The translations under genes and the position numbers were made by a program. The notes beneath the pieces were generated by a model. That model made no database searches, had not been told where the DNA came from, and saw only the letters and a list, made by a program, of their open reading frames with translations. This document shows positions 1 through 64,000 of a DNA stretch of 64,000 bases, piece by piece. The first letter of the stretch is position 1; each line of letters starts with the position of its first letter. The stretch comes from Corallococcus macrosporus (GTDB lineage: Bacteria > Myxococcota > Myxococcia > Myxococcales > Myxococcaceae). Location of the stretch: NCBI RefSeq assembly GCF_017302985.1, contig NZ_JAFIMU010000017.1, positions 620,001 through 684,000 of the forward strand, read 5' to 3'.

Positions 1-1464
1 CACGCCGACCCGGTCGTGAACAACAACTACGACCACCTGGGCACGGTCTACGACTGCTACCAGAACCTGTTCGGCCGCGACTCCATCAACAACGCGGGCG
101 CGACGCTGAAGAGCTTCGTCCACTACAGCAACAACTACGTCAACGCCTACTGGGACGGCACCCAGATGGTGTACGGCGATGGCGACGGCGTGAACGCCTC
201 CAACCTGGCGAACTCGCTGGACGTGACGGCGCACGAGCTGACGCACGCCGTGACGGAGAACGAGTCCGACCTCATCTACTCCGGTGAGTCCGGCGGCCTG
301 AACGAGTCGCTCTCCGACATCTTCGGCGCGGTCTGCGAGTGGTACAGCAAGGGCAAGGTCATCGACGCCAACACCTGGATCGTCGGTGACGACGTCTGGA
401 CCCCGAGCATCCCGGGCGACGGCCTGCGCTACATGGACAACCCCACGAAGGACGGGGACTCGCTCGACTACTACCCGGACTACTCCTCCGGCGTGGACGT
501 GCACTACAGCTCGGGTATCTCCAACTACGCGTTCTACCTGATGTCCCAGGGTGGCACGCACGTGCGCGGCAAGACGACCCAGGTCGTCACCGGCATCGGC
601 TTCGAGAAGGCCGCTCGCGTCTTCTACAAGATCAACGCCGACCTGCTGACCTCGTCCTCCAACTTCGAGGCGGCGAAGACCGCGTCGGAGCAGGCCGCGA
701 CGCAGCTGGGCTTCACCGCGGCGGAGATCGCCTCGGTGGGCAACGCCTGGAAGGCCGTGGGCGTGGGCGTGCCCGTGCCTCCTCCGGTGACCACGCCGAT
801 CGAGAAGGGCGTGCCCGTGACGGGCATCTCCGGCTCCTCCGGCAGCCGCGCGTACTACTCGGTGACCATCCCCGAGGGCGCCACGGACGTGACCTTCACC
901 ATGTCCGGTGGCACGGGTGACGCGGACCTCTACGTCCGCAAGAACAACGCCCCGACGGACTCCCTGTACGACTGCCGTCCGTACAAGTCCGGCAACAGCG
1001 AGGTCTGCACGTTCCCGACGTCCGGCGCCAAGGGCATCTGGTACGTGATGATCAAGGGCTTCACGTCCTACGCGAACACCAGCCTCTCCGTGACCTGGAA
1101 GGGCGGCTTCGTGGACATCGGCAACGAGACCCGCATCGAGAACCTCTCGGGCGTGCCGGGCTCCGTGCAGACGTTCATCATCGACGTGCCCGAGTTCAAG
1201 AAGGACTCCGGCATCAACACCCTGTCCGTCGCCCTGGGCGAGGGTGAGGGCAACGCGGACCTCTACGTCCGCGCCGCCGCCGCCCCGACGCAGTTCGAGT
1301 ACAACTGCCGTGGTGTGAAGGAGAGCGCGACGGAGAGCTGCATCCTGCGCAACATCCCGGCGGGCAAGTACTACATCAGCGTGGTCGGCGTGCCGAGCCT
1401 GGTGGACACCACGGTCAACGGCTACATCAAGACCGTGATGGCGGCCTCCTACAAGGTCCCGTAG
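1..1464 (+). CDS. Secreted M4 (thermolysin-like) metalloprotease with two C-terminal PPC domains, 5' truncated by the window
   Basis: The reading frame is open from base 1, so the signal peptide, propeptide and start of the catalytic domain lie upstream; 487 residues are visible. The zinc site HELTH is at bases 232-246, followed by the NESLSD segment (bases 301-318) that supplies the third, glutamate, ligand. The DVHYSSGISN segment with the catalytic histidine is near base 502. All three are family M4 signatures. After a Pro-rich linker (about base 770) come two beta-sandwich domains of about 100 residues, each with a DADLYVR or NADLYVR core and a Cys pair, typical of bacterial pre-peptidase C-terminal (PPC) domains, which are usually removed after secretion. 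The likely role is an extracellular protease for feeding on protein or prey (inference). An intrinsic terminator follows the stop. Confidence 0.93.
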   Translation, partial: HADPVVNNNYDHLGTVYDCYQNLFGRDSINNAGATLKSFVHYSNNYVNAYWDGTQMVYGDGDGVNASNLANSLDVTAHELTHAVTENESDLIYSGESGGLNESLSDIFGAVCEWYSKGKVIDANTWIVGDDVWTPSIPGDGLRYMDNPTKDGDSLDYYPDYSSGVDVHYSSGISNYAFYLMSQGGTHVRGKTTQVVTGIGFEKAARVFYKINADLLTSSSNFEAAKTASEQAATQLGFTAAEIASVGNAWKAVGVGVPVPPPVTTPIEKGVPVTGISGSSGSRAYYSVTIPEGATDVTFTMSGGTGDADLYVRKNNAPTDSLYDCRPYKSGNSEVCTFPTSGAKGIWYVMIKGFTSYANTSLSVTWKGGFVDIGNETRIENLSGVPGSVQTFIIDVPEFKKDSGINTLSVALGEGEGNADLYVRAAAAPTQFEYNCRGVKESATESCILRNIPAGKYYISVVGVPSLVDTTVNGYIKTVMAASYKVP

Positions 1465-1512
1465 TCCCTGAAGGCGCAGGGCGCGGCGAAGCCGCCGCGC
1501 TCCGCTCCTGAA

Positions 1513-1558
1513 AGACCCCGGGCTCCCGCCTCCTCGCGGGACCCGGGGTTCTTTTTTT
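1513..1558 (+). terminator. Rho-independent terminator of the M4 protease gene
   Basis: A GC-rich hairpin with arms ACCCCGGG and CCCGGGGT, extended inward by CCCGC/GCGGG across a small internal bulge, is followed directly by a run of seven T. It lies about 50 bases after the protease stop. Read from the other strand it could also end the DUF418 transcript, but the T run is on the plus side. Confidence 0.88.
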
Positions 1559-1561
1559 GCC

Positions 1562-2851
1562 TCAGTGCGCCGCGCCCGCCGGGCTCGCCGTGCCCTCGGG
1601 GGCCAGGCGCATGGACTGCGCGCGGCCGTAGGTGAGCGAGCGCCACAGCCACTCCACCGGGCCGAAGCGGAAGCGCGCCAGCCACCAGTGGCAGAAGGCG
1701 AGCTGCGCCGCGAAGAGGACCGCGCAGTAGAGCACCGTGCGCGACGGCGGCGTGTGGCCGATGAGCCCCAGTCCCCAGCCGTCATACAGGCACAGGCCCA
1801 TCACGGACTGCATGAGGTAGCACGTCAGCGCCATGCGGCCCGCGGGCGTGAACACGCCCAGCACCTTGCGCCAGCGCTCCTTCTGGAAGAGCAGCGCGAA
1901 GGCCGCCGCGTAGCCCGTGCCCATGAAGAGGTAGCCCACGTCGCGCGGGGTGCGCAGCCACGCCAGCCAGCCCGGCGGACTGGCCACGCCCCGGTAGACG
2001 AGGTTGAGCACCATCACGAGCAGCCCGATGACGCTGCCCACCCCCAGCCCCCAGGCCGCCAGCCGCCGCAGCAGCGGACGGTGGCGCTCCACGTCCTGGA
2101 TGAGCCCGCGGCGTCCGGCCCAAAGGCCCAGCAGGAAGCGGCCCAGGACGATGGACAGCAGCAGCGGGCGGCTGGGGTTGTTCATCCCCGCCCAGCCGAA
2201 GCGCACGTTGGCCCACTGGCTGGTCACCACCGAGTCGCTGGACAGGCCGGCGAGGAACTCCGCGCGGTGCGCCGCCTCCTCGTCCCGCGTGGCCTTCTGG
2301 GCGCGCTCCGCCTCCGCCGCGCCGTGGAGCACCGTGGGGAGCACCCGCTGTCCGACGGTGAAGGTGATGGGGAAGGCGAACAGCAGCACCGCCGCCCAGA
2401 CGAGCACCGCCTTGTCGGAGCGCTTGCGGAACGGCAGCAGCATGAAGCCCACCACCGCGTACGTGGCGAGGATGTCCCCCACCCACACCCCGAACATGTG
2501 GACCAGGCCGATGCCGAACAGCACGGCCAGCCGGCGCCGGTACATCGGGACGATGGACGCCCCCTTCGCCTCCGCGCGCGTCATCTGCAGCGCGAAGCCC
2601 AGCCCGAAGAGGAAGGTGAAGAGGGTGACGAACTTCTGGTCGACGAGGAGGCCGAAGAGCGAGTTGACCGCGACGTCCAGCGGGGCGGACGCCAGCGCCA
2701 GGGCCTCCTCGCGCGGCAGGAGCATGCGGCCGTTGAAGGAGCTCAGGCTGTTGGAGATGAAGACGCCCACCAGCGCGAAGCCGCGCAAGGCGTCCAGGGC
2801 GTGGACGCGCTCGGAGCGCTCGGTGGGACCTGCGGAGGGTGTTTCAGACAT
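1562..2851 (-). CDS. DUF418 family multi-pass membrane protein, copy 2 of a tandem pair
   Basis: 429 residues. The N-terminal signature RVHALDALRGFALVGVFISN is the hallmark of the DUF418 (YeiB-like) family of polytopic inner-membrane proteins, whose function is poorly defined. Roughly ten hydrophobic stretches are visible. The C-terminal block with FRFGPVEWLWRSLTYGRAQ is the conserved end of the DUF418 domain. It is a close paralogue of the gene just upstream (2918-4222): the two align along their whole length with only a short insertion around the GGGPLGG segment of the other copy. A 66-base gap separates them, so they are probably co-transcribed. No catalytic assignment can be made. Confidence 0.88.
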   Translation of the reverse strand: MSETPSAGPTERSERVHALDALRGFALVGVFISNSLSSFNGRMLLPREEALALASAPLDVAVNSLFGLLVDQKFVTLFTFLFGLGFALQMTRAEAKGASIVPMYRRRLAVLFGIGLVHMFGVWVGDILATYAVVGFMLLPFRKRSDKAVLVWAAVLLFAFPITFTVGQRVLPTVLHGAAEAERAQKATRDEEAAHRAEFLAGLSSDSVVTSQWANVRFGWAGMNNPSRPLLLSIVLGRFLLGLWAGRRGLIQDVERHRPLLRRLAAWGLGVGSVIGLLVMVLNLVYRGVASPPGWLAWLRTPRDVGYLFMGTGYAAAFALLFQKERWRKVLGVFTPAGRMALTCYLMQSVMGLCLYDGWGLGLIGHTPPSRTVLYCAVLFAAQLAFCHWWLARFRFGPVEWLWRSLTYGRAQSMRLAPEGTASPAGAAH

Positions 2852-2917
2852 GCCGGGGACTACACGCTGTCGTCCTCGGCAGCGTCAATCGAGCCCCCCT
2901 GCACGGCCAGCAGGCGC

Positions 2918-4222
2918 TCAGTGCGCGGCGCGCGCCTCGCCAGCGGAGGCCAGGCGCATGGGCTGCGCGCGGCCGTAGGTGAGCGAGCGCCACAGCCACT
3001 CCACCGGACCGAAGCGGAAGCGCGCCAGCCACCAGTGGCTCAAGGCGACCTGCGCCGCGAAGACGCCCAGGCACAGCAGCACCGTGCGCGACGGCGGCGT
3101 GTGCCCCACGAGCCCCAGCCCCCAGCCGTCATACAGCCAGATGCTCACCACGGACTGCATGAGGTAGAGCGTCAGCGCCATGCGGCCCACGGGCGTGAGC
3201 ACCCCCAGCACCCTGCGCCAGCGCGCCTTCTGGAAGAGCAGCGCGAAGGCCGCCGCGTAGCCCGTGCCCATGAAGAGGAAGCCCACCTCCCGCAGGGTGC
3301 GCATGCCCACCATCCACACCGGCGGGTTGACCCCGCCCAGGGGCCCGCCGCCGGGGACGTTCCGGTACATCAGGTTGAGCACCAGCGACAGGGTGGCGAC
3401 GGCGCCGCCCACCGCCAGCCCCCACGCCATCACCCGGACGAGCAGCTTGCGGTGGCGCTCCACCTCCTCCAGCACCCGGTGGCGTCCGGCCCACAGGCCC
3501 AGCAGGAAGCGGCCCAGGATGATGCACAGCCAGATGGGGCGGCCCGGGTTGGGCAGGTTCTGCCAGGCATAGACGGCGTTGGCCTGCTGCGACGCCACCA
3601 CCGAGTGGCTGGACAGGCCGGTGAAGAACGCCGTGCGGTGCGCGGCCTCCTCCTCGCGCGTGGCCTTGGCGGAGGCCTCCGCGGCCTCCTTGCCGTGCAG
3701 CAGCTCCGGGCCGTAGCGCTGCGCGATGGACAGCGTGAGCGGCAGCACGACGAAGAGCACCGCCACCCAGGTGAGTACTGTCCGGTCCGAGCGCCTGCGG
3801 AACAGCAGCAGCGCGAAGCCCACCATCGCGTAGGTGCTGAGGATGTCCCCCACCCACACCCCGAACATGTGGACCGCGCCGATGCCGAACAGCACCAGCA
3901 GCCGGCGCCGGTACACCGGCACGATGGACGTGCCCCTTCCTTCCGCGCGCGTCATCTGCAGCGCGAAGCCCATGCCGAAGAGGAGGGAGAAGAGGGTGAT
4001 GAACTTCTGGTCCACGAAGAAGCCGTAGAGCGAGTTGACCACCGTCTCCAGGGTGGACGCCGTCAGCGCCTTCGCCTGTTCGCGCGGCAGCAGGGAGCGG
4101 CCGCTGAACCAGCTCAGGCTGTTGGAGATGAAGACACCCAAGAGCGCGAAGCCGCGCAGGGCGTCCAGCAGGTGCACGCGCTCGGAGGCGTCGACGGGAC
4201 CGGCGGAGGAGGGCTCGGACAT
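2918..4222 (-). CDS. DUF418 family multi-pass membrane protein, copy 1 of a tandem pair
   Basis: 434 residues, upstream member of the DUF418 pair. The N-terminus RVHLLDALRGFALLGVFISN and the C-terminus FRFGPVEWLWRSLTYGRAQ match the neighbour at 1562-2851 almost residue for residue. The HMFGVWVGDIL and FRFLLGLWAGR-type segments in the middle are also shared. It differs by a short Gly/Pro-rich insertion before a predicted membrane segment (GGGPLGGVNPPVWM). The family consists of integral membrane proteins of unknown role, sometimes grouped with acyltransferase-like membrane proteins. The close similarity points to a local gene duplication (inference). Confidence 0.88.
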   Translation of the reverse strand: MSEPSSAGPVDASERVHLLDALRGFALLGVFISNSLSWFSGRSLLPREQAKALTASTLETVVNSLYGFFVDQKFITLFSLLFGMGFALQMTRAEGRGTSIVPVYRRRLLVLFGIGAVHMFGVWVGDILSTYAMVGFALLLFRRRSDRTVLTWVAVLFVVLPLTLSIAQRYGPELLHGKEAAEASAKATREEEAAHRTAFFTGLSSHSVVASQQANAVYAWQNLPNPGRPIWLCIILGRFLLGLWAGRHRVLEEVERHRKLLVRVMAWGLAVGGAVATLSLVLNLMYRNVPGGGPLGGVNPPVWMVGMRTLREVGFLFMGTGYAAAFALLFQKARWRRVLGVLTPVGRMALTLYLMQSVVSIWLYDGWGLGLVGHTPPSRTVLLCLGVFAAQVALSHWWLARFRFGPVEWLWRSLTYGRAQPMRLASAGEARAAH

Positions 4223-4306
4223 GGGGCGCCACTACACGCCCGCGTGCGCCGCACCGTCAAACGCACGGGGTGTGACGCACGCCGCTTCGCCCGGTGACTC
4301 ACGACG

Positions 4307-5146
4307 TCACAGCGGCGGGATGGATTTCTCCGGACCGGGCAGAACCTCGCGCAGGCAGCGCTCCAGTCCGCCGCGGTGGCGCCACTGCATGGGGTAGCCC
4401 AGCGACACCTCCTCGAAGCGCACGCCGTCGCGCCACAGCGTGGAGGGCATGTGCAGGTGCCCCGTCACCACCACCTCCGCGCGGTAGCGCGTGTGCCAGT
4501 CCTCCGTGAGGCGCGTGCCGCACCAGATGGAGAATCTCGGGATGCGCGGCAGCCGCACGTGCTCGTACCGCAGCGGGTAGTGGTTGATGAGGATGGTGGA
4601 GCACCCCGGCGGCAGCCGCTCCAGCCGCGCGCGGGTGCGCTCCACGCGCGCGTGGCACCAGGCCTGACGGGTGGGGTACGGCTCCGGGTGGAGCAGCACC
4701 TCGTCCGTGCACATCAGGTCGTCCTCCCAGGCCCACTCCAGCGCCTTGTCCGCGGGCACGGTGTCCGGGCGGAAGGTGTAGTCGTAGCCCAGGAACATGG
4801 GGACGACGACGCGGTGGGGCCCCTCGCCCGGCCAGCGCGGATACGGGTCCTCCGGCGTGAGCGCGCCGTAGCGGTGGCACAGGTCCACCATGCGCAGGTA
4901 GCGCGCCTCGCCCTTCAGCGGCGGCTGTTCCGAGGGCATGGTCCACAGCTCATGGTTGCCCGGCACCCAGACGACCTGGCGGAAGCGGGCGGTGAGCGTG
5001 CGCAGCATCAGCTCCATGTCCGCGAGCGTCTCGCCCACGTCTCCGCCGACGATGAGCCAGTCGTCCGGGCGCGGCTGCAATGCCGCCAGCGCCTCGTGGT
5101 TCTCCTTGTGCCGCAGGTGCAGGTCGCTGATGGCGTAGAGCTTCAT
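4307..5146 (-). CDS. Calcineurin-like metallophosphoesterase
   Basis: 279 residues with the full dinuclear-metal signature in order: ISDLHL at the N-terminus, GGDVGE, GNHELW, an INHYP histidine, and GHLH near the C-terminus. These supply the Asp, His and Asn ligands of calcineurin-type phosphoesterases. There is no signal peptide or membrane segment, so the protein is probably cytoplasmic. The substrate cannot be read from sequence; the family includes phosphodiesterases acting on nucleotides or nucleic acids. It stands between the DUF418 pair and a receiver gene with no coupling to either. Confidence 0.88.
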   Translation of the reverse strand: MKLYAISDLHLRHKENHEALAALQPRPDDWLIVGGDVGETLADMELMLRTLTARFRQVVWVPGNHELWTMPSEQPPLKGEARYLRMVDLCHRYGALTPEDPYPRWPGEGPHRVVVPMFLGYDYTFRPDTVPADKALEWAWEDDLMCTDEVLLHPEPYPTRQAWCHARVERTRARLERLPPGCSTILINHYPLRYEHVRLPRIPRFSIWCGTRLTEDWHTRYRAEVVVTGHLHMPSTLWRDGVRFEEVSLGYPMQWRHRGGLERCLREVLPGPEKSIPPL

Positions 5147-5223
5147 GGTGTGCGCACGGGAAGCCCTACCTTAACGCGCACGGCCGCGCGCGCCATGGGA
5201 ACGGCGGGCCGCCAACCCCGCCG

Positions 5224-5586
5224 TCAACCCAACGACGCCAGCAGCGCCAGCACCTGCTGCGGAGGCGCGGCGCGGTCCATCCAGGTGATGCCCTTCTCCC
5301 GCAGCCCGCGCGACGGCGGAAGCGAGGTATGCAGCGCGCAGGCGGCGCGCGGATGCCGGGCGCGCACGCACGTGAGCAGGCACAGGCCGTCACCATCCGG
5401 CAGGCCGTATCCGCTCACCACCACGGACGGCGGTGCTTCCCCCATCAGCCGCTCCGCTTCGCGCACGCCCTGGGCGAAGCGCTTGTCGCCGGGCAGGTGA
5501 CGGGACAGCCGCCGCAGCGCCGCGAGCGCGCGTGGATCCGCGTCCACGAACAGGAAGCTGGGAGGGGGGCTGGAGGGCTCTCGCAT
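5224..5586 (-). CDS. Solo receiver-domain protein lacking the phospho-acceptor aspartate
   Basis: 120 residues, essentially one CheY-like fold. The first strand FLFVDADP fits the acidic-pocket strand of receivers. The third-strand region reads VVVSGYGLPDGDG where family members have a D before the x-x-LP turn; here that position is Gly, so normal phosphorylation looks impossible. No output domain follows. I chose the ATG at 5586 because the frame upstream of it lacks domain content and would run into the divergent promoter region. It probably acts as a phosphorylation-independent interaction module (inference). Confidence 0.7.
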   Translation of the reverse strand: MREPSSPPPSFLFVDADPRALAALRRLSRHLPGDKRFAQGVREAERLMGEAPPSVVVSGYGLPDGDGLCLLTCVRARHPRAACALHTSLPPSRGLREKGITWMDRAAPPQQVLALLASLG

Positions 5587-5656
5587 GAAGGCAGTGGGTG
5601 GTGCGGACAGGCTTGACGCAAGAGGTTGTGTCGCGAAAAGCCTACCCCGGAAGTTC

Positions 5657-5685
5657 TTGGAAGCCAACCTCTCAAGTCATATCGA
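5657..5685 (+). promoter_or_regulatory. Candidate sigma70-type promoter for the XRE regulator
   Basis: TTGGAA (5657-5662), then 17 bases, then TATCGA (5680-5685). The start of transcription would fall near 5692, about 24 bases before the ATG at 5716. The match to consensus is only moderate (4/6 and 3/6), and myxobacterial promoters vary widely. Confidence 0.35.
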
Positions 5686-5715
5686 CATGGGCGAACCCGG
5701 TAGGTTAACGACCCC

Positions 5716-6081
5716 ATGGAAAAGACCCTCGCATCCCGGCTCGGAGGTGCGGCCCGCGTCGCCCGCACCCGCCTGAACCTGACCCAGGCGGACGTGGCGG
5801 AGCGCATCGGCATCGCGAGTGAAGTCTATGGGCGGCTGGAGCGCGGGCACATGCTGCCCAGCATCCAGACCTTCCGTCGGTTGTGCGTGGTGCTGTCCAT
5901 CTCCGCGGACGAGGCGCTGGGTCTGAAGCCGTCGCAGGACGTGAAGTGGGCCGCGGAGCCTCCGTCCGACTATGGCGAGTCCGCGGAGCTGCGCCGGCTG
6001 TTGCGCCGCGCGAAGCAACTGGACCGGGGCTCCATCCGCATCCTCAGCGTGCTGGCCTCGCAGTTCAAACCGCGCAGCTGA
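5716..6081 (+). CDS. XRE-family helix-turn-helix transcriptional regulator
   Basis: 121 residues. Residues about 7-62 form a Cro/C1-type HTH: ARTRLNLTQADVAERIGIAS supplies the turn and recognition helix, then YGRLERGHMLPSIQTFRRLCVVLSISADE completes the five-helix bundle. The C-terminal 50 residues (SAELRRLLRRAKQLDRGSIRILSVLASQ) are helical without a known effector domain. It is a probable DNA-binding regulator; its targets are unknown. It is divergent from the receiver gene at 5224-5586 and convergent with the DUF790 gene. Confidence 0.87.
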   Translation: MEKTLASRLGGAARVARTRLNLTQADVAERIGIASEVYGRLERGHMLPSIQTFRRLCVVLSISADEALGLKPSQDVKWAAEPPSDYGESAELRRLLRRAKQLDRGSIRILSVLASQFKPRS

Positions 6082-6095
6082 AGACCCGCGGGGGC

Positions 6096-7310
6096 TCATC
6101 CGGCCTCCGCCGCGCCGTCCCAGCGCGACAGCCGCTCCCGCAGCTTCCGGACGGAGGGAAAGCCGTTGAAGAGCACCACCTGCGGGTGATCCTCCAGCAC
6201 CTGCCGCTCCGCCGACTCCTTCGCCAGCGCGCGGTCCACGCCCAGGAGCAGCCCCGCGTCGGGGCGCGCGCGCAGCTCCGCCAGCCGGCGTGACAGCGGC
6301 GCCGCGTGCCACGGGTGGAACAGCTCCAGCGCGACCTCCTGGCCCGTCTTCCGGTGGCGGAAGGTGAGGTCGGGCACGCACAGGCCGGCGGCGCCGGTGT
6401 GGCGGGGCAGGGGCGTCAGGTCCAGCGCCCAGGCGTCATCCTCGAAGCCTTGCGCCAGCGCGGCCACCTCCGGCGGCACGTGCCCCAGCGCGGCGGGCAG
6501 CGGGGACACCAGCGGATCCTCGTGGGAGAGCTGGAGCGTGGAGCGCTTGCGCGCGTCCTCCAGCACCGCGGAGAGCTCCCAGCGCTCCAGGACGGGGACC
6601 ACGGAGAGGAAGCTCGCGAGCTGCAGGCCGTACTTCTTCTGCAGGGACAGCATCGCGCCAGGGCCCTCCACCTCCAGGGACCAGTCCTCGCCGTCGCGCC
6701 GGACCTCCGCCACCAGCCGGCAGAACTTCAGCCACCGCAGGAGCTTGCGCACGCGCAAGAGCTCCGGCGACCGGGCGCGCAGCGTGAGGCGCCGGGCGTT
6801 GAGCAGCGGCCCCTGCGCGAGCGCCAGGTTGTAGCGGTCCAGGAGCCCCTGTGGCGTGAGCGCCTCGCCGTCCCAGCCCAGCAGCTTCCGGTTGCCGGGC
6901 AGGTCCGAGTACAGCGCCTCGCGGGTGTCGGGCAGTGGCGCGTCCAAGGCCTCGGTGAGGCGCGCTTCGTAGGCCTCCAGCGTCGTGTCTGGAGAGAGCG
7001 TCCGCAGCACCTTCGCGCCCACGAGCAGCGTGCGCCAGCGCGCCTCCGTGGCGCCTTCGCCGGCCTCGTCGAAGAGGAGCCGGTCCAGCAGCAGCTTCAC
7101 CAGCCCGCGCGCGACCTTGGGGCGGCTGAACGCGCCGGCCTTGAGGCTGAAGGCCTCCTCCACGTCGTCGCGGCTCTGGCCCCGGAAGGCCTCCGCGTCC
7201 GCGAGCAGCTCCTTCGCGAGCGCCTGGAGGGACGGGTCGTGCGTCTTCACGAAGGACGGCCGCAGGATGCCTTCGCGCACGCGCGAGGCGAGCAGCTCAC
7301 GCGTCAGCAT
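6096..7310 (-). CDS. DUF790 / Bax1-like nuclease, partner of the adjacent XPB-like helicase
   Basis: 404 residues. The N-terminus MLTRELLASRVREGILRPSFV is typical of DUF790, the family of archaeal Bax1, a structure-specific nuclease that binds XPB helicase. The C-terminal third carries a PD-(D/E)xK-like core: CVPDLTFRHRKTGQEVALELF (PD...E.E), then GLLLGVDRAL with a following Lys. Its ATG lies inside the end of the helicase gene (14-base overlap, same strand), so the two are translated from one message. The probable job is cutting DNA opened by the helicase during repair (known for archaeal homologues; inferred here). Confidence 0.8.
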   Translation of the reverse strand: MLTRELLASRVREGILRPSFVKTHDPSLQALAKELLADAEAFRGQSRDDVEEAFSLKAGAFSRPKVARGLVKLLLDRLLFDEAGEGATEARWRTLLVGAKVLRTLSPDTTLEAYEARLTEALDAPLPDTREALYSDLPGNRKLLGWDGEALTPQGLLDRYNLALAQGPLLNARRLTLRARSPELLRVRKLLRWLKFCRLVAEVRRDGEDWSLEVEGPGAMLSLQKKYGLQLASFLSVVPVLERWELSAVLEDARKRSTLQLSHEDPLVSPLPAALGHVPPEVAALAQGFEDDAWALDLTPLPRHTGAAGLCVPDLTFRHRKTGQEVALELFHPWHAAPLSRRLAELRARPDAGLLLGVDRALAKESAERQVLEDHPQVVLFNGFPSVRKLRERLSRWDGAAEAG

Positions 7311-8823
7311 CGGGCGGGCCCTCCGGTTCCTGGTAGGCGCGGTGCTGCCTGCGCCGCTCGCTGATGCCGCTCTCCGCCGTCTGCGCGGAGCACACCTCGT
7401 ACAGCAGGGCGCGCTTGCCGGGGCGCTTTCGCAGGATGCGGCCCAGGCGCTGCACGTGTTCGCGCACGCTGCCGCTGCCGCTGAGCACCACGCCCACGCG
7501 CGCTTCCGGCACGTCCACGCCCTCGTTGAGCACGCGGGACGTGAGCAGCACCGGCAGCTCCGCGCTGGCGAACGCGGCCAGCAGCGCCTTGCGCTCCGGC
7601 AACGGCGTGTGGTGCGTGAGCGCTGGCAGGAGCAGCCTGCGCGCCAGCGTGTAGACGGTCTCGTTGTCGTCCGTGAAGACGATGACGCGGTCCTCGCGGT
7701 GCTCCAGCAATATCTTCCAGAGCGCGTCCAGCTTGCCGCTGGAGGTGAGCGCGATGCGGCGCTGCTCGCGGTAGCCGCGGTACGCCGCGCGCCCCTCGTC
7801 GCTGCGCTGGCTCTGGGCCAGGAAGCGCGCCCAGCCCTCCGGCGACGCGAGCGGCACGCCCAGCCTGCGCACGAACGTGAGGTAGCGGCCCCGCGCCTCG
7901 TCGTAGCGCGTCTTCTCGTCGGGCGTCAGCGGCACCTCGATGCGGCGGACTTCATAGGGCGCCAGGTACTGGCCCTGGAGCTCGTCGATGCCGGTGCGGT
8001 GCACCAGCGGGCCCAACAGTTCTTCACAGACGCGCTCGCCGCCGTCCGCGCGCTCCAGCGTCGCGGTGAGCCCCAGCCGGTAGGGCGCGAGCGTCCCCTC
8101 CGCGATGAAGCGGTAGCTGGGCGCGGGCAGGTGGTGGCACTCGTCGCAGATGAGCAGGCCGAAGCGGTTGCCCGTGAACTCCATCTGCATCGCCGCGGAG
8201 TCGTACGTCGTCACCGTGAGCGTCTGCCGGTCGTTGACGCCGCCGCCCACCATGCCCACCGGGCCGGAGAAGTGCTTCGCCAGCACGCCCTGCCACTGCG
8301 CCATCAAATCCAACGTGGGCACCACCACCAGCGTGGGCCGCTTCACCCACGCGATGGCCAGCACCGCCAGCAGCGTCTTGCCCGCGCCGGTGGGCAGCTC
8401 CACCAGCCCCCGGCCCCCCGCGCGCGTCCAGGCCTCCAGCGCGGCGCGCTGGTGCGGGAACGGCTCGATGGGGACGGTGAGGGGCAGCTCCACCGGTTCG
8501 AAGCGCTTCGCGCGGTCCTCGTAGGGCAGCCCGCATTCACGCAGGCGCAGGACGACGTCGCGGTAGTGCAGCGCGGGGGCGCGGAAGACGCCCGTGCGCC
8601 CGTCCTTCTGGAAGAGCGCATGCAGGCGCTCATCGTCGGGCAGCGTCGGCGCCACCAGCGTGCCGCTGTCGTAGTGCAGCTCGGTGAGGGGGGAGGGCAG
8701 GGGCTCGATGGCGGAGGCTCGGGACGCGAGGGGAACCGACGTGGGGGGAGATGCGCGCGGGAAGGGAAGTAGCGGGTTGGAGGGCGCTCCGCCACTGTGG
8801 CCCGCACGGCGGGAGGAAACCAC
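7297..8823 (-). CDS. XPB/SSL2-like superfamily 2 DNA helicase
   Basis: About 508 residues from the chosen start. Helicase motifs in order: FPHQRAALEAW (Q-like), LPTGAGKT (Walker A), VVVPTLDLMAQW, TYDSAA, ICDECHHLPA (DECH, Walker B), GLTATLERADG (motif III with the RED-like element of XPB), VIVFTDDNETVY, LLTSRVLNEGVDVPEA and QRLGRILRKRPGK (motif VI). The order and the DExH box match XPB. The region before LTELHYDSG is poorly conserved and the frame stays open to 9132; I chose GTG 8823 to avoid running into the plus-strand gene at 8999, so the start is uncertain. Its end overlaps the Bax1-like nuclease. Confidence 0.85.
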   Translation of the reverse strand: MVSSRRAGHSGGAPSNPLLPFPRASPPTSVPLASRASAIEPLPSPLTELHYDSGTLVAPTLPDDERLHALFQKDGRTGVFRAPALHYRDVVLRLRECGLPYEDRAKRFEPVELPLTVPIEPFPHQRAALEAWTRAGGRGLVELPTGAGKTLLAVLAIAWVKRPTLVVVPTLDLMAQWQGVLAKHFSGPVGMVGGGVNDRQTLTVTTYDSAAMQMEFTGNRFGLLICDECHHLPAPSYRFIAEGTLAPYRLGLTATLERADGGERVCEELLGPLVHRTGIDELQGQYLAPYEVRRIEVPLTPDEKTRYDEARGRYLTFVRRLGVPLASPEGWARFLAQSQRSDEGRAAYRGYREQRRIALTSSGKLDALWKILLEHREDRVIVFTDDNETVYTLARRLLLPALTHHTPLPERKALLAAFASAELPVLLTSRVLNEGVDVPEARVGVVLSGSGSVREHVQRLGRILRKRPGKRALLYEVCSAQTAESGISERRRQHRAYQEPEGPPDADA

Positions 8824-8998
8824 GGGCGCGGGCGGCTGGCTGCCTGGAGGCACTGCGAGCCCTTCCGCACGCGGGACGGATTGCTTTGTGGGGGGCCAGG
8901 GCGTTACCTGCTTCCCCCATGGCCTGGACCCGCCCCGCCGCTGCTCGCCGTGTTCCGCCCGCCGGCTGGAGGCCCGTGTCCTTCCGGGCGTCGCGCTG

Positions 8999-9406
8999 AT
9001 GCGGGTCCTCGTCGTCAGTCCGCATCCGGCGTCCCGCGCGCTGCTCAGCCGCTTCCTGGACGCGGAGCCCGACGTGGAGGTGTCCGCCACCGGCGAGCCC
9101 GATGACGCCTTCGCCTCCATCAAGGAGAACAAGCCCGCGCTGGTGGTGGTGGACCTGCGCCGCCCGGACGAGGACCACCCGCTGTTCCTGGGCCTCTTGC
9201 GAAAGCGTCACCCGTCGCTGCCGGTCATCTCGCTGGTGCCCGGACGGCTGCGCATCTTCGACGGCCGCTCGGAGCGCGTGCGCGAAGCCCACGGCGACAC
9301 CGCGGAGGCGCTGCACCACCTGATGGGCTCCGTGCTCCAGGCCACGCGCGACCTCTTGGCCCAGCACCTCTTGCGGATGTTGCGCCCGCCGGTGGGCCGG
9401 GCCTGA
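8999..9406 (+). CDS. Solo degenerate receiver-domain protein
   Basis: 135 residues with a CheY-like arrangement. The first strand reads MRVLVVSPHPASR where a canonical receiver has an acidic DD pair, so the metal-binding pocket is missing. The phospho-acceptor strand ALVVVDLRRPDEDHP keeps its Asp, and PVISLV sits where the Thr/Ser switch strand is expected. The conserved C-terminal Lys is not visible. A helical tail (HHLMGSVLQATRDLLAQHLLRML) follows instead of an output domain. It probably acts by protein contact rather than by phosphorelay (inference). It is divergent from the XPB-like helicase. Confidence 0.68.
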   Translation: MRVLVVSPHPASRALLSRFLDAEPDVEVSATGEPDDAFASIKENKPALVVVDLRRPDEDHPLFLGLLRKRHPSLPVISLVPGRLRIFDGRSERVREAHGDTAEALHHLMGSVLQATRDLLAQHLLRMLRPPVGRA

Positions 9407-9427
9407 GGGCCTGGGGCTTTCGCGCGA

Positions 9428-10033
9428 CTACAGGCGCAGCCGGTAGCCCACGGCCGCGAGCACCGCGCCCGCGTTCACGTCGCCGGTGGTGAGGAAGTCC
9501 ACCGGGGCGAAGTGGTACTTCGCCTCCAGGAAGGCGCCGCCCGGACCCAGCGGCAGCTCCGCGCCCGCGAGCGCCTGGAAGCCGAGCCCGCCGCCGCTCT
9601 CCGACGCGGTGCTGTCGAACGACTCCACCGTCGCACGGTGCAGGTACAGGCCCGGGCCCGCGCCCACGTAGGGCGTGAGCGGCCCGAACGCGCGCGGGAA
9701 GCGGAACACGGCGGACAGCTGGATGGCCACCTCGCGCTCGGCGAGCGTGTACGGGGACTCGATGGGCTGGCCCAGGTTGTCCAACTGGGGCCCGCGCAGC
9801 GTCCCCGTCGTGGAGGGCCGGTGGTAGTTCACCTCCAGCACCAGCGCGAGCCGCCGCTGGAGCAGGGGCGTGACGTAGCCCACCTCGGCGCCCAGGAAGA
9901 GGTCGCCGCCCAGGGACGTGACGGGCTTGATGAAGCCTGCCTTGGGCGCGATGAAGAAGGGGCCTCCGTTGTCCTTCTTGGAGGAGGGAGCGGCGGCCAG
10001 CGCCGCGACCGCGAGCAGTGCGAGCGCGTTCAT
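9428..10033 (-). CDS. Outer membrane beta-barrel protein, uncharacterised
   Basis: 201 residues. A short signal peptide (MNALALLAVAALAAAPSS) precedes alternating aromatic/hydrophobic strands (LFLGAEVGYVTP, LALVLEVNYHRPS, VAIQLSAVFRFPR, LTPYVGAGPGLYLH, AFLEAKYHFAPVDF). It ends in YRLRL, close to the terminal aromatic pattern of small porin-like barrels. The YVGAGPGLYLHR motif is common in OmpW/opacity-like barrels. The ATG overlaps the stop of the upstream lipoprotein gene as ATGA, so translation is coupled. Function unknown. Confidence 0.75.
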   Translation of the reverse strand: MNALALLAVAALAAAPSSKKDNGGPFFIAPKAGFIKPVTSLGGDLFLGAEVGYVTPLLQRRLALVLEVNYHRPSTTGTLRGPQLDNLGQPIESPYTLAEREVAIQLSAVFRFPRAFGPLTPYVGAGPGLYLHRATVESFDSTASESGGGLGFQALAGAELPLGPGGAFLEAKYHFAPVDFLTTGDVNAGAVLAAVGYRLRL

Positions 10034-11136
10034 GGGGAGACAGTGAAGCCGGAGGACGCGGGGATGGTTCCGAAGGCGCCGCTGGGGTCCGCGACGATGA
10101 GCCCGTAGGTGCCGGGCACGACGCCGCCGGGGCACGCGGGGTCGGTGACGGGCCGCGGGTCGAAGCCGGAGCACGTGGGCACGGTGGCCTTGAGCTGCGT
10201 CGCGGAGACGAACTGCACGTCGTACAGCGGGATGTTCACCGTCTGGCCCGGGTCCGTCTTCACGGGCGCGACGAGGTACACCTCGTGGGTGCCGGGTGAC
10301 GTGAAGGGCGTCGAGCCGGGGGACGTGGGGTTGGTCAGGGTGAGGGTGGTGTCGCTGGTGGCGGATCCGCTGCGCGGTGCCACGCCGAGGGCGCCCAGTT
10401 GCGCGTAGTCGACGGTGAGCGCCTGCGGCCGGGTGGTGGCGCAGCCCTCGGGGTTGGTGAGGGTGAGCGCGTAGGTGCCTTCGGGCGTCGCGGGGGGCAC
10501 CTCGGTTTCGATGCGCGTGTCGGAGACGACGGCGAGGGTGAAGAGGGGCTGGTCCTCCTGGCCTTCACGCTGGAGGACGATGAGCGGCAGCGCGTCCGAG
10601 CGGAAGCCGCTGCCTTCGAGGATGAGTGGGCTGCCGGCGCTGTAGTGGAAGCCCTGGGGCGCGGTGACGTTCGTGATGACCGGCGGCGGCACGACGCGCA
10701 GGGCGTCCTCGAGCTCGGAGGTGCCGCCCAGGGGGTTGGTCACGGAGACGGTATAGGCGCCGGGGGGCAGCACGTTGGACGGCGTGCTGTCGCGGGTGGG
10801 CAGGTCCATCCGCATGAGCTCGGTGCGCGCGAAGAAGAGGTGGTCGGCGGGGAGCGTGTAGTCGCTCGGGCCGCTCAGCGAGACCTGGGGCAGCTCCACG
10901 GAGGGCGTGTCGGTGAGCGCGTCGCGGGGCACGGGGGTGAAGCGGCTGCCGATGAGCTCCAGGCGCCATCCCGCCGCGCCGCCACCGGCGTTGCAGACGC
11001 GCGCGGGGGTGACCAGCCGCTGCAGCGGATTGATGAGGCCCTCGAGCTTCGGGGTGGTGCCTTCGGTCGATTCGGAGCAGGCGACCAGGCTGAGCAGCGC
11101 GGCGGCGACTGGAAGGCGCACGGGTTCCTCCATCAT
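10030..11136 (-). CDS. TIG/IPT-domain lipoprotein, uncharacterised
   Basis: 368 residues. The N-terminus LPVAAALLSLVACSES is a lipoprotein signal with lipobox LVAC, and the mature protein starts at that Cys. Three Ig-like TIG/IPT segments can be seen: PGAYTVSVTNPLGG, then PPPVITNVTAPQGFHYSAGSPLILEGSGF...PEGTYALTLTNPEGC, then PGTYGLIVADPSGAFG. Such domains usually mediate binding at the cell surface. It is translated just ahead of, and overlapping with, the beta-barrel gene at 9428-10033, which suggests a joint outer-membrane function (inference). Confidence 0.75.
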   Translation of the reverse strand: MMEEPVRLPVAAALLSLVACSESTEGTTPKLEGLINPLQRLVTPARVCNAGGGAAGWRLELIGSRFTPVPRDALTDTPSVELPQVSLSGPSDYTLPADHLFFARTELMRMDLPTRDSTPSNVLPPGAYTVSVTNPLGGTSELEDALRVVPPPVITNVTAPQGFHYSAGSPLILEGSGFRSDALPLIVLQREGQEDQPLFTLAVVSDTRIETEVPPATPEGTYALTLTNPEGCATTRPQALTVDYAQLGALGVAPRSGSATSDTTLTLTNPTSPGSTPFTSPGTHEVYLVAPVKTDPGQTVNIPLYDVQFVSATQLKATVPTCSGFDPRPVTDPACPGGVVPGTYGLIVADPSGAFGTIPASSGFTVSP

Positions 11137-12170
11137 CCCGTCAACAAGGCTGTCACACGTTAGGCCGGGGCCCCGAAGGGTCAGGAGTTTTTTCCGGCTC
11201 CGCGCCCACAGCCTGGCCCGTTCTTCCAGGCTGGATGGTTCAAGTGCTTGATATCAAAGGGGAATATCTCGGAGAGAAGCGTCGGCACGGCGAATGCTAA
11301 GGCTCTCCGGCATCAGGAACGGGCAGCACGGCGGGGGGGACGGAGTCGGTGGGGGGGAAGCCGCACTGCTTCGGGGGGAACAGGGCGGGACGGGCAGCAA
11401 GGCAGGACGGGGCAGGGCGGGACGGGGTTGGGGGAGCAAAGCAGGACGGGGCAGGGCGGGACGGGGCAGCAAGGGTTGAACGGGGCAGGACGGGCGGGAC
11501 GGGGCAGCACGCAGGACGGGGTAGGGCGGGTCGGGGCAGCAAGGGTTGAACGGGGCAGTACGGGCAGGACGGGGTAGGGCGGGTCGGGGCAGTACGGGCG
11601 GGACGGGGTCGGGGCAGCAAAGGCAACACGGGGCAGTACGGGCGGGACGGGGTAGGGCGGGTCGGGGCAGCAAGGGCAACACGGGGCAGCACGGGCGGGA
11701 CGGGGTTGGGGAAGTACGGGCGGGACGGGGTTGGGGCAGCACGCAGCACGGGCAGTACGGGCGGGACGGGGTTGGGGCAGCACGGGGCAGGACGGGCGGG
11801 ACGGAGGAGGGGGACGCAACAGCAGCACGCAGCACGGATCAGCAGGCAGTGCGGTCGAGCAAGGCAGCAGGCAGCACGCAGGACGGGGGCTGGGCGGCGG
11901 GACGGGGCAGTGCGCAGTTTGGGGGAGTCCGGCAAAGCGGTCGTGGTCGCCGGACGGGAGACGTGAAGGGCAGTGAATCAAGACGTGGCGGTGCGAGCGC
12001 TTCGCGATCCAGCCGACGGCGGTATCCGGCGACGCGACAGTCAGCACCGGACGTGTGGCGGTGGCGGGTGTGGAGTGGCGGGTCGGGGGGAGCAACACGC
12101 AGCCGGGTCTCGAGGAGGGAGCGCTCCCGGGATCCGGCGTACCTCGCAAATCTCATCGCGCAGGGGCGCG
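11137..12170. other. Long divergent intergenic region with a G-run minisatellite in its centre
   Basis: This 1-kb spacer lies between two divergent genes. Bases 11137-11320 are ordinary and may hold the promoter of the lipoprotein gene; 11380-11830 is the repeat described separately; 11831-12170 is less repetitive but still rich in GCAG/GGAC blocks and contains the leader of the plus-strand gene starting at 12171. Open frames exist on both strands, but their predicted proteins are low-complexity (Gly/Arg on plus, Pro/Cys on minus) and look like by-products of the repeat. I found no RNA gene. Confidence 0.7.
11380..11830 (+). repeat. Degenerate tandem repeat of G-runs (minisatellite, G-quadruplex prone)
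   Basis: About 450 bases made almost entirely of GACGGGG, GGGCAG, GGGCGG and GTACGGGC blocks. Runs of 3-5 G are separated by loops of 1-5 bases, with nearly all G-runs on the plus strand. Basic spacing is irregular (about 9-15 bases). A longer element, GGGGTAGGGCGGGTCGGGG, recurs at 11518, 11571 and 11649, showing higher-order duplication. The array meets the simple pattern for G-quadruplex formation many times over. Its location upstream of 12171 and opposite the start of 11136 leaves a role in regulation or recombination open. Confidence 0.85.
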
Positions 12171-12842
12171 ATGTCTGGAACGGGGAGAAGCCTCATGGGA
12201 GCGGTGTCCATCGTCACCGCGGCGGTAGCGGTCCTGGCTGCTCACGCGGCCATGGCTCAGACTGCACAGCGGGTGCAGTTGCCGCAGGCTCAAGTGCAAC
12301 AGGGGGAAGCCCGTCGTCGCATGAATGATCCGGAGCGGCTGGCGCCCTTCGGTCTGATGCTCGACGCGGGCATGCCCGAAGGGGCGGGCCTCTCCGGCGT
12401 CATCCGCCCCTCGCCGCACCTGCGGCTGCACATCGGTGGCGCGCACAACGGGCTGCGAGGCGCCCTGCGCGCGGGCCTCACGCTGCTCCCGCTCAGGGGC
12501 AAGTTCTCGCCCTCGTTCTCATGGGAGTTCGGGCACGCGCAGGCCGCGAGCATGAAGACGCTGAACCAGCGGCTCGGGGATCGCACGCAGCTGCCCGCCT
12601 CCTCCATGGAGCGCGTGGGCTACACGTACTTCAGCACGCACCTGGGCCTGGAGTTCAACGCCACCCGGCGCCTGAGCTTCTTCGTGCGCGGCGGCATGAG
12701 CGTCATGGAGATGGACGTCCCCAGCCTCCAGAAGCTGGATGAGCCCTTCCGCGACTCGCTGTCTCCCGTGGAGACGCAGTCGTGGATGATGCGCAAGCTG
12801 GAGCCGTCCGGAAAGCTCGGCTTCATGTTCTTCTTCGGCTGA
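12171..12842 (+). CDS. Exported protein of unknown function, possible outer membrane barrel
   Basis: 223 residues. A signal peptide (LMGAVSIVTAAVAVLAAHAAMAQ) ends at an AMAQ cleavage site. The mature part has alternating strands (LRLHIGGAHNGLRGALRAGLTLLPL, FSPSFSWEFGHAQ, YTYFSTHLGLEFN, LSFFVRGGMSVMEM) and ends KLGFMFFFG with a terminal aromatic cluster, as in small barrels. I chose ATG 12171 because it places the signal peptide at the N-terminus; the frame continues upstream into the repeat, where the protein would be low-complexity. It is convergent, with no gap, with the YheT gene. Family not recognised. Confidence 0.68.
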   Translation: MSGTGRSLMGAVSIVTAAVAVLAAHAAMAQTAQRVQLPQAQVQQGEARRRMNDPERLAPFGLMLDAGMPEGAGLSGVIRPSPHLRLHIGGAHNGLRGALRAGLTLLPLRGKFSPSFSWEFGHAQAASMKTLNQRLGDRTQLPASSMERVGYTYFSTHLGLEFNATRRLSFFVRGGMSVMEMDVPSLQKLDEPFRDSLSPVETQSWMMRKLEPSGKLGFMFFFG

Positions 12843-13820
12843 TCAGCCGGCGAGCACCCGCTCGAAGAACGCGAGCGCCTGCGCCTCCGCCCAGAAGTAC
12901 GGACGGAACACGCTGCCCGCGACGAAGCCCACGTGGCCGCCCTGTCCGGTCAGCACCACGCTGAGGAACGGGTTGTCCCGCGCCGAGGGCGGAATCACCG
13001 GCGCCTCCAGCATCGGATCATCCGCGGAGCTCAAGAGCAGCGTGGGCCGGCGGATGTCCGCGAGCCGCGGCCCGGCTGAAGCCTCCCGGTAGTAGTGCGT
13101 CGCGTCCCGGAAGCCATGCAGCGGCGCGGTGACCACGTCGTCATAGCCCCGGATGGTGCGCGCCGCCTCCATGCGGACCCCGTCGAACGCGCCGGGGAAG
13201 CGCTGCAGCTTCGCGCGGGCCTTGCTCTTGAGCGTGCGCAGGAATCGCTCGCGGTAGAGCCAATGGTAGCCGCTGCTGCCGCCATCCAGCTTCCGGCAGC
13301 AGGCGTCCAGATCGTACGGCGCGCTGATGGACGCGGCGGCCACCACGGGCGCCCCGTCTCCCGTCTCCTCCAGCAGCCGGCACAGCACGTTGGCACCCAG
13401 CGAGAAGCCCACCGCGAGCATCGGCCCGGTGATGCGCGCGCGCACGTCCGCCATCACCAGCAGCGTGTCCGCCGTGTCCCCGGAGTGGTATGCGCGCGGA
13501 AGGCGGTTCGGCTCGCCGCTGCACGAGCGGAAGTTGATCGCCGTGGCGCCCCAGCCGCGCTTCGCCGCGCCCCGCAGCACCTCCGTGACGTAGCCCGCCT
13601 GGGACGACCCCTCCAGGCCGTGCAGCACCACCACGTGCGGCGCGCCCGTCGGGCCGTCGAAGGTGTCCAGGTCGACGAAGTCCCCGTCCGGCAGATCGCG
13701 CCGCTCCCGTCGCAGGGGCGGCACGCGGGTGGGGCGCACGACGGACGCGTAGATGGTCTGCGCATGCGGGCCACGAAGGCCCGGCGCGGGGACGAACGGC
13801 TCGGTGGGCTGGAACGTCAC
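12843..13820 (-). CDS. YheT-like alpha/beta hydrolase
   Basis: 325 residues. The N-terminus FVPAPGLRGPHAQTIYASVVRP is the typical YheT/ABHD start. VVLHGLEGSS gives the oxyanion region, VGFSLGANVLCRLL the nucleophile elbow (GFSLGAN), LLLSSADDPM the acid and GGHVGFV the catalytic histidine. The family comprises esterase-like hydrolases of uncertain substrate. The GTG at 13820 is chosen because it overlaps the stop of the upstream gene (13817) as GTGA, which indicates translational coupling. Confidence 0.88.
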   Translation of the reverse strand: MTFQPTEPFVPAPGLRGPHAQTIYASVVRPTRVPPLRRERRDLPDGDFVDLDTFDGPTGAPHVVVLHGLEGSSQAGYVTEVLRGAAKRGWGATAINFRSCSGEPNRLPRAYHSGDTADTLLVMADVRARITGPMLAVGFSLGANVLCRLLEETGDGAPVVAAASISAPYDLDACCRKLDGGSSGYHWLYRERFLRTLKSKARAKLQRFPGAFDGVRMEAARTIRGYDDVVTAPLHGFRDATHYYREASAGPRLADIRRPTLLLSSADDPMLEAPVIPPSARDNPFLSVVLTGQGGHVGFVAGSVFRPYFWAEAQALAFFERVLAG

Positions 13821-14119
13821 TTCCGCTCCCGGAGGGCGCGCGCCATGCGCATGGAGGCGCAGCCGGACTCGCGCACCGCCTTCGCCTCCGCGGTGAGCTG
13901 GAACAGCGCCAGGTAGTTGTGCACGCGCTCCTCCAGCGTGGGGGCCTCGATGCGGCGGCACACCTCGTCCGCCGCGTAGTCCCGGCACACCTGGGGCCGC
14001 CGGTCATAGACGGTGCAGAGGTTGTCCGCGCCCAGGTGCGGGCAGCGCAACCCCAGCGGCTTGTCCAGCGCGGCGATGTCCGGCGCCACGCAGCAGGCGC
14101 CACAGCAGGTGCACTCCAT
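13817..14119 (-). CDS. YkgJ-family cysteine cluster protein (putative metal-binding)
   Basis: 100 residues. The N-terminal MECTCCGACC, then LRCPHLGADNLCTVYDRRPQVCRDY, is the Cys pattern of the YkgJ/UPF0153 family, thought to bind Zn or Fe-S. The family is small, soluble and of unknown function. I chose ATG 14119 because the Cys motif starts directly after it and nothing conserved lies before. It is coupled by GTGA to the YheT hydrolase downstream, and 23 bases separate it from the zinc-ribbon gene upstream. Confidence 0.85.
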   Translation of the reverse strand: MECTCCGACCVAPDIAALDKPLGLRCPHLGADNLCTVYDRRPQVCRDYAADEVCRRIEAPTLEERVHNYLALFQLTAEAKAVRESGCASMRMARALRERK

Positions 14120-14142
14120 GAAGCTCCTCGGGGATGCGGTCT

Positions 14143-15282
14143 TCAGCGGGGGACGGCCTGCTCCACCTTGCCCAGGTTCGTCACGGTGAGCGTGACGCCC
14201 TGGCCCTTCTTCCACGCGCGGAACTCCTCCTCGCGCGTGGGCGTCACCTCGTGCTGCTTCACGCCGTCGTCGTCGTAGCGCACGAGCACGGTGTAGTCCT
14301 CCTCGCGCCGCAGCCGCTCGTTCGTCCCGGCGGTGAGCTCCGGCCAGCGCGGCGGCTCCTCCGTGCCCTTGAGCTCGCGCGTGTCCACCGGCTTCCACGC
14401 GTACGAGTCGTAGGTGCACTGCTGCGCGTAGATGGGCTCGTCGCGGTAGCGCGTCTCCGTGTCGCAGTCCTCGTAGGACTCGTTGCAGTACTTCGTCACG
14501 TCGCGACAGACCTCCTCGGCGAAGCCGTTGCCCTTGTCGCGGCGGGTGCACTTCTCCTCGGTGCCGCAGGCCACCTTGCGCGTCTTCGTCCGGCACACGC
14601 GCCGGGTGCCGTCCGCCACCTGCCGGGTGCCCCGCTGCCGGGACACGCAGTCGCGGATGTTCGTCACGCCCAGCAGCTCGCCCGTGCCGTTCACCGGCAT
14701 GCGCGGCTCGGTGGGGACCAGCTCGTTGCGCCAGCCCGTGCGCGTCACCGGCACGAAGCGCTCCAGCACCAGCGCGCGGCGCCAGTTCGTCGCCACCACC
14801 TCGCCCTTGAGCTCATGCTTCATGTTGCCCCAGAAGCCCACCGCGCAGGTGCCCAGGCAGCAGGAGCTGAGGATGCCCACCACGATGAGCGCCACCTTCC
14901 CGAAGCGGCGGGGCTTGGGCGCGGGCTTCGGTGGCGCCTGGGGGCCCAGGTCCGCGATGGGCGCGGCCTTCGCATCCGAGCCCCGCTCGGCGGAGCACTG
15001 CCGGCAGCGCGTGCCGTCACCCCGGTTGGCCGCGCCGCAGTAGGCGCAGAACCAGTCCTCGCCGGCGCCGGCCATGTCCAGCGCCTGTTCGTCGCTGACG
15101 CCTTCGCGGGTGGACTTGCCGGAGGCCGCGTCCACGTCACCGAAGTCGAACTCGGACTCCTTGCCACTGAGTTCCCGCGGGTTGTTGCAGGAGGGGCAGT
15201 TCTTGTGACGGGCGGGGATGTTCCTGGCGCCGCAGGACGTGCAGTTCCAGGACCCCTCGATGATGCGCCTTCGCTCGGCCAT
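14143..15282 (-). CDS. Membrane protein with two N-terminal zinc ribbons and a Cys-rich extracytoplasmic domain
   Basis: 379 residues. Residues about 13-33 (WNCTSCGARN...KNCPSCNNPREL) and 77-95 (WFCAYCGAAN...TRCRQCS) are two CxxC...CxxC zinc ribbons resembling RanBP2-type fingers. A Pro-rich linker and one membrane helix (VALIVVGILSSCCLGTCAVGF, about 128-148) follow. The rest, probably outside the membrane, has nine or so Cys spaced in a basic context (DCVSRQ, RVCRTK, VACGTEEKC, EVCRDVTKYC, DCDTE, QCTYD). The combination is unfamiliar to me. It is immediately upstream of the YkgJ-type gene. Confidence 0.75.
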   Translation of the reverse strand: MAERRRIIEGSWNCTSCGARNIPARHKNCPSCNNPRELSGKESEFDFGDVDAASGKSTREGVSDEQALDMAGAGEDWFCAYCGAANRGDGTRCRQCSAERGSDAKAAPIADLGPQAPPKPAPKPRRFGKVALIVVGILSSCCLGTCAVGFWGNMKHELKGEVVATNWRRALVLERFVPVTRTGWRNELVPTEPRMPVNGTGELLGVTNIRDCVSRQRGTRQVADGTRRVCRTKTRKVACGTEEKCTRRDKGNGFAEEVCRDVTKYCNESYEDCDTETRYRDEPIYAQQCTYDSYAWKPVDTRELKGTEEPPRWPELTAGTNERLRREEDYTVLVRYDDDGVKQHEVTPTREEEFRAWKKGQGVTLTVTNLGKVEQAVPR

Positions 15283-15376
15283 GGGCGCATCCTAGGGGAC
15301 CTGTCGGCGCCTGACACATCCGGGTTAAGGTAGCCGTCCCCTCCGGGCCGGCGAGGGGGAATCAGAGGGGGTTTCC

Positions 15377-16324
15377 ATGTCTCGTCGGACGTTGGATGTG
15401 ATTCCGAAGCACCGGCTGTTGCGCCGCACCCTCTACGGGCTGTTGCTGGCCGCGCCCCTGCTGCCAGGGGGAATGGCCTGCGGAGTCAAGGAGTGCGAGC
15501 ATGGCGCTCCCTTCCTGAGCGGAGGCCCCCTCGCCCGCTTGCCGGACGGCAGCCTTCCCGAGAATCCGTCATGCGAGACGTGTCCCGACCAGGACGCACC
15601 GCTGGCCTACTGCCTCGCCACGACCACGAGCACCGGGGACGCGGAGCTCCGCTGCACCTACTACACATGTTCGAACGATGGCCGCAGGCCCGAAGGTTTG
15701 CGCGAACCCAGAGGCGCCGGACCCGCTGATGCGCTGGGGGCGCTCTTCGCGCACGCGGCCTGGCTGGAGGCGGCGTCGGTGCCGGCCTTCCTGCGGCTCG
15801 CGGACGAGCTCAAGGCGCACAGCGCACCGGAGGTCCTGGTGAGGGCCGCGCGGCGCTCCGCGGGGGATGAGGTCCGTCACACGCGTGTGATGCAGGCGCT
15901 CGCACAGCGTCACGGCGCGACGATGCCGGAGGTGGACCTGCCGCCGTTCGAGCCCCGCTCGCTGGAGGAGATGCTGCGGGAGAACGCCGTGGAGGGCTGC
16001 GTGCGGGAGACCTTCGGCGCCTTCGTGGCGGGCTGGCAGGGCCGCACCGCGGAGGACCCGGAGGTGCGGAGCACGCTGCGCGCCATTGCGCGGGACGAGG
16101 TGCGGCACGCGGAGCTGGCGTGGGCCGTGGATGCCTGGGCGCACACGCGCTTGAGCGCGGCGCAGCGGGAGCATCTGCACCAGGCGCGCCTGGACGCGCT
16201 GCGGAGCCTGGGCGAAGAGGTGGAACGTCACCAGCCGCCGGAGCCGTGGATCCACGGCGCGGGTCTGCCCTCGCGCGAGCAGGCCCGGGCCCTGTTCCAG
16301 GGGCTCGCGGGGCTGACCGCGTAG
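15377..16324 (+). CDS. Ferritin-like domain protein with lipoprotein-type signal
   Basis: 315 residues. The N-terminus has a basic start, a hydrophobic core and LLPGGMACG, which could be a lipobox. A Cys-containing segment of about 80 residues follows. From about residue 125 the protein is helical with ferritin-like iron ligands: HAAWLEAASVPAF, then GDEVRHTRVM, later EGCVRETFGAF and IARDEVRHAELAWAV. The two E-V-R-H repeats match a di-iron four-helix bundle. It may oxidise or store iron, or act on an unknown substrate, outside the cytoplasm (inference). It is convergent with the GNAT gene, with one base between them. Confidence 0.8.
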   Translation: MSRRTLDVIPKHRLLRRTLYGLLLAAPLLPGGMACGVKECEHGAPFLSGGPLARLPDGSLPENPSCETCPDQDAPLAYCLATTTSTGDAELRCTYYTCSNDGRRPEGLREPRGAGPADALGALFAHAAWLEAASVPAFLRLADELKAHSAPEVLVRAARRSAGDEVRHTRVMQALAQRHGATMPEVDLPPFEPRSLEEMLRENAVEGCVRETFGAFVAGWQGRTAEDPEVRSTLRAIARDEVRHAELAWAVDAWAHTRLSAAQREHLHQARLDALRSLGEEVERHQPPEPWIHGAGLPSREQARALFQGLAGLTA

Positions 16325-16325
16325 C

Positions 16326-17282
16326 TCACACCCAGAGGGCGCGAGGGAAGGGGACCTCCGGCGCGGGAGGCAGTCCCGGACGCAGCGGGCGCAGCATGGG
16401 CAGCGACCCGTCCCGCTGCACGCGCACCGCGCCGGGCACCCCCGTGAGCAGGGGCGCCGTCGCGGCCTCCTCCCACCACACCACGCGCTTGAGCCCCGCG
16501 TGGTGCGCCACGCGGCGCGCCTCGGTGAGCAGCGCCTCCGCCGAGGACGCGTCTCGCGCGTCCAGCATCAACACCACCAGCTCGCCGTAGCGCGCGTTCA
16601 TCACCCACAGCGCGGTGGAAGTGCCCACCACCGCGCCGCACGAGCGGGGCCGGGGCCGCGACAGCAGCTCCGCGTAGATGCGCTCCCGCTCCAGGTGCCA
16701 GTCCACCTGCGTGGCGCTGGGCCACAGGAAGAAGGGCACGTCCGGCTTGCGCATCCGCGCGAGCGCCGCCGCCACGTCCGTCTCCTGGAGCCCGCCGTCC
16801 ACCGGCCGCCCGCCCGGCGCATCCACCGCGTCCAGCTGCCAGTCCCACGCGGGCACCTCCACGTAGCCGGACCGGCGGTACAGCGGCGCGCCCACGTCGG
16901 AGAAGAGCACCACCGAGTGCGGACGCGGCGCCACCTGCTCCAGCTCCGCGGCCACGGCGTCCATCATCCGCGTGGCGTGTCCCCGGCCGCGCAGGGGCTC
17001 CTCGGTGAAGACGCTGGCGATGGCGTAGCTGTCCCCCGGCGCGAGCTGTCCGTCCGGGCCCCGGAGGAAGCTGTCCGTGTGGAAGGTCTCGCACGAGGCC
17101 AGCACCCGGCCGTCGTCCGCCAGCCACAGCCAGGTGTTCATGCCCTCGCGGCTCCACGGGTGCGCGCGCAGCCGGGCTTCGCGCTCCTGGTACTGCGGCA
17201 CGCTCAGGGGTGAACCCCACGCGGCATGGGTGACGGCGTCGCGCTGCGCCTTCTGCGCGTCGGTGGCGAGGACGAGGGACAT
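16326..17282 (-). CDS. GNAT N-acetyltransferase, LYC1-like
   Basis: 318 residues. An N-terminal GNAT domain is marked by YAIASVFTEEPLRGRGHATRMMDAV (motif A, acetyl-CoA pyrophosphate loop R-G-R-G-H-A) and VVLFSDVGAPLYRRSGYVEV (motif B). The C-terminal half (from about 170) resembles the second domain of fungal lysine acetyltransferase LYC1-type proteins. I chose the ATG at 17282 over the one seven codons upstream; both are possible. Substrate unknown. It is not coupled to a neighbour. Confidence 0.78.
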   Translation of the reverse strand: MSLVLATDAQKAQRDAVTHAAWGSPLSVPQYQEREARLRAHPWSREGMNTWLWLADDGRVLASCETFHTDSFLRGPDGQLAPGDSYAIASVFTEEPLRGRGHATRMMDAVAAELEQVAPRPHSVVLFSDVGAPLYRRSGYVEVPAWDWQLDAVDAPGGRPVDGGLQETDVAAALARMRKPDVPFFLWPSATQVDWHLERERIYAELLSRPRPRSCGAVVGTSTALWVMNARYGELVVLMLDARDASSAEALLTEARRVAHHAGLKRVVWWEEAATAPLLTGVPGAVRVQRDGSLPMLRPLRPGLPPAPEVPFPRALWV

Positions 17283-17325
17283 GGTGCCGCGCACGCTAGC
17301 CACGCGCCCGGCCCGCGCGCGAGCG

Positions 17326-17997
17326 CTACAGCGTCGTGGTGTACGGGAACCGGAAATGCAGCTGCAGGTACGCCTGCCCCACGTGGAAGATGCCGTCCCC
17401 CAGCGAGTCCGGCAGCCCCAGCCCGCCCAGCTCCTGCGGCACGTAGAAGGTGGACTCCCAGCCCACGCTGACCAGGAAGCTCTTCGCCAGTTGGAACTCC
17501 AGGTCCGCGCCCAGGCTCGCCCCGGGCCGCAGGAAGTGCGTGTCCGGCAGCGTGTCGGAGAAGATGTACGCGTACGTCAACACCAGCCCCACGCCCAGCT
17601 TGAAGCGCACCGGGCTGGACGACAGCGGCAGCCCCAGGCCCAGCGGCTTGAATGTCACGCCGTACATCCCCGTGTCGCGGTACTTCGGCGAGATGATGAA
17701 CGAGTCCGGGATGAAGATGGACGGCGAGATGCGAATCTCATCCATCTGCTTCGCCTGCTTGCGGTAGCGCGCGGGGATGGCGCGCTGGTTCTTGCGCAGC
17801 CACTCCCTGTCCAGCACCGCGTCCACCGACAGCTTCAGCCCCGTGTGCAGGAGCTGGTCGTCCGCGATGGGGCCGGAGAACACGAACACCGCCGGCCCCA
17901 CGCCCACGTCCACCGGCACCGTGACCCTCTGGGCCGCCGGGACGACGGCGGGCCACAACGACAGCGCGAGCAGCAGCGGGAGCAGGGTGGGCCTCAA
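17326..17997 (-). CDS. Exported outer-membrane-like protein, uncharacterised
   Basis: 223 residues from a TTG start at 17997, which yields a clean signal peptide (RPTLLPLLLALSLWPAVVPAAQ). The same frame could also begin at ATG 18075 with a less typical leader. The mature protein has barrel-like segments: VGVGPAVFVFSG, RFKLGVGLVLTYAYIFS, SLGADLEFQLAKSFLVSVGW, QAYLQLHFRFPYTTTL. No family name recognised. It is divergent from the DUF481-like gene at 18167. Confidence 0.7.
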   Translation of the reverse strand: MRPTLLPLLLALSLWPAVVPAAQRVTVPVDVGVGPAVFVFSGPIADDQLLHTGLKLSVDAVLDREWLRKNQRAIPARYRKQAKQMDEIRISPSIFIPDSFIISPKYRDTGMYGVTFKPLGLGLPLSSSPVRFKLGVGLVLTYAYIFSDTLPDTHFLRPGASLGADLEFQLAKSFLVSVGWESTFYVPQELGGLGLPDSLGDGIFHVGQAYLQLHFRFPYTTTL

Positions 17998-18166
17998 GGG
18001 CGGGTCCTCACGTACCGGGTCCGGAGAGGACCCACATGCCAAGCCTAGAAGGTCAGGACGCTCCCTGTCCCGCATGCGCTATGAAGTTCGCGCCGGAAAG
18101 GGAGCCGGCCCTTTCACGCTCCCTTGCAGGTCCGCTGCCGCACCTGCCTCACCCCAAGGAACTCAG

Positions 18167-19234
18167 ATGGTCCCCGTTGCGCTGCTGCTCGCCTCGTCGC
18201 TGCAATCCCAGACGCCGGCGCCCGCCCCGCGTCCCGCCGCTCCTCCGCCTCCGGCCGCCGTGCGCGCGCCCGCGCCGCCCGCGCCGCCCGCCCTCCCCGC
18301 GGACGCCCCCGCCGCCGAGCGCGCCGCCGCCGCGGCTGAGCGCGCCGCCATCGCCGCGGAGCGCGCCGCCGAGGCCAGCGCCCGGCTCGCGGAGGCCATC
18401 GAGCGCCTGTCCGAAGTGACCACGCGCGGGCCCATTGCCCCGCCGCCGCCGCCCGCCGCGCCCGCCCCCGAGGCCGCGGCCGCCGCGGCAGCCCCCGAGA
18501 AGAAGCCCAGCGTCTGGGACGTCAGCGTGGGCCTGAGCCTCATCTCCCTCACCGGCAACGCGTCCACGCTGACCGTGAGCGGCCTGGCCAGCGCGCTGCG
18601 CAAGACGGACAAGTGGATCTACTCCGTGAAGGCCTTCGGCGCGTACGGCCGCAGCCGCCCGCCCCAGGTGGAAGGGGAGGTGGAGTCCCTGTCCCAGGTG
18701 GTGGCCCTCAACGCGGGCGTCGAGCTGCGCGGGGACCGCCGCTTCACGCAGGAGATCAGCGGCTACCTGCTGGCCGGCGTGGACACGGACCACATCAAGA
18801 GCGTGGAGGCGCGGCCCTACGGTGAAGCCGGTGCCAGCATCTTCTGGTTCGACACCAAGCGGGATGAGAAGGCCAGCGTGCGCGAGACCGTCCTGCGCAC
18901 CGACTTCGCCTTCCGCTACGCCCGCGAGACGCGCTTCCAGTACTACCCGGAGCGCGTGGACCTGCCGGACGTGGACCTGGGCGGTCCGCGCTTCGGCGCC
19001 CTGTTCCGCTACGGCGTCTCCAAGGACATCACCTTCCAGGAAGAGGCGGAGATCCTGGTCAGCGTCATCAGCGACTCGCGCATCCTCTTCAGCAGCCAGA
19101 CGCAGGTGATGGCCAACCTCACCGACGCGCTGGCCCTGGGCGTGGGCTTCCTCGTGAAGTCCGACAGCGCCCCGCCCCCGGGCAAGGTGTCCACCGACAC
19201 GGCGCTCTCCTTCAACCTGACCGTCGCCCTGTAG
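18167..19234 (+). CDS. DUF481-like outer membrane protein with an Ala/Glu coiled-coil insert
   Basis: 355 residues. A short signal peptide (VPVALLLASSLQSQ) is followed by Pro/Ala-rich sequence and a coiled coil made of repeated AAERAA heptad-like units (about residues 45-85). From about residue 110 (SVWDVSVGLSLISLTGNAST) comes a DUF481-type barrel: LSLISLTGNASTLTVSGLAS, WIYSVKAFGAYGRS, VVALNAGVELRGDRRF, YLLAGVDTDHIKSVEARPYGEAG. DUF481 members include YdiY-like proteins. AAGGA at 18155-18159 is the ribosome site supporting ATG 18167. Confidence 0.8.
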   Translation: MVPVALLLASSLQSQTPAPAPRPAAPPPPAAVRAPAPPAPPALPADAPAAERAAAAAERAAIAAERAAEASARLAEAIERLSEVTTRGPIAPPPPPAAPAPEAAAAAAAPEKKPSVWDVSVGLSLISLTGNASTLTVSGLASALRKTDKWIYSVKAFGAYGRSRPPQVEGEVESLSQVVALNAGVELRGDRRFTQEISGYLLAGVDTDHIKSVEARPYGEAGASIFWFDTKRDEKASVRETVLRTDFAFRYARETRFQYYPERVDLPDVDLGGPRFGALFRYGVSKDITFQEEAEILVSVISDSRILFSSQTQVMANLTDALALGVGFLVKSDSAPPPGKVSTDTALSFNLTVAL

Positions 19235-19268
19235 TCCCCCGCGCGGCAAGCAGGTCCGCCAAAAGCGA

Positions 19269-19300
19269 CGCGGCGCCAGGGAAGAATCCCGGGCGCCGCG
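19269..19300. terminator. Hairpin between convergent genes
   Basis: Arms CGCGGCGCC (19269-19277) and GGCGCCGCG (19292-19300) enclose an inner GGG/CCC pairing. It sits between the converging DUF481-like gene and the cytochrome oxidase operon and could serve both directions. There is no clear T run. Confidence 0.55.
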
Positions 19301-19330
19301 TTCATGCTTCAGGAGACTGGGGAAGCGGGG

Positions 19331-19771
19331 CTACTCGTGCGTCTCGTGGCCCTGCTTCTCGATCTGCTGGTGGCCGCCGTGACGGCCTTCCGTCGGGTTC
19401 GCGCCGATGTCCACCGCCTGCAGGTCGCTGTACTGCGACCCCGGCGGGTTGGCCAGGCGGAAGCGGGTGCCCAGGTCCATCAGCGAGAATCCGATGAGCA
19501 GGACCACGAAGAGGATGGACACGCCGAACACCAGGCGGTTGGCGCCCTGGTGCTCCGACAGGTGCATGAAGTACAGCGCCACCAGCGTGCCCTTGACGCT
19601 GGCGATGACGAGCGCCAGCAGCAGGCCGAAGCTGGGCAGGTGCATGCGGCCGGTGAAGACCGTGACAAGCGTCAGCACCAGCAGGGCAATCCAGATGACC
19701 ACGTAGCGCCCGGCGCCGTGGTGCTCCTGCATGTTGTGCTCTTCCTGACGCGATTCGTTGGCGATGGCCAT
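19331..19771 (-). CDS. ctaF: Cytochrome c oxidase subunit IV (caa3 type)
   Basis: 146 residues with three membrane segments (YVVIWIALLVLTLVTVFT, LLLALVIASVKGTLVALYFMHL, LVFGVSILFVVLLIGFSLMDLG). The SVKGTLVALYFMHLSEH stretch is diagnostic for the small subunit IV of heme-copper oxidases. The His-rich C-terminal tail (GRHGGHQQIEKQGHETHE) is unusual and might bind metal. It is the last gene of the act-cta operon, 10 bases after subunit III. ATG 19771 gives the family-typical N-terminus; nothing earlier in frame is conserved. Confidence 0.87.
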   Translation of the reverse strand: MAIANESRQEEHNMQEHHGAGRYVVIWIALLVLTLVTVFTGRMHLPSFGLLLALVIASVKGTLVALYFMHLSEHQGANRLVFGVSILFVVLLIGFSLMDLGTRFRLANPPGSQYSDLQAVDIGANPTEGRHGGHQQIEKQGHETHE

Positions 19772-19781
19772 GTCGTAACCC

Positions 19782-20436
19782 TCAGACCAGGTACAGCATC
19801 GGGAAGAGGAAGATCCACACCAGGTCGACGAGGTGCCAGTACATGGAGCCCAGCTCGACCTGCGTGTAGTTGTTCGCGCTGAAGTCCCCGACGCGGTACG
19901 CACGCACCGTGGCGAACGCGAGCACCGTCATACCGATGACGACGTGCAGCGCGTGCAGCGCGGTGGAGGCGAAGTACACCGTGAAGTACAGCGGCGCGCC
20001 CGGCAGTTGGATGCCTTCGTAGAAGTAGTAGCGGCCCGGCAGCGTCCCGATGTGGAACTTGTGCTTGTACTCGAAGAACTTGATGACGAGGAAGCCCATC
20101 GCCATCAGGAGGGTGAGCACGTTCATGTGCCCCACCATCTTGTTCTTCCCCTCCTTGGCGTAGTGCACCGCCATGGCGGCGGTGAACGAGGAGGTGATGA
20201 GCACCACCGTGTTGATGGTGCCCATCGTCAGGTCCAGGCTGCGGCTGGAGGCCGCCCACGCTTCCGGGAACAGGAAGCGGTAGGCCGCGTAGCACGCGAA
20301 CAGACCCGCGAAGAGCAGGATTTCCGTGGCGAGGAACAGCCACATGCCCAGCCGCGCCGCGTGCTTCTGGACCTCCAGCGACGCGAAGTGGGCAGCCAGC
20401 TTGGGACCGGGCACCGAGCCCGGCGTCACGTGCGCG

Positions 20437-20444
<8 letters not shown>
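19782..20444 (-). CDS. ctaE: Cytochrome c oxidase subunit III
   Basis: 220 residues with five membrane helices, the short form found in caa3 and related oxidases. Signature segments are KHAARLGMWLFLATEILLFAGLFACYAAYR, GTINTVVLITSSFTAAMAVHYA, YFTVYFASTALHALHVVIGM and YWHLVDLVWIFLFPMLYLV. It assembles with subunits I and II in the inner membrane. The start overlaps the end of ctaD by 8 bases. Confidence 0.95.
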
Positions 20445-22099
<1,655 letters not shown>

Positions 22100-22116
<17 letters not shown>

Positions 22117-23146
22117 AGGCGGGGCCCTCGGAAGCGGTCTCGCGCACGTTCGCGGTGCGCAGCGTCTTGATGTACTCGACGATGGCGGCCGACTCGGGGC
22201 CCTGCAGCTTGCCCTGGTAGGTCGGCATCACGTTCTGGTAGCCGGCGACGATGTGCGCGCCCGGGTCCATCATCGACTGGGTGATGTAGGCTTCATCCAC
22301 GCGGATGTTCTGGCCGTCCTCGAGCTTCTCGTTGCGCTCGTAGAGGCCCAGGAAGGTGGGGCCGATGTGCTTCGAGCCGTCCACCGAGTGGCACTTGAGG
22401 CAGCCCTGCGTGCCCACCAGCTTCTGGCCCTGCTCGGCCATGCGGGCGACGGGCGGCACGAGCGACGTGTCCGCCAGCGCGTCCTGCCGGTCCTGCAGGC
22501 GGCCACGCTGCTGCTCCTTCAGCCAGTTCTCGTAGTCCTCCGGCGAGAGCACGACGACCTCCGCCAGCATCTTCGAGTGCGACAGGCCGCAGTACTCGGT
22601 GCAGAGCACCTGGTACGTGCCGGGCTTCGTCGCCTCGAACCAGGCCTGCGTGTAGCGGCCCGGCAGCGCGTCCATCTTGATGCGGAAGGACGGGACGTAG
22701 AAGGAGTGGATGACGTCGCGGGACGTGATGAGCAGGCGCACCGGGCGGTTGGCCGGCACGTGCAGCACGTTCACGCCGTTGGGGCCCTCCGGGTAGGAGA
22801 ACTTCCACATCCACTGCTTGCCCATGACGTAGACATCCATCGAGTCCTTGGGCGGAGTGGTGTACCAGGTGAAGTCCCGGAACCCGATGGCGAACCACGC
22901 CAGGAAGAACACCAGCGGGACGGACACGAAGAGGAACTCCGTCTTCAGGTCCGGCACCACGTATTCGGTGTGCTGGTGGGACTCCCGCCGGCGGTAGCGG
23001 AAGAACATGAAGAGCGCCGCGAGGCCGACGCCCGCGGACATCACCATCGTCGTGCCGACGACGAAGTAGTGCAGGAAGTCGACCCGTTCCGCGAACGTGG
23101 ACGCGCGCTCCGGGAGGAACAGGAATTGGTTGGCCAGGTCGCTCAT
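22100..23146 (-). CDS. ctaC: Cytochrome c oxidase subunit II fused to cytochrome c (caa3)
   Basis: 348 residues. Two membrane helices (LHYFVVGTTMVMSAGVGLAALFMFF and FLFVSVPLVFFLAWFAIGF) precede a periplasmic cupredoxin domain with the CuA ligands: DVIHSFYVPSF (His) and CTEYCGLSHSKM (two Cys, His, Met). After a linker of about 50 residues a c-type cytochrome domain contains CLKCH and a distal VMPTYQG methionine. It receives electrons directly from alternative complex III in such systems. Its start overlaps the stop of the SCO gene as ATGA. Confidence 0.96.
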
Positions 23147-24018
23147 GTAGTCGCGCCTTTCTTCAGCTCGCGCCTCCAGAAATAGATCAGCATCGTGGCC
23201 AGGGCGCCGAAGACAGCCAGGGAGCCCAGGCGGATGAACCCGAAGATGTAGAAACCGTACCGCCGCGTGGCGGTGTCATACTTGAAACAGGACATGACGA
23301 TGCGATCGACGCTCGTCCCGACCCGACCGCCCGCTGCTTCCAGCAGCGAAAGCTTCACGTCCTTGCGGTCGAACGACGTGCCGTAGAGGTAGCGGGAGAT
23401 GCTCCCCTCCGGCGTGAGCACGGTGACCACCGCGGGGTGGGCGTACTGCTTCGTGCTCGGCTCATACGTGTACTTGAAGCCCACGGCATCGGCGAGCTTG
23501 TGGATGTTCTCGTCGGTGCCGGTGAGGAAGTGCCAGGGGGCCGTCTGCGGCAGGCCCATGGACTGGAGGTACTTGCGCCTGCGCTCGTGGCTCTGCGCCG
23601 GGGTGTCCTTGGGGTCGATGCTGACGGTGACCGCCTCGTAGTCCTTGCCCAGCTCCAGGCCCAGCTCGCGCATCACGCGGACCTGCTCGTTGATGACGAG
23701 GTTACAGAGCATGGGGCACTCGTAATAGACGAGCGTGAGCAGGGTGGGGCGCGTCTTCGACAGCAGCGTGCCCAGCCGCACTTCTTCCCCGGAGTCGTCC
23801 TGGAAGCGGGTCTCCAGGGGAAGCGGCTCCCCCAGGTGCTCCACCACGTCCACGCCCGTCACGGGCGGGGGCAGGTCGGAGTCCGCCTCCACGATGGCAC
23901 GGGGCGTCTTGCCGCCACCCGGCAGGGCGAACGCGGGCGTGGTGCTGACGAGCACCAGCGCGAGCGCCGCGAGGAGCCCGGCGGCGCGGGCGGAGGAGGG
24001 CGGAAGAAGGGACGGCAT
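23143..24018 (-). CDS. SCO1/SenC-family copper chaperone for the oxidase
   Basis: 291 residues. A signal peptide (LLAALALVLVSTTPAFA) leads to a thioredoxin-like domain with YYECPMLCNLV, the CxxxC copper motif, and the later WHFLTGTDENIHKLADAVGF segment typical of SCO. There is a C-terminal membrane helix (GFIRLGSLAVFGALATMLIYFW), so the domain is anchored from that end. It delivers copper to the CuA site of subunit II (family knowledge). Placement directly before ctaC, with an ATGA overlap, fits. Confidence 0.92.
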   Translation of the reverse strand: MPSLLPPSSARAAGLLAALALVLVSTTPAFALPGGGKTPRAIVEADSDLPPPVTGVDVVEHLGEPLPLETRFQDDSGEEVRLGTLLSKTRPTLLTLVYYECPMLCNLVINEQVRVMRELGLELGKDYEAVTVSIDPKDTPAQSHERRRKYLQSMGLPQTAPWHFLTGTDENIHKLADAVGFKYTYEPSTKQYAHPAVVTVLTPEGSISRYLYGTSFDRKDVKLSLLEAAGGRVGTSVDRIVMSCFKYDTATRRYGFYIFGFIRLGSLAVFGALATMLIYFWRRELKKGATT

Positions 24019-24058
24019 GGCGGGGGACGGCTCGGGGGTAGGAGGAGCGGGTGGGAGC

Positions 24059-24544
24059 CTACTTCTTCGGGGCCGGGGCCGGGGGCGCCGTGTGGGGCGC
24101 GGGGGCCGGGGCCTGGGGCTGCACGGGGGCCGGGGCCGGCTCGCGGGCCTTCTGGGTCTCGGTCGTGATGACCTGGTCCATGGCCTGCTCCAGCGGCTTG
24201 TGGGCGGCGACGCCCGGCTGGTCGCCCCAGCCGTTCTTCAGCGCCTGGTGCTGCCCGCCAAGCTTCTCCGTCGCGCGCCAGTCCTGTTCGAACAGGCGCT
24301 GGTTCACGATGCCGACCTCGTACTGGCCCACCGCGGCCGGACGGGGCGGAGGACCGTTGGGCTGGGCCTCCTCCATGGTGACGACCTGGATGCGCCAGGC
24401 CCACACCGCGCCCACGAGGAAGAGGACCATGGCGCCCACACCGACGCCGATGATCTTCCCCATGACGAGGTGGTCTTCCTCGGCCGCCACGCCATGCGCG
24501 CCGACGATGACCCGCGATTCGACTTCGGACTGGGTCTTCTTCAT
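24059..24544 (-). CDS. Small single-pass membrane protein of the act-cta operon, family unclear
   Basis: 161 residues. A cytoplasmic start is followed by one membrane helix (MGKIIGVGVGAMVLFLVGAVWAW, about 28-50). Then come a soluble segment with VGIVNQRLFEQDWRATEKLGGQHQALKNGWG and a Pro/Ala tail ending APAPHTAPPAPAPKK. The region NQRLFEQDWRA...LKNGWGDQPG is the most constrained-looking part. It is ATGA-coupled to actF. In some alternative complex III operons a small membrane subunit (ActG) occupies this place; equivalence is only positional inference. Confidence 0.7.
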   Translation of the reverse strand: MKKTQSEVESRVIVGAHGVAAEEDHLVMGKIIGVGVGAMVLFLVGAVWAWRIQVVTMEEAQPNGPPPRPAAVGQYEVGIVNQRLFEQDWRATEKLGGQHQALKNGWGDQPGVAAHKPLEQAMDQVITTETQKAREPAPAPVQPQAPAPAPHTAPPAPAPKK

Positions 24545-25740
24545 GGCTGCACGTACCTCAGGGACTCCGCGATGTAGGGGTCCTTCACCGGGAAGGTGTA
24601 CCGGCCGCGCGCCCGGAACAGGGCGTAGCCCACCGCGACTCCGCCCACGCCCACGAAGGCCGTGAGAATCGTCCAGTGGAAGGTCGGACCGGCCTCACCG
24701 GAGAACGCCGGCCAGATGAGCCAATACAGGTCCACGGCGTGCATGAGAAGCAGGTAGGTGGCGGCCACCGCCAGGGTTCCGGGCTTCTCCTTCAGCTTGC
24801 GTGACAGCAGCGTGAAGAACGGCAGCACGAAGTGGCCGAAGAAGATGACGTAGGAGACGCCGCGCCACGGGCCGTACATGCGCAGGCCGTACCAGGGGGC
24901 CTCTTCCGGGATGTTGGCGATCCACACCAGCAGGAACTGGGAGAAGCCGATGTAGGCCCAGAACGCCGTGAAGGCGAAGATGAGCTTGCCCAGGTTGTGG
25001 TAGTGCGGCGTCTTCACCAGGCTGCCGTACAGGTCCTTGCCCTGGGCGCGCACCGTGGCCAGCGCCAGGACGCAGAAGGCGGCCAGGAAGCTGCCGGCGA
25101 AGTAGTAGGCGCCGAAGATGGTGGACTGCCACAGCGGCGTGAGGCTCATCAGCCAGTCAAAGGCGGCGAAGGTGATGGTCAGCGCCAGGAAGGGCAGGGC
25201 GCCCGGGGAGAAGCGGCGCTGCTTGACGGTGAGCTCCAGCGCGCCGGACTCGTCCTGCTGGGTGCTCCAGGCGTACAGCCGGTGGGAGACGAAGATCCAC
25301 ACCGCGAAGTAGATGACCTGGCGGACGGCGAAGAAGGTGCCGTTCAGGTAGCCGTGCTTCTTGTGCGCCAGGTGCTCCACCTCGATGCCGTGGATGTGGG
25401 CGGCCAGCGGCGAGCCATCCACCCAGGGGTAGAGGTACTTCATCATCGGGATGAGGGCGAGGATGAGCACCGCGAAGACGGGGACCGCGATGGACATCGT
25501 CTCCATGGCGCGGCGCAGGACGATGGGCCACTTCGCCTTGGCCGTGTGGAAGATGGCCAGCATGATGAGGGCGGCCACGCTGATGCCGACCCAGTAGGTG
25601 AAGCCCAAGAGGAAGCTGAAGCTGGTCGCCTCGGGGTTCATGAAGAAGCCCACGGCGGTGAGCACGAGGCCCACCACGCCCAGGCCGAACGCGGGCACCA
25701 TCAGCTTGGGCGTGCCGGTGTAGCGCTCCATGGCAATCAT
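24541..25740 (-). CDS. actF: Alternative complex III subunit ActF
   Basis: 399 residues, about ten membrane helices, NrfD-like fold. Diagnostic parts are FSFLLGFTYWVGISVAALIMLAIFHTAKAKWPIVLRRAMETMS and the FTAFWAYIGFSQFLLVWIANIPEE helix. ActF pairs with ActC in the membrane and takes part in quinol oxidation or proton movement (family knowledge). It is ATGA-coupled to both actE upstream and the small membrane protein downstream. Confidence 0.93.
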   Translation of the reverse strand: MIAMERYTGTPKLMVPAFGLGVVGLVLTAVGFFMNPEATSFSFLLGFTYWVGISVAALIMLAIFHTAKAKWPIVLRRAMETMSIAVPVFAVLILALIPMMKYLYPWVDGSPLAAHIHGIEVEHLAHKKHGYLNGTFFAVRQVIYFAVWIFVSHRLYAWSTQQDESGALELTVKQRRFSPGALPFLALTITFAAFDWLMSLTPLWQSTIFGAYYFAGSFLAAFCVLALATVRAQGKDLYGSLVKTPHYHNLGKLIFAFTAFWAYIGFSQFLLVWIANIPEEAPWYGLRMYGPWRGVSYVIFFGHFVLPFFTLLSRKLKEKPGTLAVAATYLLLMHAVDLYWLIWPAFSGEAGPTFHWTILTAFVGVGGVAVGYALFRARGRYTFPVKDPYIAESLRYVQP

Positions 25741-26297
25741 CGGTTCTCCTGCGGAACGGGCTGCGTCCCGGCGGTGCTCCGGGCGGCCTGCAGCGCGCGC
25801 ACATAGGCGACGACGGCCCAGCGCTCACGCGTGTCGAGCTCACCCGAGAAGGACGGCATGATGCCGTAGCCTTCGTTGATGGCGGTGTAGAAGTGGCCGG
25901 CCGGCTTGTCCGCGAGCTCCAGCAGGGACGGCGGCAGGCGCAGCGCCATGTTCTCCGCGACGACGCTGTTGCCGTCGCCGAGCACGCCATGACACTGCGA
26001 GCAGACGATGTTGTACTTCTTCTGGCCCAGGGCCAGCAGCTGCTTGTCCACCGGCAGCGGGATGGCGTTCACGGCGACGCCGTTGGCGCGGCCCGTGGAG
26101 ATGCCCGGGTTGCCCACCGGCCGCTCGCGCGGGACGGTGCCGACGGGGGGCACGCGCATGGCGCGGCCGTCCGGCCAGAACTCGGACGTCTCGTAGTACT
26201 CGTACTTGGCCTGGGTCTCCATGCGCTGGAGGAACTCGGAGCTGACGTTGCAGCCCGTGAGCGCTACGAGCCCGGCGGCGGGGATGAGCCACCTCAT
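25737..26297 (-). CDS. actE: Alternative complex III subunit ActE, mono-heme cytochrome c lipoprotein
   Basis: 186 residues. MRWLIPAAGLVALTGCN is a lipoprotein signal with lipobox LTGC. The mature protein carries one c-heme site, CSQCHGVLGDGNS, with a probable distal Met in YGIMPSFSG. It shuttles electrons from the ActA/ActB side to the oxidase (family knowledge). ATG 26297 overlaps the stop of actD as ATGA. Confidence 0.93.
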   Translation of the reverse strand: MRWLIPAAGLVALTGCNVSSEFLQRMETQAKYEYYETSEFWPDGRAMRVPPVGTVPRERPVGNPGISTGRANGVAVNAIPLPVDKQLLALGQKKYNIVCSQCHGVLGDGNSVVAENMALRLPPSLLELADKPAGHFYTAINEGYGIMPSFSGELDTRERWAVVAYVRALQAARSTAGTQPVPQENR

Positions 26298-26839
26298 TCG
26301 TTCTCTCCCGAGACCATGGTCACGTGGGTCGCGCCCAGGGCCGTCAGCTGGTTCTTGACGTCCGCGGCGTCCGTTCCCGTGGGGTGCGGGATGCTCAGCC
26401 AGTAGCCGTGCGTGGACGCGCTGCGGAACTCTTCCGACTCGAAGGCCGGGTGGTAGGGCTGCGGCAGCTTGCTGAGGCCCAACAGGCCAAAGAAGATGCC
26501 GAACGCGGCGAACAGCACGCTCAATTCGAACGTGATGGGCACCCAGGCCGGGAGGCTCAGGAGCGGACGACCGCCGACGTTGAGCGGATAGTCGATGGTG
26601 TTCATCCACGTCTGCATCGTGAGGGCGGTCACCATGCCGGTGAGGCCGCCGCCCAGGGCGATGAAGGGCATGCGGGAGGGCGGCAGACCCAGCGCCTCCG
26701 ACCCGCCGTGGAGCGGGTAGGGGGAGTAGGTGTCCATGCCCTGGAAGCCCTTCTCGCGCATCTGCTGCGTCGCGGAGACGAGGGCTTCCGGCGTGGCGAA
26801 CTCGGCCAACACCCAGGAATCAAGGACCTTGGCTTCCAT
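26294..26839 (-). CDS. actD: Alternative complex III subunit ActD (DUF3341)
   Basis: 181 residues. An N-terminal soluble ferredoxin-like segment (VLAEFATPEALVSATQQMREKGFQGMDTYSPYPLHG) is followed by two helices (MPFIALGGGLTGMVTALTMQTWM and PITFELSVLFAAFGIFFGLLGL). This is the DUF3341/ActD layout. It is a structural subunit of the complex. It is ATGA-coupled to actE and starts 4 bases after actC. Confidence 0.94.
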   Translation of the reverse strand: MEAKVLDSWVLAEFATPEALVSATQQMREKGFQGMDTYSPYPLHGGSEALGLPPSRMPFIALGGGLTGMVTALTMQTWMNTIDYPLNVGGRPLLSLPAWVPITFELSVLFAAFGIFFGLLGLSKLPQPYHPAFESEEFRSASTHGYWLSIPHPTGTDAADVKNQLTALGATHVTMVSGENE

Positions 26840-26843
26840 GATG

Positions 26844-28283
<1,440 letters not shown>

Positions 28284-28288
28284 GACGG

Positions 28289-31500
<3,212 letters not shown>

Positions 31501-31504
<4 letters not shown>

Positions 31505-32163
31505 CGGTGGCATGTGGAGCAGCTCGTGCGCGAGTGAACGTCGTATTCCTTGGAGAGCTTCTCAGCGAGGGCCGAGGCCTCCGCCTTCTCCGTCGGGGGC
31601 GCCCAGGTCATGCTGGTGATGAACTCCTGGGGGCGGAGGTTGGGGCCGGGGTTGCGGTGGCAGTCCAGGCACCAGCTCATCGTCAGCGGGGCGGCCTGCT
31701 CGATGGCGCCCATCTGGTCCACGCGGCCGTGGCAGGTGGCGCAGCCGACGCCCTTGCCCACGTGGATGGAGTGGTTGAAGTAGACGAAGTCCGGCAGGTT
31801 GTGGACGCGGACCCAGGGGATGGGCTGGTCAGCGAAGAACGCCTTGCGGACCTCGGTGAGGTACGGGCTCTTGTTCCACACCTGCGCGTGGCAGGACATG
31901 CACACGGTGGTGGAGGGGATGCCCGCCGACGGGGACTTCTCCACCGTCCAGTGGCAGTAGCGACAGTCAATCTGTTCGTCGCCGGCGTGGTGCCGGTGGT
32001 CGAACTCGATGGGCTGTTCCACCGGGCGGGCCTGATTGGTCACGAGCGGCGAGCGCACGTAGGCCAGGAGGCCGCCGATGGCGATGGCGGGCACGGCGAG
32101 GAGCATCGCGGCCGACAGGCGCGACACCGTATTCGTCCAGCGTGGGAAGAGAGGGCCGCTCAT
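31501..32163 (-). CDS. actA: Alternative complex III subunit ActA, pentaheme cytochrome c
   Basis: 220 residues. One N-terminal membrane helix (SAAMLLAVPAIAIGGLLAYV) anchors a periplasmic domain with exactly five CxxCH sites: CRYCH, CMSCH, CATCH, CLDCH and CSTCH, the ActA count. It takes electrons from ActB and hands them toward ActE and the caa3 oxidase. It is the first gene of the twelve-gene operon. The leader hairpin and candidate promoter lie upstream. Confidence 0.95.
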
Positions 32164-32252
32164 ACCAGGACCAGGGGCAAGGGGACTGAAGGCGACATGA
32201 AAGCAGGGGTGGACGCGGGGAAACCGTTCGGCGCGGAAGTCAGCGGGGCCGT

Positions 32253-32272
32253 CCCGGTCCCGGTGGACCGGG
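32253..32272 (-). promoter_or_regulatory. Leader hairpin upstream of actA
   Basis: Perfect inverted repeat: CCCGGTCC, loop CGGT, GGACCGGG. If transcription starts upstream as proposed, this stem lies in the 5' untranslated leader about 90 bases before the actA start. There is no T run, so it is more likely a stability or translation element than a terminator. Confidence 0.5.
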
Positions 32273-32384
32273 CGGGCGGTGGCTCCTGGCGCTCAGACGG
32301 CAAGGCAGTCACGTCCAACGAACCTCTAGGATGGTGCCGTGGGCGCGGGTCCCTCATGAACTTCCCGACCCAATGCGGCGCGGG

Positions 32385-32413
32385 ACCATCATTCATGAGC
32401 ACGGCAGTGTCAA
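32385..32413 (-). promoter_or_regulatory. Candidate promoter of the act-cta operon
   Basis: A perfect TTGACA (minus strand, 32413-32408) with 17 bases to GATGGT (3/6 match). It predicts a leader of roughly 215 bases before actA. Only the -35 match is convincing. Confidence 0.35.
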
Positions 32414-32486
32414 CCATTCTGTGGGGAGTGGGAATAAGGAGCGCTTAGCATCTTCCGGGGCGGTTGCGACAAGTTGCCCGCGCGGG

Positions 32487-32558
32487 GGGATGAATCCCGC
32501 TTCTGGCGATCGGAAGGGAGCTTTGCGCGAGGGGTCTCCTCCCTCTGGGATCAATCCC
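32487..32558. promoter_or_regulatory. Two matching 12-bp palindromes upstream of the act-cta operon
   Basis: GGGATGAATCCC (32487-32498) and GGGATCAATCCC (32547-32558) start exactly 60 bases apart. The bases after each are also alike (CGCTTCTGGCG and TTTCAGGCG). They lie 75-145 bases upstream of the candidate -35, in the position of activator or enhancer sites. The rest of the 32164-32611 gap has no gene I can support. Confidence 0.5.
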
Positions 32559-32566
32559 TTTCAGGC

Positions 32567-32596
32567 GGCGCGCTACAGGGTGCGACGGTGCGCGCC
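32567..32596 (-). terminator. Hairpin after the HNH gene
   Basis: Arms GGCGCGC (32567-32573) and GCGCGCC (32590-32596), loop 16 bases, starting 15 bases past the stop of the HNH gene. No T run follows, so it is only a weak terminator candidate. It would end the DNA-repair operon before the act operon begins. Confidence 0.4.
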
Positions 32597-32611
32597 ACGT
32601 CTGAAGCGGGG

Positions 32612-32977
32612 CTACTCGGAGTCCGGGTCGCCAGGGTCGCGCCAGCGATCGCGGCGCTTCTGGAGCAGGCGGTCCACCAGCTCGCGCACGCGGGCGTCGC
32701 GGTGGAAGTGGGCGTCGTGGCGGCTGCCCTTGCCCTGGTTGCAGCGGGCGCAGGCCAGGCCCAGGTTCTCCAGCGCGTCGGTGCCGCCGGCGCTCCGGGG
32801 CACGATGTGCTCGATGGTGGCGCGGCTGATGGGCTCGCCGTCCAGGCCGACGGTGAGGTGGGCGTTGCAGTGCAGGCACTTGCCCATCCACACCTCGGCG
32901 CCCCGGTGGGGGACGCGCTCGAAGGTGGCGTCGGTGGCGATGATGCCCAGGACGCGGCGGCGCTTGGCCTGGCTCAT
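32612..32977 (-). CDS. HNH endonuclease
   Basis: 121 residues. A Cys pair CLHCNAH, then TIEHIVPRSAGGTDALENLGLACARCNQGKGSR, form a classic zinc-bound HNH motif (His, Asn, and a second CxxC). There is a basic C-terminal tail. It is six bases after the PdeM gene, so it is probably in the same transcript as the ligase-associated repair genes. It may be an extra nuclease of that system or only a neighbour; sequence cannot decide. Confidence 0.87.
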   Translation of the reverse strand: MSQAKRRRVLGIIATDATFERVPHRGAEVWMGKCLHCNAHLTVGLDGEPISRATIEHIVPRSAGGTDALENLGLACARCNQGKGSRHDAHFHRDARVRELVDRLLQKRRDRWRDPGDPDSE

Positions 32978-32983
32978 GGCGCG

Positions 32984-33637
32984 CTAGACCTCCACCACCG
33001 CGGTGCCGGCGACGGCGTAGACGCGGTCCTTCTTGCCCCGCCGCACGTCCAGGCCCCCGGTGAAGGCGCTGAACGCGGGCAGGACGCCCACCCCGGGGCG
33101 CAGGTGGAAGCACGGCAGCCGCAGCCGGTCCGCCCCGCCCGTCAGGCGCACCATGGGGTGGAGGTGCCCGGCCCACACGTAGCGGCCTGTAGCGGGCTCC
33201 GGGTGGTGGGCGAAGCGGAACGGGCCTTCATCCCATGCGTCCTCGCGATCCTCCATCCGCCAGGTGGGAGGGAGGGCCCGGACGTGGCGGTCGTGATTGC
33301 CGCGTATCAGCACGACTTCTAATGATGCATGGTTTTCGCGCCAGGCATTCACGCGACGGATGACGTCGGCGGTGAGCCCCTGTTTCGAATGGACTAGGTC
33401 TCCCACCAGGAGCAAACGCCGGGCACCGGTGGCGGTGAGGGCGGAGGACAGACGGGCCAGGTCGTCCTCCAGGACGCCCAGGGGCAGGGGGATGCCGTGC
33501 TGCTGGAAGGACTCGGTCTTGCCCCAGTGCAGGTCGGCCACGGCGAGCACGCCGGCTTCAGGCCAGTGCAGAGCCCGTTCCGGGAGCAGCTCCACGTCCG
33601 CGTCCGCTACGCGGGTCTGGCATCGGCCTGGGACCAT
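32984..33637 (-). CDS. pdeM: PdeM, ligase-associated metallophosphoesterase/nuclease
   Basis: 217 residues. The N-terminus has LLPERALHWPEAGVLAVADLHWGKTESFQ, the PdeM start with the DLHWGK metal motif. GDLVHSK, RGNHDRH and AGHLHPM complete the phosphoesterase site. In known genomes it accompanies the ATP-dependent ligase, helicase and MBL exonuclease of the ligase-associated DNA damage response group. Its start overlaps the helicase end by 31 bases. Confidence 0.9.
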   Translation of the reverse strand: MVPGRCQTRVADADVELLPERALHWPEAGVLAVADLHWGKTESFQQHGIPLPLGVLEDDLARLSSALTATGARRLLLVGDLVHSKQGLTADVIRRVNAWRENHASLEVVLIRGNHDRHVRALPPTWRMEDREDAWDEGPFRFAHHPEPATGRYVWAGHLHPMVRLTGGADRLRLPCFHLRPGVGVLPAFSAFTGGLDVRRGKKDRVYAVAGTAVVEV

Positions 33638-36165
33638 CGCTCCTTGAGGCGCTCCACGCGGTCCAGCAGGGATTCGTTGGACACGCTCGCGCTGATGCGC
33701 TCGACGACGAGCGGGAAGGCCAGCGGCGAGGGCCGGTGGACGTGGACGACCTCGACGGGGCGTGCCTCCAGGCGCTCCAGGGTGCGCGCGAGCCGGCCCT
33801 GTTCGAACTGCTGCTCCAGGACCTCGCGGCGTGCCTGGCGCAGCAGGAGGTTGTCCGGGTCGTACTTCACGAAGACGTCATAGAGGAGCGCGGAGCTGGC
33901 CTGCACCTGGCGGGTGGACTTGCGCGCTCCGGGCAGGCCCGGCATCACCAGTCCGGCCACGCGGGCGATGTCGCGGAACTGCCGGCGCGCGAGCTCGCTC
34001 AGGTTCACGCTCTCCAGGATGTCCTCCACCAGCCGCTCGCGGGTGAAGAGGGCCGGGCGCAGGGCTTCATCGAAGGGGAAGGGCGTGGGGGTGAGCAGCT
34101 CCAGGCCGTAGTCGTTCACCGACAGGCTGAAGGTGGCCTTCCGCAGGCGCGTCAGGCGCAGGGCGAGGAGCGCGGCCAGGCCCTCGTGCACGAGCCTTCC
34201 TTCGAAGGGATAGAGGAAGAGGTGGTGGCCGTCGCGCGTGCGGCAGACTTCCGCCAGACAGCGGCCGTCGCCGGGGATGCGCGACAGACGGGCCTGCGCG
34301 TCGAGGATGGGCCACGCGGCGGCGATCTCATCCCGTGTGACGTCGCCCTGACGCGCGGCCTCCAGCGTGCGGCGCATCGCGGACGCGAGCGAGGTGGAGA
34401 GGGGCAGGCGGCTGCCGCCCCAGCGCGGCGTCTGCGTGGCCTTGGCCTTCGCGGGCTTCACGTACGCCGTCATGTCCTTGAAGCGGCTGAACTCCAGACG
34501 GCGGCCCGCGAAGAGGAAGGTGTCCCCGGGCTTCAGGCGGCTGACGTAGGACTCCTCCACCGTGCCCAGGTTGCCGCCGCTCCAGTAGCGCAGCTGCACG
34601 GACGCGTCCGAGGTGATGGTGCCGATGTTGAGCTTGTGCAGCCGGGCGAGCCGCACGTCGGGCACGCGGAAGCGGCCGTCCACCTCCACCACGCGTCGGA
34701 ACTCCGGGTAGGCGCGCAGCGTGGGGCCGCCTTCGCGCACCAGGGTGAGGGCCCAGTCGAACTCCTCGTCCGTGAGGGACGCGTAGCTCGTGGCGGTGCG
34801 GACCTCGTCGCGCAGGGCCTCGCGGGTGAAGCCTCCGCCCAGCGCGCACGTCACCAGGTGCTGGGCCAACACGTCGAGCGGCTTGGACAGCGGCGTGCGC
34901 GGCTCCACCTCGCGGCTCGCGATGGCGTCCCGCGCGGCGGCCATCTCCACCAGCTCCAGCGCGTGCGTGGGGACGAAGAGGATGCGGCAGGTGGCGCCGG
35001 GGCGGTGCGCGCTGCGGCCCGCGCGCTGGAGGGTGCGGCCGATGCCCTTGGGACTGCCAATCTGGATGACGCGCTCCACCGGGCCGAAGTCCACGCCCAG
35101 GTCCAGCGAGGACGTGCACACGACGAGGCGCAGGCTGCCGTCCTTGAGGCCTCCCTCCACGCGCTCGCGCTCCTCGCGGTCGATGGATCCGTGATGCAGC
35201 GCGAGCAGGTGCTCCCACTCCGGGCGCAGGAAGCGCAGCCCTTCGAACCAGCGCTCTGCTTGCGAGCGCGTGTTGGTGAAGAGCAGCGTGGACTGCGTGG
35301 GGTCCAGCCACTCCGCCACGCGCGGGAGCATGGTGAAGCCCAGGTGGCCAGACCAGGGGAAGGTGTCCACCTCCTCCGGCAGCAGCGTCTCCACGTCCAC
35401 CGGGCGTTGCAGATCCGCGCTCACCAGCGTGGGCTTGCGGTCCGTGCCGACGACGGTGCGCGCGGCCTCCTCCAGGTTGGCGAGCGTGGCGGACAGCGCC
35501 CAGATGCGCAGGCCCGGGGCGAAGTGGCGCAGGCGCGCCAGGGCCAGCTCCACCTGCGTGCCTCGCTTGGAGGCGAGCAGCTCGTGCCATTCGTCCACGA
35601 TGACCGCGCGCAGGGACGCGAAGTTCTCCGCCGCCTGCTCCTGGGTCAGCAGCAGGGAGAGGGATTCCGGCGTGGTGATGAGGACCTGGGGCAGGCGCTC
35701 GCGCTGACGCTGGCGCACGGAGGAGGACGTGTCTCCCGTGCGGCTCTCCACCTCCAGGTCCGCGTCCAGCGCGTTCAACGGTTCGCGCAGGGCCTGCTCC
35801 ACGTCGCGCGACACCGCGCGCAGCGGCGTGAGGTAGAGGATTTGAAGGCCCTTCTCGTTGCGCTCGGCCACGTCCGCCAGCGGACCGATGTAGGCCGCGT
35901 AGGTCTTCCCCGCGCCGGTGGGCACGTGGATGAGGCCGCTGTCTCCTCGCGCGTAGGCGGCCCAGGCCTCCTCCTGGAAGGCGTACGGCGTCCAGCCCTT
36001 GGCGGCGAACCACTGACGGAGCTGATCCATCGGCGCGCCCTGGTAGGGAGAAGGGCTTCGGGGGACAGGGCGCTTCGCTCGGGTGCGCTTCGGTGCTTCG
36101 GTTTGATTCTCCGGCGCGTGCTTGCCGCGCATGCGATTGCGGCGGCGCGGCTTAGTGGGCTGCAT
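33607..36165 (-). CDS. Ligase-associated DEXH-box helicase (Lhr-like)
   Basis: 852 residues. After a basic N-terminal tail the helicase core shows YQGAPMDQLRQWF...FQEEAW (Q), VPTGAGKT (Walker A), LYLTPLRAV, ITTPESLSLL, VIVDEWHELLASKRG (DEWH), WALSATL (SAT), LLFTNTRSQAE, CTSSLDLGVDFGPVERVIQIGSPKGIGRTLQRAGRSAHRPG (motif VI). The DEWHEL box and the long C-terminal part (winged helix plus Lhr core) place it in the Lhr group. The start overlaps the ligase stop by 14 bases. Confidence 0.93.
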   Translation of the reverse strand: MQPTKPRRRNRMRGKHAPENQTEAPKRTRAKRPVPRSPSPYQGAPMDQLRQWFAAKGWTPYAFQEEAWAAYARGDSGLIHVPTGAGKTYAAYIGPLADVAERNEKGLQILYLTPLRAVSRDVEQALREPLNALDADLEVESRTGDTSSSVRQRQRERLPQVLITTPESLSLLLTQEQAAENFASLRAVIVDEWHELLASKRGTQVELALARLRHFAPGLRIWALSATLANLEEAARTVVGTDRKPTLVSADLQRPVDVETLLPEEVDTFPWSGHLGFTMLPRVAEWLDPTQSTLLFTNTRSQAERWFEGLRFLRPEWEHLLALHHGSIDREERERVEGGLKDGSLRLVVCTSSLDLGVDFGPVERVIQIGSPKGIGRTLQRAGRSAHRPGATCRILFVPTHALELVEMAAARDAIASREVEPRTPLSKPLDVLAQHLVTCALGGGFTREALRDEVRTATSYASLTDEEFDWALTLVREGGPTLRAYPEFRRVVEVDGRFRVPDVRLARLHKLNIGTITSDASVQLRYWSGGNLGTVEESYVSRLKPGDTFLFAGRRLEFSRFKDMTAYVKPAKAKATQTPRWGGSRLPLSTSLASAMRRTLEAARQGDVTRDEIAAAWPILDAQARLSRIPGDGRCLAEVCRTRDGHHLFLYPFEGRLVHEGLAALLALRLTRLRKATFSLSVNDYGLELLTPTPFPFDEALRPALFTRERLVEDILESVNLSELARRQFRDIARVAGLVMPGLPGARKSTRQVQASSALLYDVFVKYDPDNLLLRQARREVLEQQFEQGRLARTLERLEARPVEVVHVHRPSPLAFPLVVERISASVSNESLLDRVERLKERWSQADARPA

Positions 36166-37750
36166 GGAGCAGCCCCTTCAGCGAGTCGAGCGTGTCCGCG
36201 TCTCGCGCCGTCTTGTCCGCGCGCCAGCGGGCGATGCGGGGGAAGCGCAGGGCGATGCCCGACTTGTGTCGCGGGGACGGGGCGATGGCTTCGAAGTGCA
36301 GCTCGAACACCTGCTCTGGATCCACCGAGCGCACCGGACCGAACTTCTCCCGCGTGTGGGCGCGGATCCACCGGTCCAGCCGGCTGATCTCCTCGTCGGT
36401 GAGGCCCGAGTAGGCCTTCGTCACCGGCAGCAGGTCCTCGCCGTTCCACACCGCGAACGTGTAGTCCGTGTAGAGCGCCGCGCGCCGGCCGTGGCCCGGG
36501 TGCGCGTAGAGCAGCACCGCGTCCACCGTGTACGGGTCGATCTTCCACTTCCACCAGTCACCGCGCTTGCGCCCCGTCTGGTAGACGGAGTCCAGGCGCT
36601 TGATCATCAGGCCCTCGACGTTGCGCGTGCGCGACTCCTTGCGCAGCTCCGCCAGGGCCTCCCACGACGGCGCCGTCACCGAAGGGGAGATGGGGAAGCG
36701 CGGGTGGTCCTTGAGCAGGGCCTCCAGCCTCGCGCGGCGCTCACGCAGGGGCAGCTCGCGCAGGTCCTTGCCGTCCTGCTCCAGCAGGTCGTAGACGACG
36801 AACGCGGCGGGGGCCTCCGCCAGCACCTTGGGCGTGAGCTTCTGTCTGCCAATGCGGCGCTGGAGCCGGGCGAAGGGCAGGGGCGTGCCGTCCTCGTAGG
36901 CCATCACCTCGCCGTCCAGCACCGTGCCTTCGGGCAGGGCGCGGGCGGCCTCGGTGATTTCAGGGAAGCGTTCGGTGATCAGCTCCTCACCCCGGCTCCA
37001 GAGGAACACGTCGCCCTGGCGGCGGATGAGCTGGCCCCGGATGCCGTCCCACTTCCATTCGACGAGCCAGTCACTCAGCTCGCCCAGAGACTCCGGCGGC
37101 TGCTCCAGCGGGGACGCGAGGTAGTACGGATACGGGCGCGACACGTGCCCGTCCGACACGTCCGGCGCGACGAGCTGTTCGAAGAACGCCTTCGTGGGCG
37201 ACCACGTGCCCATCAGCCGGTGCGCCACGCTGGGCGCTGGCAACCCCGTGACCTGCGCGATGGCGCGGACCACCAGCGTGTTGGACACGCCCACGCGCAA
37301 CTCACCCGTGAGCATCTTGTTGAGCAGGAACAGCTCGCGGCGGGGCATGGACCTCCACCAGCCCACCACGCGCTCTCGCTGCTCCGATGCTTCCAGTCCG
37401 CGCAGCGGCAACAGGCGCTCTTCCAGCCAGCGTGAGAGGGGAAGCTCCTCGGCGTGCTCGGGCGGGAGGTTCGCGCCGTCGAGCAGCAGGGCAATCACCT
37501 CCGCCAGGTCTCCCACCGACGCGTAGACCTCGTCGAAGAGCCAGTCCGGGATGCCCGTCAGCTCCTGCGTCCAGCCCACCAGCAGCTTCGACGTGAGCAG
37601 CCGCTTGAGCTTCTGGCCCGTGAAGAAGAACAGTCCCCAGGCGGCGTCCTCCGGCGGCGTCTTCCGGAAGTACTGCGCCATCGCCTCCACCTTCGCGTTG
37701 GTGGAGGTCGTCTGGTCGAGCGTGTCGTACAGGTCGGCCAGTGCTCGCAC
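36152..37750 (-). CDS. ATP-dependent DNA ligase
   Basis: 532 residues. The N-terminal DNA-binding domain (about 1-200) is followed by the nucleotidyltransferase core with VEWKWDGIRGQL, where the motif I Lys takes the AMP. Further motifs are LDGEVMAYEDG (III), GLMIKRLDS (IV) and DWWKWKIDPYTVDAVLLYA (V). The OB-fold follows with GRRAALYTDYTFAVW. A GTG start is used. It lies between the exonuclease and helicase genes, so it seals ends within a dedicated repair set rather than replacing the NAD-dependent replicative ligase (inference). Confidence 0.95.
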   Translation of the reverse strand: MRALADLYDTLDQTTSTNAKVEAMAQYFRKTPPEDAAWGLFFFTGQKLKRLLTSKLLVGWTQELTGIPDWLFDEVYASVGDLAEVIALLLDGANLPPEHAEELPLSRWLEERLLPLRGLEASEQRERVVGWWRSMPRRELFLLNKMLTGELRVGVSNTLVVRAIAQVTGLPAPSVAHRLMGTWSPTKAFFEQLVAPDVSDGHVSRPYPYYLASPLEQPPESLGELSDWLVEWKWDGIRGQLIRRQGDVFLWSRGEELITERFPEITEAARALPEGTVLDGEVMAYEDGTPLPFARLQRRIGRQKLTPKVLAEAPAAFVVYDLLEQDGKDLRELPLRERRARLEALLKDHPRFPISPSVTAPSWEALAELRKESRTRNVEGLMIKRLDSVYQTGRKRGDWWKWKIDPYTVDAVLLYAHPGHGRRAALYTDYTFAVWNGEDLLPVTKAYSGLTDEEISRLDRWIRAHTREKFGPVRSVDPEQVFELHFEAIAPSPRHKSGIALRFPRIARWRADKTARDADTLDSLKGLLHAAH

Positions 37751-37753
37751 GGG

Positions 37754-38776
37754 TCAGTCCTCCGCTTCGCCCTCGAAGGGCGTGGCGAGCGGCGAGGCAT
37801 CCACGCCCCGCTCCCGCAGATAGTGCGACAAAGGGTCGGTGTAGCCGTGCGTGACGAGCACCTTCTCCGCCTGCGTGTCCGCCACCGTGCGCAGGAGGTC
37901 CGGCCAGTCCGCGTGGTCCGACAGCACGAAGCCGCGGTCGTAGCCACGGCGGCGCCGGTTGCCGCGCACGCGCATCCACCCCGACGCGAAGCCCGTCTCC
38001 GCTTCACCGAAGCGGCGCATCCACGTGGAGCCGGCCGCGCTTGGCGGCGCCAGCACCAGCGCTCCCGCGAAGGACGTGCCCTTCTCCGTCTCCGACACCA
38101 GTTGCGTGGGCATCATGGGGATGCCCGCCTCGCGGTACGCCGTGACGAGCCCGTTCACCGCGCCGTGCACGTAGGCCGGCCGGTCCGTCAGCTTGCCCAG
38201 CTCCGCCAGGAGCCGCTGCGCCTTGCCCAGCGCGTAGCAGAACAGCACCGCCGAGCGCCCCGCCTCGCGGTTCGCGTCCCACCAGCGCAGGATCTCCTGG
38301 GCCACGAGGCCCGTGTCCTCCCAGCGGAAGATGGGCAGGCCGAACGTGGCCTCGGTGATGAAGGTGTGGCAGCGCACCACTTCGAACGGCGCGCACGTGG
38401 GGTCCGGCGTGCGCTTGTAGTCGCCGGAGATGATCCACACCTCGCCCCGGTGCTCGATGCGGATCTGCGCGCTGCCCAGCACGTGGCCCGCGGGGTGGAA
38501 GCTCACGCTGGTGTCGCCGACGGTGAGCTTCTCGCCGTACTCCAGCGTGTCGATGACCGCGTCCGCGCCCAGCCGGCGCTGCAACAGCCCCAAGCCGGCG
38601 CGCGCGCCCAGGTATCTCTTGCTGCCGCTGCGCGCGTGGTCGCCGTGCGCGTGCGTGACGAGCGCCCGCTCCACCGGACGCCAGGGGTCGATGTAGAAGT
38701 TCCCCGCCTGGCAGTAGAGCCCCTGCGGCGTCACGGAAACCAGCGGCGTTCGTTCCTGGTGGGTCGCGGTGGCCAC
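37754..38776 (-). CDS. Ligase-associated MBL-fold exonuclease
   Basis: 340 residues. THAHGDHARSGSKRYLG gives the metallo-beta-lactamase HxHxDH motif. FHPAGHVLGSAQIRIEH, ISGDYKRTPDPTCAPFEVVRCHTFITEATFGLP and a C-terminal LVTHGYTDPLSHYLRERG are typical of beta-CASP-like DNA exonucleases of the ligase-associated group. It is the first gene of the repair operon, three bases before the ligase GTG. Confidence 0.92.
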   Translation of the reverse strand: MATATHQERTPLVSVTPQGLYCQAGNFYIDPWRPVERALVTHAHGDHARSGSKRYLGARAGLGLLQRRLGADAVIDTLEYGEKLTVGDTSVSFHPAGHVLGSAQIRIEHRGEVWIISGDYKRTPDPTCAPFEVVRCHTFITEATFGLPIFRWEDTGLVAQEILRWWDANREAGRSAVLFCYALGKAQRLLAELGKLTDRPAYVHGAVNGLVTAYREAGIPMMPTQLVSETEKGTSFAGALVLAPPSAAGSTWMRRFGEAETGFASGWMRVRGNRRRRGYDRGFVLSDHADWPDLLRTVADTQAEKVLVTHGYTDPLSHYLRERGVDASPLATPFEGEAED

Positions 38777-38978
38777 GGTCCTCTAGAGGTAACGAGGCCT
38801 TGGACCGGGGGCTACCTACAGCCCGGCTGTCCTCCGCGCTCCGCTGACAAGGGGGCGGGCGTCCTTCCAGGCGCTGCTTGCGATCCAAACGACGAAGCCA
38901 GGGACCGGAGGGCCCCTTGGATGGTGGGCGTGGACGGGGGATAAACCCGGGAACCTCCCACTTCCGGACCCTTTCGTG

Positions 38979-39890
38979 ATGCTGACGCCCGCGCTCCTCC
39001 TGTCCCTCACCCTGGCGCAGTCCACTCCTGCTTCGGACGCGGTGCTCGAATACAGCTCGCCGCTGACGGAGGACAGCGCGCCGGATCCGGAGGGCTTCTC
39101 GTTCACCGCCTTCACGGCGGGACAGACGGTCTACCTGGGCGTGGACGAGGCGAACCTGCGCGCGAGCGCGGCGGCGGACGCGGGCGTGGTGAAGACGCTG
39201 ATGCTGGGCACTCCCGTGCGCGTGCTGAAGGTGGGGACACGCGCGAAGGTCGGCGAGTACATCAACACCTGGTACCAGGTGGCGGTCGTGGACGCGAAGG
39301 CGGCTCCGGGCACGGCGCCGGTGTCCGGTTGGGTCTTCGGCAACACGCTCACGCCGTTCCGCTTCGAGGCCGACCTGGACGGGGACGGCGAGCTGGAAGT
39401 GGCCACGGTGGTGATGAGCAACGAGTTCAAGGCGCGCGTGCGCGTGCTGGAGCCGAACGTGAAGCCGCCTCGCCGCGTCAGCAGCGTGGACGTGGCGGTG
39501 GCGTCCACGGACTACGGAGGAGGGCGGGGCGGCCCGGTGAAGGTGACGCTCGTCCCCGCGAAGCAGGCGGGCGTGACGCTGCTGCAACTGGACTCCACGC
39601 CGGAGCGCTGCGGCGACTACGTCACGTCCTACGTGAGCTACACCGGCTCGAATGGGAAGGCGGGGGTGCTGGGCAAGGCGAAGCTGGCGCTGGAGCTGGG
39701 CGGGCTGATGGACCCGCCGAATGAGAGCTCCTTCAAGGTCTCCTTCCAGCCGGCCGCGAAGCGCGCGGTGGTGGTGCGCACGAGCGTGGAAGAAGAGGAA
39801 GAAGGAAAGCCCCAGAAGGTTACGGAGCGCGAGGTCTATCAGTGGCAGGACGGCGTGTTCGCTCAGGCGAAGCCCGTCGCGAAGCCGTAG
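38979..39890 (+). CDS. Exported protein with an SH3b-like domain
   Basis: 303 residues. A signal peptide (MLTPALLLSLTLAQS) leads into a bacterial SH3-like segment about residues 45-110 (TVYLGVDEANLRASAAADAGVVKTLMLGTPVRVLKVGTRAKVGEYINTWYQVAVV...SGWVFGNTLTPF). FEADLDGDGELEVATVVM resembles an FG-GAP-like repeat. The rest is unassigned. ATG 38979 is preferred to the GTG one codon earlier. It is divergent from the repair operon, 200 bases away. Confidence 0.72.
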   Translation: MLTPALLLSLTLAQSTPASDAVLEYSSPLTEDSAPDPEGFSFTAFTAGQTVYLGVDEANLRASAAADAGVVKTLMLGTPVRVLKVGTRAKVGEYINTWYQVAVVDAKAAPGTAPVSGWVFGNTLTPFRFEADLDGDGELEVATVVMSNEFKARVRVLEPNVKPPRRVSSVDVAVASTDYGGGRGGPVKVTLVPAKQAGVTLLQLDSTPERCGDYVTSYVSYTGSNGKAGVLGKAKLALELGGLMDPPNESSFKVSFQPAAKRAVVVRTSVEEEEEGKPQKVTEREVYQWQDGVFAQAKPVAKP

Positions 39891-39954
39891 TCGCAGGGCC
39901 CGGAAGGCCGGGCACCCGGGCGCCCCTCCGGGAAGTGGCAGAGGGGTCAGGGCA

Positions 39955-41457
39955 ATGACCATGGATGCGCAGGAGCGGAAGGCAGCCTACCGGCAGCGCG
40001 CGGAAGCAGGCCAGGCGGTGCCGGTGTCGGTGGAGTTGCCGGCGGACCTGGATACGCCGCTGTCGGCATACCTGAAGCTGGGCGGTGGAAGCCGCGGCTT
40101 CATCCTCGAGTCGTGCTACGGCGGCGAGCGCTTCGGGCGCTACAGCCACGTGGGCGTGAACCCGGCGGGCCGCGTGCGGCTGGACCGGGACGGGCTCACG
40201 TTGTGGCGTGGCTCGCACGAGGAGCGCCGCGAGGGCCGCCCCCTGGACGTGCTGCGCACACTGTGGCGTGAGCTCTCCGTGGCGACGCTGCCGGGCGAGG
40301 CGCCCTTCCTGGGCGGGCTCGTGGGCTACCTGGGCTACAACGCCACGTCCTGGTTCGAGCCCAGCGTGCCGGACCGCCACCCGCGCGACACCGGCTTCCC
40401 CGACTCCGAGTGGCTGGTGGCCGAGGACTTCGTCACCCACGACACGCGCACCCAGACGCTCAAGGCCATCGCCATCGCCCGGCCCGCGCTGCACGGCAGC
40501 GTGGCGCAGGCGCTGAAGGACGCGGAAGCGCGCGCGGAGGCCATGGCGGAGCGGCTGCGCCGGCCGCTGCCACCCGAGGCCTACGCGCCCGCGCCCACGC
40601 AGAAGAACGCGCCGGCCCCGGTCGCGTGCTGGGACCGCGAGGGCTACGCGCGGGCGGTGGAGAAGGTGCAGGAGTACGTGCGCGCGGGGGACTGCTTCCA
40701 GGCGGTGCTCGCGCGCAGGTTCGAGGCGCAGGGCGCCATCCCGCCGCTGTCGCTCTACCGGGCGCTGCGGCGGGTGAACCCGTCGCCGTACCTGTTCCTC
40801 GTGGACCTGGGCGAGGCGCGGGCGCTGGTGGGCGCGTCGCCGGAGTTGCTGGTGCAGGTGCGCGATGGGGACGTGGTGGTGCGGCCCATCGCGGGCACGC
40901 GCCGCCGGGGCGGCTCCGAGGCGGAGGACCAGCGGCTGGAGAAGGAGTTGCTCGCGGACGAGAAGGAGCGCGCCGAGCACATCATGCTGGTGGACCTGGG
41001 GCGCAACGACGTGGGCCGCGTGGCCGCGCCGGGCACGGTGCGCATCGAGGACCTGATGATCATCGAGCGCTACAGCCACGTCATGCACATCGTGTCCCAG
41101 GTGCGCGGCAAGCTGGACACCACGCGCTTCGACGCGCTGGACGCGCTGGCGAGCACCTTCCCCGCGGGCACCGTGTCGGGCGCGCCGAAGATTCGCGCGA
41201 TGCAGATCATCGACGAGCTGGAGCCCATGCGGCGCGGTCCCTATGCCGGCGCGGTGGGCTACCTGTCCTTCTGCGGCACGCTGGACGTGGCCATCGCGCT
41301 GCGCACCTTCTTCGTGGATGGCGACCGCACGATGTGGACCGCTGGCGCGGGGCTGGTGGCGGACTCGGACCCCATGAAGGAAGCGGACGAGACGGAGGCG
41401 AAGGCGGGTGCCATGGCCGCCGCGCTCCGCCTGGCGCGCGAAGGAGGTGGGCGGTGA
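39955..41457 (+). CDS. trpE: Anthranilate synthase component I
   Basis: 500 residues. It converts chorismate and ammonia to anthranilate, the first committed step of tryptophan synthesis. The N-terminal part has FILESCYGGERFGRYSHVG, containing the LES element used for tryptophan feedback. The catalytic half has RPIAGTRRRGGS, HIMLVDLGRNDVGRVA, STFPAGTVSGAPKIRAMQIIDELE and GAVGYLSFCGTLDVAIALRT. The ATG at 39955 has a purine-rich site (GAGGGG) upstream; ATG 39961 is an alternative. The stop overlaps the trpG start as GTGA. Confidence 0.95.
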   Translation: MTMDAQERKAAYRQRAEAGQAVPVSVELPADLDTPLSAYLKLGGGSRGFILESCYGGERFGRYSHVGVNPAGRVRLDRDGLTLWRGSHEERREGRPLDVLRTLWRELSVATLPGEAPFLGGLVGYLGYNATSWFEPSVPDRHPRDTGFPDSEWLVAEDFVTHDTRTQTLKAIAIARPALHGSVAQALKDAEARAEAMAERLRRPLPPEAYAPAPTQKNAPAPVACWDREGYARAVEKVQEYVRAGDCFQAVLARRFEAQGAIPPLSLYRALRRVNPSPYLFLVDLGEARALVGASPELLVQVRDGDVVVRPIAGTRRRGGSEAEDQRLEKELLADEKERAEHIMLVDLGRNDVGRVAAPGTVRIEDLMIIERYSHVMHIVSQVRGKLDTTRFDALDALASTFPAGTVSGAPKIRAMQIIDELEPMRRGPYAGAVGYLSFCGTLDVAIALRTFFVDGDRTMWTAGAGLVADSDPMKEADETEAKAGAMAAALRLAREGGGR

Positions 41458-42017
41458 TCCTCGTCATCGACAACTACGACTCGTTCACCTTCAACCTGGT
41501 GCAGTTGCTCTACACGCTGGGCGCGGAGGTGAAGGTCGTGCGCAACGACGCGCTGGACGTCGCGGGCATCGCGGCGTCGGGCGCGTCGCACCTGGTGGTT
41601 TCTCCGGGACCGTGCACGCCGCACGAGGCCGGGGTGAGCGTGGCGGCCATCTCCCAGTCGCGCGTGCCGGTGCTGGGCGTGTGCCTGGGGCACCAGTCCA
41701 TTGGCGCGGCGTTCGGCGGGCAGGTGGTGCGCGCGCCGGAGCCCGTGCACGGCAAGGCGGCGCTCATCCGGCACGAAGGCACCGGCGTCTTCACGGGCGT
41801 GCGGCAGGGCTTCCAGGCGGCGCGCTACCACTCGCTGGTGGTGGCCGCGGACTCCATGCCCGCGGAGCTGGAGGCCACGGCGTGGAGCCAGGACGGCCTG
41901 GTGATGGCGCTGCGTCACCGCACGCGGCCGGTGGTGGGCCTGCAGTTCCATCCGGAGAGCGTGCTGACTCCGGAGGGCCCGTCGCTGGTGCGCAACTTCC
42001 TGGAGGGGAAGCTGTAG
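41454..42017 (+). CDS. trpG: Anthranilate synthase component II (glutamine amidotransferase)
   Basis: 187 residues, GTG start. ILVIDNYDSFTFNLVQ at the N-terminus is the TrpG/PabA signature. GVCLGHQSIG has the nucleophile Cys, and LQFHPESV provides the His and Glu of the triad. It supplies ammonia from glutamine to TrpE. The overlap GTGA with trpE enforces near-equal synthesis of both subunits. Confidence 0.95.
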   Translation: MILVIDNYDSFTFNLVQLLYTLGAEVKVVRNDALDVAGIAASGASHLVVSPGPCTPHEAGVSVAAISQSRVPVLGVCLGHQSIGAAFGGQVVRAPEPVHGKAALIRHEGTGVFTGVRQGFQAARYHSLVVAADSMPAELEATAWSQDGLVMALRHRTRPVVGLQFHPESVLTPEGPSLVRNFLEGKL

Positions 42018-42021
42018 CGCT

Positions 42022-42618
42022 TCAGCCCTTCAGGTGCGTGGTGTCGTTCCAGCTCACGAGGACCGGCTGCTTGCCGCCGGCCTCGGAGCCCAGCACGCTG
42101 ATGGACGCCGTGCCCAGGTGGAAGAGCCTGCCTCCGTCCGGGGGCAGGCCCAGCCAGCGCGCGGCGAGGATGCGCAAGAGGTGCCCGTGGGAGAAGAGGA
42201 GCACGTCGTCGTCGAGGGCGCGTGCCTCCTCGATGACGCGGTCCACGCGGGCGCCCACCTCCTCCAGCGTCTCCCCGTTGGGCACGCCGTCCTTCCACAG
42301 CGTCCAGTCCGGGCGCGTGGTGCGGATGTCCGCGCCGGTGCGGCCCTCGTAGTCGCCGTAGTTGAACTCCAGCAGGTCGTTCTTCTTCTGGGCCGCGTCG
42401 CCGTAGCCCGCGAGCACGCACGTCTCCAGGGCGCGCGTCAGCGGGCTGGTCCATACGGCGGCGAAGCGCCACGCGCTCAGGGGCGCGCGGAGCTGCTCCG
42501 CCATCTGGCGGCCCTCCTCCAGGAGGGGCAGGTCGGTGCGGCCGGTGTGCTGGCTGCTGCGGCTCCACTCCGTCTCACCGTGACGGACGAGGACCACCTG
42601 GGGCGCGCGGGATTTCAT
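42022..42618 (-). CDS. Histidine phosphatase family protein
   Basis: 198 residues. QVVLVRHGETEWS is the phospho-acceptor RHG motif, LETCVLAGYG and FNYGDYEGRTGADI follow the phosphoglycerate-mutase-like fold, and LLFSHGHLLRIL gives the second catalytic His. The length fits a cofactor-independent phosphatase rather than a glycolytic mutase. Substrate unknown. It is convergent with trpG and probably in one transcript with the GNAT gene (gap of 14 bases). Confidence 0.88.
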   Translation of the reverse strand: MKSRAPQVVLVRHGETEWSRSSQHTGRTDLPLLEEGRQMAEQLRAPLSAWRFAAVWTSPLTRALETCVLAGYGDAAQKKNDLLEFNYGDYEGRTGADIRTTRPDWTLWKDGVPNGETLEEVGARVDRVIEEARALDDDVLLFSHGHLLRILAARWLGLPPDGGRLFHLGTASISVLGSEAGGKQPVLVSWNDTTHLKG

Positions 42619-42632
42619 GGCGCCAATCTGTA

Positions 42633-43184
42633 CTACCGCTTGCGTGTCCGCCACTCCTCGCGACTCTGCCCCCAGATTTCGACCTCGTGGTCGTTGTAGG
42701 GCGCCGGCAGCATGCCCATGCGCAGGAAGCGCGAGCCCAGCCGGCGGGCCACCTGCTTCGACGGCTCGTTGGGCGGGGAGATGGAGTGGATGACCTCCGT
42801 CCACCCGGCGTGGTCGAAGGCCCAGTCGATGGCGGCCGTGGCTCCCTCGGTCGCGTAGCCCTTGCCCCACGCGTCGCGTGACAGGCCCCAGCCGACCTCC
42901 GTGCCCGGCCAGTCCGCGGGCATCCAGGGCCCCAGCCGGCCCACCCACTTCCCGGTGGACTTCTCGATGAGGGAGAACATGGAGAAGCCCTGGAGCACCC
43001 AGGAGCCGGCCATGGCGCAGACGGCGCGCCACACGTTGGAGCGCGGCTGGACGCCGCCGATGTACCGCGCGGTCTCCTCGTCCGCCATCATCGCCACGAA
43101 GCCATCCAGGTCCTGGAGCGTGGGCGGGCGCAGGATGAGGCGCGGCGTTTCGAGGGTGGGTCCCAGGCTTGGGAGGCTTTGCAT
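42633..43184 (-). CDS. GNAT acetyltransferase, RimJ/RimL type
   Basis: 183 residues. LETPRLILRPPTLQDLDGFVAMMADEE is the typical RimJ/RimL start. VGWGLSRDAWGKGYATEGATAAIDWAF is motif A with the acetyl-CoA loop. HSISPPNEPSKQVARRLGSRFL is the C-terminal motif with the conserved Asn. It acetylates an amine of unknown identity. It is divergent from the exported protein at 43217. Confidence 0.9.
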   Translation of the reverse strand: MQSLPSLGPTLETPRLILRPPTLQDLDGFVAMMADEETARYIGGVQPRSNVWRAVCAMAGSWVLQGFSMFSLIEKSTGKWVGRLGPWMPADWPGTEVGWGLSRDAWGKGYATEGATAAIDWAFDHAGWTEVIHSISPPNEPSKQVARRLGSRFLRMGMLPAPYNDHEVEIWGQSREEWRTRKR

Positions 43185-43216
43185 GTCCGGTCTCCGGGTG
43201 TCAGGCTTTGACTCGC

Positions 43217-43717
43217 ATGGTGAACGTACTCCTGTCGTTGTGGCTGGTGGCCGTGAATCCGCCGGACGCGGGCACGGCGTCCGCGCCTGCCCGGCCCGTG
43301 GCGCTGGCGGACTTCTTCCAGAAGCCGGACCGGGTGGAGACCTTCGAGGCCGACGTGGACGGGTCCCTCTCCCCGCCGTCGAAGAAGGACCGCCGGCCGC
43401 GTGTGGGGATGTTCCTCTTCAGCAAGCAGGGGAAGGACCTGAAGCCGGAGGACATCCAGGCGCTGGGGGCGAGCTGGACGTCGCCGGCCGCGACGCCGCC
43501 GCAGCCCCGGCTGCTCTGTGCCTTCAACCCAGACCTGGCCCTGCGCTTCTGGCGGGGCCAGGAGTGGGCCGCGGTCGTCATCTGCTTCACCTGCCAGCAG
43601 ATGATCTTCTACGACGCCAGGAACCAGCAACTGGACGGCGGGCGGTTCAACGACTTCGCGCTGACGCGGCGCCTGTACCAGGAGGCCGTGTCTCCCAAGC
43701 CGCCGGTGCCGTACTGA
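43217..43717 (+). CDS. Small exported protein of unknown function
   Basis: 166 residues. A short signal peptide (VNVLLSLWLVAVNPPDAG) precedes a soluble domain. CAFNPDLALRFWRGQEWAAVVICFTCQQMIFYDARNQ is the distinctive segment, with ICFTCQQM resembling an interrupted metal or disulfide motif. No family recognised. ATG 43217 is chosen since it starts the signal sequence directly. It is convergent with trpA. Confidence 0.6.
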   Translation: MVNVLLSLWLVAVNPPDAGTASAPARPVALADFFQKPDRVETFEADVDGSLSPPSKKDRRPRVGMFLFSKQGKDLKPEDIQALGASWTSPAATPPQPRLLCAFNPDLALRFWRGQEWAAVVICFTCQQMIFYDARNQQLDGGRFNDFALTRRLYQEAVSPKPPVPY

Positions 43718-43722
43718 GGACG

Positions 43723-43746
43723 GCGGCCTTCAGCGCTTCAGGCCGC
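43723..43746. terminator. Hairpin across the trpA end
   Basis: GCGGCCT (43723-43729), ten-base loop, AGGCCGC (43740-43746). The stem spans the stop codon of trpA and the spacer to the convergent gene at 43717. Without a T run it may act as a two-way stop or as a 3' stabiliser. Confidence 0.4.
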
Positions 43747-44521
43747 GCTTGATGTCCGCGCAGAGCTGCTTCGCCGCGGCCGGGCCGTCCGAGTGGGCGG
43801 CCTTCACCAGCGCGCTGCCCACCACGACACCGTCCGCGTGGGCCACCAGCGGCCGGGCCGTCTCCGCGTTGGAGATGCCGAAGCCCGCCACCACCGGCAC
43901 GGACGCGGCGCGCTTCACCAGGTCCAGCCGCTGCGACAGGTCCGGAGGCAGCTCCGCGCGCATGCCCGTCACGCCCGCCACGGACACGCAGTAGACGAAG
44001 CCCCGTGCATCCCTCGCGATGGCCTCCGCGCGCGCGGGCGGCGTCGTGGGCGCGCACAGCGGCACCAGGTCCACGCCCTCCTTGTCGAACGCGGCGCGGA
44101 TGCCCGCGCTCTCCTCGGGCGGCAGGTCCGGGAGGATGGTGCCCGCGATGCCGCGCTCGCGCGCGAGCTTCGCGTAGCGCTCCTCGCCCATGGCCATCAC
44201 CACGTTGACGTACGTCATGATGACCAGCGGCGTCTCCGGGCAGCGGCGGCGCACCTCCGGCACCACTTCGTCCAGCACCCGGCGCAGCGTGGCCCCGGCC
44301 TTCAGCGCGCGCTCCGACGCGGCCTGGATGACGGGGCCGTCCGCGATGGGGTCGCTGAACGCCACGCCAATCTCCAGCACGTCCGCGCCGCCCTCCACCA
44401 TCGCGGCGAACACGTCCACGGACCGGGGCAGGTCCGGGTCGCCCGCCATCGCGTACGCCACCAGCGCGCCCTCTCCCCGGGCCTTCGCCTTCGCGAACGC
44501 CTTGCCCAGTTCCGCGCTCAT
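43730..44521 (-). CDS. trpA: Tryptophan synthase alpha chain
   Basis: 263 residues. It cleaves indole-3-glycerol phosphate to indole. [23 protein letters not shown] holds the catalytic Glu and Asp; [26 protein letters not shown] and [12 protein letters not shown] shape the phosphate site. Last gene of the minus-strand trp block. ATGA overlap with trpB. Confidence 0.96.
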
Positions 44522-45723
44522 GACTTCACCCCCGTGGCGGGCGGCACGCCGCGCGCCGAGATGGTCGCCACGTCCTTGTCGCCCCGGCCCGAGCAGTTGA
44601 TGACCAGCTGCTTGCCCTTGCCCAGGTCGCGAGCCAGCGCGCGCGCCGCCGCGAACGCGTGCGACGTCTCCAGCGCGGGGAGGATGCCCTCCGTGCGCGC
44701 CACCTCGTAGAAGGCCGCGAGCGCTTCATCGTCCGTCGCGGTGCGCACCTCCATGCGGCCCGTCTTCGCCAGGTGCGCCAGCTCCGGCCCCACGCCCGGG
44801 TAGTCCAGGCCCGCGGAGATGCTGTGCGCCTCTTGAATCTGACCGTGCTCGTCCTGGAGCACCAGCGAGCGCGAGCCGTGCAGCACGCCCTCCGTGCCCA
44901 GCGTCAGCGACGCGCCGTGCTGGCCGGAGTCCAGGCCGTGGCCCGCCGCCTCCACGCCCACCAGCCGCACCGACGTGTCTCCGATGAAGGGGTGCAGCGC
45001 GCCGATGGCGTTCGAGCCGCCGCCCACGCACGCGATGATGGCGTCCGGCAGCCGGCCGATGGCGGCCTGCGTCTGCGTGCGGATCTCCCGGCCGATGACG
45101 GATTGGAAGTCGCGCACGATGGTGGGGTAGGGGTGCGGGCCCGCCGCGCTGCCGATGACGTAGTAGGTGTCCTGCACCTGCGACACCCAGACGCGCATGG
45201 CTTCGTTCATCGCGTCCTTGAGCGTGCGCGAGCCGGACTCCACCGGCCGCACCACCGCGCCCAGCGCGCGCATGCGGAAGACGTTGAGCGCCTGGCGCTC
45301 CACGTCCAGCGCGCCCATGAACACCTCACAGGGCAGGCCGAAGAGGGCGCACGCGGTGGCGGTGGCCACGCCGTGCTGGCCCGCGCCCGTCTCCGCGATG
45401 ATGCGCTTCTTGCCCATGCGCCGGGCGAGCAGCACCTGGCCCACGGTGTTGTTGATTTTGTGCGCGCCCGTGTGCGCCAGGTCCTCGCGCTTGAGCCACA
45501 CGTTCGCACCACCCCAGGACTCGGTGAGGCGGTGAGCGGGCGTCAGCGTGGTGGGGCGGCCCACGAACTCGCGCAGGACGCGGGTGACCTCTTCATTGAA
45601 GGACGCGTCCGCCTGCGCCTTCGCGTAGGCCTCTTCCAATTCCAGCAGCGCCGGGACCAGGGTCTCCGGCACATAGCGTCCGCCGTAACGGCCGAAGCGG
45701 CCCACGGCAGTGTCCGTCGTCAT
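44518..45723 (-). CDS. trpB: Tryptophan synthase beta chain
   Basis: 401 residues. [23 protein letters not shown] is the standard start. [15 protein letters not shown] contains the PLP-binding Lys, [11 protein letters not shown] follows, and [12 protein letters not shown] is the phosphate loop. It joins indole with serine to give tryptophan. It starts 11 bases after trpF and overlaps trpA as ATGA. Confidence 0.97.
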
Positions 45724-45734
45724 GGCACGACTCC

Positions 45735-46367
45735 TCAGGGGTTGAGGGACCGGACGGTGCGCACGAAGGCGCGCACCGCGTCCAGGTCCTTGATGCCGGG
45801 GGCCGACTCCACCCCGCTGGCCACGTCCACACCGTAGGGCCGGGTGGCCCTCACGGCCTCGGCTACGTTCGAAGGCTTGAGGCCGCCCGCCACCAGCACC
45901 GGCAGGCCGCAGTCCGCCAGCTCTTTCACCAGCGACCAGTCGAAGGTGACGCCGCCGCCGCCGTAGCCCGGGGCCGCGCCGTCCAGGAGCAGCCCCGCCA
46001 CGTCGCCCACGCCCACGTAGGTGCGCGCCTTCGCCACGTCGTCCGGACCGCGCACGCGCAGCGCCTTGATGACGGGCACGCCGTAGCCGGAGCAGGCCTC
46101 GGGGGGCTCGTCGCCGTGGAGCTGCACGGCGGTGAGGCCGCACTCGCGCACGCGCACGCGGATGTCCTCCGGCGTCGCGTTGACGAACACGCCCACCATG
46201 GCGGCCAGCGGGGGCCGCGTGCGCCCGAGCGTCGCCGCCGTGGCCAGGTCCACGAAGCGGGGCGAGGCCGGATGGAAGTTGAGGCCCATCGCGTCCGCGC
46301 CCGCGGCCCACACGCCCTTCGCGTCCTCGACGCGCGTCACGCCGCAGACCTTCACGAGGACGTTCAT
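45735..46367 (-). CDS. trpF: Phosphoribosylanthranilate isomerase
   Basis: 210 residues. [14 protein letters not shown] carries the catalytic Cys, [13 protein letters not shown] and [19 protein letters not shown] follow, with the acidic catalytic Asp in [21 protein letters not shown] is the phosphate-binding end. Overlap of 4 bases (ATGA) with trpC. Confidence 0.95.
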
Positions 46368-47182
46368 GTCCCGCCGCCTTCCAGCCCGAGCAGCCGGCGC
46401 AGGGCCCGGCCCGGGTCGGCGTCGCGCAGGAGGGATTCACCGACGAGGACCGCGTCGGCGCCGGCGTCGCGCGCGGCGGTGAGGTCCGCCAGGTGCTTGA
46501 GGCCGCTCTCCGCGACCAGCGCCGTCGACCGGGAGCGCAGCGCGGGCATCACCCGGAGCGCCGTGCCGGTGTCCGTCTTCAGCGTGGCGAGGTTGCGGTT
46601 GTTGAGGCCGACGATGCTCGCGCCCGCGGCGAGCGCGCGTTCGGCGTGCGCCTCCGTGTGGGCTTCCACGAGGGCGGCCACGCGCACCTGCTTCGCTGCG
46701 GCGACCATCTCCCGGAGCTCCGCGTCCGTCAGCGCGTCCGCGATGAGCAGCACCGCGTCCGCGCCCCAGGCCGCGCTCTCCTCCACTTCGCTGGCGGCGA
46801 CGAGGAAGTCCTTGCGAAGGACGGGGATGGAGACGGCGGCGCGGACCGCGACGAGGTCCTCCAGGCTGCCGCCGAAGTCCGGCCCGTCGGTGAGCACGCT
46901 GATGGCGCAGGCGCCGGCGGCTTCATAGGAACGGGCCACCGCGACGACGTCCGCGTGAGGGAAGGCGCCGCCCGAGGGGCTTTTGCGCTTCACCTCCGCG
47001 ATGACGTTGACCGGATGTCCGGGCACGCGGCGCACCAGCGCCTGCGCGAAGTCCCGCGTGGGGGGATGCGCGCCGTGCGTGGGAGGAGGACGGGTCCCCA
47101 GCTCCCGGCGCTTGCGCGCCATGATGACGTCCAGCGTGCCGGGCGCTTCCGCGGTCTTCGCGGCGGATGACGAGGTCGTCAT
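46364..47182 (-). CDS. trpC: Indole-3-glycerol phosphate synthase
   Basis: 272 residues. [13 protein letters not shown] carries the first catalytic Glu/Lys, [12 protein letters not shown] follows, PVLRKDFL contains the second Lys, [14 protein letters not shown] and LVAESGL close the barrel. It makes the indole ring precursor. ATG 47182 overlaps the stop of the 77-aa frame as ATGA. Confidence 0.95.
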
Positions 47183-47412
47183 GTCGGGACGCCTCGCGTG
47201 CTGGCGTTCGCCGCCAGGGCAATGCCCACCGTGACGACACCTCGCGTGCCGCCAGTCGGCATGCGCGTCGAGGCGGGAGCACCGCTCGCCATGGCGATGT
47301 CTTGCGTGCTGGCGACAGCCATGAACGTCGCGGCAGGAGTGCCGCTCGTCATGACGACGCCTCGCGTGCGGAGGCCTGCCGCCCGCTTCGTGTTCGAAGT
47401 GCGCGCCGTCAT
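47179..47412 (-). CDS. 77-residue repeat-built ORF between trpD and trpC, ATGA-coupled at both ends
   Basis: The start codon overlaps the trpD stop as ATGA (47409-47412). The stop overlaps the trpC start as ATGA (47179-47182). The peptide consists of three to four imperfect 20-residue units, such as TRGVVMTSGTPAATFMAVAS, TQDIAMASGAPASTRMPTGG and the shorter TRGVVTVGIALAANAS. No domain, signal peptide or known family is visible. It may be a real small protein of the trp operon. It may also be a by-product of junction duplication, since each unit begins with a sequence like the trpC start region. Ribosome coupling through to trpC is plausible in both cases. Confidence 0.45.
   Translation of the reverse strand: MTARTSNTKRAAGLRTRGVVMTSGTPAATFMAVASTQDIAMASGAPASTRMPTGGTRGVVTVGIALAANASTRGVPT
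47231..47370. repeat. 60-bp tandem repeats within the trpD-trpC spacer
   Basis: Units begin at 47231 (GTGACGACACCTCGCGTGCC), 47291 (ATGGCGATGTCTTGCGTGCT) and 47351 (ATGACGACGCCTCGCGTGCG), exactly 60 bases apart. A partial copy (GACGCCTCGCGTGC) lies at 47187 by the trpC start, and the trpD end carries GTCATG too. The period is a multiple of three, so the frame is kept. Confidence 0.75.
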
Positions 47413-48425
47413 GCCGCGGCCTTCTGGATGAGCGCGGCGAGCTTGCGTTCGGCGGCCCCGGAGTCGATGGCGTGCTCGGCCCGCTTCACGCCCTCCTTCA
47501 GGGTGTCCACCAGCCCGACGATGAGCAGCGCGGCGGCCGCGTTGAGCAGCACCGCCGTGCGCACTCCGTCACGCTCCCCCGCGAGCAGCCCGCGCAGGCG
47601 CTTCGCGTTCTCCTCCGCGTCGCCTCCCGCGATGGACTCGCGCGGCACCATGGACAGGCCCGCGTCCTCCGGCGTCACCGTGAAGCGGCGCACGGTGCCG
47701 TCCGCGCACAGCTCCGCGACCTCCGTGGGCGCGCACGGCGAAATCTCATCCAGCCCGTCGTGCCCGTGCACCACCCAGGCGCGCCGGCTTCCCAGCCGCC
47801 CCAGCACCCGCGCGGTCTGCTCCACGCGCTGCCGGTCGAACGTGCCCAGGAGCTGGTAGCGCGCTCCCGCCGGGTTCGTCAGCGGCCCCAGCAGGTTGAA
47901 CACGCTGTGGAAGCCCAGATCCCGGCGCGCCTGCGCCACGTGCCTCAGGGCACTGTGGTGCGAGGGCGCGAAGAGGAAGCCCACCCCGTGCTCGTCGATG
48001 TCGCGCGCCACCTGCGCGTGCGCCCGCTCCATGGACACGCCCAGCGCCGCCAGCACGTCCGCGCTGCCGCAGCGGCTGGAGACCGCGCGGTTGCCGTGCT
48101 TGGCCACCGTCGCCCCCGCCCCGGCGGCCACGAAGGCCACCGCGGTGGAGATGTTGAAGGTGTGCGCCCCATCACCCCCCGTACCGCAGGTGTCGAGCAC
48201 CACCTCCGCCTGGGGAGCAATCCTCGCCGCGCAGGCCCGCATGGCCTCCGCCGCGCCGAGGATTTCGTCCTCGGTCTCCCCCTTCATGCGCAGCGCGGCC
48301 GCCAGCGCGCCAACCTGCGCGGCGGATGCCTCGCCCGCGAGCATCTGGCCCATGACAGAGGCCATCTCCTCGCGGGAGAGGTCGCGCCGGCCCACCACCT
48401 TGCCCAGCGCTTCCTTGAGCGTCAT
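47409..48425 (-). CDS. trpD: Anthranilate phosphoribosyltransferase
   Basis: 338 residues. DTCGTGGDGAHTFNISTAVAF binds the pyrophosphate of PRPP. KHGNRAVSSRCGSADVLAALG is the anthranilate-side motif. FAPSHHSALRHVAQARRDLGFHSVFNLLGPLTNPAGA is the family core. It attaches phosphoribose to anthranilate. It begins 3 bases after aroF ends and runs into the 77-aa frame by ATGA. Confidence 0.96.
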   Translation of the reverse strand: MTLKEALGKVVGRRDLSREEMASVMGQMLAGEASAAQVGALAAALRMKGETEDEILGAAEAMRACAARIAPQAEVVLDTCGTGGDGAHTFNISTAVAFVAAGAGATVAKHGNRAVSSRCGSADVLAALGVSMERAHAQVARDIDEHGVGFLFAPSHHSALRHVAQARRDLGFHSVFNLLGPLTNPAGARYQLLGTFDRQRVEQTARVLGRLGSRRAWVVHGHDGLDEISPCAPTEVAELCADGTVRRFTVTPEDAGLSMVPRESIAGGDAEENAKRLRGLLAGERDGVRTAVLLNAAAALLIVGLVDTLKEGVKRAEHAIDSGAAERKLAALIQKAAA

Positions 48426-48428
48426 GGC

Positions 48429-49454
<1,026 letters not shown>

Positions 49455-49518
49455 GGGGGACTCCTGCTCTTTCTCTCCAAAGGGCACGCCGGCGGATGCC
49501 GACGTGGGTGTGCCTGGA

Positions 49519-49560
49519 GCATCCGGCACACGGCAAACGTTTGCCGTAACTGTCGGATGC
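49519..49560. promoter_or_regulatory. 18-bp perfect palindrome nested in inverted repeats upstream of aroF
   Basis: ACGGCAAACGTTTGCCGT (49530-49547) is perfectly symmetric with a central CG, the style of LacI/PurR-family operators. It is enclosed by GCATCCG (49519-49525) and CGGATGC (49554-49560). A third copy, CGGATGC, at 49493-49499 can pair with 49519-49525 instead, so two hairpins exclude each other in an aroF leader RNA. No tandem-Trp leader peptide is seen. The divergent FAD gene starts at 49643, so the site might serve both directions. Confidence 0.65.
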
Positions 49561-49642
49561 CCGCAACCGAACCAGAGTCTTGCTTGCACGTTGTCGCGTT
49601 ATCAAGCCAGGGTCCGCACGCTCGCTGGACGGGAGGCGGACC

Positions 49643-50893
49643 ATGGCGAAGCGGCCCGGGGTCATCGTCGTGGGAGGAGGGCTCGCGGGCCTGGCGTGCG
49701 CGACGGCGCTGCTGGAGGCGCGCGTGGACGCACACGTGCTGGAAGCAGGGGACGCACCGGGCGGAAGGGTGCGCACCGACTCGTACGAGGGGTTCCTGCT
49801 GGACCGGGGCTTCCAGGTGTACCTCACGGCCTACCCCGAGGGCCGGCGGGTGCTGGACCTCGACGCCCTGTCGCTCCAGCGCTTCATCCCAGGCGCGAAG
49901 GTGTGGCGGGGTGGGCGGCTGCACACGCTGGCGGACCCAGCGCGGCGGCCCGTCACGGCGGTGTCACACCTGTTCGACGCGCCCGGGGGCCTGGCGGACA
50001 AGCTGCGCGTGCTGGAGCTGCGGCAACTGGCCACGTCCGGTGAGCTGGGGGACCTGTGGCAGCGGCCCCAGCAGGAGTCGCGGCACCTGCTGCGCGACCT
50101 GGGCTTCTCCGAGGAGATGCTGGAGGCGTTCTTCACGCCCTTCTTCGGCGGCATCTTCCTGGAGCGCGAGCTGAACACGTCCAGCCGGATGCTGGAGTTC
50201 GTGTTCCGGATGTTCTCCAGGGGCCACGCGGCCGTGCCGGCGAACGGCATGCGCGCCATCCCCGAGCAACTGTCGGCGAAGCTGCCGTCGGCCGCGCTGC
50301 GGATGCGCGTGCGCGTGGAGGAGGTGTGGGGCCACCGCGTGCGCCTGCCGGGCGGGGAGGTGCTGCACGCGGACGCGGTCGTGGTGGCGACGGATCCGGG
50401 CACCGCGGCGTCGCTGCTCGTGGGCATGCCGGCGCCCCGGATGAACCGCGTGTCGTGCCTGTACTTCGCCGCGCCGGAGCCGCCGGTGGAGGGGCCCTGG
50501 CTCGTTCTCAACGGCGAGGGGCGCGGGCCGGTGAACAACGTGGCGGTGATGAGCGAGGTGTCCGCCGCGTACGCGCCCCAGGGGCAGGCGCTGGTGTCCG
50601 TGTCGGTGGTGGGCGACGCGGGCGGCGCGGACTCGCTGGAGGCGCGGGTGCGCGCGCAGCTCACGGAGTGGTTCGGCGCGGCGGTGTCCGCGTGGCGGCA
50701 CCTGCGCACGTACGACCTCCCGGAGGCGCTGCCCGCGCAGCCTCCGGCCGCGCTGGTGGAGCCGCACAAGCCCGTGCGGCTGGCGGCGGGGCTCTACGTG
50801 TGCGGCGACCACCGCGAGAACGCGTCCATCGACGGGGCGCTCGCGTCGGGGCGCCGCGCGGCGGAAGCGGTGCTGCTGGACCTGGGACGTTGA
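49643..50893 (+). CDS. NAD(P)/FAD-dependent amine-oxidase/phytoene-desaturase-like protein
   Basis: 416 residues. GVIVVGGGLAGLACATALLEA is the dinucleotide-binding Rossmann motif, and AHVLEAGDAPGGRVRTDSYEG the second motif that contacts the flavin. LYVCGDHRENASIDGALASGRRAAEAVL is the C-terminal FAD-contact segment. The family includes carotenoid desaturases and protoporphyrinogen-oxidase-like enzymes; the exact substrate is not clear. GGGAGG precedes ATG 49643. Confidence 0.88.
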   Translation: MAKRPGVIVVGGGLAGLACATALLEARVDAHVLEAGDAPGGRVRTDSYEGFLLDRGFQVYLTAYPEGRRVLDLDALSLQRFIPGAKVWRGGRLHTLADPARRPVTAVSHLFDAPGGLADKLRVLELRQLATSGELGDLWQRPQQESRHLLRDLGFSEEMLEAFFTPFFGGIFLERELNTSSRMLEFVFRMFSRGHAAVPANGMRAIPEQLSAKLPSAALRMRVRVEEVWGHRVRLPGGEVLHADAVVVATDPGTAASLLVGMPAPRMNRVSCLYFAAPEPPVEGPWLVLNGEGRGPVNNVAVMSEVSAAYAPQGQALVSVSVVGDAGGADSLEARVRAQLTEWFGAAVSAWRHLRTYDLPEALPAQPPAALVEPHKPVRLAAGLYVCGDHRENASIDGALASGRRAAEAVLLDLGR

Positions 50894-51018
50894 GGCGTGC
50901 GCGTCCGGGGAATATTGCCGTTCATGAAGGGCAGCCAGACAGGCGATTGGCGGCTGGACGCGTTGCCCGCAGCGGACCTAGGGTCGGAAGCGCACTCGCT
51001 CTTCCAAGGAATCCGTTC

Positions 51019-53481
51019 ATGCTCCGCCGCCTTGCCCTCCTGGGGTTGCTCGGTCTCGTGGCCTGTCCCGGTGACAACAGCACCGACGATGACGACGACA
51101 CCACGTCCACCAAGGGGACCGTCACCGGCACCCTGCAGCCGTTCCAGTCCGGCTCCGCCGCCGCGAACGCCGGGTCGTCGCTGGATGCGTTCTTCTCCCT
51201 GCCGGGCGCGAAGGACCTGTCCAAGAAGGTCTCCACCGCGCTGGCGGCGCGGGGCGTGTGGCGCACGGGCATCCCGTCCAAGCCGCTGACGCATGAGGCG
51301 TCGCTGCTGCCCGGGGAGCTCATCGTCCACTTCGACACGCCGAACCTGTCCGCGGAAGAGGCCGTCGCGCAGGCGCGCATCGCGGGCTACCACGTCGTGC
51401 ACCAGGCCTTCCTGAGCGAGACGCAGCACCTCTTGCGCTACGAGGTCAGCCAGCCGCAGGCGATGTCCGGCGGAACGCCCGCCGTGCGCGCCCTCACCCA
51501 GGCGGAGCACGTGCGCGTGCTCTCCCAGGTGCAGGCCGTGCCGGGCGTCCAGAACGCGGAGAGCAACCTGCGCGTGCATGCGCTGGCGGTGCCCAATGAC
51601 CCGCTCTACTCGCGGCAGTGGCACTACAAGAACATGAACCTGCCGGCGGCCTGGGACCTGGGCACGGGCAAGGAGTCCATCGTCGTGGCGGTGCTGGACA
51701 CCGGCATCACGAACCACCCGGACCTGAACTCGCGCGTGCTGCAGGGCGTGGACCTCATCTCCAGCACCGCCAACGCGGGCGACGGTGACGGCGTGGACGC
51801 CGACCCGACGGACAACGGCAAGGACCTGCCCAACGGCGGCTCATCGTACCACGGCACGCACGTTGCGGGGACCATCGGCGCGGCGTCCAACAACGGCGTG
51901 GGCGTGGCGGGCGTCACCTGGTCCGGGCGCAACATCCTGCCGGTGCGCGTGCTGGGCACGCAGGGCGGCTCGCTGGCGGACATCATCGCGGGCATCACCT
52001 GGGCCAGCGGCGGCAGCGTGCCGGGCGTGCGGGTGAACACCACGCCCGCGAAGGTCATCAACATGAGCCTGGGTGGCAACGGCTCCGCGTCGGCGGAGAT
52101 GCAGGCCGCCATCAACGCGGCCTCCAACCGCGGCGCCATCCTGGTGGTGGCGGCGGGCAACGAGAACGCGAACACCTCCTCCAGCTTCCCGTGCAACCAG
52201 CAGAACGTCATCTGCGTGGGCGCGGTGCGCTTCAACGGCAAGCGCGCCAGCTACTCCAACTTCGGCACGCAGGTGGACATCATGGCCACCGGCGGCCAGA
52301 CGAGCGAGGACCGCAACGGCGACGGCTTCCCGGACGGCGTGCTGTCCACGCTGCCCAACAGCAGCAACCAGCCCTCGTATGACTGGTACCAGGGCACCAG
52401 CATGGCCACCCCGCACGTGGCGGGCATCGTGGCGCTGATGCTGGCGCAGAACCCCGACCTCAAGGTGGCGGACGTGGAGGGCATCCTGCGCGACACCTCG
52501 GATACGACCAGCCAGTGCTCCGAGGGCTGCGGCGCGGGCCTGGTGGACGCGTACGCCGCGGTGCTGCGCGCCAAGGGCGGTGGGGACCCGTCGCTGCCGC
52601 CGAAGCTGGCCATCAGCACCACGCAGCTGTCCTTCACCGGCACGGCGTCGCAGACGCTGACGGTGCGCAACAACGGCGGTGGCACGCTGCAGGTGGGCGT
52701 GGCCGTCACCGGCGCCAACGCCTCCTCGGTGTCCGTCTCCAACACGTCGCTGTCCATCCCCGCGTACAAGTCCGGGTCGCTGAACGTGAGCGTCACGCCG
52801 GGCTCGCTGCCGGCGGGCAGCTACGTGGCGCAGATCGACCTGACGGGTGCGTCCGGCGCGGGTAACGCGCAGGTGCTGGTGAAGTTCCGCGTGGGCGCCT
52901 CGGATGAGAAGGACGCGTACATCGCGTTCGCGTACCTGGACGCCGCGGGCGAGGTGCAGATCGACGACGACGGCATCGCCCCGGTGTCCGCGTCCGGCGG
53001 GTACGACTACAGCCTGAAGCTGACGCCTCGCGACTACCTGGTGCTGGCGTCCATCGACGACACGGGCGAGGGCGACTACTTCGATGACGGCGACCGCGTG
53101 GGCTTCTGGCGTGACACCACCCAGGTGGAGACGGTGTCGGTCACGAAGGGCAAGACGACCAGCGGCATCAGCTTCACGCTGGTGCCCTACCAGTCGGAAG
53201 AAGACCCCGCTCCCAGCTCGAACATCGGCAAGCCCTGCACCAGCAGCAGCGAGTGCGGCAGCGGCGGCCTGTGCGCCACGGGCGAGTACTTCCCGGGGGG
53301 CTACTGCACCCAGGACTGCCTGTCGGCGAAGTGCCCGTCGGGTTCGGCCTGCTACGCCAACTCGACCGGCACCAGCGCCTTCTGCTTCGCGTCCTGCACG
53401 CCGGGCGCTCCGGGGGCGTGCCGCTCCGGCTACGTGTGCGGCGACGACGGCTCGGGCAACGGCGTGTGCCTCACCCCGTGA
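51019..53481 (+). CDS. Subtilisin-like (S8) serine protease, lipoprotein, with Cys-rich C-terminus
   Basis: 820 residues. The N-terminus LALLGLLGLVACPGD is a lipoprotein signal (lipobox LVAC) followed by an Asp-rich stretch. A propeptide-like part (PGELIVHF...QAVPGVQNAESN) precedes the catalytic domain with VVAVLDTGITNHPDL (Asp), SSYHGTHVAGTIGA (His), INMSLGG, VVAAGNEN, and GTSMATPHVAGIVALM (Ser). Beta-sandwich segments (about 530-680) and a six-or-more-Cys module (CTSSSECGSGGLCATG...CTQDC...) follow. AAGGA at 51006-51010 supports the ATG. Confidence 0.94.
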   Translation: MLRRLALLGLLGLVACPGDNSTDDDDDTTSTKGTVTGTLQPFQSGSAAANAGSSLDAFFSLPGAKDLSKKVSTALAARGVWRTGIPSKPLTHEASLLPGELIVHFDTPNLSAEEAVAQARIAGYHVVHQAFLSETQHLLRYEVSQPQAMSGGTPAVRALTQAEHVRVLSQVQAVPGVQNAESNLRVHALAVPNDPLYSRQWHYKNMNLPAAWDLGTGKESIVVAVLDTGITNHPDLNSRVLQGVDLISSTANAGDGDGVDADPTDNGKDLPNGGSSYHGTHVAGTIGAASNNGVGVAGVTWSGRNILPVRVLGTQGGSLADIIAGITWASGGSVPGVRVNTTPAKVINMSLGGNGSASAEMQAAINAASNRGAILVVAAGNENANTSSSFPCNQQNVICVGAVRFNGKRASYSNFGTQVDIMATGGQTSEDRNGDGFPDGVLSTLPNSSNQPSYDWYQGTSMATPHVAGIVALMLAQNPDLKVADVEGILRDTSDTTSQCSEGCGAGLVDAYAAVLRAKGGGDPSLPPKLAISTTQLSFTGTASQTLTVRNNGGGTLQVGVAVTGANASSVSVSNTSLSIPAYKSGSLNVSVTPGSLPAGSYVAQIDLTGASGAGNAQVLVKFRVGASDEKDAYIAFAYLDAAGEVQIDDDGIAPVSASGGYDYSLKLTPRDYLVLASIDDTGEGDYFDDGDRVGFWRDTTQVETVSVTKGKTTSGISFTLVPYQSEEDPAPSSNIGKPCTSSSECGSGGLCATGEYFPGGYCTQDCLSAKCPSGSACYANSTGTSAFCFASCTPGAPGACRSGYVCGDDGSGNGVCLTP

Positions 53482-53492
53482 GGTGACGTCCG

Positions 53493-53527
53493 GGCTGGCG
53501 GTGCGCGGATGAACGTGCCCGCCAGCC
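53493..53527 (+). terminator. Hairpin after the S8 protease gene
   Basis: Arms GGCTGGCGG (53493-53501) and CCGCCAGCC (53519-53527) with a 17-base loop, 12 bases after the protease stop. Only a short TT follows, so termination strength is unsure. Confidence 0.45.
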
Positions 53528-53558
53528 TTCGTCGCGCCGGGGTACGCTGCCGGGCGCG

Positions 53559-54212
53559 ATGACCGCTTCTCCCGTGGAACCGCCGCTGGCGCGTGACGCG
53601 GCCCTGCCTCTGTGGAGGGCCGCGGCCGTGGGCGGCGTGCTGGCCTGGACGGCGCTGGTGCACGTGCATCCGCCGCGCTTCTTCGCCGTCGCCTCCGCCT
53701 TCTGCGCCCTCTGGCTCGCGGTGACGTGGCGGGCGATGGGCCCCTGGCGGAGGACGCCTCCCTCCCTGTCCCTTCCGGATGCCGCGTGGGCGGGAGCCCA
53801 GGCGGTGGTGCTGTACGCGGGCGCGAGGGCCTTCTTGTGGGCCTTCTGCGGCGGCTTCACCGACGCGCTCTGCGGGCCGCTGCAATCCATCTACGCGACG
53901 TTCGGCACGGGGGCGCTGGGGACGGCGCTGGCGCTGGTGCTGCTGCTCACTCCCGCGGAGGAGCTGTTCTGGCGCGGGTGGGTGCAGGGCGCGCTGCGTC
54001 CCCGGATGGGGCGGTGGGGCGCGGTCGCCGGGTCGGCGCTGCTGTCGAGCATCGTCCTGCTGGCCTTCGGAGAGCCGTTGCTGGCATTGGCCGCGCTGCC
54101 CACGTCGCTCGCCTGGGGCGCGCTGGCCGAGTGGCGCCGGACGCCCGTGGCCTCCTGGGTGAGCCATGCGCTGTGGGACGTGCTCATCGTCGTCGTGTGG
54201 CCCGCGACGTGA
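53559..54212 (+). CDS. CPBP-family intramembrane metalloprotease
   Basis: 217 residues with about six membrane segments. LTPAEELFWRGWVQGALRPRMG carries the EExxxR motif and the later WVSHALWDVLI holds the conserved His, the two hallmark motifs of CPBP (CAAX-protease/bacteriocin-processing) proteins. Members act inside the membrane on prenylated or other substrates, often unknown. It is 24 bases from the next gene and may be co-transcribed. Confidence 0.82.
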   Translation: MTASPVEPPLARDAALPLWRAAAVGGVLAWTALVHVHPPRFFAVASAFCALWLAVTWRAMGPWRRTPPSLSLPDAAWAGAQAVVLYAGARAFLWAFCGGFTDALCGPLQSIYATFGTGALGTALALVLLLTPAEELFWRGWVQGALRPRMGRWGAVAGSALLSSIVLLAFGEPLLALAALPTSLAWGALAEWRRTPVASWVSHALWDVLIVVVWPAT

Positions 54213-54236
54213 GCGTGCGTGCCACAATGCGCGCCC

Positions 54237-55253
54237 ATGGCTTCGTCTCCTGAAATCTGTGTCTTCGGCGCGGGCAGCATCGGCTGTTACGTGGGTGGGC
54301 GGCTCGCCGCGACGGGCACGGCGGTGCGCTTCATTGGCCGCGAGCGGGTGGTGTCGGAGGTTCGCGCGCATGGCCTGCACCTGACGGACTGGCAGGACGC
54401 GGACCTGAAGGTGCCCGCATCGGACGCGCGCATCGACACGGAGCCGGAGGCGCTGGCCACGGCGGACCTGGTGCTCGTGACGGTGAAGTCCGCGGCGACG
54501 GAGGAGGCGGGGCGGACGCTCGCGTCGCGGCTCAAGCCGGGGGCCATCGTCATCAGCTTCCAGAACGGGCTGCACAACGCGCAGGTGCTGCGAGGACTGC
54601 TGCCCGGCCGCACGGTGCTCACGGGGATGGTGCCCTTCAACGTCGCGGCGCAGGGGCAGGGGCACTTCCACGCGGGTTCGGAGGGGACGCTGGAGGTGGA
54701 GCAGCACGCGGTGCTCGCGCCGTTCGTGGAGGCCTTCAACCGCGCGGGGCTGCCGCTGAAGCAGCACACGGACATCGTCGCGGTGCAGTGGGCGAAGCTG
54801 CTGTTCAACCTGAACAACTCGCTCAATGCGCTGGCGGACCTGCCGCTGAAGCAGGAACTGTCGCAGCGCGCGTGGAGGCGGTGCCTGGCGCTCGCGCAGC
54901 AGGAGGCGCTGGCGGTGCTGGGGCGTGCCGGGGTGAAGCCCGCGAAGCTGACGCCGCTGCCGCCGGGATGGATTCCGTTGTTGCTGGGGGCACCGGACGC
55001 GGTGTTCGGAGTGCTGGCGAAGAAGATGCTGGCGATTGATCCGAAGGCCCGCTCGTCCATGTGGGACGACCTGCACGCGGGGCGCAAGACGGAGGTGGAC
55101 TACCTCAACGGCGAGGTCGTCCGCCTGGGCCAGCAGCACGGCGTGTCCACGCCGGTGAACTCACGGCTCGTGGCGCTCATCCGTGAGGCGGAGGAGGGCA
55201 AGCGCCGCCAGTGGACCGGAGAGGCACTGCTGGCGGAACTGACGAAGGCCTAG
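54237..55253 (+). CDS. 2-dehydropantoate 2-reductase family protein
   Basis: 338 residues. ICVFGAGSIGCYVGGRLAATG is the NADPH-binding loop. ADLVLVTVKSAATEEAG and VISFQNGLHNAQVL are the family motifs; AVQWAKLLFNLNNSLNALADLP holds the catalytic Lys, and SSMWDDLHAGRKTEVDYLNGEVV the C-terminal substrate site with the second conserved Lys. It is a PanE/ApbA fold enzyme: if a true PanE, it makes pantoate for coenzyme A. A second PanE-like enzyme elsewhere cannot be ruled out. Confidence 0.88.
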   Translation: MASSPEICVFGAGSIGCYVGGRLAATGTAVRFIGRERVVSEVRAHGLHLTDWQDADLKVPASDARIDTEPEALATADLVLVTVKSAATEEAGRTLASRLKPGAIVISFQNGLHNAQVLRGLLPGRTVLTGMVPFNVAAQGQGHFHAGSEGTLEVEQHAVLAPFVEAFNRAGLPLKQHTDIVAVQWAKLLFNLNNSLNALADLPLKQELSQRAWRRCLALAQQEALAVLGRAGVKPAKLTPLPPGWIPLLLGAPDAVFGVLAKKMLAIDPKARSSMWDDLHAGRKTEVDYLNGEVVRLGQQHGVSTPVNSRLVALIREAEEGKRRQWTGEALLAELTKA

Positions 55254-55263
55254 ATGACGTACA

Positions 55264-55292
55264 GCGTGGCGGGTTCGTTGCTCCCGCCACGC
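55264..55292. terminator. Hairpin between the PanE-like gene and htpG
   Basis: Perfect 10-bp arms GCGTGGCGGG (55264-55273) and CCCGCCACGC (55283-55292), loop 9. It sits in a 52-base gap between convergent genes and could stop transcription from both sides. No strong T run. Confidence 0.6.
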
Positions 55293-55305
55293 CGCGCACC
55301 CCTGA

Positions 55306-57273
55306 TCAGCTGGTCTGAGTCTGCGTCGCCGTCGCGGCAGGCTGCGGCACCTGGGCGGCCGGGATGCTGCTCCCCATGGCCACCTGCGTGAGCAGCGCCG
55401 TCATGCGGCGGGCGAAGCGGTTCGGGTCGCTCAGCGGGCTTCCTTCGGTGAGCAGGGCCTGGTCGTGGAGCAGTTCAATCCACTCCCCCACCTGCGGCGC
55501 GGAGGGGTTGCTCGCGATGAGGCCGCGCAGGTGCTCGATGACCGGGTGCTTGGGGTTGACCTCCAGGATGCGCTTGATGCGCGGCATCCCCTTTCCGCGC
55601 TCCTTCAGCAGGCGCTCCAGGTACGCGGGCGTGCCGCCCTCCGACACGACGAGGCACACCGGCGAATCCGTGAGGCGGTCGGACACGCGCACCTCGCGCA
55701 CGTCCTCCTTCAGCACGTCCTTCATCTTCTCCGTCAGGCCCTTGAGCCCCTCGGACACCTGCTCCTTCGCCTTCTTCTCCTCCTCCGTGGACTGGAGCTT
55801 CAGGTCCGCGTTGAGCGCGGAGACCAGCGGCTTGCCCTGGAACTCGCGCAGGCCCTGCGCGGCCCACTCGTCCACCGGGTCCGTCATGAAGAGCACCTCG
55901 TAGCCGCGCTGCTTCAGCGCCTCCAGGTGCGGGCTGTCCGCCACCGCCTTCCGGCTCTCGCCGTAGACGTAATAGATGGCCTCCTGGCCCTCCTTCATCC
56001 GGCCCACGTAGTCCGCCAGCGACGTCAGGCCCTCCTCGCGCGAGGACTCGTAGCGCACCAGCGCGCCCAGCTTCTCGCGGTACTCCGTCTCCAGCGTCAG
56101 GCCTTCCTTCACCACCGTGCCGAAGGACTCCCAGAACGTGCGGTAGTCGTCCGGCTTGTCCTTGGCCAGCTTCTCCAGCAGGTCCAGCGACTTCTTCACC
56201 ACGTGCTTGCGGATGGCGCGCACCACCGCCGAGTCCTGCAACATCTCACGTGACACGTTGAGCGGCAGGTCGTCCGAGTCGATGACGCCGCGCACGAAGC
56301 GCAGCCACTGCGGCACCAGGTCCTCGCAGCGGTCCATGATGAACACGCGCTTGACGAACAGCCGCACGCCGCGCTGCTGCTGCGAGTTCAGGTCGAACGG
56401 CGGGTGCTTGGGCACGAAGAGCAGGCCGGTGAACTGCTGGGTGCCGTCCGCCTTGAAGTGCGTCCACGCCAGCGGCTTGTCGAAGTCGTGCGTCAGGTGC
56501 TTGTAGAACTCCTGGTACTGCTCGTCCGTGATTTCGCTCTTCGCGCGCTGCCAGAGGGCGCTCGCCTTGTTCACCACCTCCAGCGCGGTCTCCGTGGCCT
56601 GCGTGTCCCCGCTGCCCACGTGCTTCGTCACCTGGAGCTTGATGGGGTGACCCACGTAGTCCGAGTACTGGGTGATGAGCTGCTTCAGCTTCCACTCGTC
56701 CAGGAACTCCTTCTGGTCCTCCTTCAGGTGCAGCGTGATGGCGGTGCCGCGCGAGGAGCGCTCCGCCGGCTCCACCGTGAACGTGCCGTGCGCCTCCGAC
56801 GACCACTTCCACGCGGCCGTCTCACCCGCGGCGCGGCTCACCACCTCCACCCGGTCCGCCACGAGGTACGCGCTGTAGAAGCCCACGCCGAACTGGCCGA
56901 TGAGCTGCACGTCGGTCTTGCCCTTCTGCGCCAGCGCCTGGATGAACTCGCGCGAGCCCGAGTGCGCGATGGTGCCCAGGTTCTTCACCAGCTCGTCGTG
57001 CGTCATGCCGATGCCGGTGTCCTCGATGGTGAGGGTGCCCTTGTCGGCGTCGGGGACGATGCGAAGCTCCAGCGCGGGCTCGTCCTTGAGCAGCTCCGGC
57101 TCCGTGATGGAGCGGAAGCGCAGCTTGTCCAGCGCGTCGGAGGCGTTGGACACCAGCTCACGCAGGAAGATCTCCTTGTGGCTGTAGAGCGAGTTGATGA
57201 CCAGGCTCAGGAGCTGCTGGATCTCCGCCTGGAATGAATGGGTTTCCCGCTGGGGGTGGGTCTCTGCGGACAT
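55306..57273 (-). CDS. htpG: HtpG (Hsp90) molecular chaperone
   Basis: 655 residues, normal family length. The ATPase domain shows [43 protein letters not shown] and [19 protein letters not shown]. The middle domain has [22 protein letters not shown] and [13 protein letters not shown], and the C-terminal dimer domain follows. The last 20 residues are a Pro/Thr/Gln-rich tail. No CIRCE element was seen in the 133-base region before the ATG. Confidence 0.97.
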
Positions 57274-57406
57274 GAAGGCCTCCGGGCGCCGAGGGACACG
57301 CGCCAATGCCCTTCCCCATAACCATGCCCGCCGACTTGTCGAGAAGAGAGAATCCGCCCCCACCGGTTGCTGGGAGACGGGGGCGGGTTGGGGTAGGGAA
57401 GGGGGC

Positions 57407-59116
57407 ATGCCCAAGTCCACGACGTTCCTGCCCCTGCTCGGGGCGCTGCTCCTGTCGGGCGCCGCGCCCGCCCAGGAGGCCCCCGCCCGCCTGCCTGACG
57501 CCCCGACGCTGAAGCGGATGACCGCGCGCTTCGCCCCCGTGGACGTCAAGGTGGACGTCTCCCAGTTGCCGGACGCGGAGAAGCGCGCCCTGGCCAAGGT
57601 GCTCCAGGCCGCGAAGATCATGGACCCCCTGTTCCTGCGCCAGGCGTGGGCGGGCAACGAGACGCTGCTCCTGGACCTGGTGGAGGACACCTCGCCCCTG
57701 GGCAAGGAGCGGCTGCACGCGTTCCTGCTCAACAAGGGCCCCTGGTCCCGCCTGGACGAGGCGAAGCCGTTCATCCCCGGCGTGCCGGCCAAGCCGGACG
57801 AGGGCAACTTCTATCCCGCCGGCGCCACCAAGGCGGAGGTGGAGACGTGGGTGAAGGGCCTGCCGGAGGCGCAGCAGCACGCGGCCACGGGCTTCTTCAC
57901 CACGCTGCGCAAAGGGCCGGACGGCAAGTTCGTGAGCGTGCCCTACAGCGTGGAGTACCAGGGCGAGCTGGGCCAGGCCGCGCAGCTCTTGCGTGAGGCG
58001 GCGGCGCTCACCCAGCAGCCCACGCTGAAGCGCTTCCTGGAGACGCGCGCGGCGGCGTTCCTGTCCAACGACTACTACGCCAGCGAGGTCGCGTGGATGG
58101 AGCTGGACGCGAGCGTGGAGCCCACCATCGGGCCCTACGAGGTCTACGAGGACGGCTGGTTCAACTACAAGGCAGCCTTCGAGGCCTTCATCGGCGTGCG
58201 CGACGACGCGGAGACGCAGAAGCTGGCGAAGTTCAGCGCGGAGCTCCAGGAGCTGGAGAACAACCTCCCCATCGACGCGGGCCTCCGCAACCCGAAGCTG
58301 GGCGCGCTGGCCCCCATCCGCGTCATCAACAGCCTGTACTCCTCCGGTGACGGCAACCGCGGCGTGCAGACGGCGGCCTTCAACCTGCCCAACGACGAGC
58401 GCGTGGCGGCGGAGAAGGGCACCAAGCGCGTGATGCTGAAGAACATCCAGGAGGCGAAGTTCCAGCGCGTGCTGCTGCCCATCGCGAAGGTGGCGCTGCC
58501 CGCGAAGGACCGCAAGGACGTGTCCTTCGACGCCTTCTTCACGCACATCCTCATGCACGAGCTGATGCACGGCCTGGGGCCCCACAACGTCACCGTGGCC
58601 GGGAAGCAGACGACGGTGCGTCAGGCGCTGCAGGCGTCCTCCAGCGCCATCGAAGAGGCCAAGGCGGACATCTCCGGCCTGTGGGCGCTCCAGCGCCTGG
58701 TGGACAAGGGCACGCTGGACAAGGGGCTGCAGCGGACCATGTACACGACGTTCCTCGCGTCCGCGTTCCGCTCCATCCGCTTCGGCATCGACGAGGCGCA
58801 CGGCAAGGGCATCGCGCTGCAGCTCAACCACTTCCTGGACACCGGCGCGGTGAAGGTGAACGCGGACGGCACGTTCGAGGTGGTCCCGGACAAGATGCAG
58901 GCGTCCGTCGCGTCGCTGACGAGCCAGCTCATGTCCCTCCAGGCCAAGGGCGACCGCGCCGCCGCGGAGGCGCTGCTCGCGAAGCAGGGCGTGGTGCGTC
59001 CCCCCGTGCAGAAGGTGCTGGAGCGCCTGAAGAACGTGCCGGTGGACATCGAGCCGCGCTACGTCACCGCCGACTCGCTGGTGAAGGACTTCGGCGCTCC
59101 GGCCGGGTCCAAGTAG
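57407..59116 (+). CDS. Exported M49-like (dipeptidyl-peptidase III type) metallohydrolase
   Basis: 569 residues. A signal peptide (LPLLGALLLSGAAPAQ) precedes a mostly helical enzyme. FFTHILMHELMHGLGPH carries HExxH, and AIEEAKADISGLWAL, about 35 residues later, the second-motif EExxAD with a probable zinc Glu ligand. Eukaryotic DPP III has HExxGH; this spacing without the inserted Gly is the variant of bacterial relatives. It is predicted to be periplasmic or secreted. Activity not certain. GGAAGGGGG precedes the ATG. Confidence 0.78.
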   Translation: MPKSTTFLPLLGALLLSGAAPAQEAPARLPDAPTLKRMTARFAPVDVKVDVSQLPDAEKRALAKVLQAAKIMDPLFLRQAWAGNETLLLDLVEDTSPLGKERLHAFLLNKGPWSRLDEAKPFIPGVPAKPDEGNFYPAGATKAEVETWVKGLPEAQQHAATGFFTTLRKGPDGKFVSVPYSVEYQGELGQAAQLLREAAALTQQPTLKRFLETRAAAFLSNDYYASEVAWMELDASVEPTIGPYEVYEDGWFNYKAAFEAFIGVRDDAETQKLAKFSAELQELENNLPIDAGLRNPKLGALAPIRVINSLYSSGDGNRGVQTAAFNLPNDERVAAEKGTKRVMLKNIQEAKFQRVLLPIAKVALPAKDRKDVSFDAFFTHILMHELMHGLGPHNVTVAGKQTTVRQALQASSSAIEEAKADISGLWALQRLVDKGTLDKGLQRTMYTTFLASAFRSIRFGIDEAHGKGIALQLNHFLDTGAVKVNADGTFEVVPDKMQASVASLTSQLMSLQAKGDRAAAEALLAKQGVVRPPVQKVLERLKNVPVDIEPRYVTADSLVKDFGAPAGSK

Positions 59117-59173
59117 CGTCCCGGCCACACCCCGTCCCACCCGCGTGCTTTTCCCATGCGCGGGGGACGGGGC

Positions 59174-59917
59174 ATGGCCAGTAAGGGAGCCATGGCGTCC
59201 GAGTCCCCAGCCCGTCCCGTTCCCCCCGACCCGTGGGGCGTCGTGCTCGCGCTCGCGGTGGTGGGCGCGTGGGGCGGGCACCTGGCGTGGCTCCTGGCCG
59301 GTCCGGACCTGCCGTGGGCTTCACCGCTCCCCTGGCTGCACGTCGCCCTGCAGATGTGGCTGTCCACCGGCCTCTTCATCACCGGCCATGACGCCATGCA
59401 CGGCACCGTGTCCCTGCACCGCCGGGTGAACGCGGCGGTGGGCACGCTGGCCTGCTTCCTCTTCGCGGGGCTGTCCTACCGCCGGCTGGTGGTGAACCAC
59501 CGCGCGCACCACGCGGACCCCACCGGTGAACACGACCCGGACTTCGCGGCGCACGGCCGGTCCTTCTGGCCGTGGTTCGGCGCCTTCATGGTCCGCTACA
59601 CCACGTGGCCGCAGATCGCGGTGATGGCCCTGAAGTTCAACCTGCTGCTGCTCCTGGGCGTGTCCCAGGCGCGCATCCTGGCCTTCTGGGTGCTGCCGTC
59701 GGTGCTGGCCACCGTGCAGTTGTTCTACTTCGGCACGTACCTGCCGCACCGGCGTCCGGACACGGAAGCCATGGCGCCGCACCACGCGCGCACCCTGCCG
59801 CGCAACCACCTGTGGGCCCTGCTGTCGTGCTTCTTCTTCGGCTACCACTGGGAGCACCATCAGTCCCCCGGGACGCCCTGGTGGCGGCTGTGGCGGGTGA
59901 AGGACGCCCGGCGGTAA
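59174..59917 (+). CDS. crtW: CrtW-like beta-carotene ketolase / fatty-acid-desaturase family enzyme
   Basis: 247 residues, four or five membrane segments. The His boxes match Crt[44 protein letters not shown] and [22 protein letters not shown]. CrtW uses a di-iron centre and O2 to add keto groups to carotenoid rings. No other carotenoid gene is adjacent, apart from the FAD enzyme about 9 kb away. The start is uncertain: ATG 59174, ATG 59192 and a third in-frame start at 59156 are possible. Confidence 0.85.
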
Positions 59918-59951
59918 CCGGAAAAGGCCCTGGAGCGTTATAGAGGGAGCC

Positions 59952-60941
<990 letters not shown>

Positions 60942-60945
60942 AACC

Positions 60946-61563
60946 ATGGCCTCCTCCAAGCTCCCCTGGCTGAACCCCGCCATCGCCGTCGGAGGCCTGG
61001 CGCCGCTCGTGCAGCTCGCGGTGCTGGGGGCCCGGGGTGAGCTGGGGGCCAACGGCATCGAGTTCGCCCTCAACCAGACGGGCCTCTTCGCGCTGGCGGT
61101 GCTCATCGCGTCGCTGGCGTGCACGCCCGTGCGGCTGGTGACGGGCTGGACGTGGCCCGCGCGCATCCGCCGCACGCTGGGCCTCCTGGCCTTCACCTAC
61201 GCGGCGGCGCACTTCCTCACGTACTCCGTGCTGGATCACCGCCTGGACGTGCGCGCCATGGCGGAGGACGTCTTCACCCGGCCCTTCATCACCGTGGGCT
61301 TCACCGCGCTGATGCTGCTGGTGCCGCTGGCCGTCACGTCCACCAACAAGTGGGTGCGCAGGCTGGGCTTCCCCACGTGGCAGCGCCTGCACCGGCTGGC
61401 CTACGTGGCCGCGGTGCTGGGCGTGGTGCACTTCGTGTGGCGGGTGAAGAAGGACGTCACGGAGCCGGTGCTCTACGGGGCCGTCCTGGCGCTGCTGTTC
61501 GCCGTGCGCGTGGGAGAGGCCGTGCGCAAGCGGCGGGCGCTGGCTCAGCAGCGCCCGGCCTGA
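60946..61563 (+). CDS. msrQ: MsrQ, heme-b membrane partner of MsrP
   Basis: 205 residues with five or six membrane helices. NQTGLFALAVLIASLACTPVRLVTGW and LAFTYAAAHFLTYSVLDHRLD carry one heme His; WQRLHRLAYVAAVLGVVHFVWRVKKD the other two, as in ferric-reductase-like MsrQ/YedZ proteins. It moves electrons from the membrane quinone pool to MsrP. Convergent with the receiver gene. Confidence 0.93.
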   Translation: MASSKLPWLNPAIAVGGLAPLVQLAVLGARGELGANGIEFALNQTGLFALAVLIASLACTPVRLVTGWTWPARIRRTLGLLAFTYAAAHFLTYSVLDHRLDVRAMAEDVFTRPFITVGFTALMLLVPLAVTSTNKWVRRLGFPTWQRLHRLAYVAAVLGVVHFVWRVKKDVTEPVLYGAVLALLFAVRVGEAVRKRRALAQQRPA

Positions 61564-61572
61564 AGCGGGGCG

Positions 61573-62055
61573 CTACTTCGCGGCGGCGCGGGGCAGCGGG
61601 AGGATGGTGTCCACCAGCGTCATGAGCTGCGCGCAGCTCACCGGCTTGCGCACGAAGGCGCTGATGCCGGCCTTCTGGCCCAGGGCGCGGACCTCCGCCA
61701 CGTTCGGGTCGCCCGTCATCATCAGGATGGGGACCTTGGACAGCCTGGCGTTGGTGCTGGCGCGGATCTGCCCGGCGAAGTCCGCGCCGTTCATCCCGTC
61801 CATGTGGAAGTCGGTGAGGATGAGGTCCACGTGCTCCGCCTCGGCGACCTTGAGGCCCTCCTCGGCGGACTCGGCCTCCAGGAACTCGAAGCTGCGGGCC
61901 ATGAGGTAGATCTTCAGCAGCGTCCGGATGGAGCGGCTGTCGTCCACCAGCAGCACGCGCTGCGGGCCAGTGCTCCCGGCCGGGCGGACCGTGGGCGTGC
62001 TTCCCGTGGGACGGGAGGGCGCGGATTCGGGGGCGGAGAGGGGGCCGGCCTTCAT
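61573..62055 (-). CDS. Canonical solo response-regulator receiver
   Basis: 160 residues. After a Pro/Ser-rich stretch of about 30 residues comes VLLVDDSRSIRTLLK (acidic pair), VDLILTDFHMDGMNG (phospho-Asp), PILMMTGD (Thr) and AFVRKPVSC (Lys): all receiver residues are present. No output domain. It contrasts with the two degenerate receivers of this window. ATG 62055 is preferred over the earlier GTG 62073 because nothing conserved lies before it. Its kinase is not in the window. Confidence 0.87.
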   Translation of the reverse strand: MKAGPLSAPESAPSRPTGSTPTVRPAGSTGPQRVLLVDDSRSIRTLLKIYLMARSFEFLEAESAEEGLKVAEAEHVDLILTDFHMDGMNGADFAGQIRASTNARLSKVPILMMTGDPNVAEVRALGQKAGISAFVRKPVSCAQLMTLVDTILPLPRAAAK

Positions 62056-62181
62056 CGGAATCAAAAACCTCACGGAGGGGGGAACGCCTCCAGCAGCTCC
62101 ACCCCATGGTCGCGGATGGGCCCTGCGAAGTCAAAGCAACCCAGGGCTCCACGCCGCGATTTCAGGAGGGGCGAAACGACC

Positions 62182-63354
62182 TCAGCGGACCTCCAGCACG
62201 AAGGCCTGGGACGGCACGCCTGGCAGCCCCACGGCCTCGGCGAGCGCCGGGTCCAGCTCGTTGGGCAGCCGCCACGTCTGCCCCGTGGACTGCAGCAGGA
62301 TGACGCTGTAGCGGCCCGGGGGCACGGCCGTCAGCGGCACGGGCGCGGCGGGGTCGTGTGCGTCCAGGGCCTGCGCGCGGATGGCCACGGTCAGCTGCGG
62401 CACGAAGACGGGCTGCGGGCGGGGCTTGCCCTCCGCGTCCAGCAGCGCGGCGAGCGGGCCGTCGGGCACCAGGCCGGCCGCCAGCACCACGGTGTCCGCC
62501 TTGCCGTCGCGGTCGTAGTCCGTGTCGTCCACGTGGCCCGTCACGCCGTCCGCCAGCTTGCGCACGACGACGCGTGGCCAGACGACGTCCGGCTTGCCGT
62601 CGGCGTTGGCGTCGTCCGGGACGCCGTCCTTGTTGGCGTCCCCCAACTGGACCCAGAAGCCCGGGGGCCGCTGGTCCACCGCGCCGGTGAGGGGCTGCGG
62701 CGTGAGCGTCACCAGCTTCGTGGCCGTGCCGGCGGTGTTGAACTCGCGCGCGTCCGCGGTCTGGAAGGCCGGCCGGTCGAAGGGCACGGTGGCCGAGTCC
62801 GCGAAGGACACGGAGACGCCGGTGAGGGGCTGGGGCCAGCCGTCCGCGTCCGTCGTCACCTCCAGGATGCGCGTGGCGCCGGTGGCCGGGTCCACGGCGC
62901 CGCCGCCCACGTCGCCCGCGTTGGGCTCGGAGGTGACGCCGTACCAGGGGTTGAAGTCGGACACGTGGCAGGGCTGCGGCACGTTGCGGCAGGTGTCCGC
63001 GTCAATGAAGCCGCGCAGGAGGTAGCGGCCCGGGTCCACGAGGCTCAGCGAGAACGGCGCGGTGAACGGCCCCGGGGTGTTGTCCCCCAGGGACGCGCCG
63101 AACAGCTCCGCGGCGGTGACGACGGTGAAGGCCAGCGGCCGGCCGGAGCCCGCGGGCGGCGGCGGGTTGGCCGCGTCGTAGAGGAACACGATGGCGTTGC
63201 CGCGCGCGCGCGACTGCACCACGAGGCTGCCCTCGATGCGGGCCGAGCGCGTGTTCTGGCGGCCGTCCGCCGTGGGCACCACGTCCGGGGAGTCACAGCC
63301 GCCCGACAGCAGCGACGCGAGCGCGAAGGCGAGGAGGGAAAGGGGGCGCTTCAT
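62182..63354 (-). CDS. Lipoprotein coupled to the TonB-dependent receptor
   Basis: 390 residues. LLAFALASLLSGGCDSPD is a lipoprotein signal (LSGGC). Beta-rich stretches follow, among them GRYLLRGFIDADTCRNVPQPCHVSDFNPWYGVTSEPN. Ca-binding-like Asp-rich loops (DANKDGVPDDANADGKPDVVWP and DTDYDRDGKADTVV) resemble thrombospondin-type-3 or EF-like motifs. Ligand not known. The ATGA overlap with the receptor gene suggests they work as a pair in uptake (inference). Confidence 0.75.
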   Translation of the reverse strand: MKRPLSLLAFALASLLSGGCDSPDVVPTADGRQNTRSARIEGSLVVQSRARGNAIVFLYDAANPPPPAGSGRPLAFTVVTAAELFGASLGDNTPGPFTAPFSLSLVDPGRYLLRGFIDADTCRNVPQPCHVSDFNPWYGVTSEPNAGDVGGGAVDPATGATRILEVTTDADGWPQPLTGVSVSFADSATVPFDRPAFQTADAREFNTAGTATKLVTLTPQPLTGAVDQRPPGFWVQLGDANKDGVPDDANADGKPDVVWPRVVVRKLADGVTGHVDDTDYDRDGKADTVVLAAGLVPDGPLAALLDAEGKPRPQPVFVPQLTVAIRAQALDAHDPAAPVPLTAVPPGRYSVILLQSTGQTWRLPNELDPALAEAVGLPGVPSQAFVLEVR

Positions 63355-64000
63355 GGGGTCACCGTGAGGTTGGCGAACACGCGCCGCTCGATGCGGTTGC
63401 CGAAGGGGTGCTCCGAGTGGTTGCCGCCGAGCTGGCTGCCCTGCAGCGCCACGGAGACGAAGTCCTTCACCACGGTGTAGCCCACGCGGGCGTTGACGAC
63501 GGTGTACGCGGGGAGGTTGTTGGCGGTCAGGTCCACGCGCGTCGGGTCGGACGCGGAGGGCTCGCGCTCCACCCAGGTGGTGGAGGACGTGAACGCCGCT
63601 TCGATGCCGAACTCCAGGTCCGTGCGCGTGCGGTAGGTGACGCCGCCGAAGAGCCGGAACGCCGGCGTCTGGCTGCACGTGCCGCACTGGCCCTCGTCCC
63701 GCAGGTCGGAGCTGATGTGCTGGTACGCGGCGCTCGCCTTCACGCCCAGGCCGTCGATGGGGGACACGTTGATGCCCGCCTCGACGCCGCGCGCGGTGTA
63801 GATGGCGGCCTCGTTGGTGAACAGCGAGCGGCCCAGGAGGTAGCTGCCGCTGCCGCTGTCGTAGGACTCGCCGGCGGGCAGGGGCTGCACGGGCGATAGC
63901 GCGATGAGGTCCTTCACCGTGTTCTGGTAGAGGGCCACGTCCCAGTCCAGACCCAGGCGCGGGGACTCACCGCGCCAGCCCAGCTCCAGCGCGTTGAGGC
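63351..64000 (-). CDS. TonB-dependent receptor, C-terminal part, cut by the window end
   Basis: About 216 residues visible; the frame stays open to base 64000. Strands such as LNALELGWRGESPRLGLDWDVALYQ, IYTARGVEAGINVSPIDGLGVKASAAYQH, PAFRLFGGVTYRTRTDLEFGIEAAF and YTVVNARVGYTVVKDFVSVALQG are the outer barrel of TonB receptors. The C-terminus RRVFANLTVTP fits the family end. The plug domain would be upstream. It is ATGA-coupled to the lipoprotein. Confidence 0.85.
   Translation of the reverse strand, partial: LNALELGWRGESPRLGLDWDVALYQNTVKDLIALSPVQPLPAGESYDSGSGSYLLGRSLFTNEAAIYTARGVEAGINVSPIDGLGVKASAAYQHISSDLRDEGQCGTCSQTPAFRLFGGVTYRTRTDLEFGIEAAFTSSTTWVEREPSASDPTRVDLTANNLPAYTVVNARVGYTVVKDFVSVALQGSQLGGNHSEHPFGNRIERRVFANLTVTP

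Follow-up and report, generated by a model that had tools for sequence, protein, structure and literature searches.

Diverged copies of the trpC start form an apparent relay frame between trpD and trpC in Corallococcus macrosporus

The 230-nt spacer between trpD and trpC of Corallococcus macrosporus is probably a tandem amplification of the start region of trpC, serving as a relay micro-ORF that keeps the two genes coupled by termination and reinitiation of translation. The spacer lies in a 64,000-nt stretch of the genome (assembly GCF_017302985.1, contig NZ_JAFIMU010000017.1, positions 620,001 to 684,000), referred to here as the window. The analysis supported the reading of the locus as an amplified junction with a specific origin in trpC, whereas the reading of the frame as a gene was unsupported.

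All features of the locus are on the minus strand. The upstream gene, trpD (anthranilate phosphoribosyltransferase, 47409-48425), was identified by Pfam matches to PF00591 (6.6e-90) and PF02885 (1.1e-20), and the downstream gene, trpC (indole-3-glycerol phosphate synthase, 46364-47182), by a match to PF00218 (3.7e-67). The next gene after trpC, trpF (45735-46367), has an xTGA overlap with trpC and provided a control junction. The micro-ORF, our proposed relay frame of 77 codons (47179-47412), starts with the ATG at 47412, encodes 77 amino acids and stops with the TGA ending at 47179. One ATGA (47409-47412) contains the trpD stop and the micro-ORF start, and another (47179-47182) the micro-ORF stop and the trpC start. 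A sequence-only reading of the window had described a 77-residue frame threaded between trpD and trpC and sharing an ATGA with each, which was confirmed by the ORF list, the sequence and the Pfam matches. A 4-nt overlap of start and stop (xTGA) is thus present at both micro-ORF junctions, as in gene pairs coupled by termination-reinitiation (TeRe). An open frame of this length is unsurprising by itself, since a first-order Markov model of the spacer gave a probability of 0.46 that the frame is open, and the opposite strand of the spacer also holds an open 77-aa frame.

Laid out from the ATG of the micro-ORF, the spacer consists of three 60-nt units (unit 1, 47353-47412; unit 2, 47293-47352; unit 3, 47233-47292) and a 50-nt remnant of a fourth unit (47183-47232), the 3' half of which matches units 1-3. 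A tandem repeat finder reported a period of 60 with 2.3 copies and 72% matches at 47232-47369, and copies of a 23-nt repeat occur at spacings of 48, 60 and 60. In ungapped pairwise comparisons, units 1-3 are identical at 36, 35 and 41 of 60 positions. The remnant aligned to unit 1 with a gapped score of 29, and only 1 of 500 shuffles was as good; for units 2 and 3, the numbers were 4 and 10 of 500, respectively. The frame-preserving 60-bp units proposed from the sequence were recovered as the period of 60, but the array does not divide evenly into 60-nt units, as it includes the 50-nt remnant. Other repeats observed in the window are a long degenerate GGGCAGGACGGGG-type tandem array at 11381-11886 (periods 9 to 78), the frames of which read as Gly/Gln/Arg/Thr-rich or Pro-rich peptides, and GCC-rich tandem repeats at 18245-18499 (periods 9, 21 and 27).

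We compared the junction in 16 Corallococcus genomes, including that of the window (G000). Eleven have no spacer and show a direct trpD/trpC ATGA overlap; the other five carry spacers of 230 nt (G000), 62 nt (G013) and 92 nt (G001, G004 and G015). The three genomes with the 92-nt spacer form one clade in the trpD+trpC tree (support 100/99), on which at least three changes of the spacer state are needed. The other boundaries of the operon are more uniform: the trpC/trpF junction is a direct xTGA overlap in all 16 genomes, and the aroF/trpD spacing varies by no more than 3 nt within the genus. One common origin of the genus spacers was considered and not adopted; the seven units fell on one side of a branch whose support, 79/84, is not firm, and constraining four units to group without the three G000 units gave an AU p of 0.021.

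The source of the repeat is apparently the first 60 nt (20 codons) of trpC (47123-47182), which are bounded by CATGACG and CATGGCG. In an anchored test, a unit was compared with the first 60 nt of trpC from the same genome, with the first bases aligned, no gaps allowed and the start codon omitted; the controls were 4050 ATG- or GTG-anchored windows of the 64-kb sequence, with the trp region excluded, and 499 shifted trpC offsets. Units 1, 2 and 3 matched at 34, 33 and 31 of 57 positions, values reached by none of the 4050 windows and none of the 499 offsets. The spacer of G013 matched its own trpC start at 31 of 57 positions and the 92-nt spacers matched theirs at 62, 53 and 55 of 89, and in each case no window out of 4050 reached the same value. 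With the first six bases omitted, units 1, 2, 3 and the G013 spacer were reached by 0, 1, 1 and 5 of the 4050 windows, respectively.

In gapped alignments, the 92-nt spacers matched the trpC start better than 500 of 500 shuffles. By gapped local alignment, the complete G000 spacer matched the 5' 120 nt of trpC weakly (21/500 shuffles as good, with 44/500 for a trpC control stretch and 70/500 for the end of trpD), the match of the G013 spacer to trpC was not significant (141/500), and neither was the start-anchored comparison of the remnant with the trpC 5' end (17/47). We assigned the G000 and G013 spacers to trpC because of the anchored test together with the clear 92-nt cases. Judged by these comparisons, the first 60 nt of trpC were copied in tandem to give units 1-3, which have since diverged. 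CATGACG at the trpC start and CATGGCG 60 nt further on are present in all 16 genomes of the genus, and these two short repeats probably fixed the length of the unit. The agreement of units 1-3 with the trpC 5' end goes beyond chance, and the recurrence of the junction geometry in other species is suggestive.

The recurrence was analysed in a sample of 96 genomes of the family, of which 70 had a TrpC match. The 65 genomes with more than 50% TrpC identity were classed, and G067, G070, G100, G103 and G105, at or below this value, were left out. Direct overlap is the rule (55 of the 65 junctions, a class that includes trpC genes with in-frame N-terminal inserts); six junctions have a micro-ORF with overlaps at both ends and four are of other types. 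The sixth micro-ORF was found in G079, a single-contig genome of the Myxococcus group, where the spacer of 128 nt is joined to trpD by ATGA and to trpC by GTGA. This spacer did not match its own trpC (146/500 shuffles as good), the stretch holding it gave only the self-match at E below 0.01, and the other 26 genomes of the same genus code overlap trpD and trpC directly. Because of the lack of a match to its own trpC and the 26 directly overlapping relatives, the micro-ORF of G079 looks like one of separate origin. We also observed that the two halves of the G079 spacer are alike, both beginning with xTGAGCA followed by CGGCGCC (1/500 shuffles as good), and this micro-ORF may itself be a duplication.

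In the remaining four genomes, G061-G064, which belong to two other genus codes (g27 and g28), the trpD/trpC overlap is lost. The spacers of G061, G063 and G064, of 125 (counted from TTGA), 126 and 96 nt, contain in-frame stops, and in G062 (L148) trpD and trpC are about 2.1 kb apart. Stops in the spacer with trpC intact, which the sequence-only reading had named as evidence against itself, were seen in 4 of the 65 family junctions and in none of the five genus spacers. The trpD/trpC junction seems to be prone to insertions. The trpC genes of G022, G018 and G042 (L018, L019 and L135) carry an in-frame N-terminal insert, LPPGEGRGEG or similar, derived from a CTCTCCCTCTGGGAGAGGGACGGGGTGAGGG-like repeat, and a degenerate relative was seen by eye in the trpD/trpC spacers of G061 and G064. 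A Myxococcus-like trpD-trpC locus (L046) with 80% TrpC identity is also present in BNCN01000001.1, titled Comamonas sp. KCTC 72670, a title that looks wrong.

The micro-ORF spacers, found at 6 of the 65 family junctions, come in four lengths (230, 62, 92 and 128 nt), each of which is 2 mod 3; all of these spacers are open and have xTGA at both ends. The start-to-start distance must equal 2 mod 3 because the frame that begins in the first xTGA must close in the second; the expectation that the length is always a multiple of three was thus off. The Markov model gave probabilities of an open frame between 0.46 and 0.77 across the spacers (the value for G079, 0.66, was computed on 129 nt, the spacer being 128 nt), and the chance that one spacer state qualifies in both length and openness is about 0.22. 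With G061-G064 taken as one assumed event, four of five spacer states qualify (P = 0.009), and with these genomes counted singly, four of eight (P = 0.075). Exclusion of the case that prompted the analysis leaves three of four (P = 0.035) or three of seven (P = 0.18), respectively. These values are suggestive of a spacer frame kept under constraint, and the earlier proposal of an amplified junction whose frame was retained for the sake of coupling was upheld as to the amplification, the units being copies of the trpC 5' end, and moderately borne out as to the frame.

The peptide gave a different picture from that of a conserved protein. Among the 92-nt frames of the three genomes, which are of equal length, pN was 0.18-0.23 and pS 0.13-0.27, values that rest on about 24 synonymous sites. 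In the same clade, trpC after codon 20 had a pN of 0.012-0.019 and a pS of 0.14-0.17, and the first 20 codons of trpC, themselves loose, a pN of 0.047-0.070 and a pS of 0.06-0.12. The near equality of pN and pS indicates no clear constraint on the 92-nt peptides, in the sense that strong constraint is absent and no more than that. Searches with the 77-aa frame against Pfam (E up to 1) and NCBIfam (E up to 0.01) gave no match. When it was used as a protein query against the 96 family genomes, 60 of them, its own included, gave matches at E up to 0.1; the best non-self match (E 4.5e-4, 36% identity) was interrupted by two stops, and the matches did not include the micro-ORFs of G001, G004, G013 and G015. 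The recurring matches to 75-aa frames were taken for an effect of composition.

Shine-Dalgarno sites differ between the spacer types. In G000, a GAGG at 47192-47195, 9 nt before the trpC ATG, is a possible weak site; here and in G013, the site before trpC has an energy of -5.9 kcal/mol, and 29% of 3000 random 20-mers reach -6 kcal/mol or below. In the 11 genomes without a spacer, the median is -4.8 (range -3.9 to -7.4). In the 92-nt clade, the duplication has brought AGGAGG, or a sequence close to it, to within 7 nt of the trpC ATG (-9.4 to -10.3 kcal/mol), and with so strong a site trpC may start by itself in this clade. In G013, a strong site (-10.0) precedes the micro-ORF instead. A better Shine-Dalgarno site as the general reason for the spacer was considered and discarded, as it is true only of the 92-nt clade. 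Given the weak site before trpC, the genome of the window would be the case in which a relay matters most.

We propose the following course of events. Recombination or slippage between the CATGACG and CATGGCG repeats would have duplicated the trpC start region, and the array of G000 would then have expanded, its last unit becoming about 10 nt shorter. As the copies begin as start regions and add up to a length of 2 mod 3, the product is an extra small cistron overlapping both neighbours by 4 nt. Ribosomes finishing trpD could then reinitiate on the micro-ORF, terminate at its TGA and reinitiate on trpC, so that coupling would be relayed over 230 nt that would otherwise break the trpD-trpC link. 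In E. coli and Haloferax, reinitiation is nearly abolished once the gap reaches about 20 nt (PMC10666635); by that measure, an untranslated gap of 230 nt should uncouple trpC, and a translated frame with overlaps of -4 nt at both ends need not. Most likely, the peptide of the micro-ORF has no function and the frame is what is kept. An altered TrpC:TrpD ratio is a possible side effect.

Two other readings take the open frame as either less or more than a relay. The duplication could be real and the spacer neutral, with the frame open by chance, trpC initiating from its own Shine-Dalgarno site and coupling irrelevant. The probabilities of an open frame (0.46-0.77), the AGGAGG or close match gained before trpC by the 92-nt clade (-9.4 to -10.3 kcal/mol, 7 nt away), and the stop-containing spacers that separate trpC from trpD in G061-G064, where the trpC match has no stop, are all consistent with this reading; the weak site of -5.9 in G000 and G013, the four spacer lengths that are all 2 mod 3 and open, and the prevalence of direct overlap (55/65) argue against it, and we regard it as unlikely, though deserving serious attention. 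The sequence-only reading also offered a 'small unrecognised member of the trp operon', in which case the micro-ORF product would be a small protein with a function in the trp pathway; an open frame whose start and stop overlap trp genes fits this idea. The idea is contradicted by the absence of the frame from 11 of the 16 genus genomes, the lack of Pfam and NCBIfam matches, the best match among the 96 family genomes being interrupted by two stops, and the similar values of pN and pS among the 92-nt frames. Neither presence across the genus nor purifying selection, which would mark a conserved trp operon gene, was observed; such a gene is unlikely, and we consider a functional protein of the trp pathway here very improbable.

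The remaining readings concern the nature of the repeat and of the RNA. A mobile or dispersed repeat could have been inserted at the ATGA; the geometry is like that of mycobacterial interspersed repetitive units (MIRUs), in which a gene is coupled at -4 nt to an ORF lying at its start codon. Yet units 1-3 derive from the 5' end of the adjacent trpC, and the search of the own genome for dispersed copies (E 0.001) gave one match among the 40 of 97 first-look candidates that were scored, which largely refutes this reading and leaves it a marginal one at best. A short frame ahead of a trp gene might also act within the operon as a leader peptide or attenuator that senses tryptophan. Such elements have tandem Trp codons and a terminator; none of the five genus micro-ORFs contains a Trp codon (though one Trp occurs in the peptide of G079), no site resembling a terminator or promoter was found at 47100-47500 and no Rfam match at 46900-47700, and the fold at the locus is not unusual (z-score -0.97), making an attenuator barely conceivable. 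Tandem repeats are prone to misassembly, but units 1-3 are too diverged for an assembly artefact (35-41 of 60 identical) and spacers occupy the same place in five further genomes (G079 and four from the genus), so an artefact is scarcely credible. The relay micro-ORF amplified from the trpC start thus remains our preferred explanation.

The closest known architecture is that of the MIRUs, reportedly presented by Supply et al. in 1997, and by analogy the spacer would work like a MIRU junction without being a MIRU. The sequence-only reading had called the arrangement at trpD/trpC unusual, which is fair, yet MIRUs are a known parallel. A 2025 review describes MIRUs as repeats, apparently mobile, that become inserted at start codons, with an internal ORF coupled at -4 nt, and expression of the target gene presumably survives (PMC12548453). 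The spacer shares with them a short repeat-borne ORF coupled at -4 nt, as read from its geometry. MIRUs are described as mobile and as occurring in many mycobacteria; the spacer differs in being single-copy as far as searched and in coming from the 5' end of the adjacent gene, and it does not appear to be a dispersed, mobile repeat.

Both junctions also resemble TeRe at ATGA overlaps in their overlap of -4 nt (PMC6728339, PMC10666635). They differ from simple TeRe in that two overlaps are placed in series through an apparently functionless peptide, the coupling here being predicted from sequence. The likely sole role of the frame, to bring a ribosome to the next start, is also that of short upstream ORFs that deliver ribosomes and of the engineered bicistronic design (PMC12548453); unlike these, the micro-ORF sits between two operon genes. 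In comparison with the design so described, there is no strong Shine-Dalgarno site before trpC in G000, and there is one in the 92-nt clade. No paper on the trpD/trpC junction in Corallococcus, or on tandem-duplicated start regions at ATGA operon overlaps, was found in open-licence PMC full text. In a bicistronic design, the Shine-Dalgarno site of the second gene lies inside the first cistron.

The junctions without a spacer and with spacers of 62, 92, 128 and 230 nt constitute a natural series of species in which to ask whether operon genes must stay coupled and what the outcome is when a duplication breaks a coupled junction. It suggests a source of short in-operon frames that are open to annotation as hypothetical proteins and is a warning against calling them genes. 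A bolder version, which we put forward tentatively and think rather doubtful, is that an amplified trpC start could act as an evolvable relay, in which copy number and restart strengths would set TrpC:TrpD, and which would have arisen more than once in the family. If true, this would be one way for operons to give rise to micro-ORFs that are translated but have no function. The birth of a new translated frame within an operon becomes directly testable in culturable bacteria.
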